Source: Albidovulum sp.
Lineage (GTDB): Bacteria; Pseudomonadota; Alphaproteobacteria; Rhodobacterales; Rhodobacteraceae
DNA: 64,000 bases
Reading direction: 5' to 3'
Assembly (NCBI GenBank): GCA_026989275.1
Contig: JALSJQ010000008.1
Span: forward strand, 1-64,000
This document shows positions 1 through 64,000 of the stretch, piece after piece (the first letter of the stretch is position 1; every line of letters starts with the position of its first letter). The position numbers were made by a program, and so were the translations under genes. The notes below the pieces were generated by a model that saw only the letters and a list, made by a program, of their open reading frames with translations, was not told where the DNA came from and did no database searches.

Positions 1-620
1 GGTGGTCGCTGGACTTCGTGCATGATCAGCTCGCCTGTGGTCGCCGCTTTCGCATGCCTCACGTGGTCGATGACGTGACACGGGAATGCCTCGCGGCAAT
101 TCCGGACACAATGATCTCGGGCAAGCGTGTGGCGCGAGAACTGGACAAGCTGATCGGGCGGCGCGGCAAGCCGGGCATGATTGTCAGCGACAATGGGACG
201 GAACTGACCAGTAACGCGATCCTGGCCTTCGCCGCAGAGCGCAAGATCAACTGGCACTACATCGCGCGTCGTGCCGGAGGCACGCTTCCAGCGTGACGCA
301 AGCCGATGCAAAACGGCTTTGTCGAAAGTTTCAACGGTCGCATGCGCGACGAGCTTCTGAACGAGACCATGTTCCGCAGCATGGCCCATGCGCGCGCCCT
401 GATCCGGGCCTGGGCCGATGACTACAACGAAGAAAGGCCTCATTCGGCGCTCGGCTACCAGACGCCAAAAGCATTTGCCGAGCGCCTGTTCACCATGGGC
501 CGGCAGCAGCGCTGCGCCAGATGAAAGCTCCGCGCAGCTGCCGGTTGCTCAACCTCCGCCAATCGGCGGATCAACCCAAAGGGCTCCGATCCAAACTGGA
601 TGAAAGTTCAGTGGCAGGTC
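1..620 (+). mobile_element. 3' part of an IS3-family insertion sequence
   Basis: Right-hand end of an IS3-type element whose left part lies before the window. It carries the C-terminal half of the OrfB transposase. About 95 bases after the OrfB stop the sequence ends in GTGGCAGGTC, the kind of terminal repeat expected for this family (usually ending TGGCAGGTCA); beyond it, at 621, the antisense reading frame of mmcB resumes. The exact border is good to a few bases. The element is inactive because its transposase contains a stop codon. Confidence 0.8.
3..524 (+). pseudogene. IS3-family transposase OrfB, C-terminal part, interrupted by a stop
   Basis: Integrase-core (DDE) transposase of an IS3-family element, open at the left window edge. 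The reading frame begins WSLDFVHD (first catalytic Asp), continues to IVSDNGTE (second Asp) and [16 protein letters not shown] (catalytic Glu), and ends with the usual [13 protein letters not shown] tail. Between HYIA and KPMQNG, where homologues read HYIAPGKPMQNG, there are about 27 extra bases containing a TGA at 294-296. The two halves (to 296, and from 306) stay in the same frame, so this is an in-frame insertion carrying a nonsense codon rather than a frameshift. The extra segment contains the inverted repeat CGTGCC-GGA-GGCACG at 270-284. Not functional as it stands. Confidence 0.85.
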
Positions 621-897
621 GATCCCAAGACGGCACGGCGAAGAAGAAACGGTCGCACCAGGGCAGATAGCCCTGCCATTTGCGGTCGGCGACAAGATCC
701 GCGCGCGAGGACTTGCACTCGACGACCCAGATCTCCCCGCGACGCCCGAGCGCCATCACGTCCACCCTCAGGCCGCGCTCGGGCACGAACTCGACGACCG
801 GCATCATGTCGAGCGAGAGCAGAAGGCGACAGACACCGCGGGCAAGACGCCTTCCGGGGGTGGTGCCACGCGGCGGGGCGGAGGTGAGGGCGGTCAT
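571..897 (-). pseudogene. mmcB: mmcB-like DNA-repair protein, 3' end replaced by an insertion sequence
   Basis: MmcB (formerly DUF1052) is an alphaproteobacterial DNA-damage-induced nuclease-like protein. The start at 897 begins MTALTSAPPRG. Residues RLARGVCRLLLSL, the GEIWVVECKSSRADLVADRKW core with the D/E-x-K nuclease-like pattern, and CDRFFFAVPSW all match the family. After SW (about base 621) the frame runs into the end of the insertion sequence and stops at 571, so about 92 native codons remain of the usual 150 or so. The missing C-terminal part probably lay beyond the element, outside the window. Function is likely lost. An earlier in-frame start at 993 exists but reads through non-conserved sequence. 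Confidence 0.8.
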
Positions 898-1033
898 GGC
901 CACATGAGAACACATGGGGAACACGCCGTCAAGCGCCCGGCCGACGCGCCGCCCGGCAAGGGCGCCGTGTCCGAAGACCGGGCGAATGGTCATCCGGCAA
1001 CGCTGGCGGCCGTGCGCGGCAGCGGGGCGGCGT

Positions 1034-1420
1034 TCAGGAGGCGAGCGCCTCTTCCGTTTCGAGCGGCATCACGTCGTCGTCTCCGGTATAGCTGCCGGTT
1101 CGCACCTCGATCAGCTGCAGCGGCACCTTGCCGTGATTCTCGATGGCGTAGGGCTTGCCGAGGGGGACGAAGACGGTGGCGTTTTCCTCGAGGAAGATCT
1201 CCCGGTCCTCGAGGCGGATCCGACCGGCACCCTCGACGACGATGAAATGCTCCGCCCGGTGGTAATGGGCCTGCATCGGCAGCGCCGCGCCGGGGCGGAT
1301 CACGAGATGGCGCACGCGAAAGCGCCGCGCCGCGAGCAGGTCCTCATGCGCCCCCCAGGGCATGATCCTGTCGCCCTGGTCGTGGATGTCGCCCCGAAGC
1401 GGCATTTCCATGCGGGTCAT
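1034..1420 (-). CDS. Cupin-domain protein (mannose-6-phosphate isomerase type II-like)
   Basis: Single-domain cupin of 128 residues. The segment MQAHYHRAEHFIVVEGAGRI holds the metal-binding HxH...E pattern of cupin motif 1, and VPLGKPYAIENHGKVPLQLIEV is motif 2. It resembles the C-terminal cupin of mannose-6-phosphate isomerase/mannose-1-phosphate guanylyltransferase enzymes, which also occurs alone; catalysis is not assured for stand-alone forms. The start at 1420 is chosen because GGGAGGG lies 8 bases upstream; an upstream frame to 1567 has no conserved residues and covers the promoter. It is transcribed separately from the peptidase gene, whose terminator lies upstream of this gene. Confidence 0.75.
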   Translation of the reverse strand: MTRMEMPLRGDIHDQGDRIMPWGAHEDLLAARRFRVRHLVIRPGAALPMQAHYHRAEHFIVVEGAGRIRLEDREIFLEENATVFVPLGKPYAIENHGKVPLQLIEVRTGSYTGDDDVMPLETEEALAS

Positions 1421-1468
1421 GTCGTGTCCCTCCCGTCGTGTCCATGTCCTCCAGCATCCGGACGAATC

Positions 1469-1485
1469 GGTAAACAAAAGGTAAA
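1469..1485. promoter_or_regulatory. Paired GGTAAA direct repeat in the cupin upstream region
   Basis: Two GGTAAA copies (TTTACC on the cupin coding strand) start at 1469 and 1480, 11 bp apart, which is one helical turn. They lie in the only AT-rich stretch between the cupin start at 1420 and the preceding terminator. This is the layout of a two-site operator or activator site, but no regulator is identified. Confidence 0.35.
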
Positions 1486-1503
1486 TTTTCTGACGGAATT
1501 TGG

Positions 1504-1527
1504 GAAAATCCGGGCTTTCGCCCGGAT
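1504..1527 (-). terminator. Rho-independent terminator of the P1-peptidase gene
   Basis: On the minus strand ATCCGGGC-GAAA-GCCCGGAT forms an 8-bp stem with a GAAA loop, followed directly by TTTTCCC. It sits 19 bases after the stop of the P1 peptidase and before the cupin promoter region. Confidence 0.75.
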
Positions 1528-1545
1528 GACGCCCCTTTTCGGGCT

Positions 1546-2565
1546 TCAGCCGAAAAGGGCCTGCCATGCCGGGCGCAGATCGTGGCTCATCGGCGTGGCG
1601 GCATGGACGGCCCGGGCGATGGCGCGCGCGAGTGTGCGGGCGGCGACATGGCCGAGCACGAGCAGATCGAGCGGCTCGGCAAGCGGCGTCGCGCCGGTAG
1701 CGACGGCGAAGACGAGATCGCCGTCATGGGGCGTGTGGGCCGGCACGAGGGCATGGGCGATGCCGTCATGGGCGGCGATGGCAAGGCGCTTGAGTGCCGC
1801 CTTGTCGAGCAGGGCGTCGGTGGCGACGATGGCGATGGTCGTCTGTCCTCGCGGCAGGGGAAGCCGCGGCAGGGCGAGGCGGGCCGGGTCGTGCTGCGGG
1901 GCCGGGCCGAGCCCGCCGAACTCGTCCGCCATTTCGAACGGGGCGGCCCAGAAATGGGGACCGCCGCCGACGACCGGCGAACCGACGGCGTTGACCGCCA
2001 CCAGCGCCCCGACGGTGAACAGCGTCCGGCCGTCCCGCAGGATCCGGCAGGATGCGGAACCGAGCCCGCCCTTGAGATCGGCGGTCAGCGCGCCATAGCC
2101 GGCTCCGGCGCTGCCGATGACGAAATCGGCATGGGCGTTGCGAAAGGCCCGCTCGCCAAGGGCCGGGTAGGGCGAGGCGCTCCAGCCCTTGTCGCCGCCG
2201 TTGAGAAGATCGAAGAGGATGGCGGCCGGCACGATCGGCACCCGCACCGGCCCGACCGGATGGCCGCGCCCCGCCTCGCGGAGCGCAGCCATCACCCCTT
2301 CGGCGGCGCCGAGCCCGAAGGCCGAGCCGCCGGCGAGGACCAGCGCATCCACCGTCTGCACGCTTTCCTCGGGGGCGAGGAGGGCCATTTCCCGCGTGCC
2401 GGGGGCGCCGCCCGCGACATGCCCGGAGGCGGTGAGCGGCGCCGCGCCCGCGAGCACCGTCACTCCCGAGCGCAGCTGCGGGTCGTCGGCATTGCCCACG
2501 CGCAGACCGGCGATGTCGGTGATGAGGTTGCGCGGACCGGGAGCGAGGGTGATGTCGGCGGGCAT
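1546..2565 (-). CDS. P1 family peptidase (DmpA/NylC superfamily)
   Basis: Self-processing N-terminal-nucleophile hydrolase of 339 residues (peptidase family S58: DmpA aminopeptidase, beta-aminopeptidase, nylon-oligomer hydrolase). Visible family blocks are LITDIAGLRVGNA (res 14-26), VLAGGSAFGL (76-85), VGALVAVNAVGS (185-196) and QTTIAIVATDA (241-251). In NylC-type members the chain is cut before a Thr within the pattern NTTI; here the residue before Thr242 is Gln instead of Asn. Substrate cannot be predicted; known members act on D-amino-acid esters, beta-peptides or amide oligomers. It lies 48 bp behind an SDR gene on the same strand, probably co-transcribed, and ends at a clear terminator. 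Confidence 0.85.
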   Translation of the reverse strand: MPADITLAPGPRNLITDIAGLRVGNADDPQLRSGVTVLAGAAPLTASGHVAGGAPGTREMALLAPEESVQTVDALVLAGGSAFGLGAAEGVMAALREAGRGHPVGPVRVPIVPAAILFDLLNGGDKGWSASPYPALGERAFRNAHADFVIGSAGAGYGALTADLKGGLGSASCRILRDGRTLFTVGALVAVNAVGSPVVGGGPHFWAAPFEMADEFGGLGPAPQHDPARLALPRLPLPRGQTTIAIVATDALLDKAALKRLAIAAHDGIAHALVPAHTPHDGDLVFAVATGATPLAEPLDLLVLGHVAARTLARAIARAVHAATPMSHDLRPAWQALFG

Positions 2566-2613
2566 GGGCGTCTCTTTTCGCGGTTTGCCGGGATGCGGCA
2601 GCGGCCGGCACCG

Positions 2614-3354
2614 TCAGATGCAGCGGCCGCCATCGACCTCGAGGGCCACGCCGGTGATGAGCCCGGCCTCGTCGGAAGCGAGGAAAGCGGCGGCATTGGC
2701 GAGATCGGCGGGGGTGGAGAACCGCCCCATGGGGATGGTCGCCAGAAAGCGGGCACGCGCTTCGGGGGTGTCTGCACCCATGAAGCGGGGCAGGAGCGGC
2801 GTGTCGCCCGCAACGGGGCACAGGGCGTTGACCCGGATGCCCTCGGACGCAAGCTCGACGGCCATCGCCTTCGTTGCGGTGATCATCCAGCCCTTCGAGG
2901 CATTGTACCAGTTGAGCCGCGGCCGCGGGCTGATGCCGGCGGTCGAGGCCATGTTGACGATGGCGCCGCCGCCGGCCCGTTTCATCCGCGGCACGACATG
3001 GCGGGCGGTGAGATAGACCGACTTGCAGTTGACCGCGAACACCCGGTCGAAATCCTCTTCCGCGACCTCCTCGAGCGGGGCCGGCAGATGGGTGATGCCG
3101 GCATTGTTGACGAGAATGTCGATGCCGCCGAGCCAGGTTTCGGCCGCTTCCACCATCCGGGCGACCGCCGCCCCGTCGGAGACATCCGCGACGAGCGCCT
3201 TGCCGCCGATCTCGCCCGCCACCGCCTCGGCCCTCTCCCGCTCGATATCGACCACCGCCACCCTTGCGCCCTCGGACGCGAACTTGCGGCAGATGCCGGC
3301 CCCGAAGCCCGATCCGCCCCCGGTGACGATGGCGCGCTTGCCTGCCAGCCGCAT
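2614..3354 (-). CDS. Short-chain dehydrogenase/reductase
   Basis: Classical SDR of 246 residues. TGGGSGFGAGI near the N-terminus is the NAD(P)-binding glycine motif, VNNAG the stabilising NAG, and NMAST...YNASK supplies the Ser-Tyr-Lys triad. The Asp of VVDIERERAE after the second strand suggests NAD rather than NADP. Substrate unknown; close classes include 3-oxoacyl-ACP-reductase-like and sugar dehydrogenases. The start at 3354 (MRLAGKRAIV) is preferred because a GGAGAGGGGGAGGG ribosome-binding tract lies just upstream; the longer frame to 3390 would begin inside that tract. First gene of a likely two-gene unit with the P1 peptidase. Confidence 0.85.
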   Translation of the reverse strand: MRLAGKRAIVTGGGSGFGAGICRKFASEGARVAVVDIERERAEAVAGEIGGKALVADVSDGAAVARMVEAAETWLGGIDILVNNAGITHLPAPLEEVAEEDFDRVFAVNCKSVYLTARHVVPRMKRAGGGAIVNMASTAGISPRPRLNWYNASKGWMITATKAMAVELASEGIRVNALCPVAGDTPLLPRFMGADTPEARARFLATIPMGRFSTPADLANAAAFLASDEAGLITGVALEVDGGRCI

Positions 3355-3518
3355 GGAACCCTCCCCCTCTCCTTTCCGGTTTCCTGTCATGCATCATGCG
3401 CGGTGCGGACACGGATGCAAGGCCTGCGGGCGCCCATGGAAACGCCGGCCTCTCCGTGCGGCCAACGACTGGCGCAAGCGCGCAGGCGGCCCTATGGTGG
3501 CGCGCAAAGGAGAGCGCC

Positions 3519-4118
3519 ATGTTCACGCCGTCCCGCATCGTCAAGCTCGTTCTCGTCGTCATTCTCCTGATGGGGCTCGACTATGTCCTGCCCGATCGGG
3601 AGATCGTTCGCATCGTCGGCACCGAGGTGGTTCGCAAGGAAACGAGCACCGGCCAGCCGCGCGATGTCCGCTTCGTCAACGCCCAGTATCCCGACGGCAG
3701 CCCGCGGGTCTATCGCAACGAGGATGCGCCCTGGTATCTCAAGTTCGACAGCGGCAACCTGCAGGCCCGGGCCCAGGCCTATGCCAAGGCCGATCCGCCG
3801 AAATGGGTGGTGGTCAGGCATTACGGCTGGCGCATCCCTATCCTGTCGATGTATCCCAACGCGATTTCCCTGAAGGAAGTGCCTTCGCCCGATGTCCGGG
3901 TGCTTCCTTGGGAGCGGATCGTCCTCGCCGTCCTTCTAGTCGTTCTCTATTTCCTCGCGCGCCGGTGGTGGCGCCGCTTCCGCACCCGGCGGGTCGACCC
4001 GGTGCTCGAGGAGATCGAGGAGGCGCTCGACGATCTCGATGCCCGCTCCGACCGACTGACCGACCGGGCGCGGGCTGCATGGCACCGTTTGTGGCGGTGG
4101 CTTTTCGGCCAGCGCTGA
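3519..4118 (+). CDS. DUF1523 family membrane protein
   Basis: 199-residue protein with an N-terminal membrane segment (about res 7-23), a periplasmic-type middle domain and a second membrane segment (about 128-148) followed by a basic, then acidic helical tail. The block DVRFVNAQYPDGSPRVYRNED and the repeated Trp/Tyr pattern (WYLKFDSGNL, VVRHYGWRIPILSMYPN) match DUF1523, an alphaproteobacterial family of unknown role. AAAGGAGA 6-13 bases before the ATG at 3519 fixes the start. Divergent from the SDR gene. No function is assigned. Confidence 0.75.
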   Translation: MFTPSRIVKLVLVVILLMGLDYVLPDREIVRIVGTEVVRKETSTGQPRDVRFVNAQYPDGSPRVYRNEDAPWYLKFDSGNLQARAQAYAKADPPKWVVVRHYGWRIPILSMYPNAISLKEVPSPDVRVLPWERIVLAVLLVVLYFLARRWWRRFRTRRVDPVLEEIEEALDDLDARSDRLTDRARAAWHRLWRWLFGQR

Positions 4119-4195
4119 AAGGGGCCGGGAACGGTGACGGCCGCGCGGCCGGCACTTGTCGGTCGGGCCGGTAGCCACCCCCATGCGGCCGGGTT

Positions 4196-6580
4196 TCACG
4201 CCCCCCAGGGGATCCAGACGGTCTTCGTGTCCGATGCGTGGTGCAGGAAAGCGGCGTCCTCGCCGGCCGGGCCGAACCAGTCCCGGGCCTTGCCGCAGCT
4301 CACCCAGGTGCGCTTGAGCGATGCAGCCGCCCGCCGCTCGATCTCGGCATCGAGCGCCGGATCACCGAAATGCCACAGCGCATGAACATCGTGATGGTCG
4401 GCCAGGACGGGCGCGAGTTCCTCGTGCCGCCCTGTCACCATGTTGAGCACGCCGGGGGGGATGTCGGAACTCTCGGCGAGGATCGTCAGATCGCGAATGA
4501 CCAGCGGGAAGGCCTCGGAGGGCACCAGCACCAGCGCATTGCCGGTGGCGAGAGCCGGGCCGATGAGCGAGATCGCCCCCAGAAGCGGCGCCTCGGCCGG
4601 AGCGAGGGCGCCGATGACCCCCTGCGGTATCCGCATGGCCAGCGCCACCCCGCGCAAGGGCACGTCGCGCACCGCCCCGTCATGATGATCCGCCCGGGCG
4701 GCCCAGCCGAAGAGTCGCTCGATGGCGACGGCCACCTCCTCCTCGGCGGAAAGCGCGCTGCGTCCGGTGTGGGCGGCGAGCCGGGCGGCGATGTCGGTGC
4801 CGAGCGCATCGAGGTTTTCGGCGAGATAGTAGAGGATCTGGGCGCGCAGATGCCCCGGTGCCGCCGCCCAGCCGGGCTGGGCCTTGCGTGCCGCCTCGAC
4901 GGCGTTGCGCATGTCCTTGCGATTGCCGCGGCCCACATGACCCGCGAGCCCCCCGTCCTTGTCGAAGACCGGGAGCGACTGGCCGCTGTCGGGACGCACC
5001 TGCCGGCCGCCGACGTAATGTTTCACGGTCTTGTCGATCATGCCGGGAACGGCGGGCACCGCCGGCTCACGCCCCCTGAAGGGAGCGGGGGGCGCCGCTT
5101 CGCCCGCCTCGGCCTCGACGGCCGGGCGCAGCCATTCCCGGATTCCTTCGACCCCACCTTCGCGACCGAAGCCCGATTCGCGGCGTCCGCCGAAGGGAGC
5201 GGCGGCATCGAACATGTTGGTGCCGTTGATCCACACCACACCGGCCTCGAGCCGGGCGGCGATATCGAGGGCGGTGTTGATGTTTTCCGACCATACCGCC
5301 GCGGCGAGGCCGTAGCGCGTGTTGTTGGCGAGCATCACCGCTTCGTCCGGGGTGCGGAAGGTGGTGCAGACGAGGACCGGCCCGAAGATTTCCTCCTGCA
5401 TCAGGCGGCTCGCCGTATCGAGCCCGGTGACGAGAGTGGGGCGGCAGAAGAAGCCGGCATTGGGCAGGGCGATGTCGGGTTGACGAATCTCGCCCCCCTC
5501 GGCTTCGCCTTCGCGGATGAACGCCTCGATGCGCGCCTTCTGCTCCGCCGAGACGATGGCGCCGATGTCGATCGCCTTGTCGAGCGGATCACCCACCCGC
5601 AGCGTCTCCATCCGGGCCTCGAGGCGTCGCAGGAAGTCTTCGGCGACGGGTTCGTGCAGCAGGAGCCGCGAGCCGGCGCAGCACACCTCGCCCTGATTGA
5701 ACCAGATGGCATCGACCACGCCTTCGACCGCGCTGTCGAGATCGGCGTCGTCGAAGACCAGGAAGGGCGACTTGCCGCCGAGCTCGAGCGTCAGCCCCTT
5801 GCCGGTGCCGGCGGTGACTTCCCGGATGCGGCGGCCGACATCGGTGGAGCCGGTGAAGGCGATCTTGTCCACCCCGTCATGGGCGACGATGAGCGCCCCC
5901 GTTTCCCCGTCCCCGGTGACGATGTTGACCACGCCCTCCGGCAGGCCGACCTCGCGGCAGGCCTCGGCGAAGCGCAGCGCCGAGAGCGGGGTCTGTTCGG
6001 CCGGCTTGAGAACGACGGTGTTGCCCGCCGCGAGGGCCGGGGCCACCTTCCAGGCCAGCATCAGGAGCGGAAAGTTCCAGGGGATGATCTGCCCCGCCAC
6101 CCCCCAGGGCACGCCGCCGGGGACGAGGCTTTCGAGAAGCCTTGCCGAGCCGGCATGGTGGTAGAAGTGCCGGATGGCGAGGGGGATGTCGATGTCGCGG
6201 CTTTCGCGGATCGGCTTGCCGTTGTCGAGCGTCTCGAGGAGGGCGAAGAGCCGCGAATGCTTCTGCAGATGGCGGGCGAGGGCGTAGAGGTGCCGGGCGC
6301 GCTCGAAGCCGCTCAGCGCCTCCCATGCCGGCTGGGCGGCGCGGGCCGCGGCCACGGCGGCATCGACATCTGCCGCCGAGCCCCGGGCGATCTCGGCCAG
6401 CTCTTCGCCCGTGGCGGGGTTGATCGTCCTGAAGAAGCCGCCCTCGGCGGGGGGCACGAAGTCGCCGCCGACGAAATGACCGAAGCGCCGGCCGCGCCGC
6501 TCGAGCCAGTCGAGGGCGGGGCGGGGGTCTTCGGGGGCGGGTCCGTATTCCATCGTCGCGAAGATGTCCTTGATGCTCAT
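4196..6580 (-). CDS. Two-domain ALDH16-type aldehyde dehydrogenase
   Basis: 794-residue protein made of two aldehyde-dehydrogenase units. Residues about 1-490 form a complete ALDH: IIPWNFPLLMLAWK cofactor loop, LTLELGGKSP with the general-base Glu, and NQGEVCCAGSR with the catalytic Cys. Residues about 515-794 repeat the ALDH fold (HYVGGRQVRPDSG, AAARKAQPGWAAA-like start, IGALAPAEAPLLG) but lack the Cys motif, so this half is structural. That arrangement is the ALDH16 family, whose bacterial members keep the first active site. It follows deoC by 20 bases, so its likely substrate is the acetaldehyde released by deoxyribose-phosphate aldolase, or a related aldehyde. The ribosome site before 6580 is weak; ATG at 6553 is an alternative. 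Confidence 0.85.
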   Translation of the reverse strand: MSIKDIFATMEYGPAPEDPRPALDWLERRGRRFGHFVGGDFVPPAEGGFFRTINPATGEELAEIARGSAADVDAAVAAARAAQPAWEALSGFERARHLYALARHLQKHSRLFALLETLDNGKPIRESRDIDIPLAIRHFYHHAGSARLLESLVPGGVPWGVAGQIIPWNFPLLMLAWKVAPALAAGNTVVLKPAEQTPLSALRFAEACREVGLPEGVVNIVTGDGETGALIVAHDGVDKIAFTGSTDVGRRIREVTAGTGKGLTLELGGKSPFLVFDDADLDSAVEGVVDAIWFNQGEVCCAGSRLLLHEPVAEDFLRRLEARMETLRVGDPLDKAIDIGAIVSAEQKARIEAFIREGEAEGGEIRQPDIALPNAGFFCRPTLVTGLDTASRLMQEEIFGPVLVCTTFRTPDEAVMLANNTRYGLAAAVWSENINTALDIAARLEAGVVWINGTNMFDAAAPFGGRRESGFGREGGVEGIREWLRPAVEAEAGEAAPPAPFRGREPAVPAVPGMIDKTVKHYVGGRQVRPDSGQSLPVFDKDGGLAGHVGRGNRKDMRNAVEAARKAQPGWAAAPGHLRAQILYYLAENLDALGTDIAARLAAHTGRSALSAEEEVAVAIERLFGWAARADHHDGAVRDVPLRGVALAMRIPQGVIGALAPAEAPLLGAISLIGPALATGNALVLVPSEAFPLVIRDLTILAESSDIPPGVLNMVTGRHEELAPVLADHHDVHALWHFGDPALDAEIERRAAASLKRTWVSCGKARDWFGPAGEDAAFLHHASDTKTVWIPWGA

Positions 6581-6600
6581 GGGTGTCCCGTGTGCTGGTC

Positions 6601-7590
6601 TCAGGCGGCCGGGTGACGCCAGAAGGCGGAATAGCGGCCGGTGGCGGCGTGTTCGAGCTGCCGTTCGATGTCGGCGAGCAGCGAGGAGGCGCCGAAGCGA
6701 AAGAGGTCGGGCTCCATCCAGCGGCGGCCGAGTTCTTCCCGGAGGAGGATCAGCCATGCGAGCGCGTCCTTCGCGGTGGAGATGCCGCCCGCGGGCTTGA
6801 ACCCGACCTTGAAGCCGGTCAGCGCCGCATAATCGCGGATCGCCCGCATCATCACCAGCGAGACGGGCAGCGTGGCATTGACGCGCTCCTTGCCGGTCGA
6901 GGTCTTGATGAAGTCGGCCCCGGCCATCATGGCGACAAGGGAGGCGCGGCGCACATTGGTCAGCGTGCCGAGTTCTCCGGTGGCGAGGATCGCCTTCATG
7001 TGTGCCGGGCCGCAGGCCTCGCGGAAGGTGCAAAGCTCGTCGTGCAGGGCTTGCCAGTCGCCGGTCAGCACATGGCGGCGCGAGATCACGATGTCGATCT
7101 CCCGGGCGCCGGCCGCCACCGATTCGCGGATTTCCTCGACCCGCAGCCGGAAGGGCGAGAGCCCGGCAGGAAAGCCGGTCGAGACGGCGGCAACGGGAAT
7201 GTCCGTTCCCTCGAGCGCGGCCACCGCCGCCGGCACCATCTCGTGATAGACGCAGACTGCGGCGGTGGTGATGCCGAGATCGTCGGCCCCGAGCGCGGCG
7301 AGAATGTCGGGCCGGACCGGGCGTCCTGCCTTGGCGCAGAGCCGGCGCACCCGGTCCGGCGTGTCGTCTCCTGCCAGCGTGGTGAGGTCGATCAGCGTGA
7401 CGGCCTTGAGGAGCCACGCCGCCTGCCACGCCTTCTTCACCGTGCGCCGGCCGCCGAGCGTGGCGGTGCGCCGTTCCACCGCCGAACGGTTCACCCGCGC
7501 GTGGCGGATGAGCGCCGCATCGAGATCCATTCCCTCGTTGCGGGCGAGGGGGGCGGGCGGGTTGACGGTCGGGGAAGCCGGTCGGACCAT
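6601..7590 (-). CDS. deoC: Deoxyribose-phosphate aldolase
   Basis: DeoC cleaves 2-deoxyribose-5-phosphate to glyceraldehyde-3-phosphate and acetaldehyde during nucleoside breakdown. The 329-residue product has the TIM-barrel aldolase blocks: LIDLTTLAGDD at the N-terminus, ADFIKTSTGK with the Schiff-base Lys, and VGFKPAGGI with the second active-site Lys. Length suits the longer (eukaryote-like) DeoC class. The start at 7590 has GGGAA upstream; ATG at 7530 is a shorter option and a frame back to 7674 is open but unconserved. First gene of a pair with the ALDH16 gene; divergent from the kinase gene. Confidence 0.9.
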   Translation of the reverse strand: MVRPASPTVNPPAPLARNEGMDLDAALIRHARVNRSAVERRTATLGGRRTVKKAWQAAWLLKAVTLIDLTTLAGDDTPDRVRRLCAKAGRPVRPDILAALGADDLGITTAAVCVYHEMVPAAVAALEGTDIPVAAVSTGFPAGLSPFRLRVEEIRESVAAGAREIDIVISRRHVLTGDWQALHDELCTFREACGPAHMKAILATGELGTLTNVRRASLVAMMAGADFIKTSTGKERVNATLPVSLVMMRAIRDYAALTGFKVGFKPAGGISTAKDALAWLILLREELGRRWMEPDLFRFGASSLLADIERQLEHAATGRYSAFWRHPAA

Positions 7591-7709
7591 GAAACGTTCC
7601 CGGATTGCTGACAGGGGCAGGCGAATGTGTCTATCAATGCGGGAATTGGTGACATGGGCCGCCGCCGCCCGCAAGCCCGGAAGCGGGCGCGACGGCGACG
7701 GGAAGGCGG

Positions 7710-8759
7710 ATGTCGGGAAACACCGGAAGCAGGGAGGACGCGCGGCCCTCGGTCGCCAGGATGCTGGCGCTCGTCGAGCGGCATTTCGGGGTGCGGCCCG
7801 AACGGATCAGCGCCCCCGGCGGCAAGGGGCGCGATTCGCTCCGGGTGCACCTGCCGGGGCGCACCGTCATCATGACCTTCCGCCCCGACCGGCGCCGCCG
7901 CGCCCGCGAGATCGTCGTGCTGCAACGCCTTGCCGCGGCCGGGGCGCCGGTGCCCCGCTTTCTCGGGGAGGAGGGGCCGGTGTTCTTTCAGGAGGATCTC
8001 GGCAGCTTGCGGCTTTCGTCGCGGCTCGAACACGCCCGGGCCAGCGGCCGGGAAGAGCTTGTCCGCAAGCTCGCGCGGCTCGCTCTCGCCTCGCTCGTCC
8101 GGCTGTCCGATCTGGCCATGCGGGCGGGGCTCGACGAGATCGTCCCGAAGATGGGGTTGCGGGCCGAATGGCGCCGCGCCCGCGTCGGCCGCATCGCGAC
8201 CCTCTCCGAGAGACTCGGCGTGCGTCCTCCCCAAACCGACATGGACGCCTTCGCCGCGGCGCTGCGTCCGCGCCGGCTCGTCTTCGTCAAGTGGGATGCC
8301 CGTGCCGGCAACGCCGCCATCCATGACCGCCGGGTGAAATGGTATGACTGGGAATATTGCGGTCTGCGCGACGGGCTCGAGGATCCGGCCTTTCTTGCGG
8401 CTGACGAGTTCTGGCCGCTTGCACCGCAGGAGACGCTGGCGCTTCTTGCCACGGTCCGTCCGCTTTCGGAGGCCGATCGGGTCTGGCTCGCCGATTACGC
8501 CGTGCTCCACGCGGTGGAACGGCTGGGATACATCGTCGAGCAGGTGGAGAAGAACGGCTGGATCGACGAGGACCGCGCCCGTCGGCAGGACCGGATCGGC
8601 TATGCGCCGCGGCTTCTCGCCCGTCTTGCCCGCCACGGCGCGCAGTGGGCCGCGCTGAGCCGCCATGGCCAGGCCCTGTCGCCCTGGTTCGGCGAGATGG
8701 AAGCGGCGCTGCGGGAGCGGCATCCGCCCCCTTCCCCCGCCGCCACCGGCCCGGTATGA
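7710..8759 (+). CDS. APH/choline-kinase-fold phosphotransferase, substrate unknown
   Basis: 349-residue kinase-like protein of the aminoglycoside-phosphotransferase fold. The catalytic loop reads KWDARAGNAAI (Asp196, Asn201) and the metal-binding strand KWYDWEYCG (Asp213); together these match the HxDxxxxN...D pattern, with the usual His replaced by Lys. The N-terminal half has a small-lobe pattern (TVIMTFRPDRRRRAREIVVLQRL) but the phosphate-binding loop is not obvious. It ends 7 bases before selU on the same strand, so the two are almost certainly co-transcribed. Known relatives phosphorylate antibiotics, choline, sugars or nucleosides; no selenium-linked role is established. Confidence 0.7.
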   Translation: MSGNTGSREDARPSVARMLALVERHFGVRPERISAPGGKGRDSLRVHLPGRTVIMTFRPDRRRRAREIVVLQRLAAAGAPVPRFLGEEGPVFFQEDLGSLRLSSRLEHARASGREELVRKLARLALASLVRLSDLAMRAGLDEIVPKMGLRAEWRRARVGRIATLSERLGVRPPQTDMDAFAAALRPRRLVFVKWDARAGNAAIHDRRVKWYDWEYCGLRDGLEDPAFLAADEFWPLAPQETLALLATVRPLSEADRVWLADYAVLHAVERLGYIVEQVEKNGWIDEDRARRQDRIGYAPRLLARLARHGAQWAALSRHGQALSPWFGEMEAALRERHPPPSPAATGPV

Positions 8760-8766
8760 GCGGGGC

Positions 8767-9837
8767 ATGGCATATCGGCTCGAAAGACTGACCGATCTCG
8801 ATGCGCTGCCTTTCGACGAGGTGATCGACGCGCGTTCCCCCGCGGAGTTTGCCGAGGACCATCTGCCCGGGGCGCTGAGCCTGCCTGTGCTCGACGACGA
8901 GGAGCGTGCCCGCGTCGGCACGATCTACGTTCAGGAGAGCCGCTTCCGCGCCCGGCGGATCGGTGCGGCGCTCGTGGCCCGCAACGTGGCGAAGCATCTC
9001 GAGGGGCCGCTGGCCGACCGGCCCGGAGGCTGGAAGCCACTGATCTATTGCTGGCGCGGCGGGCAACGCTCGGGCTCCTTTGCGCTCATCCTGCGCGAGG
9101 TCGGCTGGCGGGCCGAAACTCTCGAAGGCGGCTGGAAGAGCTGGCGCCGCCTCGTGGTGCGGGCGGTGCAGGAGGATCCGTTCCCGGCGCCTCTCGTGCT
9201 CATCGACGGCAATACCGGCACCGGCAAGACCGACATTCTCGCAGCCCTCTCCCGAGGTGGCGTGCAGGTGATCGATCTCGAGGGACTGGCCAATCATCGC
9301 GGCTCGCTCCTCGGGGCACGGCCCGGAGGGCAGCCGTCGCAGAAGAGGTTCGAGGGGCGGCTGGCGATGGCCCTCGCCCGGCTCGATCCGCACCGGCCGG
9401 TGGTGATGGAAGCCGAATCGAGTCGCATCGGCCGGCTGAGCATTCCCCCGGCGGTCTGGAAGGCGATGAAGACGGCGCCGCGCATCGTGCTCGACGTCCC
9501 GACAGAGGAGCGCGCCCGCTACCTCGTGCGGGCCTATGCCGACGTGATCGCCGACCGCGCCCTGCTCGAAGCCCGGATCGAGAGCCTCAGGCCATGGCAT
9601 GCCCGCGAGGTGATCGAGGCGTGGCAGCAGATGGTGCGGCAGGGGCGGTTCGAGGCGCTCGCGGCCGATCTCATGGCACGTCATTACGATACCCGCTATG
9701 CGCGCCAGCGCGCCCGGGCCGATGTGCCGGTGCGGATCCTGCCCCATGACGACCTCTCCCCGGCCGGGATCGAGCTTGCTGCGGGGCGGGTTGCGGCGTT
9801 GCTGCCCGAGCTGCTGCCGATACGGGCGGGCATGTAG
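8767..9837 (+). CDS. selU: tRNA 2-selenouridine synthase
   Basis: SelU (MnmH) replaces the sulfur of 2-thiouridine at the tRNA wobble position by selenium, via a geranylated intermediate, using selenophosphate. The 356-residue product has an N-terminal rhodanese domain with catalytic Cys95 in YCWRGGQRSGS, then a P-loop domain with Walker A GNTGTGKT (148-155) and the RIGRLSIPPAVWKAM block typical of the family. Length matches known SelU. ATG at 8767 follows GAGCGGGG. Its selenium donor, SelD, is encoded at 39029-41212 in this window. Confidence 0.95.
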   Translation: MAYRLERLTDLDALPFDEVIDARSPAEFAEDHLPGALSLPVLDDEERARVGTIYVQESRFRARRIGAALVARNVAKHLEGPLADRPGGWKPLIYCWRGGQRSGSFALILREVGWRAETLEGGWKSWRRLVVRAVQEDPFPAPLVLIDGNTGTGKTDILAALSRGGVQVIDLEGLANHRGSLLGARPGGQPSQKRFEGRLAMALARLDPHRPVVMEAESSRIGRLSIPPAVWKAMKTAPRIVLDVPTEERARYLVRAYADVIADRALLEARIESLRPWHAREVIEAWQQMVRQGRFEALAADLMARHYDTRYARQRARADVPVRILPHDDLSPAGIELAAGRVAALLPELLPIRAGM

Positions 9838-10669
9838 GAAGCATCGCGCAGGCACCTGCGGCCGTCCCGGACGAAGACCTGTCCCTTTCGGAGCCCCATC
9901 GGCGCAGGAGCTGCCAGATCGGCGGTCTGCCTTCGTTCCAGGGGGTCGATCCCGGAGAAAGCGCCGCGCCGGCGTGGCGGTGATCGGGGCGGTGCCGGCG
10001 GCTGGGGGGCGGTTGCCGGTCGGTTGTCGAAGGCATGTGCGCGGACTTGTCCGGCCCCTGCCGTGTCGTTTCTTCCGGCGATCTCCGGCCGGAGATCGCC
10101 GGCGGTTCACGGGGCGGGTGCGGTCGCTGCGGACGGGCTGGTGAAGGCTGGTCGGGGCCCTGGTGAAGCGAGGCGGGAGTGATGCGGATTCCCCGGCGGC
10201 TGCGGGTTGTTCGTCGGCCGCACCCGCTTTGCGGCGCCGATCTCCGCCGGGAAGACCGGCCATGCCGAAGGCGTCTTGTCAGAACTGCGGTCCGCTGCGC
10301 ACTTCCCCCCGATCGGGCACCTGCGCGCTGCCGGCCGGGATCTTGATGCCGGCCGGTTGTGGCGGAAACGACCGGGTGTGGCATTGCGCCGTTTCTCCTT
10401 CGGGACCGGCCGGCGTTTCCCGCCGCATTCGACAGAGCAACCAGCAAATGGCGAAACGGCTTCGGGAAACTCGGGAAACGGGCGTCTGGAAACAGGGGTG
10501 TCGTCATGTGCCCCTGCAGGAGCGGAGCTTCAGGGCCGCCTCGTCCGCGCGGCCGCCGTCCTGCTTCCCGGGCGGATGCCGACCGTCTGCCCTGAAAATG
10601 GAATTCGGGCAGGCAGAGCGAGGCGCTCGCCGGAAGCGCAAGCCGTTTCCGTTCTCTCTCGGAAGGGGC
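9838..10669. other. 832-base convergent intergenic region without a recognisable gene
   Basis: Lies between the ends of selU and tRNA-Arg. Several open frames run through it on both strands but none has family-like sequence or a ribosome site. Its only striking content is the 28-bp palindrome at 10075-10102. Confidence 0.6.
10075..10102. repeat. Perfect 28-bp palindrome
   Basis: The 14 bases CCGGCGATCTCCGG are followed directly by their exact reverse complement with no spacer. A transcript would fold with a GGCC tetraloop. No U-run follows, so it is not a standard terminator. The central CTCCGG/CCGGAG core recurs at 26121-26140. It could be an operator, a cruciform or a transcript-end structure for converging genes. 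Confidence 0.85.
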
Positions 10670-10746
10670 TGGCGCACCGGGGAGGACTCGAACCCCCGAC
10701 CCCCAGATTCGTAGTCTGGTGCTCTATCCAACTGAGCTACCGGTGC
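10670..10746 (-). tRNA. tRNA-Arg (anticodon ACG)
   Basis: Read on the minus strand from 10746, the cloverleaf is complete: acceptor GCACCGG paired with CCGGTGC, D arm AGCTCAGTTGGATAGAGC, anticodon stem CCAGA/TCTGG with loop CTACGAA (anticodon ACG at 10712-10710), and T arm GGGGGTTCGAGTCCTCC. CCA is encoded. The A34 is normally edited to inosine by TadA so that CGU, CGC and CGA are read. 77 nucleotides. Confidence 0.97.
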
Positions 10747-10867
10747 GTCGGGGGGCTATGTAGTCCGCGGCCCCGGGGAGTTCAAGGGGAAATTCGGGGA
10801 TCTCACGGGCCGGCGGCCGCGGTCGATGTCGCCGGGCCTCTCGGAGCCGGGAGATGGCGAGGCAGGA

Positions 10868-12361
10868 TCAGCCCCGGCGGGCGTGCGATGCGCTACCCTC
10901 TTCCGCTTCGCGTGCGAAGGAGGCGTCCTCGTCACGCTCTGCGGGCGGACGGCCGATGGGAGGCGCTTCCTTCATGCGCCGCGGCAGGATGATGACGAAG
11001 CGCGTGCCCCCGGGGCCGCTCTTCTCGAGCGCGATGCGCCCGCCATGGCCGCGCACGAGTTCGTGGGCGATCGCGAGGCCGAGGCCGGTGCCGCCGCGCC
11101 GTGCGCCGCCGGCAAAGGGGCGGAACAGGTTTTCGAGCGCCTTGTTCGGCAGTCCCGGCCCCGTATCCTCGACGGTGATGTGCCACCCTTCGGCTTCCTC
11201 GCGGGCGCTGATGGCGATGCGGCCCTTGCCGCCATGGGTCGAGATCGCCTCGCGGGCATTGTGCACGAGGTTGAAGAGGATGCGGAACAGCTGCTCGGCA
11301 TCGGCAAGAAGCACGGCATCGGCGGGAATGTCGGCCTGGAACTCGATGCCTTCGGCGGCTTCTCCCGCCGCGAGCCGTTCGCTTTCGATGACATCGGCGA
11401 CGACATCCCCCAGCACCACTTCGCCAAGTCGTGGCGCCTGCTCCTCGGCCTTGCCGTAGGAAAGGGTCTTCTGGGCAAGGTCGATCGCCCGCTGCAGCGC
11501 GGCGAGAAGCTTCGGCAGGATCCGCCGCACCGTGGGGTCGCTGCTCCGGGAGAGCCGGTCGGCCAGAAGCTGGGCGGTGGTGAGGATGTTGCGCAGATCG
11601 TGGACGATCTTCGCCACCGCCTCGCCCAGCGCCGCAAGGCGGGTCTTCTGCCGGAAGGCGGCAATCAGCTCGAGTTGCAACGAGCGCAGCGCCTCCTCGG
11701 CCTCGCGCAATTCGAGGATGTCGCTCGCGGGCGTGATGACCCGGCGGGCATCTTCCGGTGCCGAGGCGTAATCCTTCATGTTGTCGATCACCCGGCGGAT
11801 CGGCACCACCACGAAGCGGTGAAGCGCGAAATAGAGCAGGATCGCCGTCACGCTCGAGATGAAGGCCGAGAGCAGCATGATCCTGAGGCCGTATTCGAAC
11901 ATCGCTTCCTTCAGGGGGCGGCGCGGCAGGGTGATCTCGATCAGCTCTCCCGCTTCCTCGACAGGCACGCCGACCACGCGGATCACGACATCCGGGTTGC
12001 CGAAAAGGTCGGTGAAGGCACCGCGAATGGCGGTGACGATATCGTTCTGCCGCAGATCATAGGTGTGTTCGACCTCGCCCGGCATCGGCGAGGAAAGCAC
12101 CAGTTCGCGCACCGCGTTGCGCCTGAGCACGACGTTGAGCACGCCCGCGGTCTTGAGAAGCTCGCTCTCGAGAGCGTCATCGACCATGTAGTCGGAGGCG
12201 GCGAGGAGCGCGAGGGCGGCGATCTGGGCCCGCTCGAGGCGCGATTCGAGGAATTCGAGCCGGAAACGGGCGATCGAGGGGACGAAGATCATCACCTCGG
12301 CCAGCATGACGAAAGCGATCGTCAGGGCCAGAAGCCGCCCGGTCAGGGTCCTTAAGAACAT
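10868..12361 (-). CDS. Membrane sensor histidine kinase, orphan
   Basis: 497-residue two-component sensor. A membrane segment at about res 8-28 and another at about 163-182 frame a roughly 135-residue extracytoplasmic domain; a HAMP-like linker and coiled coil follow. The dimerisation helix reads AKIVHDLRNIL, with His254 as the predicted phosphoacceptor. The ATPase domain has an N box (FNLVHNAREA), G1 (DTGPGLP) and G2 (GGTGLGLAIA). No response regulator is adjacent, so it is an orphan kinase in this window and its signal is unknown. The start at 12361 is supported by GAGGGA 7 bases upstream; an open frame to 12415 lacks conservation. Confidence 0.88.
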   Translation of the reverse strand: MFLRTLTGRLLALTIAFVMLAEVMIFVPSIARFRLEFLESRLERAQIAALALLAASDYMVDDALESELLKTAGVLNVVLRRNAVRELVLSSPMPGEVEHTYDLRQNDIVTAIRGAFTDLFGNPDVVIRVVGVPVEEAGELIEITLPRRPLKEAMFEYGLRIMLLSAFISSVTAILLYFALHRFVVVPIRRVIDNMKDYASAPEDARRVITPASDILELREAEEALRSLQLELIAAFRQKTRLAALGEAVAKIVHDLRNILTTAQLLADRLSRSSDPTVRRILPKLLAALQRAIDLAQKTLSYGKAEEQAPRLGEVVLGDVVADVIESERLAAGEAAEGIEFQADIPADAVLLADAEQLFRILFNLVHNAREAISTHGGKGRIAISAREEAEGWHITVEDTGPGLPNKALENLFRPFAGGARRGGTGLGLAIAHELVRGHGGRIALEKSGPGGTRFVIILPRRMKEAPPIGRPPAERDEDASFAREAEEGSASHARRG

Positions 12362-12484
12362 GCGCCGTCCCTCGTTCGGTGGAGCGAGATTAGGCGCAGG
12401 GGGCGGGTCTATCAAGGCGAATGCGGCGCCCAGGGCAACGGTCCCGCTGCCGGGACGGGGCGGCGAAGCGGCGCTTCCGGGGGC

Positions 12485-13936
12485 TCAGGGAAGGTGCCGC
12501 ACCAGTCGGACGATGCGCCGCGGCCAGGCGCTTTCGAACAGCCGCGGGCCGAGCCAGGCACCGGCGATGGCCTTCGCGCTTTCGCCGAAGGTGGGGTAGG
12601 GACTGATCATGGCGGCAAGATCGATCAGCTTCATTCGCCGTGCAAGCGCCAGCGCCCAGAGCTGGATCTGTTCGCCCGCGAGCGGGCCGACGATGGCGAC
12701 GCCCACGGGGCGGCCGCGCGCCACCATCAGCTTGGCGTGCCCTTCGCGGCGCCCTTCGCAGATGGCGCGGTCGTTGTCGGCGAGCGGCACCTGAACCACC
12801 TCGAGGTGCCGCCCGTGGCGGGTGCGGGCTGTCTCCTCGGTCAGCCCGACATGGGCCAGTTCCGGGTCGGTGAAGATCACGCGCGGCACATGGTCGTCCC
12901 GCATTCGCACCGGCAGGCCGAAGAGCGCCGCCCGGATGACGAGGGCGGCCTGCGCCCCGGCAAGATGGGTGAAGCCGCCGCGCCCGCCGACATCGCCGAT
13001 GGCAAACACGCGGCGGTTCGTCGTCCTGAGATCGGGGCCGGTTTCGATGCCGCCGGGGCCGGTGCGGATGCCGGCCGCCTCGAGGCCGAGCCCCTCGACA
13101 GCGGGCCGCCGGCCGGTGGCGACGAGAAGATCGCTGCCGCCGACGGTGATGCGTTGGCCCTCCGCGTTCTCGAGATGCAGGACGACCCTGTCGGCCGCGT
13201 CCGTCGCGCCCCGGTTCGCCCGCACCACCTTGTGCCCGGCAAGGATCCGCACCCCTTCGGCGGCGAGCCGCTCGGCGAGGATGGCGGCAAGCTCGGGCTC
13301 CTCGCGCGGGGCGATGCGCGGGGCGGCCTCGATCACCGTGACCGCGGCGCCCAGCCGGGCATGGGCTTGGGCCATCTCGAGGCCGATCGGCCCGCCGCCG
13401 AGCACCAGAAGGTGCCGGGGAGGCATGGTGCGGGCGAAGATCGTCTCGTTGGTCTCGAAGGGGAGCTCGTCCAGCCCCGGGATCGGCGGGATGGCGGGGC
13501 GCGAGCCGGTGGCGATGACGAAGCGCCGCGCCCGGATGCGCCGACCGCCGGCCTCGACCTCCCGGGGCGAGACGAAACGGCCCGGGGCGCGGATCACCGT
13601 CACGCCGAGCCCTTCGAAACGTTCCTGGCTGTCATGGGGGGCGATGGCCGCGATGGCCCGGTGCACATGATCGTGCACGGCGCCGTGGTCGATGCGCGGG
13701 GTGGCGTGGATGCCGAAGCGGGCGCTTCCGGCGGCAACATGGGCGGCCCTTGCTGCGCTCAGCAGCGCCTTCGACGGCACGCAGCCGTGATTGAGGCAGT
13801 CGCCGCCCATCTCGCCCTTCTCGATCAGGACGACCTTCGCGCCGAGTTGCGCCGCGCCGGCGGCGACCGAAAGCCCGCCGGCACCGGCGCCGATGATGCA
13901 CAGATCGGCGCGTTCGATGCCGTTTCCCTCTGTCAT
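12485..13936 (-). CDS. MerA-like FAD-dependent pyridine nucleotide-disulfide oxidoreductase
   Basis: 483-residue flavoprotein of the dihydrolipoamide dehydrogenase/mercuric reductase superfamily. FAD-binding LCIIGAGAGGLSVAAGAAQ at the N-terminus, the redox-active disulfide GGDCLNHGCVPSKALL, a second nucleotide site LVLGGGPIGLEMA and a second FAD block VFAIGDVGG are all visible. At the C-terminus lipoamide dehydrogenases have HxHPTxxE; here it is ISPYPTFGES, so the catalytic His is missing, as in the MerA-like group of unknown substrate. No N-terminal HMA domain. It overlaps the TVP38 gene by 4 bases (ATGA), and the two families are often paired or fused, so a membrane-linked redox role is likely. 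Confidence 0.85.
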   Translation of the reverse strand: MTEGNGIERADLCIIGAGAGGLSVAAGAAQLGAKVVLIEKGEMGGDCLNHGCVPSKALLSAARAAHVAAGSARFGIHATPRIDHGAVHDHVHRAIAAIAPHDSQERFEGLGVTVIRAPGRFVSPREVEAGGRRIRARRFVIATGSRPAIPPIPGLDELPFETNETIFARTMPPRHLLVLGGGPIGLEMAQAHARLGAAVTVIEAAPRIAPREEPELAAILAERLAAEGVRILAGHKVVRANRGATDAADRVVLHLENAEGQRITVGGSDLLVATGRRPAVEGLGLEAAGIRTGPGGIETGPDLRTTNRRVFAIGDVGGRGGFTHLAGAQAALVIRAALFGLPVRMRDDHVPRVIFTDPELAHVGLTEETARTRHGRHLEVVQVPLADNDRAICEGRREGHAKLMVARGRPVGVAIVGPLAGEQIQLWALALARRMKLIDLAAMISPYPTFGESAKAIAGAWLGPRLFESAWPRRIVRLVRHLP

Positions 13937-14796
13937 GCGCCCCTCCCGTCCTGCGCCGGCGCCTTGGCCACCGACGGGGGGGGCTTCGCCGCCCGTTCCC
14001 CGATCGTCCGCCACAGGGCCGGCACGAGCACGAGAAGGGCCAGCCCCGCCAGGGGGAGGGTGAGGCGCCAGTCGAAGAGGGTGTCCATCTCGAGCGGCGC
14101 ATTCCCCTCGAGGAGCCTGCCGAGCCCGGCGCCGGCATGGGAGATGACGAGGGTGCCGGGCAGGATGCCGACCAGCGTCGTCACGACATAGTTGCGCGTC
14201 CTCACCCCGATGAGGGCCGGCAGCACATTGGCCACGAAGAAGGGCACGGCCGGCAGCAGCCGCATGGCCAGAAGGTAGTTGATCTCGTTCCGGCGCAGGC
14301 CGAGAAGCATGTGCTGAGCCCGTCCGCCCCGAAGATCGATTCGCCGGGTGAGGAACGCTCCCATGCCTTGGCGCACCATGAGAAAGATCACAATCGCCCC
14401 GATGCCCGCACCCGCGAGGTTCACGAGAGTTCCGAGCCAGGGGCCGAAAAGCCAGCCGCCGGCCAGGCTCATCACCAGCGCTCCGGGCAGGGACAGGCTG
14501 ACGACGGCGGCATAGCCCGCCACGAAGACCAGCGCGGCAAGAAGGGGATGCGCGGCCCTGACCGCCAGGAGGGCGTCGCGATGGGCGCGCAGCGTCTCGA
14601 GGCTGAGCGGCGTGTCGAGAAGGAGAGCCGCACCGCTCCAGCCGAGAGCGACGACGAGCAGAAACAGGAAAAGCCTGCGCCGTCCGGTGCCCGGGCCGGG
14701 CGCGTGCGGCTTCGCCCTTTCGCGCTTCGCCCCCTTGCCCGCCTTCCCGCGGTGCAAGGAAAAAGTGCCGCCCCCCACGGGCCGGTCGTCCGCCAT
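13933..14796 (-). CDS. TVP38/TMEM64 family membrane protein
   Basis: 287-residue inner-membrane protein of the SNARE-associated (DedA/VTT-like) superfamily. After a basic, soluble N-terminus of about 40 residues come several membrane helices; the conserved core is seen in SLSLPGALVMSLAGGWLFGPWLGTL-type sequence and in the reentrant-like RLLPAVPFFVANVLPALIG. The start at 14796 is chosen because GGAAGGAAAGGCGG lies immediately upstream; ATGs at 14814 and 14841 are also in frame. First gene of a two-gene operon with the MerA-like flavoprotein, which it overlaps. The transported or handled substrate is unknown; relatives act as lipid scramblases or in metal/selenite handling. Confidence 0.85.
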   Translation of the reverse strand: MADDRPVGGGTFSLHRGKAGKGAKRERAKPHAPGPGTGRRRLFLFLLVVALGWSGAALLLDTPLSLETLRAHRDALLAVRAAHPLLAALVFVAGYAAVVSLSLPGALVMSLAGGWLFGPWLGTLVNLAGAGIGAIVIFLMVRQGMGAFLTRRIDLRGGRAQHMLLGLRRNEINYLLAMRLLPAVPFFVANVLPALIGVRTRNYVVTTLVGILPGTLVISHAGAGLGRLLEGNAPLEMDTLFDWRLTLPLAGLALLVLVPALWRTIGERAAKPPPSVAKAPAQDGRGA

Positions 14797-15176
14797 CCGC
14801 CTTTCCTTCCCCATCCTGCCCGTTGCTTCGGGCGGGGCCATAATGGGCCTTCCCTCCCCCACGGCCAAGCGCGAAGGAGGCGTGTCACGCCCTGTTGAGG
14901 TGGCGTGATGCGGGGCGGGCGGTCGGATCGGGCGGCAAAGCCTGCCGCTGCATGAGCCGATACACGCGGGATGGGGAAGGAGAGGGAAAGGCGGCATCGC
15001 GACGATCGACCACGATGATTGACAGCCTCCCGCGCCAGGGCTAAAGAGCGGCTTCCGAATGCATGCGACGACACCCGCCGCGGCCCCGGAGCTCCGGGAG
15101 AGCAGTTTTCTCCCTCCGGCGGCCGGGAGCCGGGAACGGCTCGTCGGGCGGGGCGACCAGATCTGGAGTTTGAGAC
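14797..15176. other. Divergent intergenic region between the TVP38 gene and rpmH
   Basis: 380 bases holding the rpmH promoter at 15019-15047 and a GC-rich leader for rpmH. No gene is seen; short open frames have no ribosome sites. The minus-strand promoter for the TVP38 operon must lie here but no convincing -35/-10 pair stands out. Confidence 0.5.
15019..15047 (+). promoter_or_regulatory. Sigma70-type promoter for rpmH
   Basis: TTGACA at 15019-15024, 17-base spacer, then TAAAGA at 15042-15047. A perfect -35 box in a window where such hexamers are rare. It leaves a leader of about 120 bases before rpmH. Confidence 0.65.
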
Positions 15177-15311
15177 ATGAAGCGCACCTTTCAGCCGAGC
15201 AATCTCGTTCGCAAGCGCCGCCACGGCTTCCGTGCCCGGATGGCGACCAAGGCCGGGCGCAAGATCATCAACCGCCGCCGCGCCCGCGGCCGCAAGGTGC
15301 TCTCGGCCTGA
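15177..15311 (+). CDS. rpmH: Ribosomal protein bL34
   Basis: 44-residue, highly basic ribosomal protein of the large subunit. It begins [20 protein letters not shown] and ends GRKVLSA, matching bL34 over its full length. CTGGAG lies about 10 bases before the ATG. It heads the conserved rpmH-rnpA-yidD order. Confidence 0.97.
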
Positions 15312-15531
15312 CATGCGCGCAGGCGGCCCCGGCAGGGCCTGCCGGAGCCGTTGGCATGACGGCCTCGACCGCGGCGGGCATCGGTGCCTTGCACCGCGAT
15401 CGTGATCGTTGGCAGGGCCTCATCGGCCGCAGTGCCCTGTCGGCGGGCCGCCTTCCCTGCTTGTCTCGTGTTCTGCTGCGGTCCGGTCCGGCGGAGGTGC
15501 CGCCCGTGGGCAGCGATCGACGGAGGCGCGG

Positions 15532-16032
15532 ATGCAGGAGGCAGGAAAGGGGCGGACCGTCACGCCACCGGCGGCTGGAGCCGACGGGAATCATGCCCCC
15601 TTGCCCCTCCGGGTGATGCGCAAGCGGGCCGAGTTCCTTCGCGCGGCCCGGGGGCGGCGAGTTCACGGCAGCGGTTTCCTGTTGCAGGCCCATCCGCCTG
15701 AAGGGGGCGGGGAAGAGGCGGCCGGGCCGGTGCCGATCGACGTCGGCTTCACCGCTTCGAAGCGGGTCGGCAACGCCGTCAGGCGCAACCGGGCCAAGCG
15801 GCGGCTGCGGGCGCTTGCCCGGGAAGTCCTGCCCGTTCATGGGCGTTCCGGCTGGGCCTATGTGCTGATCGCGAAGGCCGGCAGCACCGAAAGCCTGCCC
15901 TTCCTCGCGCTGAGGAAGGATCTGGTCCGTGCCCTTCGCAAGGCGCATCGCTCCCCCGAGCGGCAGAGGTGGCGGCAGAGGCCGGGTCGCCGCAGCAAGA
16001 GCGGCAAGGAAGGCCGAGGAGAGGACCGATGA
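15532..16032 (+). CDS. rnpA: Ribonuclease P protein component
   Basis: RnpA is the protein cofactor of RNase P, which trims tRNA 5' ends. The family core is clear: [42 protein letters not shown] with the RNR motif, and [11 protein letters not shown]. The start at 15532 has a strong GGAGG five bases upstream and gives 166 residues, with about 28 extra N-terminal residues; the family's usual start would be ATG at 15616, which has no clear ribosome site. The gap from rpmH is 220 bases. It overlaps yidD by 4 bases. Confidence 0.92.
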
Positions 16033-16334
16033 ACGGACCGCGCCCTTCGCCGCTCGCCCGGTTGCTCAAGGGGGCGGTGCGGCTCTACCAGCTCGTCCTC
16101 AGCCCCTGGCTCGGCAACAACTGCCGCTATCAGCCGACCTGCTCGGCCTATGCCATCGAGGCCATCGAGCGGCATGGCGCGCTCAGGGGCGGCTGGCTCG
16201 CCGCACGGCGCATTGCCCGCTGCCATCCCTTGGGCGGCAGCGGCTACGACCCGGTGCCGCCGGCACCGGAGGACGACCGGGGCAAAGCCGCAACGGCGGC
16301 AGGCGACGGGCGCCGGACGGGGGAGAAGCGATGA
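16029..16334 (+). CDS. yidD: Membrane protein insertion efficiency factor YidD
   Basis: Small membrane-associated protein that aids YidC-dependent insertion. The 101-residue product has the family signature: [33 protein letters not shown] and [24 protein letters not shown], with the conserved Cys residues. The start ATG overlaps the rnpA stop (ATGA). The last 25 residues are polar and unconserved. Normally followed by yidC; here ttcA comes next. Confidence 0.95.
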
Positions 16335-17212
16335 GCGGCAAGGCCGGCGAGATCGCCGCCGCCACGGCGGATCTCTCTTTGGGGGAGATGGCCGAAGCCG
16401 ATCTGCCCCCCATCCTGCGTGGTGCACCCGCTTCGGGCAGCTTCCGCAAGCTGCGCAAGCGGCTCGTTCGGCAGGTGCGGGAAGCGATCGAAACCTATGC
16501 GATGGTCGAGCCCGGGGCGAAATGGCTCGTCTGCCTCTCGGGCGGCAAGGACAGCTACACGCTCCTGGCCATTCTCACCGAACTCAAGTGGCGCGGCCTT
16601 CTGCCGGTCGAGCTTCTGGCCTGCAATCTCGATCAGGGCCAACCCGGCTTTCCGGCGACGGTGCTGCCCGAATTCCTCGAACGGATGGCAATTCCCCATC
16701 GCATCGAGTATCAGGACACCTATTCCATCGTCACCGACAAGATCCCCCAGGGGCGCACCTATTGCGCTCTCTGCTCGCGACTCCGGCGCGGCCATCTCTA
16801 CCGCATCGCCCGCGAAGAGGGCTGCACGGCGGTGGTGCTCGGCCATCATCGCGACGACATTCTCGAAACCTTCTTCCTCAACCTCTTTCATGGCGGACGT
16901 CTGGCAACCATGCCGCCGAAGCTGCTCAACGAGGAAGGCGATCTTCATGTGCTGCGTCCGCTGGCCTTCGTCGCCGAGGCCGATTGCGACCGCTATGCCC
17001 GGGCGATGAACTTCCCGATCATTCCCTGCGATCTCTGCGGCAGTCAGGACAACCTCCAGCGCATGGCGATCAAGCGGATGCTGGACGAGTGGGAGCGCCG
17101 TGCGCCGGGCCGGCGGCAGGTGATGTTCCGGGCGCTGATGAACGCGCGTCCCTCGCATCTGCCGGATCCGCGCCTCTTCGACTTCGCCGCTCTTGTGCGG
17201 CGGGAGTCCTGA
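16331..17212 (+). CDS. ttcA: tRNA 2-thiocytidine(32) synthetase
   Basis: TtcA makes 2-thiocytidine at position 32 of certain tRNAs using ATP and an iron-sulfur cluster. The 293-residue product has the PP-loop SGGKDS (res 70-75) and the two CxxC pairs of the family: CALC (145-148) and CDLC (233-236), plus [10 protein letters not shown]. The start ATG overlaps yidD by 4 bases. Last gene of the rpmH-rnpA-yidD-ttcA unit. Confidence 0.93.
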
Positions 17213-17355
17213 AGCACGGGCGGCCCCCGTCGCGCCTCGTGTTCCGAGGCTTTTGAAGAAAATTCTCCGAAGAAATCCGGTTCTGCCGCAATGCGTTAAG
17301 GATTGGGGAAGGTTTCGGCGTCATTCTTGCGGAAAAGAACGCATGGGAGAGCGCC

Positions 17356-18903
17356 TTGGCCCTGTCCGACCGATCCACGGTTTCCGACCGTCCGAAACGT
17401 CTGCCCCTTCCCGAGGCACGCACCGCTCTGGCCTTCCTGCCGCTCCTCGTCGTGCTCGGCTGGTGGAGCCGGATCGACGCCGTCCAGATGGTCGCCAGCA
17501 CCCTCCTGCCCTCCCTTCTGGCCTGGCATGTGCTCTGGCAGGAGCGGGGCGCGGCCCCGCTCGAACGGCGAGGGAAGGGCGTGGTACCATCCGTTCTCGG
17601 ACGCGACGAGTTCATCGCCCGGCTCGACCGGTTCCTCGCGGTGCGCCGTCGCCGCGGCTGGGCGACGGCGGCGTTCTGCCTCGGCGTGGTCGATTACGCC
17701 CGTTTGCGCCGCACTCATGGCAGCGCTCATGCGGAGATGCTGGTCGCCGCTGCGGCCGAGCGGGTCCGTGGCCTCGTGCGCCGCGAGGATCTCGTCACCC
17801 TTCACGAGGCGGGCATGATTCTCGTCGCCCTTGCGCCGCGCCCGGAGCTCGATCGCGGGATGGCCGGTGCGATCGCCGCGCGGCTGGGAAAGGGGTTTCG
17901 TGCGCCGCTCGATGTCGATGGGGAGAAGGTTCACGCCAATGTCGCCGTCGGCTACTGTCTTTCGGCGCAGGCGCCGGCGGACAATGCCCGTTCTCTCATC
18001 GAGGCCGCCGAGATCGCCATGCAGGAAGCCCGCGCCGCCCAGGCGGACGAGGCGCGGCATTTCACCAGCCGCATGCAGCAGCGCGTTCGCGCGCGCGAGG
18101 CGCTGGCTGCCGAGCTTGGCGAAGCCTTCGTCCGGGGCGAGATCGTCACCCATTTCCAGCCGCAGCTCTCCATGGACGACGGCTCCGTGGCCGGGTTCGA
18201 GGCGCTCGTGCGCTGGGAGCACCCCGAGAAGGGGCTCCTCTCTCCCGGCGCGTTCCTCGACCTCGTGCACGAGACGGGCCGGAGCGACCGGCTGGCCCGC
18301 ACCGTGCTGGCCCAGGCGCTCGAGGCCATGCGCAACTGGCAGCGCGCAGGTTTCGACGTGCCCACGGTCGGCATCAACTTCTCGACCGAACAGTTGCAGG
18401 ATCCGCGGCTTCTCGAGCACATCAAATGGGAGGTGGACCGGCACGATCTCGCGCCCCGACGTGTCGCCATCGAGGTGCTCGAGACGGTGCTGTGCACGAC
18501 CGATGACGACATTCTCGCCCGCAACCTGCGAGCGCTGCGCGAGGCCGGTTTCACCATCGATCTCGACGATTTCGGCACCGGCCATGCCGCCATCGCCAAT
18601 ATCCGCCGCTTTCGGGTCAACCGCATCAAGATCGACCGCGGCTTCATACGCGGTATTGACCGGGACGAAGGGCAGCGCATGCTGGTCGAGGCGATGATCC
18701 GCATGGCCGAGAGCCTCGGTGTCGAGGCGCTGGCCGAGGGGGTCGAGACGCCGGGGGAAATGTCGATCGTCGCCCAGCTAGGATGTCGCGTCGTCCAGGG
18801 GTATGCCGTCGCCCGCCCCATGCCCTTCCGCGAAACCCTCCGATGGCTCGCCGGGCAAGCCGCCGAGGCGAAGCCGCCGGTCATCGGGCGGCGCTCTTCC
18901 TGA
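17356..18903 (+). CDS. Cyclic-di-GMP phosphodiesterase (degenerate GGDEF plus EAL)
   Basis: 515-residue protein. An N-terminal hydrophobic stretch (about res 24-61) probably anchors it. The middle domain aligns with GGDEF but the signature is replaced by LHEAGM, so it should not make c-di-GMP. The C-terminal EAL domain is intact: FEALVRW, NFSTEQL, EVLETV, LDDFGTGHA, KIDRGFI, EGVET and GCRVVQGYAVARPMP carry the metal and catalytic residues, predicting hydrolysis of c-di-GMP to pGpG. The most likely start is TTG at 17356, six bases after GGGAGA; no upstream in-frame ATG exists. Target process not shown by context. Confidence 0.88.
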   Translation: MALSDRSTVSDRPKRLPLPEARTALAFLPLLVVLGWWSRIDAVQMVASTLLPSLLAWHVLWQERGAAPLERRGKGVVPSVLGRDEFIARLDRFLAVRRRRGWATAAFCLGVVDYARLRRTHGSAHAEMLVAAAAERVRGLVRREDLVTLHEAGMILVALAPRPELDRGMAGAIAARLGKGFRAPLDVDGEKVHANVAVGYCLSAQAPADNARSLIEAAEIAMQEARAAQADEARHFTSRMQQRVRAREALAAELGEAFVRGEIVTHFQPQLSMDDGSVAGFEALVRWEHPEKGLLSPGAFLDLVHETGRSDRLARTVLAQALEAMRNWQRAGFDVPTVGINFSTEQLQDPRLLEHIKWEVDRHDLAPRRVAIEVLETVLCTTDDDILARNLRALREAGFTIDLDDFGTGHAAIANIRRFRVNRIKIDRGFIRGIDRDEGQRMLVEAMIRMAESLGVEALAEGVETPGEMSIVAQLGCRVVQGYAVARPMPFRETLRWLAGQAAEAKPPVIGRRSS

Positions 18904-19517
18904 CGGGGCGCATGAACATGTTGCCGCCGTCGCAGGAGTCGCGAGCAGGTGTCGCCGGCCACGGGAGACCGGACCCGTCGAACAGGGGTCCGCCGCCGGC
19001 AGCCGAAGCCCGGACAGCCGAAGCCCGGAAGGGAGTCCTGCCCGGCTTTCATGTGCGCGGAGGGGTGGCCTCGAATATCGGCGCATGCGGCTCGGCACAC
19101 AGGACAGACGAAGGCGCCGCAATGCCGTAACAGGGTTTTGCGACAGGGTCTTCGGACAGCCGCCGGGAACAAGCCGTTGCTCCAGGGAAGCACTGGCGCA
19201 TGCGCGGAAGCCCTTGCCATGCGCGCCAGCGAGTGACCGCCTTCCGGGCCCCCCTGTCAGGGCCTCGGCTGCCGTGGGCCGGGTGGCGGATTGCGTCTTC
19301 CGACGTTCCCGCATGTCCCCTCCCATGACGCCTTCCCGCATGTGGCCCGGCCTGCGAGCGAAAGATCCGTCGCCCTCCGCATCTGGATGTCGTCATTCGG
19401 GCCGCGCTTCCCGGTCCGGCGGCTCCCCCGTTCCCCGCATGGGAACTTCGCCGTTTCGACGGCGCCATGCGCTACGAGTGGGTGCCGATCATCGTCTGCA
19501 GGTCGGGGTCCGTCCCG
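18904..19517. other. 614-base convergent intergenic region
   Basis: Between the EAL gene and prephenate dehydratase. Open frames here have no recognisable family sequence or ribosome site. It contains a 15-bp unit (CAGCCGAAGCCCGGA) repeated exactly in tandem at 19000-19029. Nothing else is seen. Confidence 0.55.
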
Positions 19518-20414
19518 TCATGCGCCCGCCTTTCCGACCTTGCGCCTTTCGGCCGCGGCCGGGTAGGTGCCGAGAATGTCGAGATGGGAGGAGAAGTAGT
19601 CCAGCTCTTCGAGGGCGCGGGCGACCGCCGGATCTTCCGGGTGCCCCTCGATCTCGGCGAAGAACTGGGTAGCGTGGAACGAGCCGCCGAGCATGTAGCT
19701 CTCGAGCTTGACCATGTTGACGCCATTGGTGGCGAACCCGCCGAGTGCCTTGTAGAGCGCCGCCGGAATGTTGCGCACCCGGAAGACGAAGGCGGTCATC
19801 ATTCCGTGGTCGCCGCGACGGCAGAAATCGGCCTCTCGGGCCATGATCAGGAAACGGGTGGTGTTGTTGTCGTGATCCTCGACATGGCGGGCGAGGATCT
19901 CCAGCCCGTGGATCTCGGCGGCAAGAGCCGATGCGAGCGCCGCCTTCGCCGGATCGCCGAGTTCGGCGACATGGCGCGCGGAGCCGGCCGTGTCGGCCCA
20001 GCTGCGGGCCCGGAGGCCGTGAGTGCGGAGGAAGGCGCGGCACTGGCCGAGAAGAACGGTGTGGCTGAACGCTTCCTCGACCCTGTCGAGCGAGCTCCCG
20101 GGTACCGCGAGGAGATTGATATGGACCCGAACGAAGGCCTCATCGACGATCCTGAGCCCCGATTCGGGCAGCAGGTGGTGGATGTCGGCAACCCGGCCGT
20201 AGGTGGAGTTCTCCACCGGGAGCATCGCAAGATCGGCCCGCCCCTCCTGCACCGCATCGACCACATCCTCGAAGGTGCGGCAGGGCAGGGGGGTGTGGTC
20301 GGGCCGGGCTTTGAGGCAGGCTTCGTGCGAATAGGCTCCCGGCTCCCCCTGGAAGGCGATGCGCCGCGTTCGCGCTTCGCTCCTCTCCTGTCCGGCTGGC
20401 TGTCCGTTCGTCAT
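19518..20414 (-). CDS. pheA: Prephenate dehydratase
   Basis: Converts prephenate to phenylpyruvate in phenylalanine synthesis. The 298-residue product has the prephenate dehydratase domain (IAFQGEPGAYSHEAC, LPVENSTYGRVADIHHLL, NTTRFLIM with the catalytic Thr-Arg-Phe) and a C-terminal ACT domain (NGVNMVKLESYMLGGSFHAT-type sequence) for feedback by phenylalanine. There is no chorismate mutase domain, as in the alphaproteobacterial type. Start at 20414 with GGAGTGGGG upstream. Confidence 0.93.
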   Translation of the reverse strand: MTNGQPAGQERSEARTRRIAFQGEPGAYSHEACLKARPDHTPLPCRTFEDVVDAVQEGRADLAMLPVENSTYGRVADIHHLLPESGLRIVDEAFVRVHINLLAVPGSSLDRVEEAFSHTVLLGQCRAFLRTHGLRARSWADTAGSARHVAELGDPAKAALASALAAEIHGLEILARHVEDHDNNTTRFLIMAREADFCRRGDHGMMTAFVFRVRNIPAALYKALGGFATNGVNMVKLESYMLGGSFHATQFFAEIEGHPEDPAVARALEELDYFSSHLDILGTYPAAAERRKVGKAGA

Positions 20415-20800
20415 GGCCCCACTCCCGATCCGCCGCGCCGGCCTGGGCGCGAGCCGTGCCGCACTCAATAGCGGTCTGCCGGCCGAAGGGAAAGCCCGGC
20501 CCCGCCTGTCGGGCCTGCCAGGGCGTGTCTTCGCATCGGGCCGCATGAGAGCGGCAGAACGATGCCCGCCGAACCTGTCCTTCCATTCGGTATCGCCTGG
20601 GCTTTCCCGACCATCGCCGGATGATGTTTGTTCCTGGAGACCTACGGAAACCCCATGATTTGGCCGGGATGTCCGTTTGATTGGCGGCCTTGGCGGCCTT
20701 CGGTCCTGGAACCGTCCGCTTTTCAGGTTTGACAAGCAGAAATTTTGCCCCATTTTGCCTCGATCAGGCGCACTTCCCTTCTCGAGCCAGCGCCAGCGCT
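20415..20800. other. Region upstream of prephenate dehydratase, no gene seen
   Basis: 386 bases between the pheA start and the first transposase relic. It must hold the pheA promoter. The right part (about 20660-20800) is lower in GC than its surroundings and may belong to the decayed insertion sequence that follows. Confidence 0.45.
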
Positions 20801-21013
20801 TCATGTTGCGGGCCATGCTGGCGCGCGCCATTCGAGGGCCGAGTGCGGGCGGTTTTCGTTTTGGTTCTCGATCCGGCCTCCAATCAACTCGGGAACGGCT
20901 CGCGCATCGGGCAGCGGGCCCAACTGGACGTAATCGCGCTTGAACGTATGCACGAAGACCTCGGCCATGCCGTTGGATTGCGGGCTTCGGAGGGGGAAGC
21001 ACGGTTTCAGCCT
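20801..21013 (-). pseudogene. Relic of an IS3-family transposase OrfB (C-terminal part)
   Basis: Reading on the minus strand from 21013 gives LKPCFPLRSPQSNGMAE, then VFVHTFKRDYVQLGPLPDA, then ENQNENRPHSALEWRAP before a stop at 20801. These are the last integrase-core blocks of an IS3-family OrfB (compare SPQSNGMAEAFVKTFKRDY and NENHPHS). An in-frame TGA lies directly upstream, and the N-terminal two thirds are missing. Unrelated in detail to the other two transposase genes in this window, so it is an older insertion. Confidence 0.75.
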
Positions 21014-21092
21014 TCAGCCTCGTCAGTGCCCACGCACGTGGTGTAATTTCTGCGCCGTCGCTGGTGCAGTTCCCGGGTGGCCATCGAGGTGT

Positions 21093-21259
21093 ATGGTCGG
21101 GTGGAGTTTCAGAGATTCGAGCACGAACCACACGGAGACCCCGAGCCCCGGGACCAACATCGACCTTTCCGAACTTCAGGCCAAGCAGGACGGTGGCGAT
21201 TTCCTTCGCGCCGTTGCCGAGGCCGTGCTGCAGCTTCTGATGGAGGCCGACGTCGTCGG
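21093..21259 (+). pseudogene. N-terminal fragment of an IS256-family transposase
   Basis: The frame from ATG at 21093 reaches DLSELQAKQDGGDFLRAVAE then AVLQLLMEADVVG, which matches the N-terminus of Mutator/IS256-type transposases (typically GDFLRTVAEAVLQ.IMEADV.GLIGAG). The match stops at 21259, where the left end of an IS3 element begins. The rest of the IS256 gene is not found on the other side of that element. Confidence 0.7.
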
Positions 21260-21325
21260 TGACCTTTCCCCCGCCAACGCCCGCATTTTGAAGTGGAGTC
21301 TGCCCGGTTGGGAAGGGGCAAACGA

Positions 21326-21610
21326 ATGCGAAAGAGCCGTTTCACGGAGGCGCAGATCATTGCGATGATCCAGGAACAGGAGGCCGGCATGCCGACGGCG
21401 GAGGTTTGTCGCCGGCATGGGCCGAGCCCGGCGCCGTTCTGCAAATGCAAGTCCGGGCATGGCAGCATGGGGCTTTCGGCCGTGAAGCGTCTGAAGATGC
21501 TGGAGGATGAAAACGCCGAGCTGGAGCGCCTGCTTGCCGACGCGATGCTGGCGGGCGCGGTCCCGAAGGATCTTCCGGGAAAGAACCGGCGGCCTGAGCG
21601 CGCGGCGTGA
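21326..21610 (+). CDS. IS3-family transposase OrfA
   Basis: 94-residue helix-turn-helix protein, MRKSRFTEAQIIAMIQEQEA to the leucine-zipper-like ERLLADAMLAGAVPKDL. This is the standard OrfA of IS3 elements, which binds the ends and is fused to OrfB by -1 frameshifting. One oddity is HGPSPAPFCKCKSGHG, where homologues read HGISPATFYKWKAKYG. Start taken at the inner ATG (21326), which matches the family. Confidence 0.85.
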   Translation: MRKSRFTEAQIIAMIQEQEAGMPTAEVCRRHGPSPAPFCKCKSGHGSMGLSAVKRLKMLEDENAELERLLADAMLAGAVPKDLPGKNRRPERAA

Positions 21611-22486
21611 TGCAGCGCTGCGGGCGATGCGGGATCATGGCGTCTCGCAGCGCCGGGCCTGCAGGCTGGTCGGTGTCGATCCCAAGACGGTTCGGCGCGA
21701 ACGCCCGCCGGACCATCCGGAGATCCGCGAAGCGATGAAGCGGATCGCGGGCAAGCGCCACCGTTCCGGTTGTCGGCGGATCGGCGTGTTGCTCGAACGC
21801 AAGGAGCCCCATGAACCACGAGAAGCTCCATCGCCTGTATCGTGAAGAAGGGTTGTCGATGAAACGGCGGCGCGGGCGAGGGGCGCGCCGGATGCTCGAG
21901 GACGCCGATGCCCGAGGCGATCAGGCCGAACCAGCGATGGAGCCTGGACTTTGTCTCCGACACGTTCGGTGCTTCGCGTCGGTTCCGCATCCCGGCGGTG
22001 ATCGACGATTGCTGTCGCGAGAACCTCTGCCTGGTTGCCGACACCAGCATCTCGGGCGCGCGTGTGGCGCGCGAGCTTGATGCGCTTGTCCGCCTCCATG
22101 GCAAGCCCGAATGCATCGTTTCCGACAACGGGACCGAGTTCACCAGTCGGGCCATCCTGAAATGGGCGGACGACAATAACGTCGACTGGCATTACATCGA
22201 TCCTGGCAAGCCTCAGCAAAATGCCTTCATCGAGTCGTTCAATGGCAGCCTGCGTGACGAGCTTCTGAACGAGGAGCTGTTCGACACTCTCGATGACGCC
22301 CGCCGGAAACCGGCCCTGTGGCGCCATGACTGCAACAACGTCGGGCCCCACTCGTCACCGGGAACCAGACGCCGGCCCAGGCGCGCCGGACGCTCGAACG
22401 CCCCGAAGGGCCCGCGCCCGGCGCGCTTGCCCGAACCGAAACCGCAGATCATGAAAGCCAGACCCGCAGACTCTCGTCATGAATGA
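21507..22486 (+). pseudogene. IS3-family transposase OrfB, broken by frameshifts
   Basis: OrfB sequence is spread over all three frames. DAALRAMRDHGVSQRRACRL to GVLLERKE lies in one frame, [21 protein letters not shown] in the next, and [17 protein letters not shown] to [11 protein letters not shown] in the third, with a further shift near 22350 before [17 protein letters not shown]. The DDE residues ([18 protein letters not shown]) survive. At least three indels, so a pseudogene. Confidence 0.85.
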
Positions 22487-22761
22487 GGGACCATTGGGGA
22501 ACCATTGGGGGGCAGGTCAGGCGGTATATGACTCCACCCATGCCGTGCCCCCGCGCCGCGAGCCGGCCTCGGGCCGCCCGGTCGAGGGCTGGCCCCGCCT
22601 GCCTTGTCCGGGCCGTTCATGCGGCAGGGAGTGCAGCGGGCGCAGGGGGAAGGTGGCGTTCGGGCAAGCGGCATCCGGGAAGGCCGTGCTCGTCTGCGGC
22701 GCAGCGTCCGACGACGATCGAGGGCGACCGACAGGTTTGCTCCCCGGCGGAACGCGCCTTC

Positions 22762-23550
22762 TCAGAGGTTCTCGGGCTGGGGCATGCCGAGGATGTGATA
22801 GCCGCCATCGACATGGACGATCTCGCCCGTGGTGCAGGCGCCGTAGTCGGAGGCGAGCCACGCGGCCGTGCCCCCCACCGCCTCGAGCGTGGCATTGGTC
22901 CGAAGGGGAGCGTTGGCCTCGGTGGTGCGGTAGGTCTTGCGGGCGCCACCGATGGCGGCACCGGCGAGTGTGCGCATCGGGCCCGGGCTGATGGCGTTCA
23001 CCCGGATGCCCTCGGGGCCGAGGTCGTTGGCGAGATAGCGCACGGTACTCTCGAGCGCCGCCTTGGCCACGCCCATCACGTTGTAGTTCGGGAAGATCCG
23101 TCGTGCGCCCTGGAAGGTGAGGGTGAGAATGGTGCCGCCCTCGGTCATCATGGGCCGGGCGCGGCGGGCGAGGTCGATCAGCGAATAGCAGGAAATCTCG
23201 AGTGAACGGCCGAAATTCTCGCGCGTGGTGCTGACGAAGCGGCCGTTGAGTTCCGCCTTGTCGGAATAGGCGATGGCGTGCACGAGGATGTCGAGCCGAT
23301 CCCACAGCTCCCCGAGCCGTGCGAAGACCCGGTCGAGAGACGCGTCGTCGGTCACGTCGGCATCGCCCACCACATGGCCGCCGAGGCTTTCGGCCAGGGG
23401 GATGACGCGCTTTCCGAAGGCCTCGCCCTGATAGGTGAAGGCGAGCTCCGCTCCTTCGGCCTTCATGGCCCGGGCGATGCCCCAGGCGATCGACTTGTCG
23501 TTGGCGACGCCCATGATGAGGGCGCGCTTGCCCTTGAGAAGATCCGCCAT
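22762..23550 (-). CDS. fabI: Enoyl-[acyl-carrier-protein] reductase (NADH)
   Basis: FabI carries out the last reduction of each fatty-acid elongation cycle. The 262-residue product begins MADLLKGKRALIMGVANDKS and has Tyr156 and Lys163 in YNVMGVAK (the Y-x6-K active site) and the ITGEIVHVDGG-like C-terminus (TTGEIVHVDGGYHILG). The loop equivalent to E. coli HSIGF reads HAIAY, so Ala replaces Gly93. It lies 4 bases behind fabB in the fabA-fabB-fabI operon. Confidence 0.96.
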   Translation of the reverse strand: MADLLKGKRALIMGVANDKSIAWGIARAMKAEGAELAFTYQGEAFGKRVIPLAESLGGHVVGDADVTDDASLDRVFARLGELWDRLDILVHAIAYSDKAELNGRFVSTTRENFGRSLEISCYSLIDLARRARPMMTEGGTILTLTFQGARRIFPNYNVMGVAKAALESTVRYLANDLGPEGIRVNAISPGPMRTLAGAAIGGARKTYRTTEANAPLRTNATLEAVGGTAAWLASDYGACTTGEIVHVDGGYHILGMPQPENL

Positions 23551-23554
23551 CGGC

Positions 23555-24784
23555 TCACCCGCGATACTTGCTGATGGCCAGGGTGGCGTTGGTGCCGCCG
23601 AAGCCGAAGGAGTTGGAGAGGATGGTGTCGTGCTCGACATCGTCGCGCCGCTCGGTGACGATCTCCTCGGGGTGGATCGCCGGGTCGAGATCGAACACGT
23701 TGGCCGAAGCGGCGATGAAGTCGTGCTCCATCATCAGGAGTGAATAGATGGTCTCCTGCACGCCGGTGGCTCCGAGCGAATGGCCGGTGAGCGACTTGGT
23801 GGAAGAGACGGGCGGCGTGCTGCCTTCGCCGAAGACCTCGCGAATGGCCTCGATCTCCTTGATGTCGCCGACCGGGGTCGAGGTGCCGTGGGCGTTGATG
23901 TAGGTGACCTTGCGGTCGGGCGCGAGGGTCGAGAGGGCGAGTTTCATCGAGCGCACCCCGCCTTCGCCCGAGGGGGCGACCATGTCGTGGCCGTCCGAGG
24001 TGGCGCCGTAACCGGTGACCTCGGCATAGATCTTCGCGCCGCGGGCGAGGGCGTGCTCCAGCTCCTCGAGCACGACGACGCCGGCGCCGCCGGCGATCAC
24101 GAAGCCGTCGCGGTCCTTGTCGAAGGGCCGCGAGGCGTGCTCGGGCGTGTCGTTGTATTTCGAGCTCATCGCGCCCATGGCGTCGAACAGGCAGGAGAGC
24201 GTCCAGTCCACTTCCTCGCCGCCGCCGGCGAAGACGATGTCCTGCTTACCCCACTGGATGAGTTCGGTGCCGTTGCCGATGCAGTGGGCCGAGGTCGAAC
24301 AGGCCGAGGTGATCGAGTAGTTGACGCCCTTGATGCCGAAGGGAGTGGCGAGGCAGGCCGAGTTGGTCGAGCTCATGCAGCGGGTGACCATGAAGGGGCC
24401 CATGCGCCTGGGGCTGCCCTTCTCCATCACGATGCGGTGGGCGTTGTAGAAATTCGAGGTCGAGGGGCCGCCGGAACCCATCACGAGGCCGGTGCGTTCG
24501 TTCGACACCTCGTTCTTCTCGAGGCCGCTGTCGGCAATGGCCTGCTCCATGGCGAGGTAGTTGTAGGCCGCGCCCGGCCCCATGAAGCGCATCTGGCGCT
24601 TGTCGATATGCTCGGCGGGGTCGATATCGGGCTTGCCGTGGACCCGGCTGCGGAAGCCGTGCTCGGCATATTCGGGGGCGAAGGTGATCCCCGAGCGGCC
24701 TTCGCGCAGGCTCTCGAGCACCTCCTCCTTGTTGTTGCCGATGCAGGAGATGATCCCGATCCCGGTAATGACGACGCGGCGCAT
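23555..24784 (-). CDS. fabB: 3-oxoacyl-[acyl-carrier-protein] synthase I
   Basis: FabB elongates acyl-ACP and is needed for unsaturated fatty acids together with FabA. The 409-residue product has the Cys-His-His active site: SACSTSAHC (Cys162), [11 protein letters not shown] (His299) and SLTGHSLGA (His335), and the C-terminal [17 protein letters not shown] upstream supports the start. Middle gene of fabA-fabB-fabI. Confidence 0.96.
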
Positions 24785-24805
24785 GGCTGTCTCCTCGCTC
24801 TCCGG

Positions 24806-25312
24806 TCAGCTGCTGAAGAGGCCGACCCTGAGGTCCTTCGCGGTGTAGATTTCCTCGCCATCGGCCAGCATCCGGCCGTTGGCGATGCCGAGCTTGAGCT
24901 TGCGGTCGATGACGCGGGTGAAATCGACCAGATAGATTACCTTCTTCGTTTCGGGGGTGACCATGCCGGTGAACTTGACCTCGCCGACCCCGAGCGCCCG
25001 GCCGCGGCCGGTCATGCCGCGCCAGCCGAGATTGAAGCCGGTGAGCTGCCACAGCGCATCGAGCCCGAGGCAGCCGGGCATCACCGGATCGCCGGGAAAG
25101 TGGCACGCGAAGAACCACAGCTCGGGGGTGATGTCGAGTTCGGCCACCACATGCCCCTTGCCGTGTGCGCCGCCATCGGCCGAGATCTCGGTGATCCGGT
25201 CCATCATGAGCATCGGCGGCTCGGGCAGCTGCGGATTGCCGGGGCCGAAGAGCTCGCCCCGGGCGCAACGCAGGAGGTCTTCCTTGTCGAAGGAGGTCGG
25301 CAGGTCGGTCAT
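24806..25312 (-). CDS. fabA: 3-hydroxydecanoyl-ACP dehydratase/isomerase
   Basis: FabA dehydrates 3-hydroxydecanoyl-ACP and isomerises the trans-2 product to cis-3, the branch point to unsaturated fatty acids. The 168-residue product has catalytic His71 and Asp85 in [20 protein letters not shown]. The start at 25312 ([14 protein letters not shown]) follows GAGGAGC; an open frame back to 25618 runs across the irr promoter and gene and is a shadow. First gene of the operon, divergent from irr. Confidence 0.96.
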
Positions 25313-25442
25313 CGCGTGCTCCTCATGGGGCCCTCGGCTTGCGATGGGGCGGAGGGCGGCGGCGTTTCCAGCTCCTCTATCACCCGCTTCGCCGCGGGGG
25401 CAATAGCCGCAACGCCCGGTCCCGTGACCGAAGCGGGCGAAT

Positions 25443-25472
25443 TTGATCCTTTCGCTCCGATTGCCTATCATG
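25443..25472 (+). promoter_or_regulatory. Probable irr promoter
   Basis: TTGATC at 25443-25448, 18-base spacer, TATCAT at 25467-25472. Transcription would start near 25479, which excludes the ATGs at 25470 and 25479 and favours translation from 25500. The same 187-base gap must also hold the fabA promoter. Confidence 0.5.
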
Positions 25473-25499
25473 GCCGCCATGCGCAGGGAAGACGACATC

Positions 25500-25994
25500 A
25501 TGGCCGCGGAACCGCAGGGCGGAGAGGCGTCCGTTGCCGGGGCGCCGCGCGGGCGGTCGCGGCCCGATGCCGAGAGCTGGTTGCGGGGCGGCGGGCTGAG
25601 GGCGACGCGCCAGCGCATCGCCCTTGCCGAGGCGCTGCTCGGCGATGGAGGCCATCGTCATGTGACCGCCGAGCGGCTTTACTCCGAATGCCGCGCCCGG
25701 GGGGAGCCGGTGTCCCTTGCCACGGTCTACAACACGCTGCGGGCCTTCTGCGAAGCCGGGCTTCTGCGCGAGGTGGCGGTGGACGGGGAGCGTTCCTGGT
25801 TCGATACCTGCACCGAGGATCATCCCCATTACTTCATCGAAGATGCCGAGGGCGACGAGCGACTCCTCGACGCGCCGGCTGCCGCGCTCGAGATTTCCGG
25901 CCTGCCGGGGCCTCTGCCGGGAACGGAGCTGGCCGGTATCGACGTGGTGATCCGCCTGCGCCGCAAGCCGTCCGGGAAGCCGGCCGCGGGGTAG
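25500..25994 (+). CDS. irr: Irr-type Fur-family iron response regulator
   Basis: Alphaproteobacterial Irr senses haem status and controls iron and haem genes. The 164-residue product has the Fur winged helix ([50 protein letters not shown]) and the Irr-type metal site DHPHYFIED in place of Fur's HHHDH. The N-terminal haem-regulatory motif of Bradyrhizobium Irr is absent, as in many relatives. ATG at 25500 has AGGGAAG upstream. Sitting divergently next to fabA-fabB-fabI is a common alphaproteobacterial arrangement. Confidence 0.85.
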
Positions 25995-26120
25995 GGTCGG
26001 CGCCGCGCCCGCTCCCGTCCGCCGGCCGTGTCTTCTGCCCCTGCCCTCCGCCCATCGCCCGGATACCGGGGGAAGCAGGGGCGCGTGCCCTGTGCGGAGC
26101 GGTGCTGCCGGCTCGTTCCG

Positions 26121-26140
26121 GCGGCTCCGGCCGGAGCCGC
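26121..26140. repeat. Perfect 20-bp palindrome between converging genes
   Basis: GCGGCTCCGG is followed directly by its reverse complement CCGGAGCCGC. It lies in the gap between the ends of irr and the 26152-27024 gene. The central 12 bases are identical to those of the 28-bp palindrome at 10075-10102. No U-run flanks it. Confidence 0.75.
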
Positions 26141-26151
26141 GGCACCGGGCG

Positions 26152-27024
26152 TCAGAACCACTGGCCGGGCTCCATCAGCCCCAGATCCATCAGCTGGCGC
26201 GAGGACCATTCGAACCGCACCGAGTTGTGCCACATGAAGTTGTCCACCGCCCAGCGCGTGGAGGGGTTGCGCCTGAGCGCCTTCACGGCGCGGAAGGAGG
26301 CGATGGCGGCGGTCATGTTGTTGTGCCAGGGGCAGGAATAGGTGTTGTATTCCTCGTCGTTGAAGGTGTGGTCGGGGCGCAGCTCGAGCCCCTTGCAGGC
26401 GCGGAAGAGGGCGATGCGGTCGATCCGGCGCTTCTCCTCGGGGATCAGTTCCTCGTGCCGCCAGCGGATGCCGCCATGAAAGTCGAGCTGCCGTTCCTTC
26501 GGGTGGCCGTTGTCGTCGAGCCGGGGTGCGGCATAGTAGCCCGAACGGTCGAGATGGGCGTTCTCGAGGTCGATGCCGTCGGGATGGGCGTCGAGGTCGG
26601 CGGCATAGAGATCGATCACATAGCACAGCACCGAGTCGCGCCGCTCATCGGTCATGAAGGTGAGCATGTCGCGAATGGTGCGGCTCTCGCAGAAGGGGAA
26701 GAAGAGGAACTCGGCGTTGAAGCCGTAATGCAGCCAGCGGCCCTCGAGACGGGGGATGAGGGCGTTGACGATGCGGGCATGGGCATCCTCGGCCACGAGC
26801 GAGGTGCGGACGAAATGCACCTGCGCCGCGAGGCGCGGCGCGATCTCGACGCCCTCGTCGGCGAACACGACCACGTCGCCGAAGCCGAGGCCGAGATGAT
26901 GGGCGACGGTCGCGTCGCAGGCGGCCTCGTCCTCGAGCATCAGGAGGCTGATCGGCCCCTTGCCGAGACGGCCGACACCACCGGAAAGGAAAGCGTCGAG
27001 ACTGTCGAAACGCCCGTGCTGCAT
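26152..27024 (-). CDS. Conserved protein of unknown function, possibly glycosyltransferase-like
   Basis: 290-residue soluble protein. The N-terminal part, [32 protein letters not shown], resembles the start of family 2/92-type glycosyltransferase folds (an acidic NE-like turn, then HH..LG.. and a hydrophobic strand ending in an acidic turn). The middle is rich in aromatic and acidic residues ([40 protein letters not shown]), and the C-terminus has a Trp-rich block ([28 protein letters not shown]). No DxD motif is certain. Start at 27024 after ACGGGGC. No operon partner. I do not assign a function. Confidence 0.7.
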
Positions 27025-27145
27025 GGTGCCCCGTTCCCCGATGGGCGCGGCTCCCTTACCGGCGCCGGCCTCGCCGGGAAACTCTAGAAAGACCCGCCGC
27101 CCCTGTCCAGCGAATGGCGGGGCAGGGCGCCGGCCCCTGCGCTTC

Positions 27146-29311
<2,166 letters not shown>

Positions 29312-29585
29312 GGCGAATCGTCCTGCGGTGCGAGGGCGGCTTCCAAGGGTGCCATAAAGATGGCGGCCATGCACGCGACGGCAAGGGGGCGGAGGGGCCG
29401 GGCAGGGCCGGGCGGCGGCCTCCGCCGCTCACGCCCGGTCAGGATCGCGTCAACCCGGCCTCGCATCCCGGCGGATGTCGCAGGTGGCGGCTTCCCTCCG
29501 GGAGGAAGCGCGGCGGCACATTCCTCCGCGGCTCCGGCCGATGCCCTCTCCGCCTTCTCGGCTTCCCTTGCCGCGTCCGGCGATC

Positions 29586-30047
29586 TCAGCCCTTTCTCGC
29601 CATCCGATCCGCGTCGCCGATCTCCTCGCCACCGGCGAGCCCTTCGATGATCGGGCAGTCGGGCCGGTCGTCGCCATGGCAGGCCGCGATCAGGTGGGAG
29701 AGGGCGGCGCGCATCCGCTCCAGCTCGGCGATCTTGGCGTCGATCTTGTCGAGATGGGCCTTGGCCAGCGCCTTGACTTCGGACGAGCTGCGCTGCTGGT
29801 CTTCGTAGAGCGAGAGAAGGGTGCGGCAGTCCTCGATAGAGAAGCCGAGGCTGCGGGCCCGGGCGAGGAAGATCAGCTTGTGCACGTCGCTCTGCCGAAA
29901 GGCGCGATAGCCGTTGGTGCCGCGCAGGGGGCGGATGAGGTCGATCTCCTCGTAATAGCGGATGGTCTTGGCCGGCAGGCCCGTGCGCCGTGCCGTCTCG
30001 CCGATCGTCAGGAGCATGTCGTCCCGTGCTGTCGTCACCGTCGCCAT
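29586..30047 (-). CDS. cueR: Cu(I)-responsive MerR-family regulator CueR
   Basis: CueR activates copper-export genes by twisting promoters with an over-long spacer. The 153-residue product has the MerR helix-turn-helix ([26 protein letters not shown]), a long dimerisation helix, and Cys123 and Cys131 in CHGDDRPDC, matching the Cys112/Cys120 Cu(I) loop of E. coli CueR. The start at 30047 has GGAAAGG upstream; ATG at 30017 is a shorter alternative. Lies behind copA on the same strand, and its predicted binding site is in front of copZ at 33151-33174. Confidence 0.9.
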
Positions 30048-30149
30048 CCCGAGGACCTTTCCTTTCCTTGCCGAAGGAGGGGGCCGGTGCCGTGGCGGTC
30101 ATCATGCATCGGGCCGGCCCCGGGGCATCATGCCACGAAATGGCGGCGC

Positions 30150-30184
30150 GGCAAGGCCGCGGCAGAAAACGCCGCGGCCCTGCC
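30150..30184 (-). terminator. Strong hairpin after copA
   Basis: 14-base arms GGCAGGGCCGCGGC and GCCGCGGCCTTGCC (minus strand) pair except for one G-U, around a 7-base loop. It begins 17 bases after the copA stop. There is no U-run, so it may be a weak or bidirectional terminator, or a stabilising 3' structure. Confidence 0.55.
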
Positions 30185-30200
30185 GGGTTCGCCGGCCGTG

Positions 30201-32828
30201 TCAGCCGGCGGCCGGCGCCGCTTCGAGGGGAGGCATCGCCTTGTCCTCCTCCCTGCCGGTCAGGGCGAAGGGCGGTTGCCAGCGGCGCAGTCTCAGCGCA
30301 TTGCCGACCACGAACACCGACGAGAGCGACATCGCCAGCGCTGCCAGCATCGGGGAGAGCAGCGTGCCGTTCACCGGGTAGAGCACCCCGGCCGCCACCG
30401 GGATCAGCACGACATTGTAGGCGAAGGCCCAGAACAGGTTCTGGCGGATGTTGCGCATCACCGACCGCGACAGGGCGACGAGGTTGGGCACGCCCACGAG
30501 CTCGCCCCGCATCAGCACCACGTCGCCGGTCTCGATGGCGATGTCGGTGCCGGTGCCGATGGCGATGCCGACATCGGCGGCCGCAAGGGCGGGTGCATCG
30601 TTGATCCCGTCGCCGACGAAGGCCATCACCTCGCCTTCGGCCTGACGGCTCCGGATGACGTCGAGCTTGCCCTCGGGCAGGACGCCGGCCACCACCTCGT
30701 CGATCCCCACTTCGCGGGCCACGGCCTCGGCGCTGGCCGGCCGGTCGCCGGAGATCATCAGCACCTTGAGGCCGAGACGGTGAAGCGCGTCGATCGCCGC
30801 CTCCGCTTCGGGCTTGATCGGATCGGAGACGGCGATGATGCCGGCGGGGCGCCTGTCGAGGCCCACCAGCAGCACCGTGCGGCCCCGTGCGGCAAGTTCC
30901 GCGGCCTTCTCCTCGAGCGGGGAAGGGTCGATCCCGTTCTTCCGCAGCCAGGCCTCGGTGCCGACGACCACATCATGATCCGCCACCCGGCCGCGGATGC
31001 CGTGTCCGCTTTCGGCCGCGAATTCCGCGACGGGGGGCAGCTCGTGCCCCTCTTCCGCGGCCCGGGCGAGGATGGCGGCACCCACCGGGTGCTCGGAGCG
31101 GCTCTCGAGGGCGGCGACGAGCCCCAGGAGGCGATCGGTCGTCTCCCCCTCGGCCGGCAGGATCTCCGTCACCTGCGGCTCGCCGGCGGTGATGGTGCCG
31201 GTCTTGTCGAGGGCCACGGTGGTGATGTCCTCCAGCCTTTGCAGCGCCTCTCCGCGTCGGAAGAGCATGCCGAGTTCGGCGGCGCGGCCGGTGCCGACCA
31301 TGATCGAGACCGGCGTTGCCAACCCCATGGCGCAGGGGCAGGCGATGATCAGAACCGAGATGGCCGCGACGAGCGCATGGGTCAGTCGCGGCTCGGGGCC
31401 GACGAGATACCACACCAGGCCGGCGACGAGGGCGATGGTCATGACCGCCGGCACGAAGCGGGCCACGATCCGGTCGGCCAGGGCCTGCACCGGCAGCCGG
31501 GCCGACTGGGCCTCCTCGACCATGCGGATGATGCGGGCAAGAACCGTGTCGGCGCCGACCGAGCGGGCCTCGATCACGAGGCTGCCCTGCCGGAGCACCG
31601 TGCCGCCGACGACCTTCTCGCCGGCGACCTTTTCCGCCGGCAGGGGTTCGCCGGTGATCATCGATTCGTCGACGAGGCCGCTCCCTTCGATGACGATGCC
31701 GTCGGTCGGCACCTGTTCGCCCGGCCGGACGATCACCCGGTCGCCCGGCCGCAGCCGCTCGACCGGAATTTCCTCGAAGCCGCCGTCCTCCCGCAGCCGG
31801 CGGGCGGTGCGCGGCCGCAGCGAGATCAGCTTGCGGATGGCCGAGGATGCCTGCGACTTCGCCCTTGCCTCCATCCATTTTCCGGCGAGGATCAGCGTGA
31901 CGATCACCGCCGCCGCCTCGAAATAGACCCCGCGGGCATTCTCGGGCACGAGATCGGGGAAGAAGAGGACGACGGTGGAGTAGAGCCAGGCGGCCGCCGT
32001 GCCGAGGGCGACGAGGGAGTTCATGTCCGGGCGGCGGCGCAGCAGCGCGGGAATGCCGTGCACGTAGAAGCGCCGCCCCGGAAAGGCGAGCACGAATGTC
32101 GTCAGCACGAACTGCACGGCCCAGAGCGCCCGGAGCCCGAGCGTTTCCTCCGCCCAGGCGCGGAAGGGCGGCACGAAATGTTCGGCCATCGCGAGGAGGA
32201 AGACCGGAACGGTCAGAAAGGTGGCGAGGAGGAGATCGCGCTTGAGCCCCGCCACTTCGCGTCGGCCCGCTTCCTCCGCTTCCGTCCCGCTGCTTTCCCC
32301 TTCGACCACCCGTGCCTCGTAGCCGGCAAGGCTCACCGCCTGCGCCAGCGCCTCGGGCGTGGTGATGCCGGGGGCGTAGCGCACGCGGGCAAGCTTCGTG
32401 GCCAGGTTGACACGGGCGTCGAGCACGCCGGGTTCGGCCAGGAGGGCCTTCTCGACATTGCCGACGCAGGACGCGCAGCTCATGCCCTCGACGAGGAGCA
32501 CCGCCTCGGCGATGGCCGGCACGTAACCCGCTTCACGCACCTTCTCGGCAATCCTGTCGGCGATCCCGGCCTCGGCCCCGCCTTCCCCGAGGCGGATCTC
32601 GGCAGTGCCGGTGGCGAAGTTCACCCGTGCCTCGCGCACCTCCGCGAGCTCGTTCAGGGCCTTCTCTGCCGAGAGGGCGCAGGAGGCGCAGCTCATCCCC
32701 TCGATGCGGAACCGCTTGAGAAGGGGGCCCTCGGCGTCGCCGTCACCAGCGCCGTCCGGGAGCTCGCATGCGGCCCCATCCGGGGAGGAGAGGGGGGTGG
32801 GCATGTCATTGTCGGTTCGTTCGGTCAT
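30201..32828 (-). CDS. copA: Cu(I)-exporting P1B-type ATPase
   Basis: Inner-membrane copper pump of 875 residues. Two N-terminal HMA domains carry GMSCASC (Cys47/50 and Cys118/121). The membrane CPC motif reads [23 protein letters not shown] (phosphorylated Asp) and [20 protein letters not shown] are the P-type ATPase blocks, and [17 protein letters not shown] at the C-terminus holds the MxxSS copper-site pattern. The start at 32828 has GGAGGTCG upstream; an ATG at 32840 is also in frame. Co-transcribed with copZ from the CueR promoter. Confidence 0.95.
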
Positions 32829-32860
32829 GGCGACCTCCATGAGCGGCCCGTGCGGGGCCT

Positions 32861-33073
32861 TCAACGGCTGAGGACGGAGGCCGGATAACCGGCATCGGTC
32901 ACGGCGCGGGCGAGGGTTTCGGGGGCCACGCCCTCGTCGTGTTCCACGGTGGCGCGCTTGCCCTCGAGATCGACCGAGGCCGCCTTCACGCCGGGAAGCG
33001 CCTCGAGGGCCTTCCTCACCTTCTCGACACAGGCATTGCAGCCCATTTTCAGCACTTCGAGTTCGGTGCGCAT
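32861..33073 (-). CDS. copZ: Copper chaperone CopZ-like (single HMA domain)
   Basis: 70-residue heavy-metal-associated domain, [20 protein letters not shown] onward, with the metal-binding GCNAC pair. Hands Cu(I) to CopA. An ATG two codons earlier (33079) abuts the AAGGAGGA ribosome site with no spacing, whereas 33073 gives 7 bases, so 33073 is the start. First gene of the copZ-copA unit, 32 bases ahead of copA. Confidence 0.88.
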
Positions 33074-33150
33074 TTCCATTCCTCCTTCTGGGCACAGGTG
33101 CGGAAGCCCGACTCTGAATCGGGAGCCGCCGCCTTCGAGGAAAGAGATGG

Positions 33151-33174
33151 GGTTTCCAGTCGCTGGAAGGTCAA
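33151..33174 (-). promoter_or_regulatory. CueR operator/promoter for copZA
   Basis: On the minus strand TTGACC (-35, 33174-33169) runs into CTTCCAG-CGA-CTGGAAA, the dyad seen at E. coli copA (TTGACCTTCC...GGAAGG). The spacer to the poor -10 (CATCTC) is 19 bases, the over-long spacing expected for MerR-family activation. It lies about 80 bases before copZ. Confidence 0.85.
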
Positions 33175-33220
33175 GAGGGGATGAGAAAGGAAAAGGAACC
33201 TTCCGGTCACGCCTGCGCGA

Positions 33221-33880
33221 TCAGGAATCTTCGGGGGGTTTTCCGTTGCCGTCGGTGCGGCGCAGCACCCGTTCGAACAGGGTGACGAGATGGGCCTCGG
33301 CGTCGGCGAAGCGGGTGGCGCTGCGGTCGGGGCCGAGCACCGCCCGCACCTGCACGTCGAAATCGGCGTAATGCTGAGTCGTCGCCCAGATCGAGAAGAT
33401 CAGGTGATGGGGATCGACCGGTGCGATCCGCCCTTCCTCGGCCCATCGGCCGATGACTGCGGCTTCGCGATCGACGATTTCCTTCAGCGGGCCTTCGAGC
33501 ATGTCCTTCAGGCGGGGCGCGCCGCGCAGGATCTCGTTGGCGAAGAGCCGCGACTCGGCCGGGTAGTCCCGGGCCATTTCGAGCTTGCGGCGCACATAGC
33601 CGGTGATCTCGGCTATCGGGTCGCCCTCGGGATCGAGGCGGAAGAGCGGCTCGAGCCAGGTGTCGAGAAGCTGGCACAGGAGGGCGCGGTATATCTCTTC
33701 CTTGGAGGAGAAGTAGTAGAGGAGATTGGGCTTGGAGAGGCCGGCGCCTGCCGCGATGGCGTCGATCGTGGTGCCGCGAAAACCGTTCTTCGCGAACTCG
33801 GCCAGGGCGGCCTTGAGGATCACCTCGCGCTTTTCCCGCTGAATCCGCGTCTCCTTCCGCGCTTCGCTCGCCCGTGCCAT
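33221..33880 (-). CDS. TetR-family regulator, RutR-like
   Basis: 219-residue repressor. The N-terminal helix-turn-helix is ILKAALAEFAKNGFRGTTIDAIAAGAGLSKPNLLYYF; the C-terminal domain (SRLFANEILRGAPRLKDML, PVDPHHLIFSIWATTQHYADFDVQV) follows E. coli RutR closely along its length. RutR binds uracil or thymine and controls pyrimidine use; the ligand here may differ. It sits 42 bases behind pcaD on the same strand, so control of the pcaD/pobA genes is also possible. Confidence 0.8.
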   Translation of the reverse strand: MARASEARKETRIQREKREVILKAALAEFAKNGFRGTTIDAIAAGAGLSKPNLLYYFSSKEEIYRALLCQLLDTWLEPLFRLDPEGDPIAEITGYVRRKLEMARDYPAESRLFANEILRGAPRLKDMLEGPLKEIVDREAAVIGRWAEEGRIAPVDPHHLIFSIWATTQHYADFDVQVRAVLGPDRSATRFADAEAHLVTLFERVLRRTDGNGKPPEDS

Positions 33881-33922
33881 CGCCCGTCTCCCCCTGCCGG
33901 CCGCGCCAGTCTAGCGGTTCGC

Positions 33923-34738
33923 TCAGGAATTTGCGAGATGGCCGGTGGCGGCGATGAACTCGCACAGGAGCCCCGCATATTCCTCCGGCTTCTCGACGCA
34001 GGGGATGTGCCCGGCACCGCGGATGAGGGCGAAGCGTGCGCCCGGGACGAGATCGGCGGTTTCGCGCACGAGGTCGGGCGGGGTCGAGCCGTCCTCGCTG
34101 CCGGTGATGGCGAGCGTCGGCAGGCGCAGCCGCGCGGTGCTCTCGGCGAGGTCTGCATGGCCCACGGCCAGCGCACAGGCCACATAGCCCTCGATCGGCT
34201 GGCGGACGAGCATGTTGCGCCATCCGACGATCTCCTCGGGGCGCTCCTCGCGGAAGCGGCGCGAGAACCAGCGTTCCATCACGCTGTCGGCCACCACCTC
34301 GATGCCGCCGGCCCGGATCCGGGCGGCCCGTTCCTCCCACATCTGTGGCGTGCCGATCTTGGCGGCGGTGTTGGAGATCACCATCGCCCGGACGAGATCG
34401 GGTCGTTCGGCAGCCAGCCCCTGGGCGATCATGCCGCCGATCGAAAGGCCGACGAAGAGGCAGTCGCGCACGCCGAGAGCGTCGAGCAGGGCGGCGGTGT
34501 CGGCCACGAGCTCCCCGAGCGACCAGCCGCCTTCGGGGGAACGGGGTGGCAGCGAGGAAAGCCCGTGGCCGCGCTTGTCGTAACGGATGATGCGCAGCCC
34601 GTCGGGCAGGTGGGGCAGAAGGGCGTCCCAGAGCCGAAGATCGGTGCCGAGCGAATTCGCGAAGACGAGGGCCGGCGCTTCCCGCGGCCCGCGGTCGTCA
34701 TGATGGAGGACGACATCGCCAAGCCGGATCATCCGCAT
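33923..34738 (-). CDS. pcaD: 3-oxoadipate enol-lactonase
   Basis: Alpha/beta-hydrolase of 271 residues hydrolysing 3-oxoadipate enol-lactone in the beta-ketoadipate pathway. Catalytic pattern: nucleophile elbow GLSIGGM, acid in GSEDGSTPPDLV, and His in GAGHIPCVEKPE. LVFANSLGTDLRLWDALLPHL and RYDKRGHGLS are typical of PcaD. The start at 34738 has AGGAAAGAG upstream; the frame is open to 34930 but unconserved. No pcaC/B/G/H genes are in the window. Neighbour of pobA. Confidence 0.82.
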   Translation of the reverse strand: MRMIRLGDVVLHHDDRGPREAPALVFANSLGTDLRLWDALLPHLPDGLRIIRYDKRGHGLSSLPPRSPEGGWSLGELVADTAALLDALGVRDCLFVGLSIGGMIAQGLAAERPDLVRAMVISNTAAKIGTPQMWEERAARIRAGGIEVVADSVMERWFSRRFREERPEEIVGWRNMLVRQPIEGYVACALAVGHADLAESTARLRLPTLAITGSEDGSTPPDLVRETADLVPGARFALIRGAGHIPCVEKPEEYAGLLCEFIAATGHLANS

Positions 34739-35067
34739 CGCTCTTTCCTCTCGTGCAGCTGCATTTTCGTCCATCATACCGGGCGCTCCCCGCCCGGAAC
34801 AAGCCATGCGCGCGGCATTCTGCGCCCGTGCGGGGCCGGCCTTGCGTTGCGGCGCTCCGGGGCTTCCTGTCCGCCCGGTGGGAAAGCGGTGCGGGGATGC
34901 GCCGACCGGCCCGGGCCCTGCGGGCGGCACGAAGCGCGGCCCGGCATCCCTTCCCTGCGGAGACGACGGCCTTCTCCATGCTGCCGGCCTGCCGCATCGC
35001 TGCCCGGTGCATGCTCGGGCCGTTCCGGCCGGAAGGGGCTCCTCTCCCGCGGAACGCCCTCATCCTG
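34739..35067. other. 329-base gap between pobA and pcaD
   Basis: Both flanking genes are on the minus strand. No gene is seen. A 7-bp stem with a 5-base loop (CCGGGCG/CGCCCGG) at 34779-34797 lies just before pcaD, and TTCCGGCCGGAA, a 12-base palindrome, lies near 35023. A promoter for pcaD-tetR may be here. Confidence 0.45.
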
Positions 35068-37752
<2,685 letters not shown>

Positions 37753-37774
37753 TCAATGGTTGTAATTGCCAAAG

Positions 37775-38758
37775 ATGGATACCGCTTTGGTGATTCCGAT
37801 GGATCGGCGCCGACGGGCCGGCGTGCCCCTGCTTCTTCTCGCGATGGCCCTGACCCCGTTCGGGGACGGGTTTGCGCGCGTTGCCGCCGCGAGCGGCTCG
37901 CCTCTTCTCGTCACGGCCGTGCGCTATCTCGGTGCGGGCGGCATCGGCCTCGCGGTGGCGTGGTTCCTCTCGCGGCCGGTGCATGTGCCGCGGCATGATC
38001 GTGCCGGCATCGTCGTGCGAACCGTGCTGATGATGGGCGCGATGACGCTTCTGGTCGAGGCGCTGTCGCTGGTGCCGCTTGCCACGGCGACGGGCGGCTT
38101 TCTCGTCGCCCCGGTGATGGCGACGGTGCTTGCGGCGCTGGTCCTGCGTGAACGGTTCGGGCCGAAGCGCTGGGTCGGCACGGCGCTTGCGCTTGCAGGG
38201 GCCGTGCTGATCGCCCGACCGAGGCTTGATGTGCCCGCCGACCATCTTCTGGGTGCCGGCGCGGCGATTCTCGGCGGGGTTCTGCTCGCCGTCTGGCTGG
38301 TGGCCACCCGGCTTGCCGCCTCGGCGGACGAAGGCAGGCCGATCGTCGATCCGCTCTCGACCCTCGTTGTCCAGAGCCTGCTCGGCAGCGCCTTGCTGCT
38401 GCCCCTGGCGCTGTATCTCGACGGGGCGGAAAACGCCGCGCGTATCGTCCCCTGGCCGATGCTGCCGCTCGGCCTCGTCACTGCCGCCTGCCATTTCCTG
38501 ACGGTGTCGGCCTATGCACGCAGCGAAGCCTCGCTGCTCTCGCCCCTGCTCTATGCCAATCTTGCCTTCGCGGTGCCCGTGGGTCTGCTCTGGTTCGGCG
38601 AATGGCCCGACCCGGCAAGCCTTCTCGGTTTCGGCGCCATTGCCGCGGGCGGCCTTCTCGGCCTGCAGCCCGAGCGGCGGTCCCCCTCGTCGGTCGCCTT
38701 GTCGCCCCCTTTGCCGAATGATGCCGACGGGGGCGCCACCGGAGCACAAACCGGATGA
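37775..38758 (+). CDS. EamA/DMT-superfamily transporter
   Basis: About 327 residues with ten hydrophobic segments arranged as two EamA repeats (GVPLLLLAMALTPFGDGFAR ... VRYLGAGGIGLAVAWFL; LVPLATATGGFLVAPVMATVL; then a second set). Drug/metabolite transporters of this kind export amino acids or other metabolites; the substrate cannot be told. Possible starts are TTG 37766, ATG 37775 and ATG 37799; the last has GGTGA at good spacing and begins just before the first helix. Stand-alone gene. Confidence 0.8.
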   Translation: MDTALVIPMDRRRRAGVPLLLLAMALTPFGDGFARVAAASGSPLLVTAVRYLGAGGIGLAVAWFLSRPVHVPRHDRAGIVVRTVLMMGAMTLLVEALSLVPLATATGGFLVAPVMATVLAALVLRERFGPKRWVGTALALAGAVLIARPRLDVPADHLLGAGAAILGGVLLAVWLVATRLAASADEGRPIVDPLSTLVVQSLLGSALLLPLALYLDGAENAARIVPWPMLPLGLVTAACHFLTVSAYARSEASLLSPLLYANLAFAVPVGLLWFGEWPDPASLLGFGAIAAGGLLGLQPERRSPSSVALSPPLPNDADGGATGAQTG

Positions 38759-38820
38759 CAGGAGCGGGGAATCATGTTCCAATTCCGCATGCATCGTGCA
38801 ACAGGGGAGGCATTGAGCCC

Positions 38821-38994
38821 ATGACGATCGAAGGCCATCTGGCAGCCTTGAAGGAAAAGCACGCAGCGCTCGAAGCCGAGATCGAGAAGGCCTTGCAGAG
38901 CCCGGCGACCGATCCGTTGCACATTGCCGAGCTCAAGAAGCGCAAGCTCCAGATCAAGGAAGAGATCGAGCGGCTGAGCCAGAAAGCCGGCTAG
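38821..38994 (+). CDS. YdcH family protein (DUF465)
   Basis: 57-residue alpha-helical protein, MTIEGHLAALKEKHAALEAE through LHIAELKKRKLQIKEEIERL, the DUF465/YdcH pattern with paired amphipathic helices. Function unknown; very widespread in proteobacteria. The ATG at 38821 is preceded by GGGGAGG. It converges with the selD fusion gene. Confidence 0.85.
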   Translation: MTIEGHLAALKEKHAALEAEIEKALQSPATDPLHIAELKKRKLQIKEEIERLSQKAG

Positions 38995-39028
38995 GCGTCC
39001 GGCGGCCCCGCGGGCGGAGAAGCGGTCG

Positions 39029-41212
39029 TCATTCCCCTTCGAGAGTGAGGAAAGGGGGGCCTTCCGTCACATGGCCGATGACGGCCGCCTCGGGTTCGTG
39101 GCGGCGCAGTGCTTCGAGCAGGGCGTCGGCCTCCGCGGCCGGCACGGCTGCGAGGAGGCCGCCTCCGGTCTGCGGATCGAAGAGAAGATCGGCCACCGGG
39201 CCGGTGCCGAACCGCACGCGGGCAGCGGCGGCCGCGGTGTTGGCCGGCCAGATCGTCGAGCGGATCCCGGCTTCGGCGAGGGCGCGGGCACCGGGCAGGA
39301 GCGGCAGCGCATGCGCGTCGATCACGGCCGCGACGCCCGAGGCATCGAGCATTTCGAGCAGATGACCGGCCAGGCCGAAGCCGGTGACATCGGTCATCGC
39401 GTGGGCATGGCGTGCGAGAAGCCGGCCGGCCCCGATCTGCGGGCGCGCCATCATCGCCCAGGCGGCGGCCGCCTCCTCCCCGCGGGCCTGCCTGCGCATC
39501 TCGGCAGCGAGGATGACGCCGGTGCCGATCGGTCGGGTGAGAACGAGTGCGTCCCCCGGCCGTGCGCCGGCAAGGGTGATCGGCCGTTCCACGAGGCCGG
39601 TAATGGTGAACCCCACCGTCAGCTCATGTCCCATGCTGGTATGGCCGCCGACGATGGCGGCGCCGGCCGCGCCAAACACCCCGGCGGCCGCCGCCATGAT
39701 CTCGCGCAGGGTTTCCGCCTGCATCCGCTCGCTCATGCGCGGCAGGATGATCTGGGCGAGGGCGGCCTGCGGGGCAGCGCCCATGGCCAGCACGTCGCCC
39801 AGCGCATGGACGGCGGCGATCCTTGCCATCAGCCACGGATCATCGACGACGGCGCGCAGATGGTCGGTCGTCACCACCTGCCGCGTGTTGCCACAGGCCA
39901 GAATGGCGGCATCGTCGCCGGCACCGGCGAGAATGTCGGGTCGCCGGGGCGCGGCGAGATCGGCCAGCACCCGGCCGAGCGCTCCGGGGCCGACCTTGGC
40001 ACCGCAGCCGCCGCACAGGGGAGCCTCTCCGAGTGCCGCGTCGAGGGCCCGGGGCCGCTCGGGCGGCAGGCGCGGCGGGGCCATCTCCGGCAACTCGACG
40101 AACATGCGCATGAAGCGCCGGTCGATGCGGTCCTTCCAGTGCCAGAGCCATGCCCCGTCGAGCGGCAGGTTCCACTTGTCGGCCACCGCTCCCTTGCCGC
40201 CGGTAGAGATCAGCTTGAGGAAGTCGCGCTGCGGCCGGTAGCGCCTGAGCCGCCGGCCTGCCAGCGCGGCGCGAAGATTGTGGTGGAGAATCGGGGCCTC
40301 GCGGACGGCGAAGACCCCGGCCTTGGGGCGGGGTGCATGGTCGAGATGGGCGATGTCCCCGGCGGCAAAGACGGACGGGTCGGAAATGCTCTGCAGCGTC
40401 GGGCCGACCCGGATGAAACCCTCGTGCAGCGCAAGCCCGGTCTCGGTCAGCCAGGGCTGAGGCTGCGCTCCGGCGGCGCCGACGACGAGGTCGGCGGCGA
40501 GGTGACGCCCGTCTGCGAGGTGCACCCGGTCGGCAGCGACCCGCGCCACGGCGGCATCGGCGATGATGCTGATTCCGGCGCGGCGGAGGTGGCGCCGCAG
40601 CGCGGCGCGGGTGCCTCGGCCGAGCGTCGGCAGGATGTCGGGGCCGGCCTCGATGATGGTGATGTCGGGCGTGGCGCCGGCGTTCCGCAACCGATGTTCC
40701 ATCGCCAGCGCCAGCTCGACACCCGCCACGCCGCCGCCGATCACCACGATCTTCGCCGTCCGCCCTCGGGAACGCGTGACGAAGGCATCCCACCGGCGGG
40801 CGAAGTCGTGCAGCGGCTTTGCCGGCAGGGCATGGGCGGCGAAACCCGGGATGTCGGGCAGATCGGTGGTGATGCCGATGTCGATCGAGACGAGATCGTA
40901 GGCGACGGGCGGCCTGTTCGCGAGAAGCACATGCCGCTTCCGGCGGTCGAGTCCCACGGCACGATCGAGCACGAGCCGCGCCCCGGCATGGCGCGCGAGG
41001 CGCACGAGGTCGATGTCGAGCTCCTCGAGCCGGTAATGGCCGGCGACGAAACCGGGCAGCATGCCCGAATAGGGGGCGGTTGGTTCGGGATTGATCAGGG
41101 TGAGCCGCACCCCGGGCATCGGCTTCATGGCCCATGCAAGGAGGGTGAGGGCGTGGGTATGGCCGCCGCCGACGAGGACGACATCGTTGACGAGGGGCAG
41201 GGGGGTGTCCAT
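39029..41212 (-). CDS. selD: Flavoprotein (NDH-2-like)-selenophosphate synthetase fusion
   Basis: 727 residues. Residues 1 to about 375 form an FAD/NAD(P)-binding oxidoreductase like type II NADH dehydrogenases (VVLVGGGHTHALTLL, IVVIGGGVAGVELALA, FAAGDIAHLDHAPRPKAGVFA). From about 395 the chain is SelD, which makes selenophosphate from selenide and ATP: LCGGCGAKVGP holds Cys403 and Lys406, the catalytic pair (Cys17/Lys20 in E. coli); AGAGDDAAI and TDVTGFGLAGHLLEML follow. The active residue is Cys, not selenocysteine. The flavoprotein part may supply or hold reduced selenium. Start at ATG 41212; GTG 41242 is also possible. Works with SelU (8767-9837). Confidence 0.93.
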   Translation of the reverse strand: MDTPLPLVNDVVLVGGGHTHALTLLAWAMKPMPGVRLTLINPEPTAPYSGMLPGFVAGHYRLEELDIDLVRLARHAGARLVLDRAVGLDRRKRHVLLANRPPVAYDLVSIDIGITTDLPDIPGFAAHALPAKPLHDFARRWDAFVTRSRGRTAKIVVIGGGVAGVELALAMEHRLRNAGATPDITIIEAGPDILPTLGRGTRAALRRHLRRAGISIIADAAVARVAADRVHLADGRHLAADLVVGAAGAQPQPWLTETGLALHEGFIRVGPTLQSISDPSVFAAGDIAHLDHAPRPKAGVFAVREAPILHHNLRAALAGRRLRRYRPQRDFLKLISTGGKGAVADKWNLPLDGAWLWHWKDRIDRRFMRMFVELPEMAPPRLPPERPRALDAALGEAPLCGGCGAKVGPGALGRVLADLAAPRRPDILAGAGDDAAILACGNTRQVVTTDHLRAVVDDPWLMARIAAVHALGDVLAMGAAPQAALAQIILPRMSERMQAETLREIMAAAAGVFGAAGAAIVGGHTSMGHELTVGFTITGLVERPITLAGARPGDALVLTRPIGTGVILAAEMRRQARGEEAAAAWAMMARPQIGAGRLLARHAHAMTDVTGFGLAGHLLEMLDASGVAAVIDAHALPLLPGARALAEAGIRSTIWPANTAAAAARVRFGTGPVADLLFDPQTGGGLLAAVPAAEADALLEALRRHEPEAAVIGHVTEGPPFLTLEGE

Positions 41213-41486
41213 CGGAACTCGCTGGCCGGGAAGACGAATCACCCTGAACTTACGCGCATCGCCCGCTCCTTGCGAGAGGATGGTGACGCGATCGGGGGAA
41301 TTGCGGGCGGGCTTGTCCCGTCGCCTCGAGAGCGCGGACAGCCGGATCGGGCCGCGAGGGTGCGGGAGAGCGGGCGCTCTTCCCGTCTGTCTTCCCGCGC
41401 TCGCGGGGTTCTGGTTCGCTTTTCCGGGCGCGGCCGCTCCGACCGGCGGACTTGTGGCGCTGCAGGGGGAGGGCTATGTGCGGGGC
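41213..41486. other. Divergent gap between selD and the S49 peptidase gene
   Basis: 274 bases that must contain both promoters. No gene and no clear operator or riboswitch is seen. Confidence 0.45.
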
Positions 41487-42296
41487 ATGAACCTGCCGAA
41501 CCTGATCCCTTTCCGGCGGCCGCGCGTTCCGGTCGTTCGCATGGAAGGCGTGATCGCCGCGGGTGGCCGCATGGCTGCCGGCGGTCGGATCAGCGACGCC
41601 GCCTTCGCACCGGTTCTCGAGCGGGCCTTCTGCCGCGGCCGGCCCGTGGCGGTGGCGCTGGCGATCAACTCTCCCGGCGGCTCGCCGGCCCAGTCCGCGC
41701 TCCTGGCCGCCCGGATACGCCGCCTTGCCGACCGGACCAAGGTGCCGGTCTTCGCCTTCGTCGAGGATGTGGCGGCCTCGGGTGGCTATTGGCTGGCCTG
41801 CGCCGCCGACGAGATCTTCGCCGATGCCACCTCGATCGTCGGCTCGATCGGCGTCATCCACGCCTCTTTCGGCCTGCATGACTTCATCACCCGTCACGGC
41901 ATCGAGCGGCGGGTCTATACGGCCGGGGAAAAGAAGGGTTTCATGGATCCTTTCCTGCCGGTCCGCAGGGAGGACGAGGTGCGGCTCCGGCGGATCGAGA
42001 GCGAACTCCACGCCCGTTTCATCGCCCATGTGAAGAGCCGCCGAGGTTCGCGCCTGGCGCAGGAGGAGGACATCTTCTCGGGCGATTTCTGGCTGGGCGA
42101 GGCCGCTCTCGGGAAGGGGCTGATCGACGGCATCGGCCATCTCGAGCCGGTGATGCGCGAGCGCTTCGGCGAGAAGCTGCGCTTTGTGCCTTTTGGCCCC
42201 CGCCGTTCCCTGCTACAACGTCTGCGCCCCGGCATCGCCGAGGAAACGGCCTCCGTCTTCGAGGCGCGGCAATGGTGGGCGCGATACGGGCTGTGA
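41487..42296 (+). CDS. S49-family serine peptidase (SppA/SohB-like)
   Basis: 269-residue short-form signal-peptide-peptidase homologue. Blocks: VVRMEGVIAAGG, LAINSPGGSPAQSALL, FVEDVAASGGYWLACAADEI with nucleophile Ser98, and VGSIGVI. Lys150 in AGEKKGFMDPF is 52 residues after the Ser, the same spacing as Ser147/Lys199 of Bacillus SppA, giving a Ser-Lys dyad. No clear membrane anchor at the N-terminus. It is followed 14 bases later by a small membrane protein gene. Confidence 0.88.
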   Translation: MNLPNLIPFRRPRVPVVRMEGVIAAGGRMAAGGRISDAAFAPVLERAFCRGRPVAVALAINSPGGSPAQSALLAARIRRLADRTKVPVFAFVEDVAASGGYWLACAADEIFADATSIVGSIGVIHASFGLHDFITRHGIERRVYTAGEKKGFMDPFLPVRREDEVRLRRIESELHARFIAHVKSRRGSRLAQEEDIFSGDFWLGEAALGKGLIDGIGHLEPVMRERFGEKLRFVPFGPRRSLLQRLRPGIAEETASVFEARQWWARYGL

Positions 42297-42310
42297 CCGG
42301 GGGCTCCGAC

Positions 42311-42505
42311 ATGATGAAGGTTGTATCCCTCTTTCTCGTGGTCATGGCCGTGCTCGCCCTCTTCGGCCGGCTCAGGGTGCCGAAGGTGGGGGCACGGAAG
42401 AAACCGAAGGCCATCGACACGCGCAAATGCCCCGAATGCGGAGCCTTCATCGTCGGCAAGGGGCCCTGCCCCTGCACCAGCAGGGATGACGGCAAGGGCG
42501 GTTGA
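42311..42505 (+). CDS. Small membrane protein with a Cys4 zinc-ribbon-like tail
   Basis: 64 residues: one membrane helix (VVSLFLVVMAVLALFG) and a basic linker, then KCPECGAFIVGKGPCPC, whose Cys pairs look like a zinc knuckle. Two adjacent ATGs (42311, 42314) are possible starts. It follows the S49 peptidase by 14 bases and may be co-transcribed with it. Similar short proteins occur in Rhodobacterales without a known role. Confidence 0.7.
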   Translation: MMKVVSLFLVVMAVLALFGRLRVPKVGARKKPKAIDTRKCPECGAFIVGKGPCPCTSRDDGKGG

Positions 42506-42562
42506 CGCTCCGGATCATCCCGCCTTCGCCTTCTCTCCGAACCTGTCGATGCGAGGATGCCC

Positions 42563-43537
42563 ATGCTTGCAGCCCTTCTGATGACGCTGGCCGGCCTCGC
42601 GCTTCTGGTCCTTGCCGGGGATGCGCTCGTGCGCGGAGCGGTCAACCTGGCGCTCAGGGCAGGGGTGCCGGCGCTTCTCGTCAGCCTGACGATCGTGGCT
42701 TTCGGCACCTCGGCTCCCGAGCTGCTCGTGGTCATCAAGGCAGCGGCCGAGGGCTATCCGGGCGTGGCGATCGGCAATATCGTCGGCTCCAACATCGCCA
42801 ACATCCTGCTGGTGGTGGGTGTGCCGGCGCTCATCTCCGGCATCGTGATGGACGGGGAGAGTGCCTTCAGGAACTACGTCTTCATGATGGGCGCCAGCAT
42901 CGCCTTCATCGCCCTTGCCTGGCTCGGGCCGCTGGACATCCCCCACGGGGTGGTGCTGCTTGCCCTTCTCGGGCTGATGCTGTTCGATGCCTGGCGCTCC
43001 GCCCGGCGCCATCGCCGGGCGCACAAGGCGGCGCGCGCGGCGCAGGCGGCGGCCGCGGCAGAGGCGGGCGAGATCGAGGAGGTCGATCCGGGCCTGCCGG
43101 GCTGGAAGATCGCCCTTCTGCTCGTGATCGGGATCATCGGGTTGCCGCTTGGGGCGGATCTGCTCGTGAAAGGGGCGGTGGATCTTGCCGAGGATCTCGG
43201 CGTTTCCGACACGGTCATCGGCCTGACGGTGGTGGCCGTCGGCACCTCGCTGCCCGAGCTGGCAACCACCGTGGCCGCGGCGCTGCGCCGTCATACCGAC
43301 GTGATCCTCGGGAACGTGCTTGGCTCCAACGCCTTCAACCTTCTGGCGATCATGGGCCTCGGCAGCCTGTTCGGGCCGCTCGAGATGCCGCGACGGGTCC
43401 TCGACTTTGATCTGTGGGTGATGCTGGGCACGGCGCTTCTGCTTGCGCCGTTCATCATCTTGAGGTTGAATATCTCCCGTGCCGTCGGCGCCATCATGCT
43501 GGCGCTCTATGCACTCTATGTGGCGCAGCTGGTCTGA
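42563..43537 (+). CDS. Sodium/calcium exchanger family protein (CaCA)
   Basis: 324-residue membrane antiporter of the YrbG type. Both alpha repeats are visible: TIVAFGTSAPELLVVI with GNIVGSNIANILLVVG, and TVVAVGTSLPELATTV with GNVLGSNAFNLLAIMG; their Glu and Asn residues bind the cations. A charged loop rich in Ala and Arg lies between. ATG 42563 is preferred because AGG lies 7 bases upstream; ATG 42557 abuts it. Confidence 0.88.
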   Translation: MLAALLMTLAGLALLVLAGDALVRGAVNLALRAGVPALLVSLTIVAFGTSAPELLVVIKAAAEGYPGVAIGNIVGSNIANILLVVGVPALISGIVMDGESAFRNYVFMMGASIAFIALAWLGPLDIPHGVVLLALLGLMLFDAWRSARRHRRAHKAARAAQAAAAAEAGEIEEVDPGLPGWKIALLLVIGIIGLPLGADLLVKGAVDLAEDLGVSDTVIGLTVVAVGTSLPELATTVAAALRRHTDVILGNVLGSNAFNLLAIMGLGSLFGPLEMPRRVLDFDLWVMLGTALLLAPFIILRLNISRAVGAIMLALYALYVAQLV

Positions 43538-43552
43538 TCTGAGGAGGCGGGG

Positions 43553-44338
43553 ATGCGGCAGGGCCGGGCATTGGTGACCGGAGCGGCGCGGCGCATCGGC
43601 CGGGCCATGGCTCTCGGTCTTGCCCGGCGCGGTCTCGACGTGGCGGTGCATTATCATGGCTCGCAAGCGGCGGTCCGCGAGGTGGTGGCCGAGATCGAGG
43701 CCATGGGGCGGCGGGCGGTGGCTCTCGGGGCCGATCTCCTCGACGAGGCAGAGGTCGAGCGCCTCGTGCCGCGGGCCGTTGCGGCGCTCGGCGGGCCGCT
43801 GTCGGTTCTCGTCAACAACGCCTCGATCTTCGAGCATGACCGGATCGAGACCACCAGCCGCGAAAGCTGGGACCGGCACATGGAATCCAATCTCCGGGCG
43901 CCGGTGGTTCTGACACGCCATTTCGCGGCCGGGGCGCCCGAACCGTTGACCGATGCCGCGGGCGAGCCGGTGGCGCAGGCGGTGATCGTCAACATGGTCG
44001 ATCAGAGGGTCCGCAAGCTCACCCCCGAATTCGTGAGCTACGCCCTTGCCAAGTCGGCGCTGTGGACCTTCACGCGCATCGCGGCCATGGGGCTTGCCCC
44101 GAAGATCCGGGTCAATGCCATCGGCCCCGGTCCGACATTGCAGGGCCCGCGGCAGAGCGCCGAACATTTCGCCCGTCAGCGGGCCGCCACCGTGCTGGGG
44201 CGCGGGTCCGACCCCGAGGATATCGTGCGCGCGCTCGACTTCATTCTCGACACCCCGTCCTTCACCGGCCAGCTCCTGTGCATCGACGGCGGCCAGCACC
44301 TGGGATGGCAGACGCCGGACGTGATGATTCGCGAATGA
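43553..44338 (+). CDS. FolM/PTR1-like short-chain reductase
   Basis: 261-residue SDR with an NADP-type glycine motif TGAARRIGRAMA, as in pteridine reductases and FolM dihydromonapterin reductase. The catalytic Ser of ordinary SDRs is replaced by Asp in VNMVDQRV, followed by YALAK; Asp-Tyr-Lys is the PTR1 arrangement. The end is LLCIDGGQHLGW. A reduced-pterin role is the best guess. GAGGAGGCGGGG precedes the ATG; the gene begins 15 bases after the CaCA stop. Confidence 0.78.
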   Translation: MRQGRALVTGAARRIGRAMALGLARRGLDVAVHYHGSQAAVREVVAEIEAMGRRAVALGADLLDEAEVERLVPRAVAALGGPLSVLVNNASIFEHDRIETTSRESWDRHMESNLRAPVVLTRHFAAGAPEPLTDAAGEPVAQAVIVNMVDQRVRKLTPEFVSYALAKSALWTFTRIAAMGLAPKIRVNAIGPGPTLQGPRQSAEHFARQRAATVLGRGSDPEDIVRALDFILDTPSFTGQLLCIDGGQHLGWQTPDVMIRE

Positions 44339-44367
44339 GGCCGGCCGAGGGAGAGCCGAGGCGAAAT

Positions 44368-44564
44368 TTGTCCACCAGCATTCGGCGGGCGGTCACGAAG
44401 TCGTCAAATCCTTGCGATCAGGGAATTTTCTTCCGCGCTGGAATGTTTTATCCATTTCCGTCAATGGGTTGCATGATGAGCAACCATATTGGGGATTTGT
44501 TAACCCTTTGATCTTCCGTCGAGTTGCCTCAATGTTCGCGATTCTGCCCACAAGGTTATCCACA
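44368..44564. promoter_or_regulatory. AT-rich uvrC upstream region with DnaA-box-like sites
   Basis: A perfect DnaA box TTATCCACA at 44556-44564, TTATCCATT at 44448-44456 and TTGTCCACC at 44368-44376, in the most AT-rich stretch nearby (for example GGGGATTTGTTAACCCTTTG at 44491-44510). It may mark DnaA control of uvrC. Three sites, two imperfect, are too few to claim a replication origin. Confidence 0.45.
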
Positions 44565-44610
44565 GGCTGACGCCGGGTGCGATCGCGTGACGCAGGGGGA
44601 AGGGCCGCAC

Positions 44611-46560
44611 ATGCAGGACGAAGCGGAGAAGCGGGCAGGAGAGGCTTCCGCCATCGAAGCGGAGGCGACGGCCGAGGGGGCTCCCGAAGGCGCCGTCACC
44701 CGTGCGGCGGGGCCGGACGGCCGCCCGTTCACGGGGCATGCCCTTATCCGCCATCTTCTGCCGACCCTGCCCCATCGGCCCGGCGTCTATCGCATGCTCG
44801 ACGAGAAAGGGGCGGTGCTCTATGTCGGCAAGGCCCGCGATCTGCGCAAGCGGGTGGCGAGCTATGCCCGGCCCACGGGGCATGGCGAGCGTATCCGCCG
44901 CATGATCGCCGCCACCCACGGCATGATGTTCCTCACCACCGGGACCGAGGCCGAGGCGCTCCTTCTCGAGCAGAGCCTCATCAAGCAGCTCAAGCCGCGC
45001 TTCAACGTGCTTCTGCGGGACGACAAGAGCTTTCCCGAGATCCTCGTCACCCGCGACCACCCCTTCCCGCGGATCGTCAAGCACCGGGGCAAGCGGCGGG
45101 TGAAGGGACATTATTTCGGCCCGTTCGCCTCGGCGGCGGCGGTCAACCGCACCCTCAACCAGCTGCAGAAGATGTTTCTCTTGCGCAACTGCACCGATGC
45201 GGTGTTCGAGGGGCGGACACGGCCCTGCCTGCTCTACCAGATCCGCCGCTGCGCCGGCCCCTGCGCCGGCAAGGTGAGCGAGGCGGAATATGCCGGCCTC
45301 GTGGCCGATGCCGAGAAATTCCTCTCCGGCCGCTCCCACGAGTTGCAGGCGCGACTCGCGCGCGAGATGGAGGCGGCGGCGGCGCGGCTCGATTACGAGC
45401 GGGCCGCCGTGCTTCGCGACCGTATCCGCGCGCTGAGCGAGGTGCAGGCGACCCAGATCGTCAACCCGCGGGGCATCGCCGAGGCCGATGTCGTGGCGCT
45501 TGCTCTAGAGGGAGGCGAGGCCTGTGTGCAGGTCTTCTTCATCCGCGGCGGTCAGAACTGGGGCAACCGCGCCTTCTTTCCCCGCACCGGCGCCGGTGCG
45601 GGCGCCGCCGAGATCCTCGAGGCCTTCCTTGCCCAGTTCTACGGCCGTCGGCCGCCCCCGCGGGAGATCATCCTGTCCGACGCGGTGGCAAATCCCGACC
45701 TTCTGGCCGAGCTTCTTGCCGCTCGGCGCGAAGGACGGGTGCGGCTGACCGTGCCCCGCCGCGGGGTGCGGGCCGATCTCGTCGCCGCGGCACTCCGCAA
45801 TGCCCGCGAGGCGCTGGCGCGCAGGCAGGCGGAAACGGCAAGCCAGGTGCGGCTTCTGGAACGTCTTTCCCGGATCTTCGAGCTGCCGGCGCCGCCCGAG
45901 CGGATCGAAGTCTATGACAACTCCCACATCCAGGGCGCCCATGCCGTCGGGGCGATGATCGTCGCCGGCCCGGAAGGGTTCATCCGGTCGGCCTATCGCC
46001 GCTTCAATATCCGGGCTGCCTCGGGGGACGACGATTTCGCCATGATGCGCGAAGTGCTGACGCGCCGCTTCTCCCGTCTGGTGCGGGAGGATCCGCGGCG
46101 CGAAGGCGGGAACTGGCCCGATCTTCTCCTGATTGACGGCGGCAAGGGGCAGCTTTCCGCCGCCCGCGAGGCGCTGGCCGGCCTCGGGATCGACGATCTG
46201 CCGCTCGTGGCCGTGGCCAAGGGCGAGGCGCGCGATGCGGGGCGCGAGATCTTCCATCGTCCCGGCCGTCCGCCGCTGGCGCTGCGCCATGACGAACCGG
46301 CCCTCCATTTCATCCAGCGACTGCGCGACGAGGCCCATCGCTTTGCCATCGGCAGCCACCGCAGGAAGCGGGCCGGGGCGCTGGGGCGCAGCCCGCTCGA
46401 CGAGATCCCGGGTGTCGGTCCGGCACGCAAGCGGGCGCTTCTGGCCCATTTCGGCTCGGCGAAGGCGGTGGCCGATGCTCCGCTTGCCGATCTGAAGGTG
46501 GTGAAGGGGATCTCGCGCCAGCTCGCCGAAACCATTTACGCCCACTTCCATGACGAATGA
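44611..46560 (+). CDS. uvrC: Excinuclease ABC subunit C
   Basis: UvrC makes both incisions in nucleotide excision repair. The 649-residue product has the GIY-YIG domain (RPGVYRMLDEKGAVLYVGKARDLRKRV), the Cys cluster CLLYQIRRCAGPCAG, the UVR motif (AARLDYERAAVLRDRIRAL), the RNase H-like endonuclease domain (EVYDNSHIQG, LLLIDGGKGQL) and C-terminal helix-hairpin-helix motifs (IPGVGPARKRALLAHFGS). About 45 N-terminal residues before the nuclease are extra. ATG 44611 follows AGGGGGAAGGG. Confidence 0.97.
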   Translation: MQDEAEKRAGEASAIEAEATAEGAPEGAVTRAAGPDGRPFTGHALIRHLLPTLPHRPGVYRMLDEKGAVLYVGKARDLRKRVASYARPTGHGERIRRMIAATHGMMFLTTGTEAEALLLEQSLIKQLKPRFNVLLRDDKSFPEILVTRDHPFPRIVKHRGKRRVKGHYFGPFASAAAVNRTLNQLQKMFLLRNCTDAVFEGRTRPCLLYQIRRCAGPCAGKVSEAEYAGLVADAEKFLSGRSHELQARLAREMEAAAARLDYERAAVLRDRIRALSEVQATQIVNPRGIAEADVVALALEGGEACVQVFFIRGGQNWGNRAFFPRTGAGAGAAEILEAFLAQFYGRRPPPREIILSDAVANPDLLAELLAARREGRVRLTVPRRGVRADLVAAALRNAREALARRQAETASQVRLLERLSRIFELPAPPERIEVYDNSHIQGAHAVGAMIVAGPEGFIRSAYRRFNIRAASGDDDFAMMREVLTRRFSRLVREDPRREGGNWPDLLLIDGGKGQLSAAREALAGLGIDDLPLVAVAKGEARDAGREIFHRPGRPPLALRHDEPALHFIQRLRDEAHRFAIGSHRRKRAGALGRSPLDEIPGVGPARKRALLAHFGSAKAVADAPLADLKVVKGISRQLAETIYAHFHDE

Positions 46561-46640
46561 TCCGTGCCCGTGACGAAGGGCGGCGGGGCGGCATGCGCTT
46601 TCGTCTGGAAATGGGAGGCGGATCGGGGCTAGATGCCCTC

Positions 46641-47315
46641 ATGCGATGGACCTTGCCGAACACCCTGACCGTCGGCCGGCTGGTGGCCGCGCCCGCCATT
46701 CCGGTGGTCTTCCTCTATTTCGCCCGTCCCTGGGCGGACTGGTTCGCCATCGTCCTGTTCGTGCTTGCGGCCCTTACCGACTGGCTCGACGGCTGGCTGG
46801 CCCGCCGCTGGCGGCAGGAGAGCAATTTCGGCCGCATGCTCGACCCGATCGCCGACAAGGCGATGGTGTTGATGGCGATGATGGTGCTGGTGGCGCTGTG
46901 GGATCTCGACCCGCTCGTCGTCCTGCCGGCCACGGCCATCATCTTTCGCGAAGTGTTCGTCTCGGGGCTGCGGGAGTTCCTCGGCGACCGGGCCGCGGCC
47001 CTGCGGGTGACGCGGCTTGCCAAGTGGAAAACCACGGTGCAGATGCTGGCGATCGCCCTTCTCTTCTCGCAGGGGCTCTTCAGCCATTATCTGGTGACCG
47101 GGATGTATGGCATGGACAAGCCGCTCGTCGAGGCCATTCTCGGGGGGCGCGAGGAGGATCTGTTCGGCCTGCGCTGGAAATACTGGGGCACGCTTGCTAC
47201 CTATTGGGGCGGGCTCGGGGCGATGTGGATCGCCGCCCTGCTGACGCTCGTGACGGGGGCGGAATATCTCTCCAAGGCCATGCCCCACCTGAAGGACGGG
47301 AGAGGACCGGAATGA
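46641..47315 (+). CDS. pgsA: CDP-diacylglycerol-glycerol-3-phosphate 3-phosphatidyltransferase
   Basis: Makes phosphatidylglycerol-phosphate. The 224-residue membrane enzyme starts MRWTLPNTLTVGRLVAAPAIP and carries the CDP-alcohol phosphotransferase signature DGWLARRWRQESNFGRMLDP with the following IADK. The start is uncertain: 46641 matches the family, but ATGs at 46557 (overlapping the uvrC stop), 46593 and 46611 are in frame. It overlaps moaD by 4 bases. Confidence 0.92.
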   Translation: MRWTLPNTLTVGRLVAAPAIPVVFLYFARPWADWFAIVLFVLAALTDWLDGWLARRWRQESNFGRMLDPIADKAMVLMAMMVLVALWDLDPLVVLPATAIIFREVFVSGLREFLGDRAAALRVTRLAKWKTTVQMLAIALLFSQGLFSHYLVTGMYGMDKPLVEAILGGREEDLFGLRWKYWGTLATYWGGLGAMWIAALLTLVTGAEYLSKAMPHLKDGRGPE

Positions 47316-47563
47316 TCGACGTTCTCTATTTCGCCTGGGTGCGGGAGCGTATCGGGGTGCCGCGCGAACAGGTGGAGACACAGGCGCGCACCGTGGCCGA
47401 GCTCGTCGAGGAGCTGAAGGGCCGAGAGGCGCGCTATGCGGCGGCCTTCGCCGACGTTTCGGCACTGCGGGCGGCGGTGGATCAGGATCTGGTTGACGAC
47501 TTCTCCGCCTCGATCGAGGGGGCGCGCGAGGTTGCCTTCTTCCCGCCGATGACGGGGGGCTGA
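47312..47563 (+). CDS. moaD: Molybdopterin synthase sulfur carrier subunit
   Basis: Small ubiquitin-like subunit whose C-terminal Gly-Gly is thiocarboxylated to donate sulfur to molybdopterin. The 83-residue product begins MIDVLYFAWVRERIGV and ends FFPPMTGG. Its ATG overlaps the pgsA stop, and moaE follows directly. Confidence 0.95.
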   Translation: MIDVLYFAWVRERIGVPREQVETQARTVAELVEELKGREARYAAAFADVSALRAAVDQDLVDDFSASIEGAREVAFFPPMTGG

Positions 47564-47587
47564 GCCATGGACGGCGGAGGAGAGGGC

Positions 47588-48040
47588 ATGTCCGCAGGGC
47601 GCGTGATCGTGCAGGAGGCGCCTTTCGAGCCGGCCGACGTGCTGCGCGACTTCGCCCGCGGCCGCGGCGATGTCGGCGCCGTCGTCAGCTTCACCGGGCT
47701 TGTGCGCGATGCCGATGCCGGCCCGCTCGTCACCATGCAGATCGAGCATTATCCGGGCATGACGGAAAGGGCGATCGGCCGGATGGTCGAGACGGCGATC
47801 CGGCGCTGGTCGCTGGCCGACTGCCTCGTGATCCATCGCCATGGCGAGATGCGCAAGGGCGAGGTCATCATGATGGTCGCGACGGCAGCGCGCCACCGGG
47901 CCGACGCCTTCGCCGCGGCGGAGTTCCTGATGGACTATCTCAAGTCCCGTGCCCCGTTCTGGAAGAAGGAGCTGACCGAAGACGGGGCCGAATGGGTGGC
48001 GGCGAAGGAAGCGGACGAAGAAGCGCTGCGCCGCTGGTGA
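47588..48040 (+). CDS. moaE: Molybdopterin synthase catalytic subunit
   Basis: Large subunit of molybdopterin synthase. 150 residues with DVGAVVSFTGLVRDAD, LVTMQIEHYPGMTE, VIHRHGEMRKGE and the Lys-containing KSRAPFWKKE near the end. The start at 47588 has GGAGGAGAGGGC upstream and is preferred to ATG 47567, which adds seven residues that encode this ribosome site. Last gene of uvrC-pgsA-moaD-moaE. Confidence 0.93.
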   Translation: MSAGRVIVQEAPFEPADVLRDFARGRGDVGAVVSFTGLVRDADAGPLVTMQIEHYPGMTERAIGRMVETAIRRWSLADCLVIHRHGEMRKGEVIMMVATAARHRADAFAAAEFLMDYLKSRAPFWKKELTEDGAEWVAAKEADEEALRRW

Positions 48041-48511
48041 GGTGCCGTCTTCCGCGGCTCTTTGCATGACGGGGCATCGGGTGCGGCAGGCGGGGAAGGC
48101 GGCATGAGGGAGCATCCTTCGCCCGTGCCTGCCCCCTCCCCGAAGCCGCGCGAGGCAGGGACCGGACCGCCTGCCGGCAGGGCGCGTCGGCAGGGGGGAA
48201 GGCGAACGGGCCGGGTTGCGAGGCGGTGCCTCGCCCGAGGTCGGCACGGGCAGGGCGAGAGAGGCACAACCGGCGAGCGGAGATGCTTCGCCAAGGCCGG
48301 CACGGGCGGCGGGGCGCGTCATGCCGCCTGTCATGGCCATGTCCGGGGAATCATCCGGGCGAGGGGCATCCGGGCAAGAGCGGCGCATTCGCCCCCGGCA
48401 TTGCCCGTTTCGACCTTTCCCGTTTCTGCCGGTGGGGGCGAAGGCGGTCTGCTCGCTGTCCGGCATGGCCCCGTGGCACTGCCGGCCTGTTCGCCGCGGC
48501 CCTGCCGGGGG
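48041..48511. other. 471-base convergent intergenic region
   Basis: Between moaE and the coiled-coil protein gene. GC-rich with several overlapping open frames on both strands, none with conserved sequence or a ribosome site. No terminator with a U-run is seen. Confidence 0.5.
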
Positions 48512-48838
48512 TCATCCGGCACTGTTCTGTTCGATCCAGCTCTTGAGTTCGTCGTTTTCCCGGCGGCAGTCACCGAGGGCCTCCATTGCCGCCTGAAGCT
48601 CGGCATTCGTCTGGTTGAGCTGGTTGATCAGCTCCTGTTCGCGCGCCTCGACATAGGCGATCGCCTCGTCGCGGATCCGTTCGGCTTCGTGCAGTTCCTG
48701 CGCCAGCCGGTCGATCTCGGACATATCGTCGCTCGAGACATGGCGCAGACGTGCCACGATCACCGCGGCGAGCCAGCCTAGGGCGAAGGCCAGGAACAGG
48801 ATGGCGGCAAGGCCGATGACGAGCTGGGTTCGATCCAT
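48512..48838 (-). CDS. Small membrane-anchored coiled-coil protein
   Basis: 108 residues: an N-terminal membrane helix (VIGLAAILFLAFALGWLAAVIV) and a long charged heptad-rich helix (SEIDRLAQELHEAERIRDEAIAYVEAREQELINQLNQ...). It follows the OmpA-type gene by 4 bases, and its GGAG ribosome site overlaps that gene's end, so the two are co-translated. No family function known; an envelope scaffold role is plausible. Conserved in Rhodobacterales as far as I recognise. Confidence 0.75.
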   Translation of the reverse strand: MDRTQLVIGLAAILFLAFALGWLAAVIVARLRHVSSDDMSEIDRLAQELHEAERIRDEAIAYVEAREQELINQLNQTNAELQAAMEALGDCRRENDELKSWIEQNSAG

Positions 48839-48842
48839 GTCG

Positions 48843-50804
48843 CTACTCCGAATTTGCGGCCGCGGCACCACGACCCGTGGCGGCATCGCCGGCCGGCGCG
48901 GCCGTGCCTCCGCCCGCCGTTGCGGCGGGTTGCGCTTGTGCCGAAGCGGCGCCGGCCTGTGGGGCTTCCTCCGCCTTTTCCGCCTCCAGGAGGCGAAATT
49001 CGATCCGCCGATTCTTCCGCCGACCTTCCTCGGTTCGGTTGTCGGCGATCGGTCGGCTTTCGCCATAGCCCCTGGCGACGAGATTGGTCGTCAGCACCTC
49101 GCGGGCGAGGAGGGCGTCGATCACCGCCTGGGCCCGGGCCTGGGAGAGGGCGAGGTTCATCGATTCGCGCCCCTGGCTGTCGGTATGGCCGCCGACTTCC
49201 ATCTTCACGTCGCTGCACTTGTCCATGATCTCGGCGATTTTGTCGATCACCGGCAGCGATTCGCGGTCGATCACCGCCGAGCCGGGGTCGAAGGTGATCT
49301 GCTTCTTCGCGAGAATGGCGTTGATTGCCTTGACGCAGCGGGCACCGTCCCATTTCTCGGGCTTCGGCACGAGAGCGGGATCGAAGCCGATGGCAAGGTC
49401 GAAACGGGCCCCGCTCCCGAGCCGGGCGAGGAGCAGGCGGGTGGCGGCTTCCCGGGTCCCCTTGTCGCCGCTCGCGCCCGAGATCGTCATCTCGCCCCCC
49501 TCGACGACGAGAGCACCGTGATGCAGCAGACCGAGGGCCTCGATGCCGGCGATGACCCGTTCGCTCCAGCCTTCGGGCAGGTCCGGGTCCTCCTCGATAT
49601 TGCTGTGAATCTCGCTGCCGGGGAAGCGGGCGGCGGCCAGTGCGGTGGCGGCTCTCGCCGTCAGCTCGTCGGACATGAGGCCGCGCAGCTGGACGATGTT
49701 CTCCGGGCTGCGGGTGACGACGAAGCGCGGCGTGCGGGCCTTTTCGGCCGGGGTCTTCGGTCGGGGGGGCGGGGGCAGTTCGGCCTTGAGGGAGAAGACC
49801 GGCGGCAGACGCTTGCGCAGCCGATCGACCACATCGGTGAAGGCGGCTTCGTCATGGCCGGCAGGAGCCACCAGCGTGACATCGACATCGACGATCGACA
49901 CCCGATCGCCACCGAGCGCCGCGATGGCATCAAAGGCGGCGGCGGCGGCTTCGGGCCAGCGCGTGGTCGGTGCGCCGAGGGCAAGCGTGCAGGAGAGGGG
50001 GCCGGCAAGGCCGGCCTTGCCGGCGGCTGCGAGGATCTGCCGGCGGGATGCCTCGTCGGGCGCGGCGCAGGTGTCGAGATGAAGCTTGCCGTCCCCGTGT
50101 CGCGAAACCCGCAAGGTATAAGGGGCGAGCACGGGGCGCGGTGCGCCGATGTCGAGATCGAGAGTGATGCCGGGCCGGGCCAGCCGTCGGAGCCGCTTTT
50201 CGAGGGTTTCCCGCGCCGCGGCGCTCTCCGCCGCGCCATGCACCGTCACCTTGCCGGGCGCGACGGCGATCTTCGCCTGCTCCAGCACGCCGATCACCGC
50301 AAGAGCGGTTTCGAGCGCTGGGTTCCAGTCGTCGGGCCGGGGGGCCTCTGCGACCTCGACGAGATCGGTCATCAGCCCGTCCGGGCCGATGATGGCGCGC
50401 AGCCGCTTCAGAAGCGCGCGCCGCTCCTCGGCCGAGGGCACGAGTCCGATCACCGAGATGCGCTTGCCGGCCCTGAGCAGTTCGGCTTCGAAGCGCGGCG
50501 GGGCGGGTGGCGCCTTGGGGGCAACCTTCAGCCGATCGACGATCCGCCCGGCCGCCACCACCCGCCCGGCGGCTTCGAGAGCGTTGAAACGGTCGATCTC
50601 GGAAGGGGCTTCCCCCTCGAGAATCACCCGCAGCCCGTCGCTCCTCACCTGCGCCCAGTCGATGCCGGAAATCGCCAGCTCGTTCTTCACGGCTCCTGTG
50701 CTCTTTGCCTCGATCCACCGGGCGAGGAAGACTCCCGTGCCGACGGCGGTGCCAAGAGCGACGAGAAGGACGAGCGGCACGATGAGCGAACGCAGGGGTT
50801 TCAT
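48843..50804 (-). CDS. OmpA-family protein with BON-like repeats
   Basis: 653 residues. An N-terminal membrane anchor (IVPLVLLVALGTAVGTGVFLARWI) is followed by several repeats of BON-like modules (for example VRSDGLRVILEGEAPSEIDR, GKVTVHGAAESAAARETLEKRL, NIVQLRGLMSDELTARAATAL) and a C-terminal OmpA/peptidoglycan-binding domain with GHTDSQGRESMNLALSQAR and RKNRRIEFRL. The tail is Ala/Gly-rich. The layout recalls the BON-OmpA protein ArfA of mycobacteria. Probably spans from inner membrane to cell wall. Followed by the coiled-coil gene. Confidence 0.85.
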   Translation of the reverse strand: MKPLRSLIVPLVLLVALGTAVGTGVFLARWIEAKSTGAVKNELAISGIDWAQVRSDGLRVILEGEAPSEIDRFNALEAAGRVVAAGRIVDRLKVAPKAPPAPPRFEAELLRAGKRISVIGLVPSAEERRALLKRLRAIIGPDGLMTDLVEVAEAPRPDDWNPALETALAVIGVLEQAKIAVAPGKVTVHGAAESAAARETLEKRLRRLARPGITLDLDIGAPRPVLAPYTLRVSRHGDGKLHLDTCAAPDEASRRQILAAAGKAGLAGPLSCTLALGAPTTRWPEAAAAAFDAIAALGGDRVSIVDVDVTLVAPAGHDEAAFTDVVDRLRKRLPPVFSLKAELPPPPRPKTPAEKARTPRFVVTRSPENIVQLRGLMSDELTARAATALAAARFPGSEIHSNIEEDPDLPEGWSERVIAGIEALGLLHHGALVVEGGEMTISGASGDKGTREAATRLLLARLGSGARFDLAIGFDPALVPKPEKWDGARCVKAINAILAKKQITFDPGSAVIDRESLPVIDKIAEIMDKCSDVKMEVGGHTDSQGRESMNLALSQARAQAVIDALLAREVLTTNLVARGYGESRPIADNRTEEGRRKNRRIEFRLLEAEKAEEAPQAGAASAQAQPAATAGGGTAAPAGDAATGRGAAAANSE

Positions 50805-50856
50805 GGGGCCTCGGAGGGATGTTGCGTGAGCTGATTATCGGCCCGTGCCCTGCGCA

Positions 50857-51852
50857 TCAATTGGCGAATGCGTGAAGAAGGGCGGCGGTGGCGAAAAACA
50901 GCGCGGCGAGGAGCCCCGCATCGCGGTTCGAGCGAAACAGCGTCAGGCAGATCGCGGCGTCGTTGATGTCGAGCCGGCGCAGCTGCCACAGAAGGTGCAG
51001 TGCGAAGGCGGCGGCTCCGGCAAGGGCGAGAGCGGCGACGGGCGGCCCGCCTCCCCCCATCCGCGCCGCGCCCAGGGCTGCGAGGCCGAGGGCCGCGCCC
51101 GTCAGGACGAGAAAGAACGCAAGCCAGCCGCGGGTCTTCCCGCCGAAGAGCCGCGCGGTCGATTTCACGCCGATGAGGGCGTCGTCCTCCCGGTCCTGAT
51201 GGGCGTAGATCGTGTCGTAGAACAGCGTCCAGAAGATGCCGCCGAGATAGAGGACCACCGCCGGCCAGTCGAGACGCCCCGCATGGGCCGCCCAGCCGAG
51301 AAGCGCGCCCCAGTTGAAGGCGATGCCGAGAAAGGCCTGCGGCCACCAGGTGAAACGTTTGGCGAAGGGGTAGATCGCCACCGGCAGGAGCGCGAGGATG
51401 CCGAGCATGACGGCGGCCGGGTGAAAGGTCAGGAGGATGAGGAAGGCCACGAGCGCTTGCAGCACCAGCCACAGCAGCGCCTGGCGCACCGTCACCTGGC
51501 CCGAGGGCAGCGGGCGCGAGCGTGTGCGGGCGACGCGGGCGTCGATGTCGCGGTCGGTGATGTCGTTCCAGGTGCAGCCGGCGCCCCGCATGAGGAAGGC
51601 GCCGAGGGCGCATGCGAGCGCAAGCCAGAGATCCTGCCAGCCCAGGCGGTCGGGGTAGGCGAGAATGGCCAGCGCGAGCGACCACCAGCAGGGGATGAGC
51701 AGGAGCCAGGTGCCGATCGGCCGGTCGGCGCGGGAAAGCCGCAGATAGGGACGGGCCCAGACGGGAGCCTTCGTGTCCACCCAGTTTCGCGGCACCGCAT
51801 CGGCGACCGAATCATGCGGCTGTGCGGGGGATGCTTTTCCGGCAGGCGTCAT
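50857..51852 (-). CDS. ubiA: 4-hydroxybenzoate octaprenyltransferase
   Basis: Membrane prenyltransferase of ubiquinone synthesis. 331 residues with two Asp-rich motifs: CTWNDITDRDIDARVARTRSRP and DTIYAHQDREDD, and many hydrophobic helices. RADRPIGTWLLLIPCWWSLAL at the N-terminus is typical. AGGAAAAGA precedes the ATG. Divergent from rsmE. Its substrate, 4-hydroxybenzoate, is also the substrate of PobA. Confidence 0.95.
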   Translation of the reverse strand: MTPAGKASPAQPHDSVADAVPRNWVDTKAPVWARPYLRLSRADRPIGTWLLLIPCWWSLALAILAYPDRLGWQDLWLALACALGAFLMRGAGCTWNDITDRDIDARVARTRSRPLPSGQVTVRQALLWLVLQALVAFLILLTFHPAAVMLGILALLPVAIYPFAKRFTWWPQAFLGIAFNWGALLGWAAHAGRLDWPAVVLYLGGIFWTLFYDTIYAHQDREDDALIGVKSTARLFGGKTRGWLAFFLVLTGAALGLAALGAARMGGGGPPVAALALAGAAAFALHLLWQLRRLDINDAAICLTLFRSNRDAGLLAALFFATAALLHAFAN

Positions 51853-51933
51853 GATCTTTTCCTCCGGCTGACGGCGCCCCTTCGGGGCGACTCACCTCTG
51901 GCATCCTGCCGCGTCCCGGGCTACCTCTTTCCC

Positions 51934-52734
51934 ATGAACGGGGCCGGCAGGGGCGAACGCGAGAAGATCCGCCTCCATGTAGAGGGGGCACTCGGGGCGG
52001 GGCAAGAGGTGCTTCTGCCGCGGGACCAGACCCATTATCTCGCCCATGTGCTGCGGCGCCGGCCCGGAAGCCGCGTCGGCCTCTTCAACGGGCGCGACGG
52101 TGAGTGGCGCGCCGAGATGGTGGAGATCGGCAGGGCGGGGGCGCGGCTGCGCATCCTGGAGCGGATCGCTCCGCAGGGCGCCCCGCCCGATCTGTGGCTG
52201 CTTTTTGCACCGGTGAAGAAGACGCGGACCGATTTCATCGTCGAGAAGGCGGTGGAGCTGGGCGCGGCTCGCGTCCTGCCGGTGCGCACCCGCTTCACCA
52301 ATACCGAGCGGCTGAAGAGCGAGCGTCTGCGGGCCCGCGCCGTCGAGGCAGCCGAGCAATGCGGGGCAAGCTGGGTACCGGAGATCGCGGAGCTGGCCCC
52401 TCTCGGGGCGCTCCTTGCCGCCTGGCCGGCAGAGCGGCAGATCTTCCTTGCCGACGAGCGGCTCGCCGGCTCCGGCGCTCCCGTCTTTCCGCCCGAGGCG
52501 ACGGCGGGGCCCGCGGCGGTTCTCGTCGGCCCCGAGGGCGGTTTTTCCGACGAGGAACGCGCCCGTCTCCACGCGCTGCCGGCCGTGCGGCCGCTCAATC
52601 TCGGCCCGCGGATCCTGCGCGCCGAAACCGCGGCCGTGGCGGCGCTGGCCCTTTGGCAGGCCCGCTTCGGCGACTGGCAGGGAGACTCTGCCGGAGACGC
52701 ACCGTCCACAGGAGGCGAGGAGGGGGAGCGATGA
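51934..52734 (+). CDS. rsmE: 16S rRNA (uracil(1498)-N3)-methyltransferase
   Basis: RsmE methylates U1498 of 16S rRNA. The 266-residue SPOUT enzyme shows THYLAHVLRRRPGSRVGLFNG, KKTRTDFIVEKAVELG, VGPEGGFSDEERA and LNLGPRILRAETAAVAAL. No ribosome site is apparent before ATG 51934, so translation may be weak or leaderless. The stop overlaps the next gene by 4 bases. Confidence 0.93.
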   Translation: MNGAGRGEREKIRLHVEGALGAGQEVLLPRDQTHYLAHVLRRRPGSRVGLFNGRDGEWRAEMVEIGRAGARLRILERIAPQGAPPDLWLLFAPVKKTRTDFIVEKAVELGAARVLPVRTRFTNTERLKSERLRARAVEAAEQCGASWVPEIAELAPLGALLAAWPAERQIFLADERLAGSGAPVFPPEATAGPAAVLVGPEGGFSDEERARLHALPAVRPLNLGPRILRAETAAVAALALWQARFGDWQGDSAGDAPSTGGEEGER

Positions 52735-53300
52735 GCCTCATTCGCCCTGAACTGAAGGCCCGGATCGTGCGCTGGCGCGAGGTGATCGCAGGTGCGGCGC
52801 TCGTCCTTTTCGGACTCTTTCTTCTTGCGAACCGGCTCGAGGGAGACTGGATGCGCCTCGCCCTTGCCGGGGTCTTCGTCCTTGCGGGCGCGGCCCTCAT
52901 TGCCGTCGGCCTGCCGCGGGGGCGCTTCCGCGGTGCCGGGGAAGGGCCGGGCGTGGTTGCCGTCCGCGAGGGCCGCATCGGCTACATGGGGCCGGCGAGC
53001 GGCGGCACGGTCGGGCTCGACGAGATCACCGCCATCGAGGCCGACGGACCGCCGCCGACGCTGATCCTGCACCGCGGCGCGGGGCCCTCCGCCGAACCGC
53101 CCCTCGTCATCCCGCTCGGGGCGCAGGGGGCGGAGATGCTGTTCGATGTGCTCATCGTGCTGCCCGGCCTCGACGGGGCGATGCTGGCCCGGGCCGGCAC
53201 GGCGGAAGGGCGCGTGCTTCTGTGGAAACGCAGGGGAGCACCGCCGCCCCTTGCCGTGCTCGACGGCCCGGCGGCAGCGCGGCGCGGGCGGCTGCATTGA
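52731..53300 (+). CDS. Two-helix membrane protein of unknown function
   Basis: 189 residues with two membrane helices near the N-terminus (VIAGAALVLFGLFLLANRL and LALAGVFVLAGAALIAVGL) and a cytoplasmic beta-rich domain containing VVAVREGRIGYMGPASGGTV and LDEITAIEADG. The ATG overlaps the rsmE stop and follows AGGGGGAGCG, so it is translated with rsmE. No recognised family. Confidence 0.7.
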   Translation: MSLIRPELKARIVRWREVIAGAALVLFGLFLLANRLEGDWMRLALAGVFVLAGAALIAVGLPRGRFRGAGEGPGVVAVREGRIGYMGPASGGTVGLDEITAIEADGPPPTLILHRGAGPSAEPPLVIPLGAQGAEMLFDVLIVLPGLDGAMLARAGTAEGRVLLWKRRGAPPPLAVLDGPAAARRGRLH

Positions 53301-53377
53301 GAAACGCGGCCGGCTTCGCCGCTTGACAAGACGGGCGGCGGGCGCCAGTCAGGCCGGATCAGAAGCGAGGCAAGGCA

Positions 53378-54748
53378 ATGTCGATACCCCAGACGGGCGG
53401 CGGCCCGATCGAGCGGCGCGAACAGTTGGTCGAGTATCTCGAGGAAGGGTGCAAGCCGGCCGAAGACTGGCGCATCGGCACCGAGCACGAGAAATTCGGC
53501 TTCACCTGGGATGCCCTGAAACCGTTGCCCTATGACGGTCAGCGCTCGGTGCGGGCCATGCTCGAGGGCCTGCGGGACGCCTTCGGCTGGAAACCGGTCG
53601 AGGAAGGCGGCTATCTGATCGGCCTCGAGAAGGACGGTGCCAACATCTCCCTCGAACCGGGCGGGCAGCTCGAGCTCTCGGGGGCGCCGCTCGAGACCAT
53701 CCATCAGACCTGCGACGAGGTGAACGACCATCTCGCCCAGGTCCGCACCGTGGCCGACCGGCTCGGCATCGGTTTCATCGGCATCGGCGTGGCGCCCGAA
53801 TGGCGCCATGAGGACATGCCCGTCATGCCCAAGGGACGCTACCGGCTGATGACGCCCTACATGGACCGGGTCGGCCGTTACGGCAAGGTGATGATGTATC
53901 GCACGGCCACGATCCAGGTGAATCTCGACTTCGCCTCCGAGGTCGACATGGTGAAGAAGATGCGCGTCGGTCTGGCCCTTCAGCCGGTGGCGACGGCGCT
54001 CTTCGCCAACTCGCCCTTCTTCGAGGGCCGGCCCGTCGGCTGGAAGAGCTTTCGCTCGCGCATCTGGCAGGATCTCGACCCGGCGCGTACCGGCATGCTG
54101 CCCTTCGTCTTCGAGGAGGGGTTCGGCTTCGAGGCCTGGGTGGAATACGCGCTCGACGTGCCGATGTATTTCGTCTATCGGAACGGCCGCTACATCGACG
54201 CTCTCGGCCAGTCCTTCCGTGATTTCCTCGAAGGGAGGCTGCCGGCCCTGCCGGGCGAGAAGCCGACGCTCTCCGACTGGGCCGATCATCTGACCACCAT
54301 CTTTCCCGAAGTGCGGCTGAAGCGTTTCATCGAGATGCGCGGCGCCGACGGCGGGCCCTGGCGGCGGATCTGTGCCCTGCCTGCGCTCTGGACCGGGCTG
54401 CTTTACAGCGGCTCTGCGCTCGATGCGGCCTGGGATCTCGTCAAGGGCTGGGACGCGGAAACCCGCGAGGCCTGGCGCGTGGCCTCCGGCCGCGATGCCC
54501 TCGAGGCCGAGGTGAACGGCCGGAAGATGGTCGATCTTGCCCGCGAGGTGGTGGCGATCGCCGAGAGCGGCCTCAAGGCCCGTGCCCGCCCCGGCCTCGG
54601 CGGCATCCTTTCCGACGAGACCCATTTCCTCAATGCGCTGAAGGACATTCTCGACCGCCGCGAGACCCAGGCCGACGAGATGCTGCGCAAGTATCACGGC
54701 TCCTGGGGCGGTTCGCTCAAGCCGGTCTATCACGAATACGCCTATTGA
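53378..54748 (+). CDS. gshA: Glutamate-cysteine ligase, plant/alphaproteobacterial type
   Basis: First enzyme of glutathione synthesis. 456 residues with GTEHEKFGF, GANISLEPGGQLELSGAPL, YMDRVGRYGKVMMYRTATIQVN-type blocks and the C-terminal YHEYAY. The length and sequence match the GCS2-like class shared by plants and alphaproteobacteria rather than E. coli GshA. A TTGACA lies about 55 bases before the start, but with a poor -10. Confidence 0.95.
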   Translation: MSIPQTGGGPIERREQLVEYLEEGCKPAEDWRIGTEHEKFGFTWDALKPLPYDGQRSVRAMLEGLRDAFGWKPVEEGGYLIGLEKDGANISLEPGGQLELSGAPLETIHQTCDEVNDHLAQVRTVADRLGIGFIGIGVAPEWRHEDMPVMPKGRYRLMTPYMDRVGRYGKVMMYRTATIQVNLDFASEVDMVKKMRVGLALQPVATALFANSPFFEGRPVGWKSFRSRIWQDLDPARTGMLPFVFEEGFGFEAWVEYALDVPMYFVYRNGRYIDALGQSFRDFLEGRLPALPGEKPTLSDWADHLTTIFPEVRLKRFIEMRGADGGPWRRICALPALWTGLLYSGSALDAAWDLVKGWDAETREAWRVASGRDALEAEVNGRKMVDLAREVVAIAESGLKARARPGLGGILSDETHFLNALKDILDRRETQADEMLRKYHGSWGGSLKPVYHEYAY

Positions 54749-54820
54749 GGGCCGGATCGGCGGCCATGGCCGCAGCGGCCGCACCGTTCGCGGTGAAGCG
54801 CCGAGCAGAAGGCCCGCCGG

Positions 54821-55402
54821 TCAGAACTCCAGCACCATGCGGTCGCCTTCGATGGAGATGCGGCCGAAGCGGCGCAGGAAATCCATGCCGAGCAGCGAGA
54901 CGTCCATCTCCCCTTCGCTGACGAAGGCGCGCACGCGGCCGAGCTCGTGTCCGGCGAGGCGCACGTTGCGCAACGTGACGGGGGCGATGGCCACGGGGCC
55001 GTTGGCCGTCATCGCCTCGCCCACGGCGACGAGGCGCGTGGTGTCGATACCGATGCGCCCGGCGTCGCGGGCCGAGAGCACGATGTTGCTCGCTCCGGTA
55101 TCTACGAGAAAGCGCAGCTTCACCCCGTCGATCTCGAGCGGCAGGTAGAAGTGGCCGTCGGGGGCGCGGGTGATGATGATGCGGTCGCCCTTCGCCTCCA
55201 CCCGGCTGCCGACGAAGAGCTGGCGGTCCAGCGTGTCCCGCAGCCCGTAGAGCGAGACGAGGCCGAGGAAGATCATCACCCACATCAGAAGCTGTTGCAA
55301 CGCCCGCGAGAGGTCGCGCCGCGCGCCGGCCCAGACCCAGCCGCCGATGGCCACGATCAGGATGAGGAGATAGAGAAGACTGGCCCAGTCGTCGCTGCTC
55401 AT
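54821..55402 (-). CDS. Membrane-anchored retropepsin-like aspartic protease
   Basis: 193 residues: two hydrophobic helices (WASLLYLLILIVAIGGWVWAG and LLMWVMIFLGLVSLYGL) and then a retropepsin-like domain with FLVDTGASNIVLS, the Asp-Thr-Gly active site, and LLGMDFLRRFGRISIEGDRMVL. This is the TIGR02281 clan of bacterial aspartic proteases, which act as dimers. Start at 55402 with GGAGGTGGCGG upstream; it overlaps marC by 4 bases (ATGA). Confidence 0.85.
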   Translation of the reverse strand: MSSDDWASLLYLLILIVAIGGWVWAGARRDLSRALQQLLMWVMIFLGLVSLYGLRDTLDRQLFVGSRVEAKGDRIIITRAPDGHFYLPLEIDGVKLRFLVDTGASNIVLSARDAGRIGIDTTRLVAVGEAMTANGPVAIAPVTLRNVRLAGHELGRVRAFVSEGEMDVSLLGMDFLRRFGRISIEGDRMVLEF

Positions 55403-56022
55403 CCGCCACCTCCGGGCACGAGGCCGAAATCGCGCAGCCCGTCGAGCACGAACTGCACCGAAAGCGCCGCGAGCAGCATGCCGAGAAGCCGGGTGACGAC
55501 ATTGATGCCGGTATGTCCCAGAAGCCGCTCGAGCAAGGAACCGGCGAAGAACAGGACGAGGACCAGGGCCAGCACCGCCAGCATGGCCGCGCCGAGCACG
55601 AGATAATCCGCCGGGGCGTGGCTGCGGCCGGCGAAGAGGATCATGGTGGTGATCGCTCCGGGTCCGGCGATGAGCGGCGTCGCCAGCGGAAAGACCGACG
55701 GGTCGTCGGTCAGAACGGCGCTCTTTTCCCGCCTCTGGCTGCGCCGCTCGAACAGCATCTCGATCGCCGTCAGGAAAAGCAGAAGCCCGCCGGCGATGCG
55801 GAAGGCGGGCATGGAAATGCCGACGAAGGACAGCACCTCCTCGCCGAAGAGACCGAAGAGCGCGAGGATGAGGGCGGCGATCAGCACGGCGCGGGTGGCG
55901 ATCCGCCGCCGCATCTCGGCAGTGGCGCCGCGGGTGAGGGCGACGAAGAGCGGCGTGAGGCCGATCGGGTCGATGATGATGAAGAGCGCGACGAAGGCGC
56001 TGACGGCCTCGTTCAGTCCCAT
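55399..56022 (-). CDS. MarC family membrane protein
   Basis: 207-residue inner-membrane protein with about six helices; FVALFIIIDPIGLTPLFVALTRG and PLATPLIAGPGAITTMIL are the family's repeated IDPxG/AGPG motifs. MarC proteins were once thought to give multiple antibiotic resistance; the true role is unknown. The start at 56022 has GAGGGAACGGGAC upstream; an open frame to 56052 adds ten residues. Confidence 0.88.
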   Translation of the reverse strand: MGLNEAVSAFVALFIIIDPIGLTPLFVALTRGATAEMRRRIATRAVLIAALILALFGLFGEEVLSFVGISMPAFRIAGGLLLFLTAIEMLFERRSQRREKSAVLTDDPSVFPLATPLIAGPGAITTMILFAGRSHAPADYLVLGAAMLAVLALVLVLFFAGSLLERLLGHTGINVVTRLLGMLLAALSVQFVLDGLRDFGLVPGGGG

Positions 56023-56076
56023 GTCCCGTTCCCTCGTTCCGCCGCCCGGCACGGCGGCGCCGGTCGGTCCTTCGCC

Positions 56077-57996
56077 TCAGTCCTTCGCGGTGTCCGCTTC
56101 TCCGCCGCCGGCAAGGGCGGCCTCCTCGGCCTCGAGCCGCGCCGTGGCTTCGAGCCATGCGTCCTCGGCCGCGGTCAGCGCCCTTTCCAGATCGCGCCTC
56201 CTCTTCTGCCATTCCTGCGCTTTCGGAGCCAGACCGTTTTCGTAGAGCGCCGGGTCCGCGAGGGCGGCATCGAGTCGGGCCTTCAGGGCCTCGAGCTTCT
56301 CGAGCCGGGCTTCGGCCCTGGCCACGGCCTGCCTGAGAGGGGCGAGGCGGCGGCGCCGCTCGGCGGGCGAAAGCGGCCGCGGGCCGGCCGGCGCGTCTTT
56401 TGCCGCCCTTGCCGGCCGTGCCTTCGGGCCGGTTCCGCGTTCGGCCAGCAGCATGGCGCGATATGTCTCGAGATCGCCTTCGTATTCGCACACGCGGCCG
56501 CCCTTCACGAGCCACAGCCGATCGACGGTGCGGGCGAGAAAGTCGAGATCGTGGCTGACGACGACGAGCGCGCCTTTCCAGCGGCCGAGGGCTTCGGCAA
56601 GCGCGCGGCGGCTGTCGATGTCGAGATGGTTGGTCGGCTCGTCGAGAATGAGGAGATGGGGTGCTTCGAGGGTGGCGAGCAGCAGCGCCAGGCGCGATTT
56701 CTGCCCGCCCGAAAGCCGCGCCGCCGCCAGATCCGCCACCGCCGCCCCGAGACCGAACCGGGCGAGCCTTTCCCTGAGATTCGGCTCCGTTTCCTCGGGC
56801 AGGCGGGCGGCGAGATGGTCGAGCGGTGAGGACGCAGGGTCGAGCATCTCGATCTGGTGCTGGGCGAAATGGCCGACGCGCAGCTTGCGGGCGCGGGTGA
56901 TCGTGCCTTCGAGCGGGGCGAGGCGGCCCGCAAGCAGCGCGGCGAGGGTGGACTTGCCTTCGCCGTTGGCGCCGAGAAGGGCGATGCGATCGTCCGGGTC
57001 GATCCGCGCATCGATGCGCGCCAGCACCGGCCGGCCGTCATGGCCGACGGCAACCTTCTCGAGTGCCAGCGCCGGCGGGGCCACCGGCTCGGGATCGGGA
57101 AAGGTGAAGCGCGTCTCCTCGGGCAGGGGCGGCGGCGCGATCTCGCCGAGTTTCTCGATCATCTTCAGCCGCGCCTGTGCCTGACGGGCCTTGGTGGCCT
57201 TGGCGCGGAAACGATCGACGAAGGATTGCAGATGCGCCTTCATCTCGGCCTTGCGCCGCGCCTCGGCCGCGGCATGGCGCAGCCTTTCGGCATGGCGCCG
57301 CTCGAAATCGTCATAACCGCCGGCATGGAGCGCAAGCCTGCCGCTCTCGAGATGGAGGATGTGGCCGACAGCCCGGTTGAGAAGGTCGCGGTCATGGCTG
57401 ACGAGCAGCACGGTATGGGGATAGCGGGCGAGATAGGTTTCGAGCCAGAGCGCCCCCTCGAGATCGAGATAGTTGGTCGGCTCGTCGAGAAGGAGCAGAT
57501 CGGGTTCGGCGAAGAGCACCCCGGCAAGGGCGACGCGCATGCGCCAGCCGCCCGAGAAGTCGCGGCAGGGGCGGCGCTGATCCTCCTCGGAGAAACCGAG
57601 TCCCTTGAGGATTGCCGCCGCGCGTGCCTCGGCGGCATGGGCGCCGATGGTGGCGAGGCGGTCGTGGATCTCGCCGATCCGCCCGGGGTCGCTCTCGGCT
57701 TCGATCGCGGCAAGAAGCGCGGCCCGTTCGCGGTCGGCGGCGAGCACCACCTCGATCAGGCTTGCCGCCGAGGCCGGCGCCTCCTGCTCCACCCAGCCGA
57801 GCCGCGCTCCCGCGGGCAGGCGGATCGCACCCGATTCGGGGGAGAACTCGCCGCGGATGAGCTTGAGGAGGGTCGTCTTGCCGGCACCGTTCTTCCCGAC
57901 GAGCCCGACCTTGTGCCCGTCGGGAATGCGGGCGGAGGCGCCGTCGAGAATGGTGCGGCCGCCGAGACGGAAGGTGACGCTGTCGATCTCGAGCAT
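56077..57996 (-). CDS. ABC-F family ATPase, YheS-like
   Basis: 639 residues with two ABC domains and no membrane part. Walker A motifs are [11 protein letters not shown] and [11 protein letters not shown]; signatures [13 protein letters not shown] and [13 protein letters not shown]; Walker [13 protein letters not shown] and [12 protein letters not shown]. The linker ([21 protein letters not shown]) is the P-site tRNA interaction motif of ABC-F translation factors. Length and C-terminal coiled coil ([22 protein letters not shown]) fit the YheS group. Acts on the ribosome. Confidence 0.9.
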
Positions 57997-58233
57997 GGTC
58001 CGGCTCTCGCCCGCAGGCGCGGCATTGTCAATGGCGGCTGGCGGAGAAGCGGGAGGCGGTGCGAACCGCCCTCTCACGGGTTCCGGGGCGCAGACCGGGC
58101 TGTGGCGCGCGGGGGCGCCGCAGCGCAGCCGCCCGGCGCTTTTCAAAGCCGCAGGCTCGTGCTATGCGCCGCGCGGACATTCGCTGCGGCACGCTGTCGC
58201 CCCATTCAGACCATCCCAGGAACGAGGTTCACC

Positions 58234-58656
58234 ATGGCCATCGAACGCACCCTCTCGATCATCAAGCCCGACGCCACCCGCCGCAACATCACCGGCAGGA
58301 TCATCGCCATGCTCGAGGAGGCGGGGCTGCGGGTCGTCGCCCAGAAGCGGATCCGGCTCACGAAGGAACAGGCCGGCCAGTTCTACGCTGTCCACAAGGA
58401 GCGGCCCTTCTATGACGAGCTGTGCGAGTTCATGGCTTCGGCGCCGATCGTCGTGCAGGTGCTCGAGGGCGAGAATGCCATCGCGAAGAACCGCGAGGTG
58501 ATGGGCGCGACCAACCCGGCCGAGGCCGCCGAGGGCACGATCCGCAAGGAGTTCGCCCTTTCGATCGGCGAGAATTCGGTTCATGGCTCCGACAGCCCCG
58601 AGACCGCGAAGGAGGAGATCGCCTTCTTCTTCTCCGAGCTCGAGATCGTCGGCTGA
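58234..58656 (+). CDS. ndk: Nucleoside diphosphate kinase
   Basis: Balances nucleoside triphosphates. 140 residues, beginning [20 protein letters not shown]; the active His117 lies in [15 protein letters not shown] precedes the ATG. Followed by a likely terminator. Confidence 0.97.
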
Positions 58657-58692
58657 GACAACGCGCCGGCCGCGTTCTTCGCCGCACTGGAT

Positions 58693-58721
58693 GGAAGGGT
58701 CGCTCGTCGGGGCGGCCCTTT
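58693..58721 (+). terminator. Likely terminator of ndk
   Basis: AAGGGTCGC and GCGGCCCTT pair (one G-U) around an 8-base loop, followed by TCTCGTC. It starts 36 bases after the ndk stop and ahead of the convergent purN. Confidence 0.5.
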
Positions 58722-58776
58722 CTCGTCGGAGCCTTCGGTGAGGAGACGGAGTGAAGGCCCGCCTCGGCCCGCCGCG

Positions 58777-59406
58777 TTACGCCGAGGTGCTCCCGTCCGG
58801 CGGCCAGCGCATCTCGACGGGGCGCCTGTCGCCCGCGGCGAAGCGGCGCAGCACGGCCGGGTAGAGCCTGTGTTCCATGACGAGAACCCGGGCGGCGAGC
58901 GCCTCGGGCGTGTCGTCGGCGAGGATCGGAACCCGGGCCTGGCCGAGGATCGGTCCGTCATCGAGGGCGGCCGTCACCTCGTGCACCGTGCAGCCGGCTT
59001 CCCGGTCGCCGGCCGCGATCGCCCGGGCATGGGTATGAAGGCCGCGGTATTTCGGCAGTAGCGAAGGGTGGATGTTGAGCATCCGCCCCTCCCAGCGGGA
59101 GATGAACCAGGGCGTCAGGATCCGCATGAAGCCGGCAAGGCAGAGAATGTCGGGCCGGTAGGGCTTCAGGGCGGCTTCGAGCGCCTCCTCGAAGGCGCGG
59201 CGATCTTTGCCGAAGGGCTTGTGATCGACAACGGCCGTGGCGATGCCGCGCGCGGCGGCCTTGCCGAGCCCGCCGACGCCGGGTCGGTTCGAGAGCACCA
59301 GCACCGGCTCGGCCGGGTGCTGCGGGTCGGCCAGCATGTCGTCCGCGAGAGCGGCCATGTTCGAGCCCGAACCCGAGATCAGGATGGCGACGCGCTTGCG
59401 GCTCAC
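58777..59406 (-). CDS. purN: Phosphoribosylglycinamide formyltransferase
   Basis: Transfers the formyl group from 10-formyl-THF in purine synthesis. 209 residues with [49 protein letters not shown] and [15 protein letters not shown], which hold the Asn-His-Asp catalytic set. The start is a GTG at 59406: GGGAG lies six bases upstream, and the GTGA overlaps the purM stop. No ATG fits. Confidence 0.94.
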
Positions 59407-60470
59407 GAGAGGCTCCCGCGATAGCGCACCCCTTCTCCCTCGATCACCCGGCCGATGACAACCGGCCGCTCCCCTTCGGCTTCCAGCATCGGCACGAGTG
59501 TCGGGGCCAGGGAAGGTGAGGTCACCAGCACCATGCCGATGCCGCAGTTGAAGGTGCGGAGCATTTCGTCCTCGGGGATGTTGCCGGCCTCCCGGAGCCA
59601 GCGGAAGACCGGTGGCAGGGACCAGGAATCGAGGTCGATCCGGGCCCCGAGGCCCGGGGGCAGGATCCGGGGGAGGTTTTCGGAAAGCCCGCCGCCGGTG
59701 ATGTGGGCCGCCCCGTGCAGGGCCCCGGCCCAATGGGCCGCCATGAGCGGCTTGACGTAGATGCGCGTCGGCGTGAGGAGGGCCGCGCCGAGCGTCTCTT
59801 TGCCAGCGAAGGGTGCCGGATCGTTCCAGCCGAGCCCCGAGGCCTCGACCACACGGCGCACGAGCGAGAAACCGTTGGAATGCACCCCGTTCGAGGCCAG
59901 CCCCACCAGAACGTCACCGGCGGCGATGTTCTTCGGCAGTCCCATGCCCCTTTCCATCGCCCCGACGGCAAAGCCGGCCAGGTCGAAATCGCCCGCCGCA
60001 TACATGCCGGGCATCTCGGCCGTCTCTCCTCCGATCAACGCCGCGCCGGCCGCAAGGCAGCCCTCGGCAATGCCGGCGATCACCGATGCCGCCGCCTCGA
60101 CGTCGAGCCTGCCGGTGGCGAAATAGTCGAGGAAGAACAGCGGTTCCGCCCCTTGGCATACGAGATCGTTGACGCACATCGCCACGAGATCGATCCCGAC
60201 CGTATCGAGCCTGCCGGTGTCGATGGCCAAGCGCAGCTTGGTGCCGACGCCGTCGGTGGCGGCCACGAGAACCGGGTCGCGGAAGCCGGCATCCCCGAGG
60301 TCGAACAGGGCGCCGAAACCGCCGAGACCGTCGGTCACGCCGGAGCGGGCGGTGGCGGCGGCAAGCGGCTTGATGCGCTCGACGAGGCTGTTGCCGGCGT
60401 CGATATCGACCCCGGCATCGCGATAGCGCAGGGGGCGGGGGGGCGTGGCGCCCCGGCGGGTCTCGGACAT
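59403..60470 (-). CDS. purM: Phosphoribosylformylglycinamidine cyclo-ligase
   Basis: AIR synthetase of purine synthesis. 355 residues, with [58 protein letters not shown] and [13 protein letters not shown]. The start at 60470 has AGGAGG upstream. Translationally coupled to purN by a 4-base overlap. Confidence 0.96.
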
Positions 60471-60553
60471 GGCGGCTCCTCCTGCCCGGCCTTTAACGCA
60501 GAATGCCCGGCATGGGAACGGGGTGCGCCTCCGTTGCGGTGACATCGAAGCGG

Positions 60554-60581
60554 TTGACCCGGAAAGGCGGCGTGCTAATCA
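60554..60581 (+). promoter_or_regulatory. Promoter of tRNA-Ile(CAT)
   Basis: TTGACC at 60554-60559, 16-base spacer, TAATCA at 60576-60581. The expected start of transcription coincides with the first base of the mature tRNA. Confidence 0.55.
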
Positions 60582-60587
60582 GGGAGC

Positions 60588-60663
60588 GGGCCCGTAGCTC
60601 AATGGTCAGAGCAGAGCGCTCATAACGCTTTGGTTGCAGGTTCGAGTCCTGCCGGGCCTACCA
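60588..60663 (+). tRNA. tRNA with CAT anticodon, probably tRNA-Ile2
   Basis: Complete cloverleaf with encoded CCA: acceptor GGGCCCG/CGGGCCT, D arm AGCTCAATGGTCAGAGC, anticodon stem GAGCG/CGCTT with loop CTCATAA (anticodon CAT at 60621-60623), T arm GCAGGTTCGAGTCCTGC. CAT is shared by initiator Met, elongator Met and Ile2 tRNAs. The variable region TTGGTTGC and the GGGCCC acceptor resemble E. coli Ile2, whose C34 becomes lysidine through TilS to read AUA. It is not an initiator because the 1-72 pair is G-U and the stem lacks the GGG/CCC anticodon pairs. Confidence 0.92.
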
Positions 60664-60841
60664 GCCTTCCCCTTCCTCCGGGAGGTCGGGTTCTGCCCCC
60701 TCCGCCCGCCGGCTCGGGAAGGCGGCTGTGGGGCAAGGGGGAAAGCACGGGGAAAGGGCGACGGGAACCGCCGCCCTTCCTTTCGGTCGGAAATCCCTAT
60801 CATCCGGAAAGGATCGGAACCCCGGAGGAAAAACGAGGGCA

Positions 60842-62761
60842 TCAGGCGCTCAGAGGCATGCCGCGCACGAAGTGGGACCGCTTGGTCATGGCGAAATCGC
60901 CGGGCGCGACCCGGGCCAGGGCGCCTTCGCGCAGAAGCTGCCCGAAGGCGCGCAGAACCTCTTCGCGCTGGATGCCGAAATCCTCGCAGATCGGCGCGAT
61001 CATCTCGGTGATCTCCAGCCGGGTGAAGCGCGTGCGGCCTTCGCCATAGGTGATCCAGGCCGCCGCAGCCTCGATCAGCGCCTCGACGGAGGTGACCTCG
61101 ATGGCGGCGATGAAACGCTCGAAGCTCGCCGATTCGCTCAGGGCAAGCTCCCATTTGCTCGGGGCGGCCACCTCGGCCGGGGCGGCCACGGCCTTGACGG
61201 GCTTTCCGGCTCTGATCGGCTCGACCAGCACCAGCGGCGGGCGCCCGGACGCGGGATCCCCGCTTGCGGGTCGGACCGATTCGATCTCGGCCAGATGGCG
61301 GCGGAACTCGCTGACCTTCTCGGCGCCCTTGCGGGAACGATGCTCCGGAGCGAGGCTCTCGTCGGAGCGGGTGGCGGCGATGGCGGCCTTGAGATGGCGG
61401 ATCTCGTCGCGCTTGCGGGCGATCTCGGCCTGGTTCATCCGCTTGTCGGCGGCCTCGAGAAGCCGCTGGAGGGCGAGTTCCTCACGGGCGATCCGCTTGC
61501 GGATCCGCCGTTCCATGCGCGGGCTGAGCGCTGGTGCGGCTTCTTCCGCGGAGCCCGCCGGTGCACTTCTTCCGGCCTTTTCGGCTTCGTCCCGAAGCGC
61601 GGCGGCAAGAACCTCGGCTTCTTCCTCGTGCCCGTTCTTCACCCCGTCTTCCATTGCGGCGGCGGTCGCTCCGGGCGTTTCTTCCGCCGGTGCACGATCG
61701 CGCCCCCGGGCCATTTCGCGGGTGAGGACGAGTATGTTGTCGCTGCGTGCCGCCTGCGCCTCCTGTCGGGTCCCGGTCGCGGGAGTCTCTTCGGCAGATT
61801 CGGCCTCCGCTTCTTCGGTCGTGCTTTTCCCGGCCGTCCTTTCCCCGGCGGGGGCGCTTGTCCGCTCTTTTCCATCGTCCCCGGCCGGAGCAACCTTGTC
61901 GATGGCCGTTTCCCCGACCGCGTTCGTCACCTCCCCATCCGCACGGGTGTCTGCGGGCGTGCCCGTTCCTTCGGCTTCCGGCATGTCGACGGGCTGCGCT
62001 TCCACGATCCGCCTTTCCGCCGCGTCCGCCGGTTCGTCGGTGGCGTGTTCCGTCGTGTCTGTCTGCAGATCGAGTGCTTCGCGAATGCGGCGGATCCTGG
62101 CGGCGACACGGGCGGGGATGTCGTCGTGCGTCGCCGTGTCTTCGGCCGCGGTGGCCGGGCCCGTGCCTCGGTGAGCGGCTTCGGCGCCGGTTTCCCGAAC
62201 GACGGGTGCGGCGGCTGCGGCATGGGGCGGAATGGACGTGGCCCGGGCCGCCGTCTTCGCGGCTTCCGGTTCGGGAGAAACGGTTTCGCCTTCCGCCTGC
62301 GGAGCGGGGCCGGAAAGCGCGTCTTCCTTGCCGACTGCGGCGGGCTCCTTTCCGACCGAAGTTCCGACCGCGGCGGAGGGCGCTTCCGCTCCGCGGGTCT
62401 CCCCGGGGGCGGTCGTGCGGCGGTGACTGTGGAAGAGGATCGGCGCCGCCTCCTCTCCTTCTTCTTCCCCGCTTTCGGCCACGGAAGTTTCGGCAGCAGG
62501 CGCCCCGGCGGCAGGTCGCAGGATCACGCCGTCCTCGAGCTCCTCGGTCTCGACCGGACGACGGATCGTCTCGCTCGCCAGGCGGTTGAGCACCGCCGGG
62601 TCGGGAGTGGGAGGCTCGGAGCCGAAATAGCGGTCACGGTTGGAAAGTTCGCGAAAATACTCGGCGACGACCTTCATTGTCTCGACAGGGTCATCAAATC
62701 CCTCGAGGGTGCATGAAAAGGTGCCGTAGGAAACCGTCAGAACCTTGCTCGAATGAAGCAT
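60842..62761 (-). CDS. Large conserved protein with acidic low-complexity middle
   Basis: 639 residues in three parts. The N-terminal 60 or so (VLTVSYGTFSCTLEGFDDPV, then ETMKVVAEYFREL and DRYFGSEPPTPD) form a block I recognise from alphaproteobacterial proteins often labelled chemotaxis- or kinesin-like without evidence. Residues about 75-400 are Glu/Ala/Thr-rich, without predicted structure. The C-terminal 230 are helical and basic (RIRKRIAREELALQRLLEAADKR), ending in a compact domain (RFTRLEITEMIAPICEDFGIQREEVLRAFGQLLREG). Start at ATG 62761; GTG 62770 is possible. Function unknown; divergent from the thiamine kinase gene. Confidence 0.78.
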   Translation of the reverse strand: MLHSSKVLTVSYGTFSCTLEGFDDPVETMKVVAEYFRELSNRDRYFGSEPPTPDPAVLNRLASETIRRPVETEELEDGVILRPAAGAPAAETSVAESGEEEGEEAAPILFHSHRRTTAPGETRGAEAPSAAVGTSVGKEPAAVGKEDALSGPAPQAEGETVSPEPEAAKTAARATSIPPHAAAAAPVVRETGAEAAHRGTGPATAAEDTATHDDIPARVAARIRRIREALDLQTDTTEHATDEPADAAERRIVEAQPVDMPEAEGTGTPADTRADGEVTNAVGETAIDKVAPAGDDGKERTSAPAGERTAGKSTTEEAEAESAEETPATGTRQEAQAARSDNILVLTREMARGRDRAPAEETPGATAAAMEDGVKNGHEEEAEVLAAALRDEAEKAGRSAPAGSAEEAAPALSPRMERRIRKRIAREELALQRLLEAADKRMNQAEIARKRDEIRHLKAAIAATRSDESLAPEHRSRKGAEKVSEFRRHLAEIESVRPASGDPASGRPPLVLVEPIRAGKPVKAVAAPAEVAAPSKWELALSESASFERFIAAIEVTSVEALIEAAAAWITYGEGRTRFTRLEITEMIAPICEDFGIQREEVLRAFGQLLREGALARVAPGDFAMTKRSHFVRGMPLSA

Positions 62762-62900
62762 ACTCGTCACACTCTCTCGTTACTGCATGAACAGTGCATG
62801 ATCAGCTCCCACCGAAGGCAAGGATACCATGAGCGGCCGGGCGTCCCAAGGAAATCGGTGGTCCGGGCCGGTGACCGTGGCAACAAAAATGGAGCATTGC

Positions 62901-62916
62901 ATCCATGTGCATGGAT
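62901..62916. promoter_or_regulatory. Inverted repeat over the thiamine pyrophosphokinase start codon
   Basis: ATCCATG-TG-CATGGAT pairs fully in its 7-base arms and contains both candidate start codons (62905 and 62911). It could be a protein-binding site or an mRNA hairpin that hides the start. Confidence 0.45.
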
Positions 62917-63600
62917 AATCCCGCAGACCAGCCGATCATTGTTGATCGCGAATCAGGGGTGACCCTTCTCGGCGGGGTTGAAACCAGTCAGGGAATCCTG
63001 ACCGAATCGCTGCAACATGCGCCGACGCTGGTCGCCGCCGACGGCGGTCTCGATCAGGCGCTGGCCCTCGGGCACGTTCCCGCCGCCGTCATCGGTGATC
63101 TCGACAGCGCCTCGCCTGCCGCCCTTGCGCGGATGCCGCCGGGGAGCGTGCACCGCGTCGCCGAGCAGGAAAGCACCGATTTCGAGAAGGCGCTCTCGCG
63201 CATCCGGGCGCCGTTCGTCATCGCCACCGGCTTTCGCGGCGGGCGGTTCGATCACGAGCTGGCGGTGCTCTCGGCGCTCCTGCGCCACAGGACGCGGCCG
63301 GTGCTCCTTCTGTCGAAGGAGGAGGTCGTGTTCCACGCGCCGCCCCGGCTGGCGCTGAAACTCGCGCCGGGCATGCGGGTGTCGCTCTTTCCGCTTCTGC
63401 CCGTGGAGGGAAGAAGCCGCGGGTTGCGCTGGCCGATCGACGATCTCGTCCTGGCGCCGGGGGGGCGCGTGGGCACGTCGAACGAGGCCGCCGCCACGGA
63501 GGTGCATCTCGAAGTGGCGGGACCGGGACTTCTCGTGCTTCTGCCCCGCGAAGCGCTGGGCGAGGCGGTGCGGGTGCTTGCGCCGGGGTTCGTGCGCTAG
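62905..63600 (+). CDS. thiN: Thiamine pyrophosphokinase
   Basis: Makes thiamine pyrophosphate from thiamine and ATP. 231 residues with LVAADGGLDQALALGHVPAAVIGDLDSAS, STDFEKALSRI and GGRFDHELAVL, the conserved Asp-rich and GGRxDH motifs; the C-terminal beta domain ends LAPGFVR. ATG 62905 follows TGGAGC; ATG 62911 is a near alternative. No TPP riboswitch is seen upstream. Confidence 0.9.
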   Translation: MCMDNPADQPIIVDRESGVTLLGGVETSQGILTESLQHAPTLVAADGGLDQALALGHVPAAVIGDLDSASPAALARMPPGSVHRVAEQESTDFEKALSRIRAPFVIATGFRGGRFDHELAVLSALLRHRTRPVLLLSKEEVVFHAPPRLALKLAPGMRVSLFPLLPVEGRSRGLRWPIDDLVLAPGGRVGTSNEAAATEVHLEVAGPGLLVLLPREALGEAVRVLAPGFVR

Positions 63601-63614
63601 AGGGGCCTGCGCCC

Positions 63615-64000
63615 TCAGCATTCGGGCAGGGTAACGGGCAGATGTGCCGCGAGGCCGCCGAGGGCGGTTTCCTTGTATTTCGCGCTCATGTCCTCGCCGG
63701 TCGTGCGCATGGTGCGGATGCAGACGTCGAGCGGCACCAGGTGATCGCCCGTGCCCCGGAGGGCGAGCGAGGCGGCAGCCACCGCCTTCACCGCGCCCAT
63801 GGCGTTGCGCTCGATGCAGGGGATCTGCACCAGCCCCTTCACCGGGTCGCAGGTCATGCCGAGATGATGCTCGAGGGCGATTTCGGCGGCGTTCTCCACC
63901 TGGGGCGGCGTGGCGCCCATCACGGCCGCGAGCCCCGCCGCCGCCATGGCCGCTGCCGAGCCGACTTCCGCCTGACAGCCGCATTCGGCCCCGGAGATCG
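63615..64000 (-). CDS. sdaA: L-serine ammonia-lyase, C-terminal part
   Basis: Iron-sulfur L-serine dehydratase converting serine to pyruvate. The visible 127 residues run off the right window edge: [40 protein letters not shown], and [20 protein letters not shown]. The Cys residues in GCQ, TCDP and PCIERN are the expected 4Fe-4S ligands. The N-terminal part lies outside the window. Confidence 0.92.

Follow-up and report, generated by a model that had tools for sequence, protein, structure and literature searches.

How selenide, which is toxic and easily oxidised, is presented to selenophosphate synthetase (SelD) without release has been an open question for decades. The Ndh-SelD fusion, in which a flavoprotein precedes SelD, is of a kind already known from papers of 2008 and 2015. 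A fusion of COG1252 to SelD was reported by Zhang et al. 2008, who suggested that the oxidoreductase acts on a selenium compound to provide it to SelD in reduced form (PMC2432076). Zhang and Gladyshev 2008 found the fusion in approximately 40% of the Cys-type SelDs of an ocean survey, always with a CxxC motif (PMC2398784). Mariotti et al. 2015 ranked it well ahead of any other SelD fusion in frequency, with a scattered distribution in bacteria and passage to some protists, and stated that selenoproteins and Sec machinery were present in the genomes with extended SPS genes (PMC4561486). A sequence-only reading of the DNA considered here had remarked that such fusions have been noted while their chemistry is unsettled, which these three papers bear out; its suggestion that the flavoprotein reduces selenium is, given the proposal of Zhang et al. 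2008, the published hypothesis. No assay of any fusion member and no newer biochemical paper was found in the literature searched.

The flavoprotein half may be compared to NDH-2, the respiratory NADH:quinone oxidoreductase, in which a Glu, a GD pair and a C-terminal Lys/Asp serve NADH binding, the flavin and proton transfer. The quinone-site motif of NDH-2 is AQxAxQ, or the variants AQxAxR and APxAxQ (PMC5299459), and the first Gln of AQxAxQ clamps the quinone head (PMC6167311).

The window is a stretch of 64,000 nucleotides from Albidovulum sp. (contig JALSJQ010000008.1), whose genome is 2.57 Mb in size and 99% complete. The sequence-only reading had proposed a fusion at 39029–41212 and this is upheld, since a single open frame with an ATG start codon encodes 727 residues and both domains score above curated cut-offs. 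An alternative GTG codon lies 10 codons upstream of the ATG and would place the gene start at 41242. The features of the locus are as follows.

39029–41212, minus strand: fused gene, FAD/NAD-binding oxidoreductase domain and selenophosphate synthetase, 727 aa
40100–41185, minus strand: N-terminal flavoprotein domain (TIGR03169, Nterm_to_SelD), residues 10–371, NDH-2/SQR/FSP1 fold
41153–41170, minus strand: FAD-binding motif GGGHTH, residues 15–20, near-invariant in 128 fused proteins
40715–40738, minus strand: NAD-binding GxGxxGxE motif, GGGVAGVE, residues 159–166
40301–40318, minus strand: GVFAVR, residues 299–304, at the position of the NDH-2 quinone motif AQxAxQ (aligned to 4nwz)
40109–40144, minus strand: WHWKDRIDRRFM, residues 357–368, adjoining the flavin and the acceptor pocket
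40034–40096, minus strand: linker between the domains, residues 373–393
39032–40033, minus strand: SelD domain, residues 394–727
39995–40015, minus strand: C400-G-G-C403-G-A-K406, SelD catalytic Cys/Lys and an extra fusion-specific cysteine
8767–9837, plus strand: ybbB/selU, tRNA 2-selenouridine synthase, the likely consumer of selenophosphate

An hmmscan search of NCBIfam matched residues 10–371 to TIGR03169 with 525.8 bits (cut-off 310) and residues 394–694 to TIGR00476 (SelD) with 302.4 bits (cut-off 125); the Pfam calls Pyr_redox_2 and AIRS/AIRS_C concur. TIGR04369 (fusion_not_SelD) describes the same two-domain layout; however, that family has a cut-off of 700, which the window protein misses with a score of 437 while passing the SelD cut-off, and the SelD half is therefore taken to be a genuine SelD. 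An AlphaFold model of the 727-residue protein (mean pLDDT = 94, pTM = 0.92) points to a definite packing arrangement of the two halves.

Of 121 genomes of the Rhodobacteraceae-type family, 101 have a flavoprotein domain that scores above the cut-off, almost always as part of a frame of 700 or more residues, and the fused frame is also present in 80 named loci from other assemblies, the named relatives being mostly Rhodobacteraceae, Paracoccaceae and Roseobacteraceae with some Hyphomonadaceae. This recurrence rules out a frameshift, a chance frame or an assembly artefact. The fusion is real and well formed, and there is nothing unusual about it in its lineage, SelD in this family being usually of the fused form. 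With the Ndh-SelD proteins already described (COG1252-COG0709; TIGR03169 and TIGR00476) it shares the domain order, the N-terminal flavoprotein, the Cys-type SelD and the CxxC.

Elsewhere in the window, a charged frame of 57 aa (38821–38994, plus strand) is convergent with the fusion and approximately 35 bases from its stop codon; by eye, it resembles the YdcH/DUF465 type. Aromatic degradation genes, encoding a 3-oxoadipate enol-lactonase (pcaD) and a 4-hydroxybenzoate 3-monooxygenase (pobA type), occupy 33923–36267 on the minus strand.

NDH-2 likeness and the acceptor side of the flavin

In a structure comparison of the model, the first 375 residues match NDH-2 with a Z of ~42 (365 residues, 2.2 Å). 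SQR and FSP1 are also among the fold matches, with a Z of 34–37 for SQR and flavocytochrome c sulfide dehydrogenase. The two-dinucleotide-binding-domain layout of NDH-2 with its GxGxxGxE and GD is present in the window protein, which thus has the fold and the FAD and NAD sites in common with NDH-2. From an alignment to C. thermarum NDH-2, residues E172, GD and K379 of NDH-2 are retained as E166, D286 and K360, of which E166 corresponds to the conserved glutamate numbered E172 in S. aureus. Residues K360, I363 and D364 align with C. thermarum K376, I379 and D380; in NDH-2, the equivalent of I363 acts as a clamp on the quinone. Residue 188, which ends the second NAD strand, is acidic (Asp or Glu) in 124 of the 128 fused proteins, and this would favour NADH over NADPH.

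Unlike NDH-2, the window protein has GVFAVR at the quinone site, and a match to AQxAxQ, AQxAxR or APxAxQ was not found in it. In the same alignment, Q317 and Q321 of NDH-2 are replaced by V300 and R304, both of which are identical in all 128 fused proteins. The fused set reads GV(F/Y)AVR at this position and the GVxAVR pattern extends to 15 of 16 lone flavoproteins. Since AQxAxQ is replaced in this way, the flavoprotein domain is probably not a quinone reductase. The description "NADH-dehydrogenase-like" in the sequence-only reading therefore stands with respect to the fold, but not in its quinone-reducing sense.

These data bear directly on two alternatives. YjlD and C. thermarum NDH-2 are the best matches of the domain in both sequence and fold, as would be expected of a respiratory NADH:quinone oxidoreductase that had become fused to SelD incidentally; however, AQxAxQ is replaced in all fused proteins examined, only the first C-terminal helix of NDH-2 aligns (residues 354–372) before a linker and SelD take the place of what follows, and the presence of the domain follows that of YbbB, a genomic tie to selenium that also sets it apart from NDH-2. 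We consider this explanation extremely unlikely.

The second alternative is an oxidative, SQR-like domain that would clear competing sulfide or excess selenide from the vicinity of SelD. SQR needs redox cysteines beside its flavin. The window protein contains three cysteines (C400, C403 and C440) and none in residues 1–399, so that a cysteine pair of the SQR or disulfide-reductase type is absent from the flavoprotein domain. A cysteine at position 287 (GDC) is present in most relatives, but is not kept in all. While the domain belongs to the same structural superfamily, which includes SQR crystallised with sodium selenide (3sz0; Z ~37), and has the two-dinucleotide-binding-domain flavoprotein fold in common with SQR and flavocytochrome c sulfide dehydrogenase, it differs from both in having no cysteine and an NADH-type second site. 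As the quinone acceptor motif is also gone and GxGxxGxE and the acidic residue 188 are conserved in the fused proteins, an SQR-like role is quite improbable.

The SelD half and its cysteines

In an alignment to E. coli SelD (3u0o), C403 falls on C17 and K406 on K20, and the sequence-only reading, which had described a complete SelD with Cys403/Lys406, was thus correct in its numbering. Neither residue varies among the 128 fused relatives, and the ATP/Mg aspartates D434, D450, D473 and D608 are invariant in the family alignment. The catalytic Cys/Lys and the ATP-site aspartates are common to the window SelD and the standalone SelDs of E. coli and A. aeolicus, with an identity of ~34% to the E. 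coli structure. In contrast to the GCGCK of standalone SelD, the fusion reads CxxCxxK. The additional cysteine, C400, is likewise invariant in the fused relatives: C400-x-x-C403-x-x-K406 is present in 128 of 128 fused proteins, whereas none of nine standalone SelDs, all with GCGCK, has the CxxC. This result bears out the claim of 2008 in another set of proteins. Owing to the linker, the loop that bears the CxxC lies 37 residues beyond I363.

Association with tRNA 2-selenouridine

The product of the window ybbB matches the YbbB profile with 356.8 bits against a cut-off of 219.75 (8815–9720). Its start at 8767 was inferred from relatives, the frame being open from 8665. The gene faces the fusion at a distance of 29 kb; in most relatives, the two genes adjoin. 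The genome holds one SelD and one YbbB. SelA was not found in a profile search of the genome and its two tRNA-Sec matches are tRNA-Ser, and a selenocysteine-decoding trait was rejected for this genome. With YbbB present and both SelA and tRNA-Sec absent, the fusion would serve tRNA 2-selenouridine and not selenocysteine, and it is very likely from the conserved residues and gene content that the SelD half is functional and supplies YbbB. Neither this link nor the CxxC is part of the sequence-only reading. Set against the Ndh-SelD genomes with Sec machinery (PMC4561486), the present genome has only the 2-selenouridine trait; otherwise nothing essential differs.

YbbB, SelA and SelD were searched for in 80 of the 121 family genomes, including all those that lack the flavoprotein domain. 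A fused SelD is present in 55 of the 80, counting one that is split by contig ends, and these 55 genomes have YbbB in 54 cases and SelA in none. The ybbB gene is convergent with the fusion and no more than 1.5 kb away in 41 of the 55, and in one further genome it lies within 1.5 kb on the same strand. A standalone SelD was found in five genomes, of which four have SelA, these four belonging to a single genus. SelD is absent from the remaining 20, of which 18 also lack the flavoprotein domain and two (G022 and G086) have a lone flavoprotein. One genome of 99% completeness (G045, L128:5392–7545) has an intact SelD fusion with no detectable YbbB or SelA, and its SelD is an orphan.

The comparison was extended to 299 Pseudomonadota genomes of 154 genera, where the domain was called at E ≤ 1e-70 and positives fell in twelve families. 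The flavoprotein domain, fused or lone, is present in 29 genomes. YbbB accompanies it in 27 of the 29, compared to 44 of the 270 genomes without the domain (p = 4e-17, Fisher test with shared ancestry ignored). When the family of the window genome was removed, the proportions were 15 of 17 and 43 of 267 (p = 9e-10, with the same disregard of ancestry). No association with SelA was seen among the 299 genomes (3 of 29 with the domain, 31 of 270 without), and the domain is present in none of the 13 that have SelA but not YbbB. The domain thus tracks YbbB and not SelA. Among YbbB genomes, the domain occurs in 3 of 21 with SelA and in 24 of 50 without; a SelA-linked depletion is not claimed, as p = 0.22 once the family was removed.

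In phage records, only SelD-domain matches of ~33–36% identity were found and no fusion. They lie in the unannotated records OR846590, MT835821, MT836694 and OR845817 and are likely host DNA carry-over.

Separated flavoproteins and the proposed supply of selenide

In a tree of the flavoprotein domain, two lone domains fall within the fused Rhodobacteraceae clade, although the nearest forks are modestly supported. From this placement, there appear to have been two losses of SelD from the fused gene. In one case (G094), the ybbB stop codon is directly followed by the first base of the lone flavoprotein frame and a standalone SelD of the CGCK type lies 139 kb away, an arrangement that implies that the flavoprotein was retained with the 2-selenouridine gene after SelD was lost. 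In the other (G086), there is a lone flavoprotein and no detectable SelD or YbbB. Outside the family, the Pseudomonadota set holds five fusions and 12 lone flavoproteins, and 10 of the 12 are accompanied by a separate SelD and YbbB. The fusion is therefore not essential for the role of the domain, and the covalent linkage and the CxxC may be considered refinements rather than the core function.

The best reading, and one that we hold to be reasonably probable, is an enzyme with two activities that belongs to the tRNA 2-selenouridine pathway and in which electrons would pass from NADH to FAD and serve to make or keep selenide at SelD. NADH would reduce FAD, and FADH2 would donate electrons not to a quinone but to the C400/C403 pair; alternatively, the acceptor would be a small selenium species held at C400/C403, such as a perselenide or selenodisulfide. 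Selenium would be released or kept as HSe-, SelD would convert it with ATP to selenophosphate, and YbbB would use the selenophosphate to change 2-thiouridine to 2-selenouridine at tRNA position 34. Because the acceptor side of the flavin is unlike a quinone site and the SelD loop follows so soon after it, selenide may be both formed and consumed on the spot. The flavoprotein is rather likely to be what provides the electrons for selenide at SelD, and the published hypothesis of a flavoprotein that supplies reduced selenium fits the evidence presented here. A function of the CxxC as an electron relay is put forward tentatively; it cannot be the sole acceptor in all members, since it is absent from the SelD of G094 and from every other standalone SelD sampled from a genome with the flavoprotein.

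The same separations bring in another explanation, namely that the flavoprotein acts on a diffusible partner, either a carrier protein or a free selenium compound (the candidates being a selenite product, selenodiglutathione, polyselenide or Se0), with the fusion aiding only capture and the CxxC not acting as a relay. Separate flavoproteins and SelDs in the 10 sampled genomes outside the family and in G094, the operon of flavoprotein and ybbB in G094, and the CGCK type of all standalone SelDs read are in keeping with this, and the alternative retains some weight since the separate pairs make linkage and CxxC refinements. The complete co-conservation of the CxxC with the fusion, however, suggests that a role for the second cysteine arose when the domains were joined, and a diffusible partner is considered somewhat unlikely. 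A mainly structural or regulatory domain, such as an NADH/NAD+ redox sensor that gates SelD, would agree with the fact that no chemistry has been shown for the flavoprotein; yet E166, D286 and K360, the catalytic residues of NDH-2, show little or no variation and separate flavoproteins persist, which makes this role very doubtful.

Returning to the supply of selenide by the flavoprotein, it is possible, though we would not yet favour it, that Nterm_to_SelD proteins, whether fused or separate, are dedicated NADH-dependent selenide generators for 2-selenouridine and that the fusion added a CxxC relay to SelD. If so, this would be a new activity on the NDH-2 scaffold, in which a conserved GVxAVR would form the centre of a remodelled quinone site. 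A flavoprotein that is joined to SelD and has a rebuilt NDH-2 quinone site gives a direct handle on the question of selenide delivery, and the natural separations of the two halves show which experiments would settle it. The published idea becomes easier to test with the link to 2-selenouridine, the change of the quinone motif and the cases of fission.

Some members may act on another substrate, given that lone flavoproteins occur in genomes with no detectable SelD or YbbB (G086, G022 and G205) and in G306, where the sole SelD match is below the cut-off. The G086 protein (L124:5167–6288) is full length and 52% identical, with serA/serC-like genes downstream, and is either a remnant or has a second function. 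G306 (L153:913–2619) and G205 (L162) are outside the family and have lone flavoproteins with neither YbbB nor a SelD above the cut-off. The lone flavoprotein of G303 (L163), in a SelA-bearing genome, has decayed motifs (GECA, SLSHSSR) and may be losing its function. The genome G289 (L140, L169) has two separate SelDs, of which one is fused and has the CxxC and the other is standalone and of the CGCK type.
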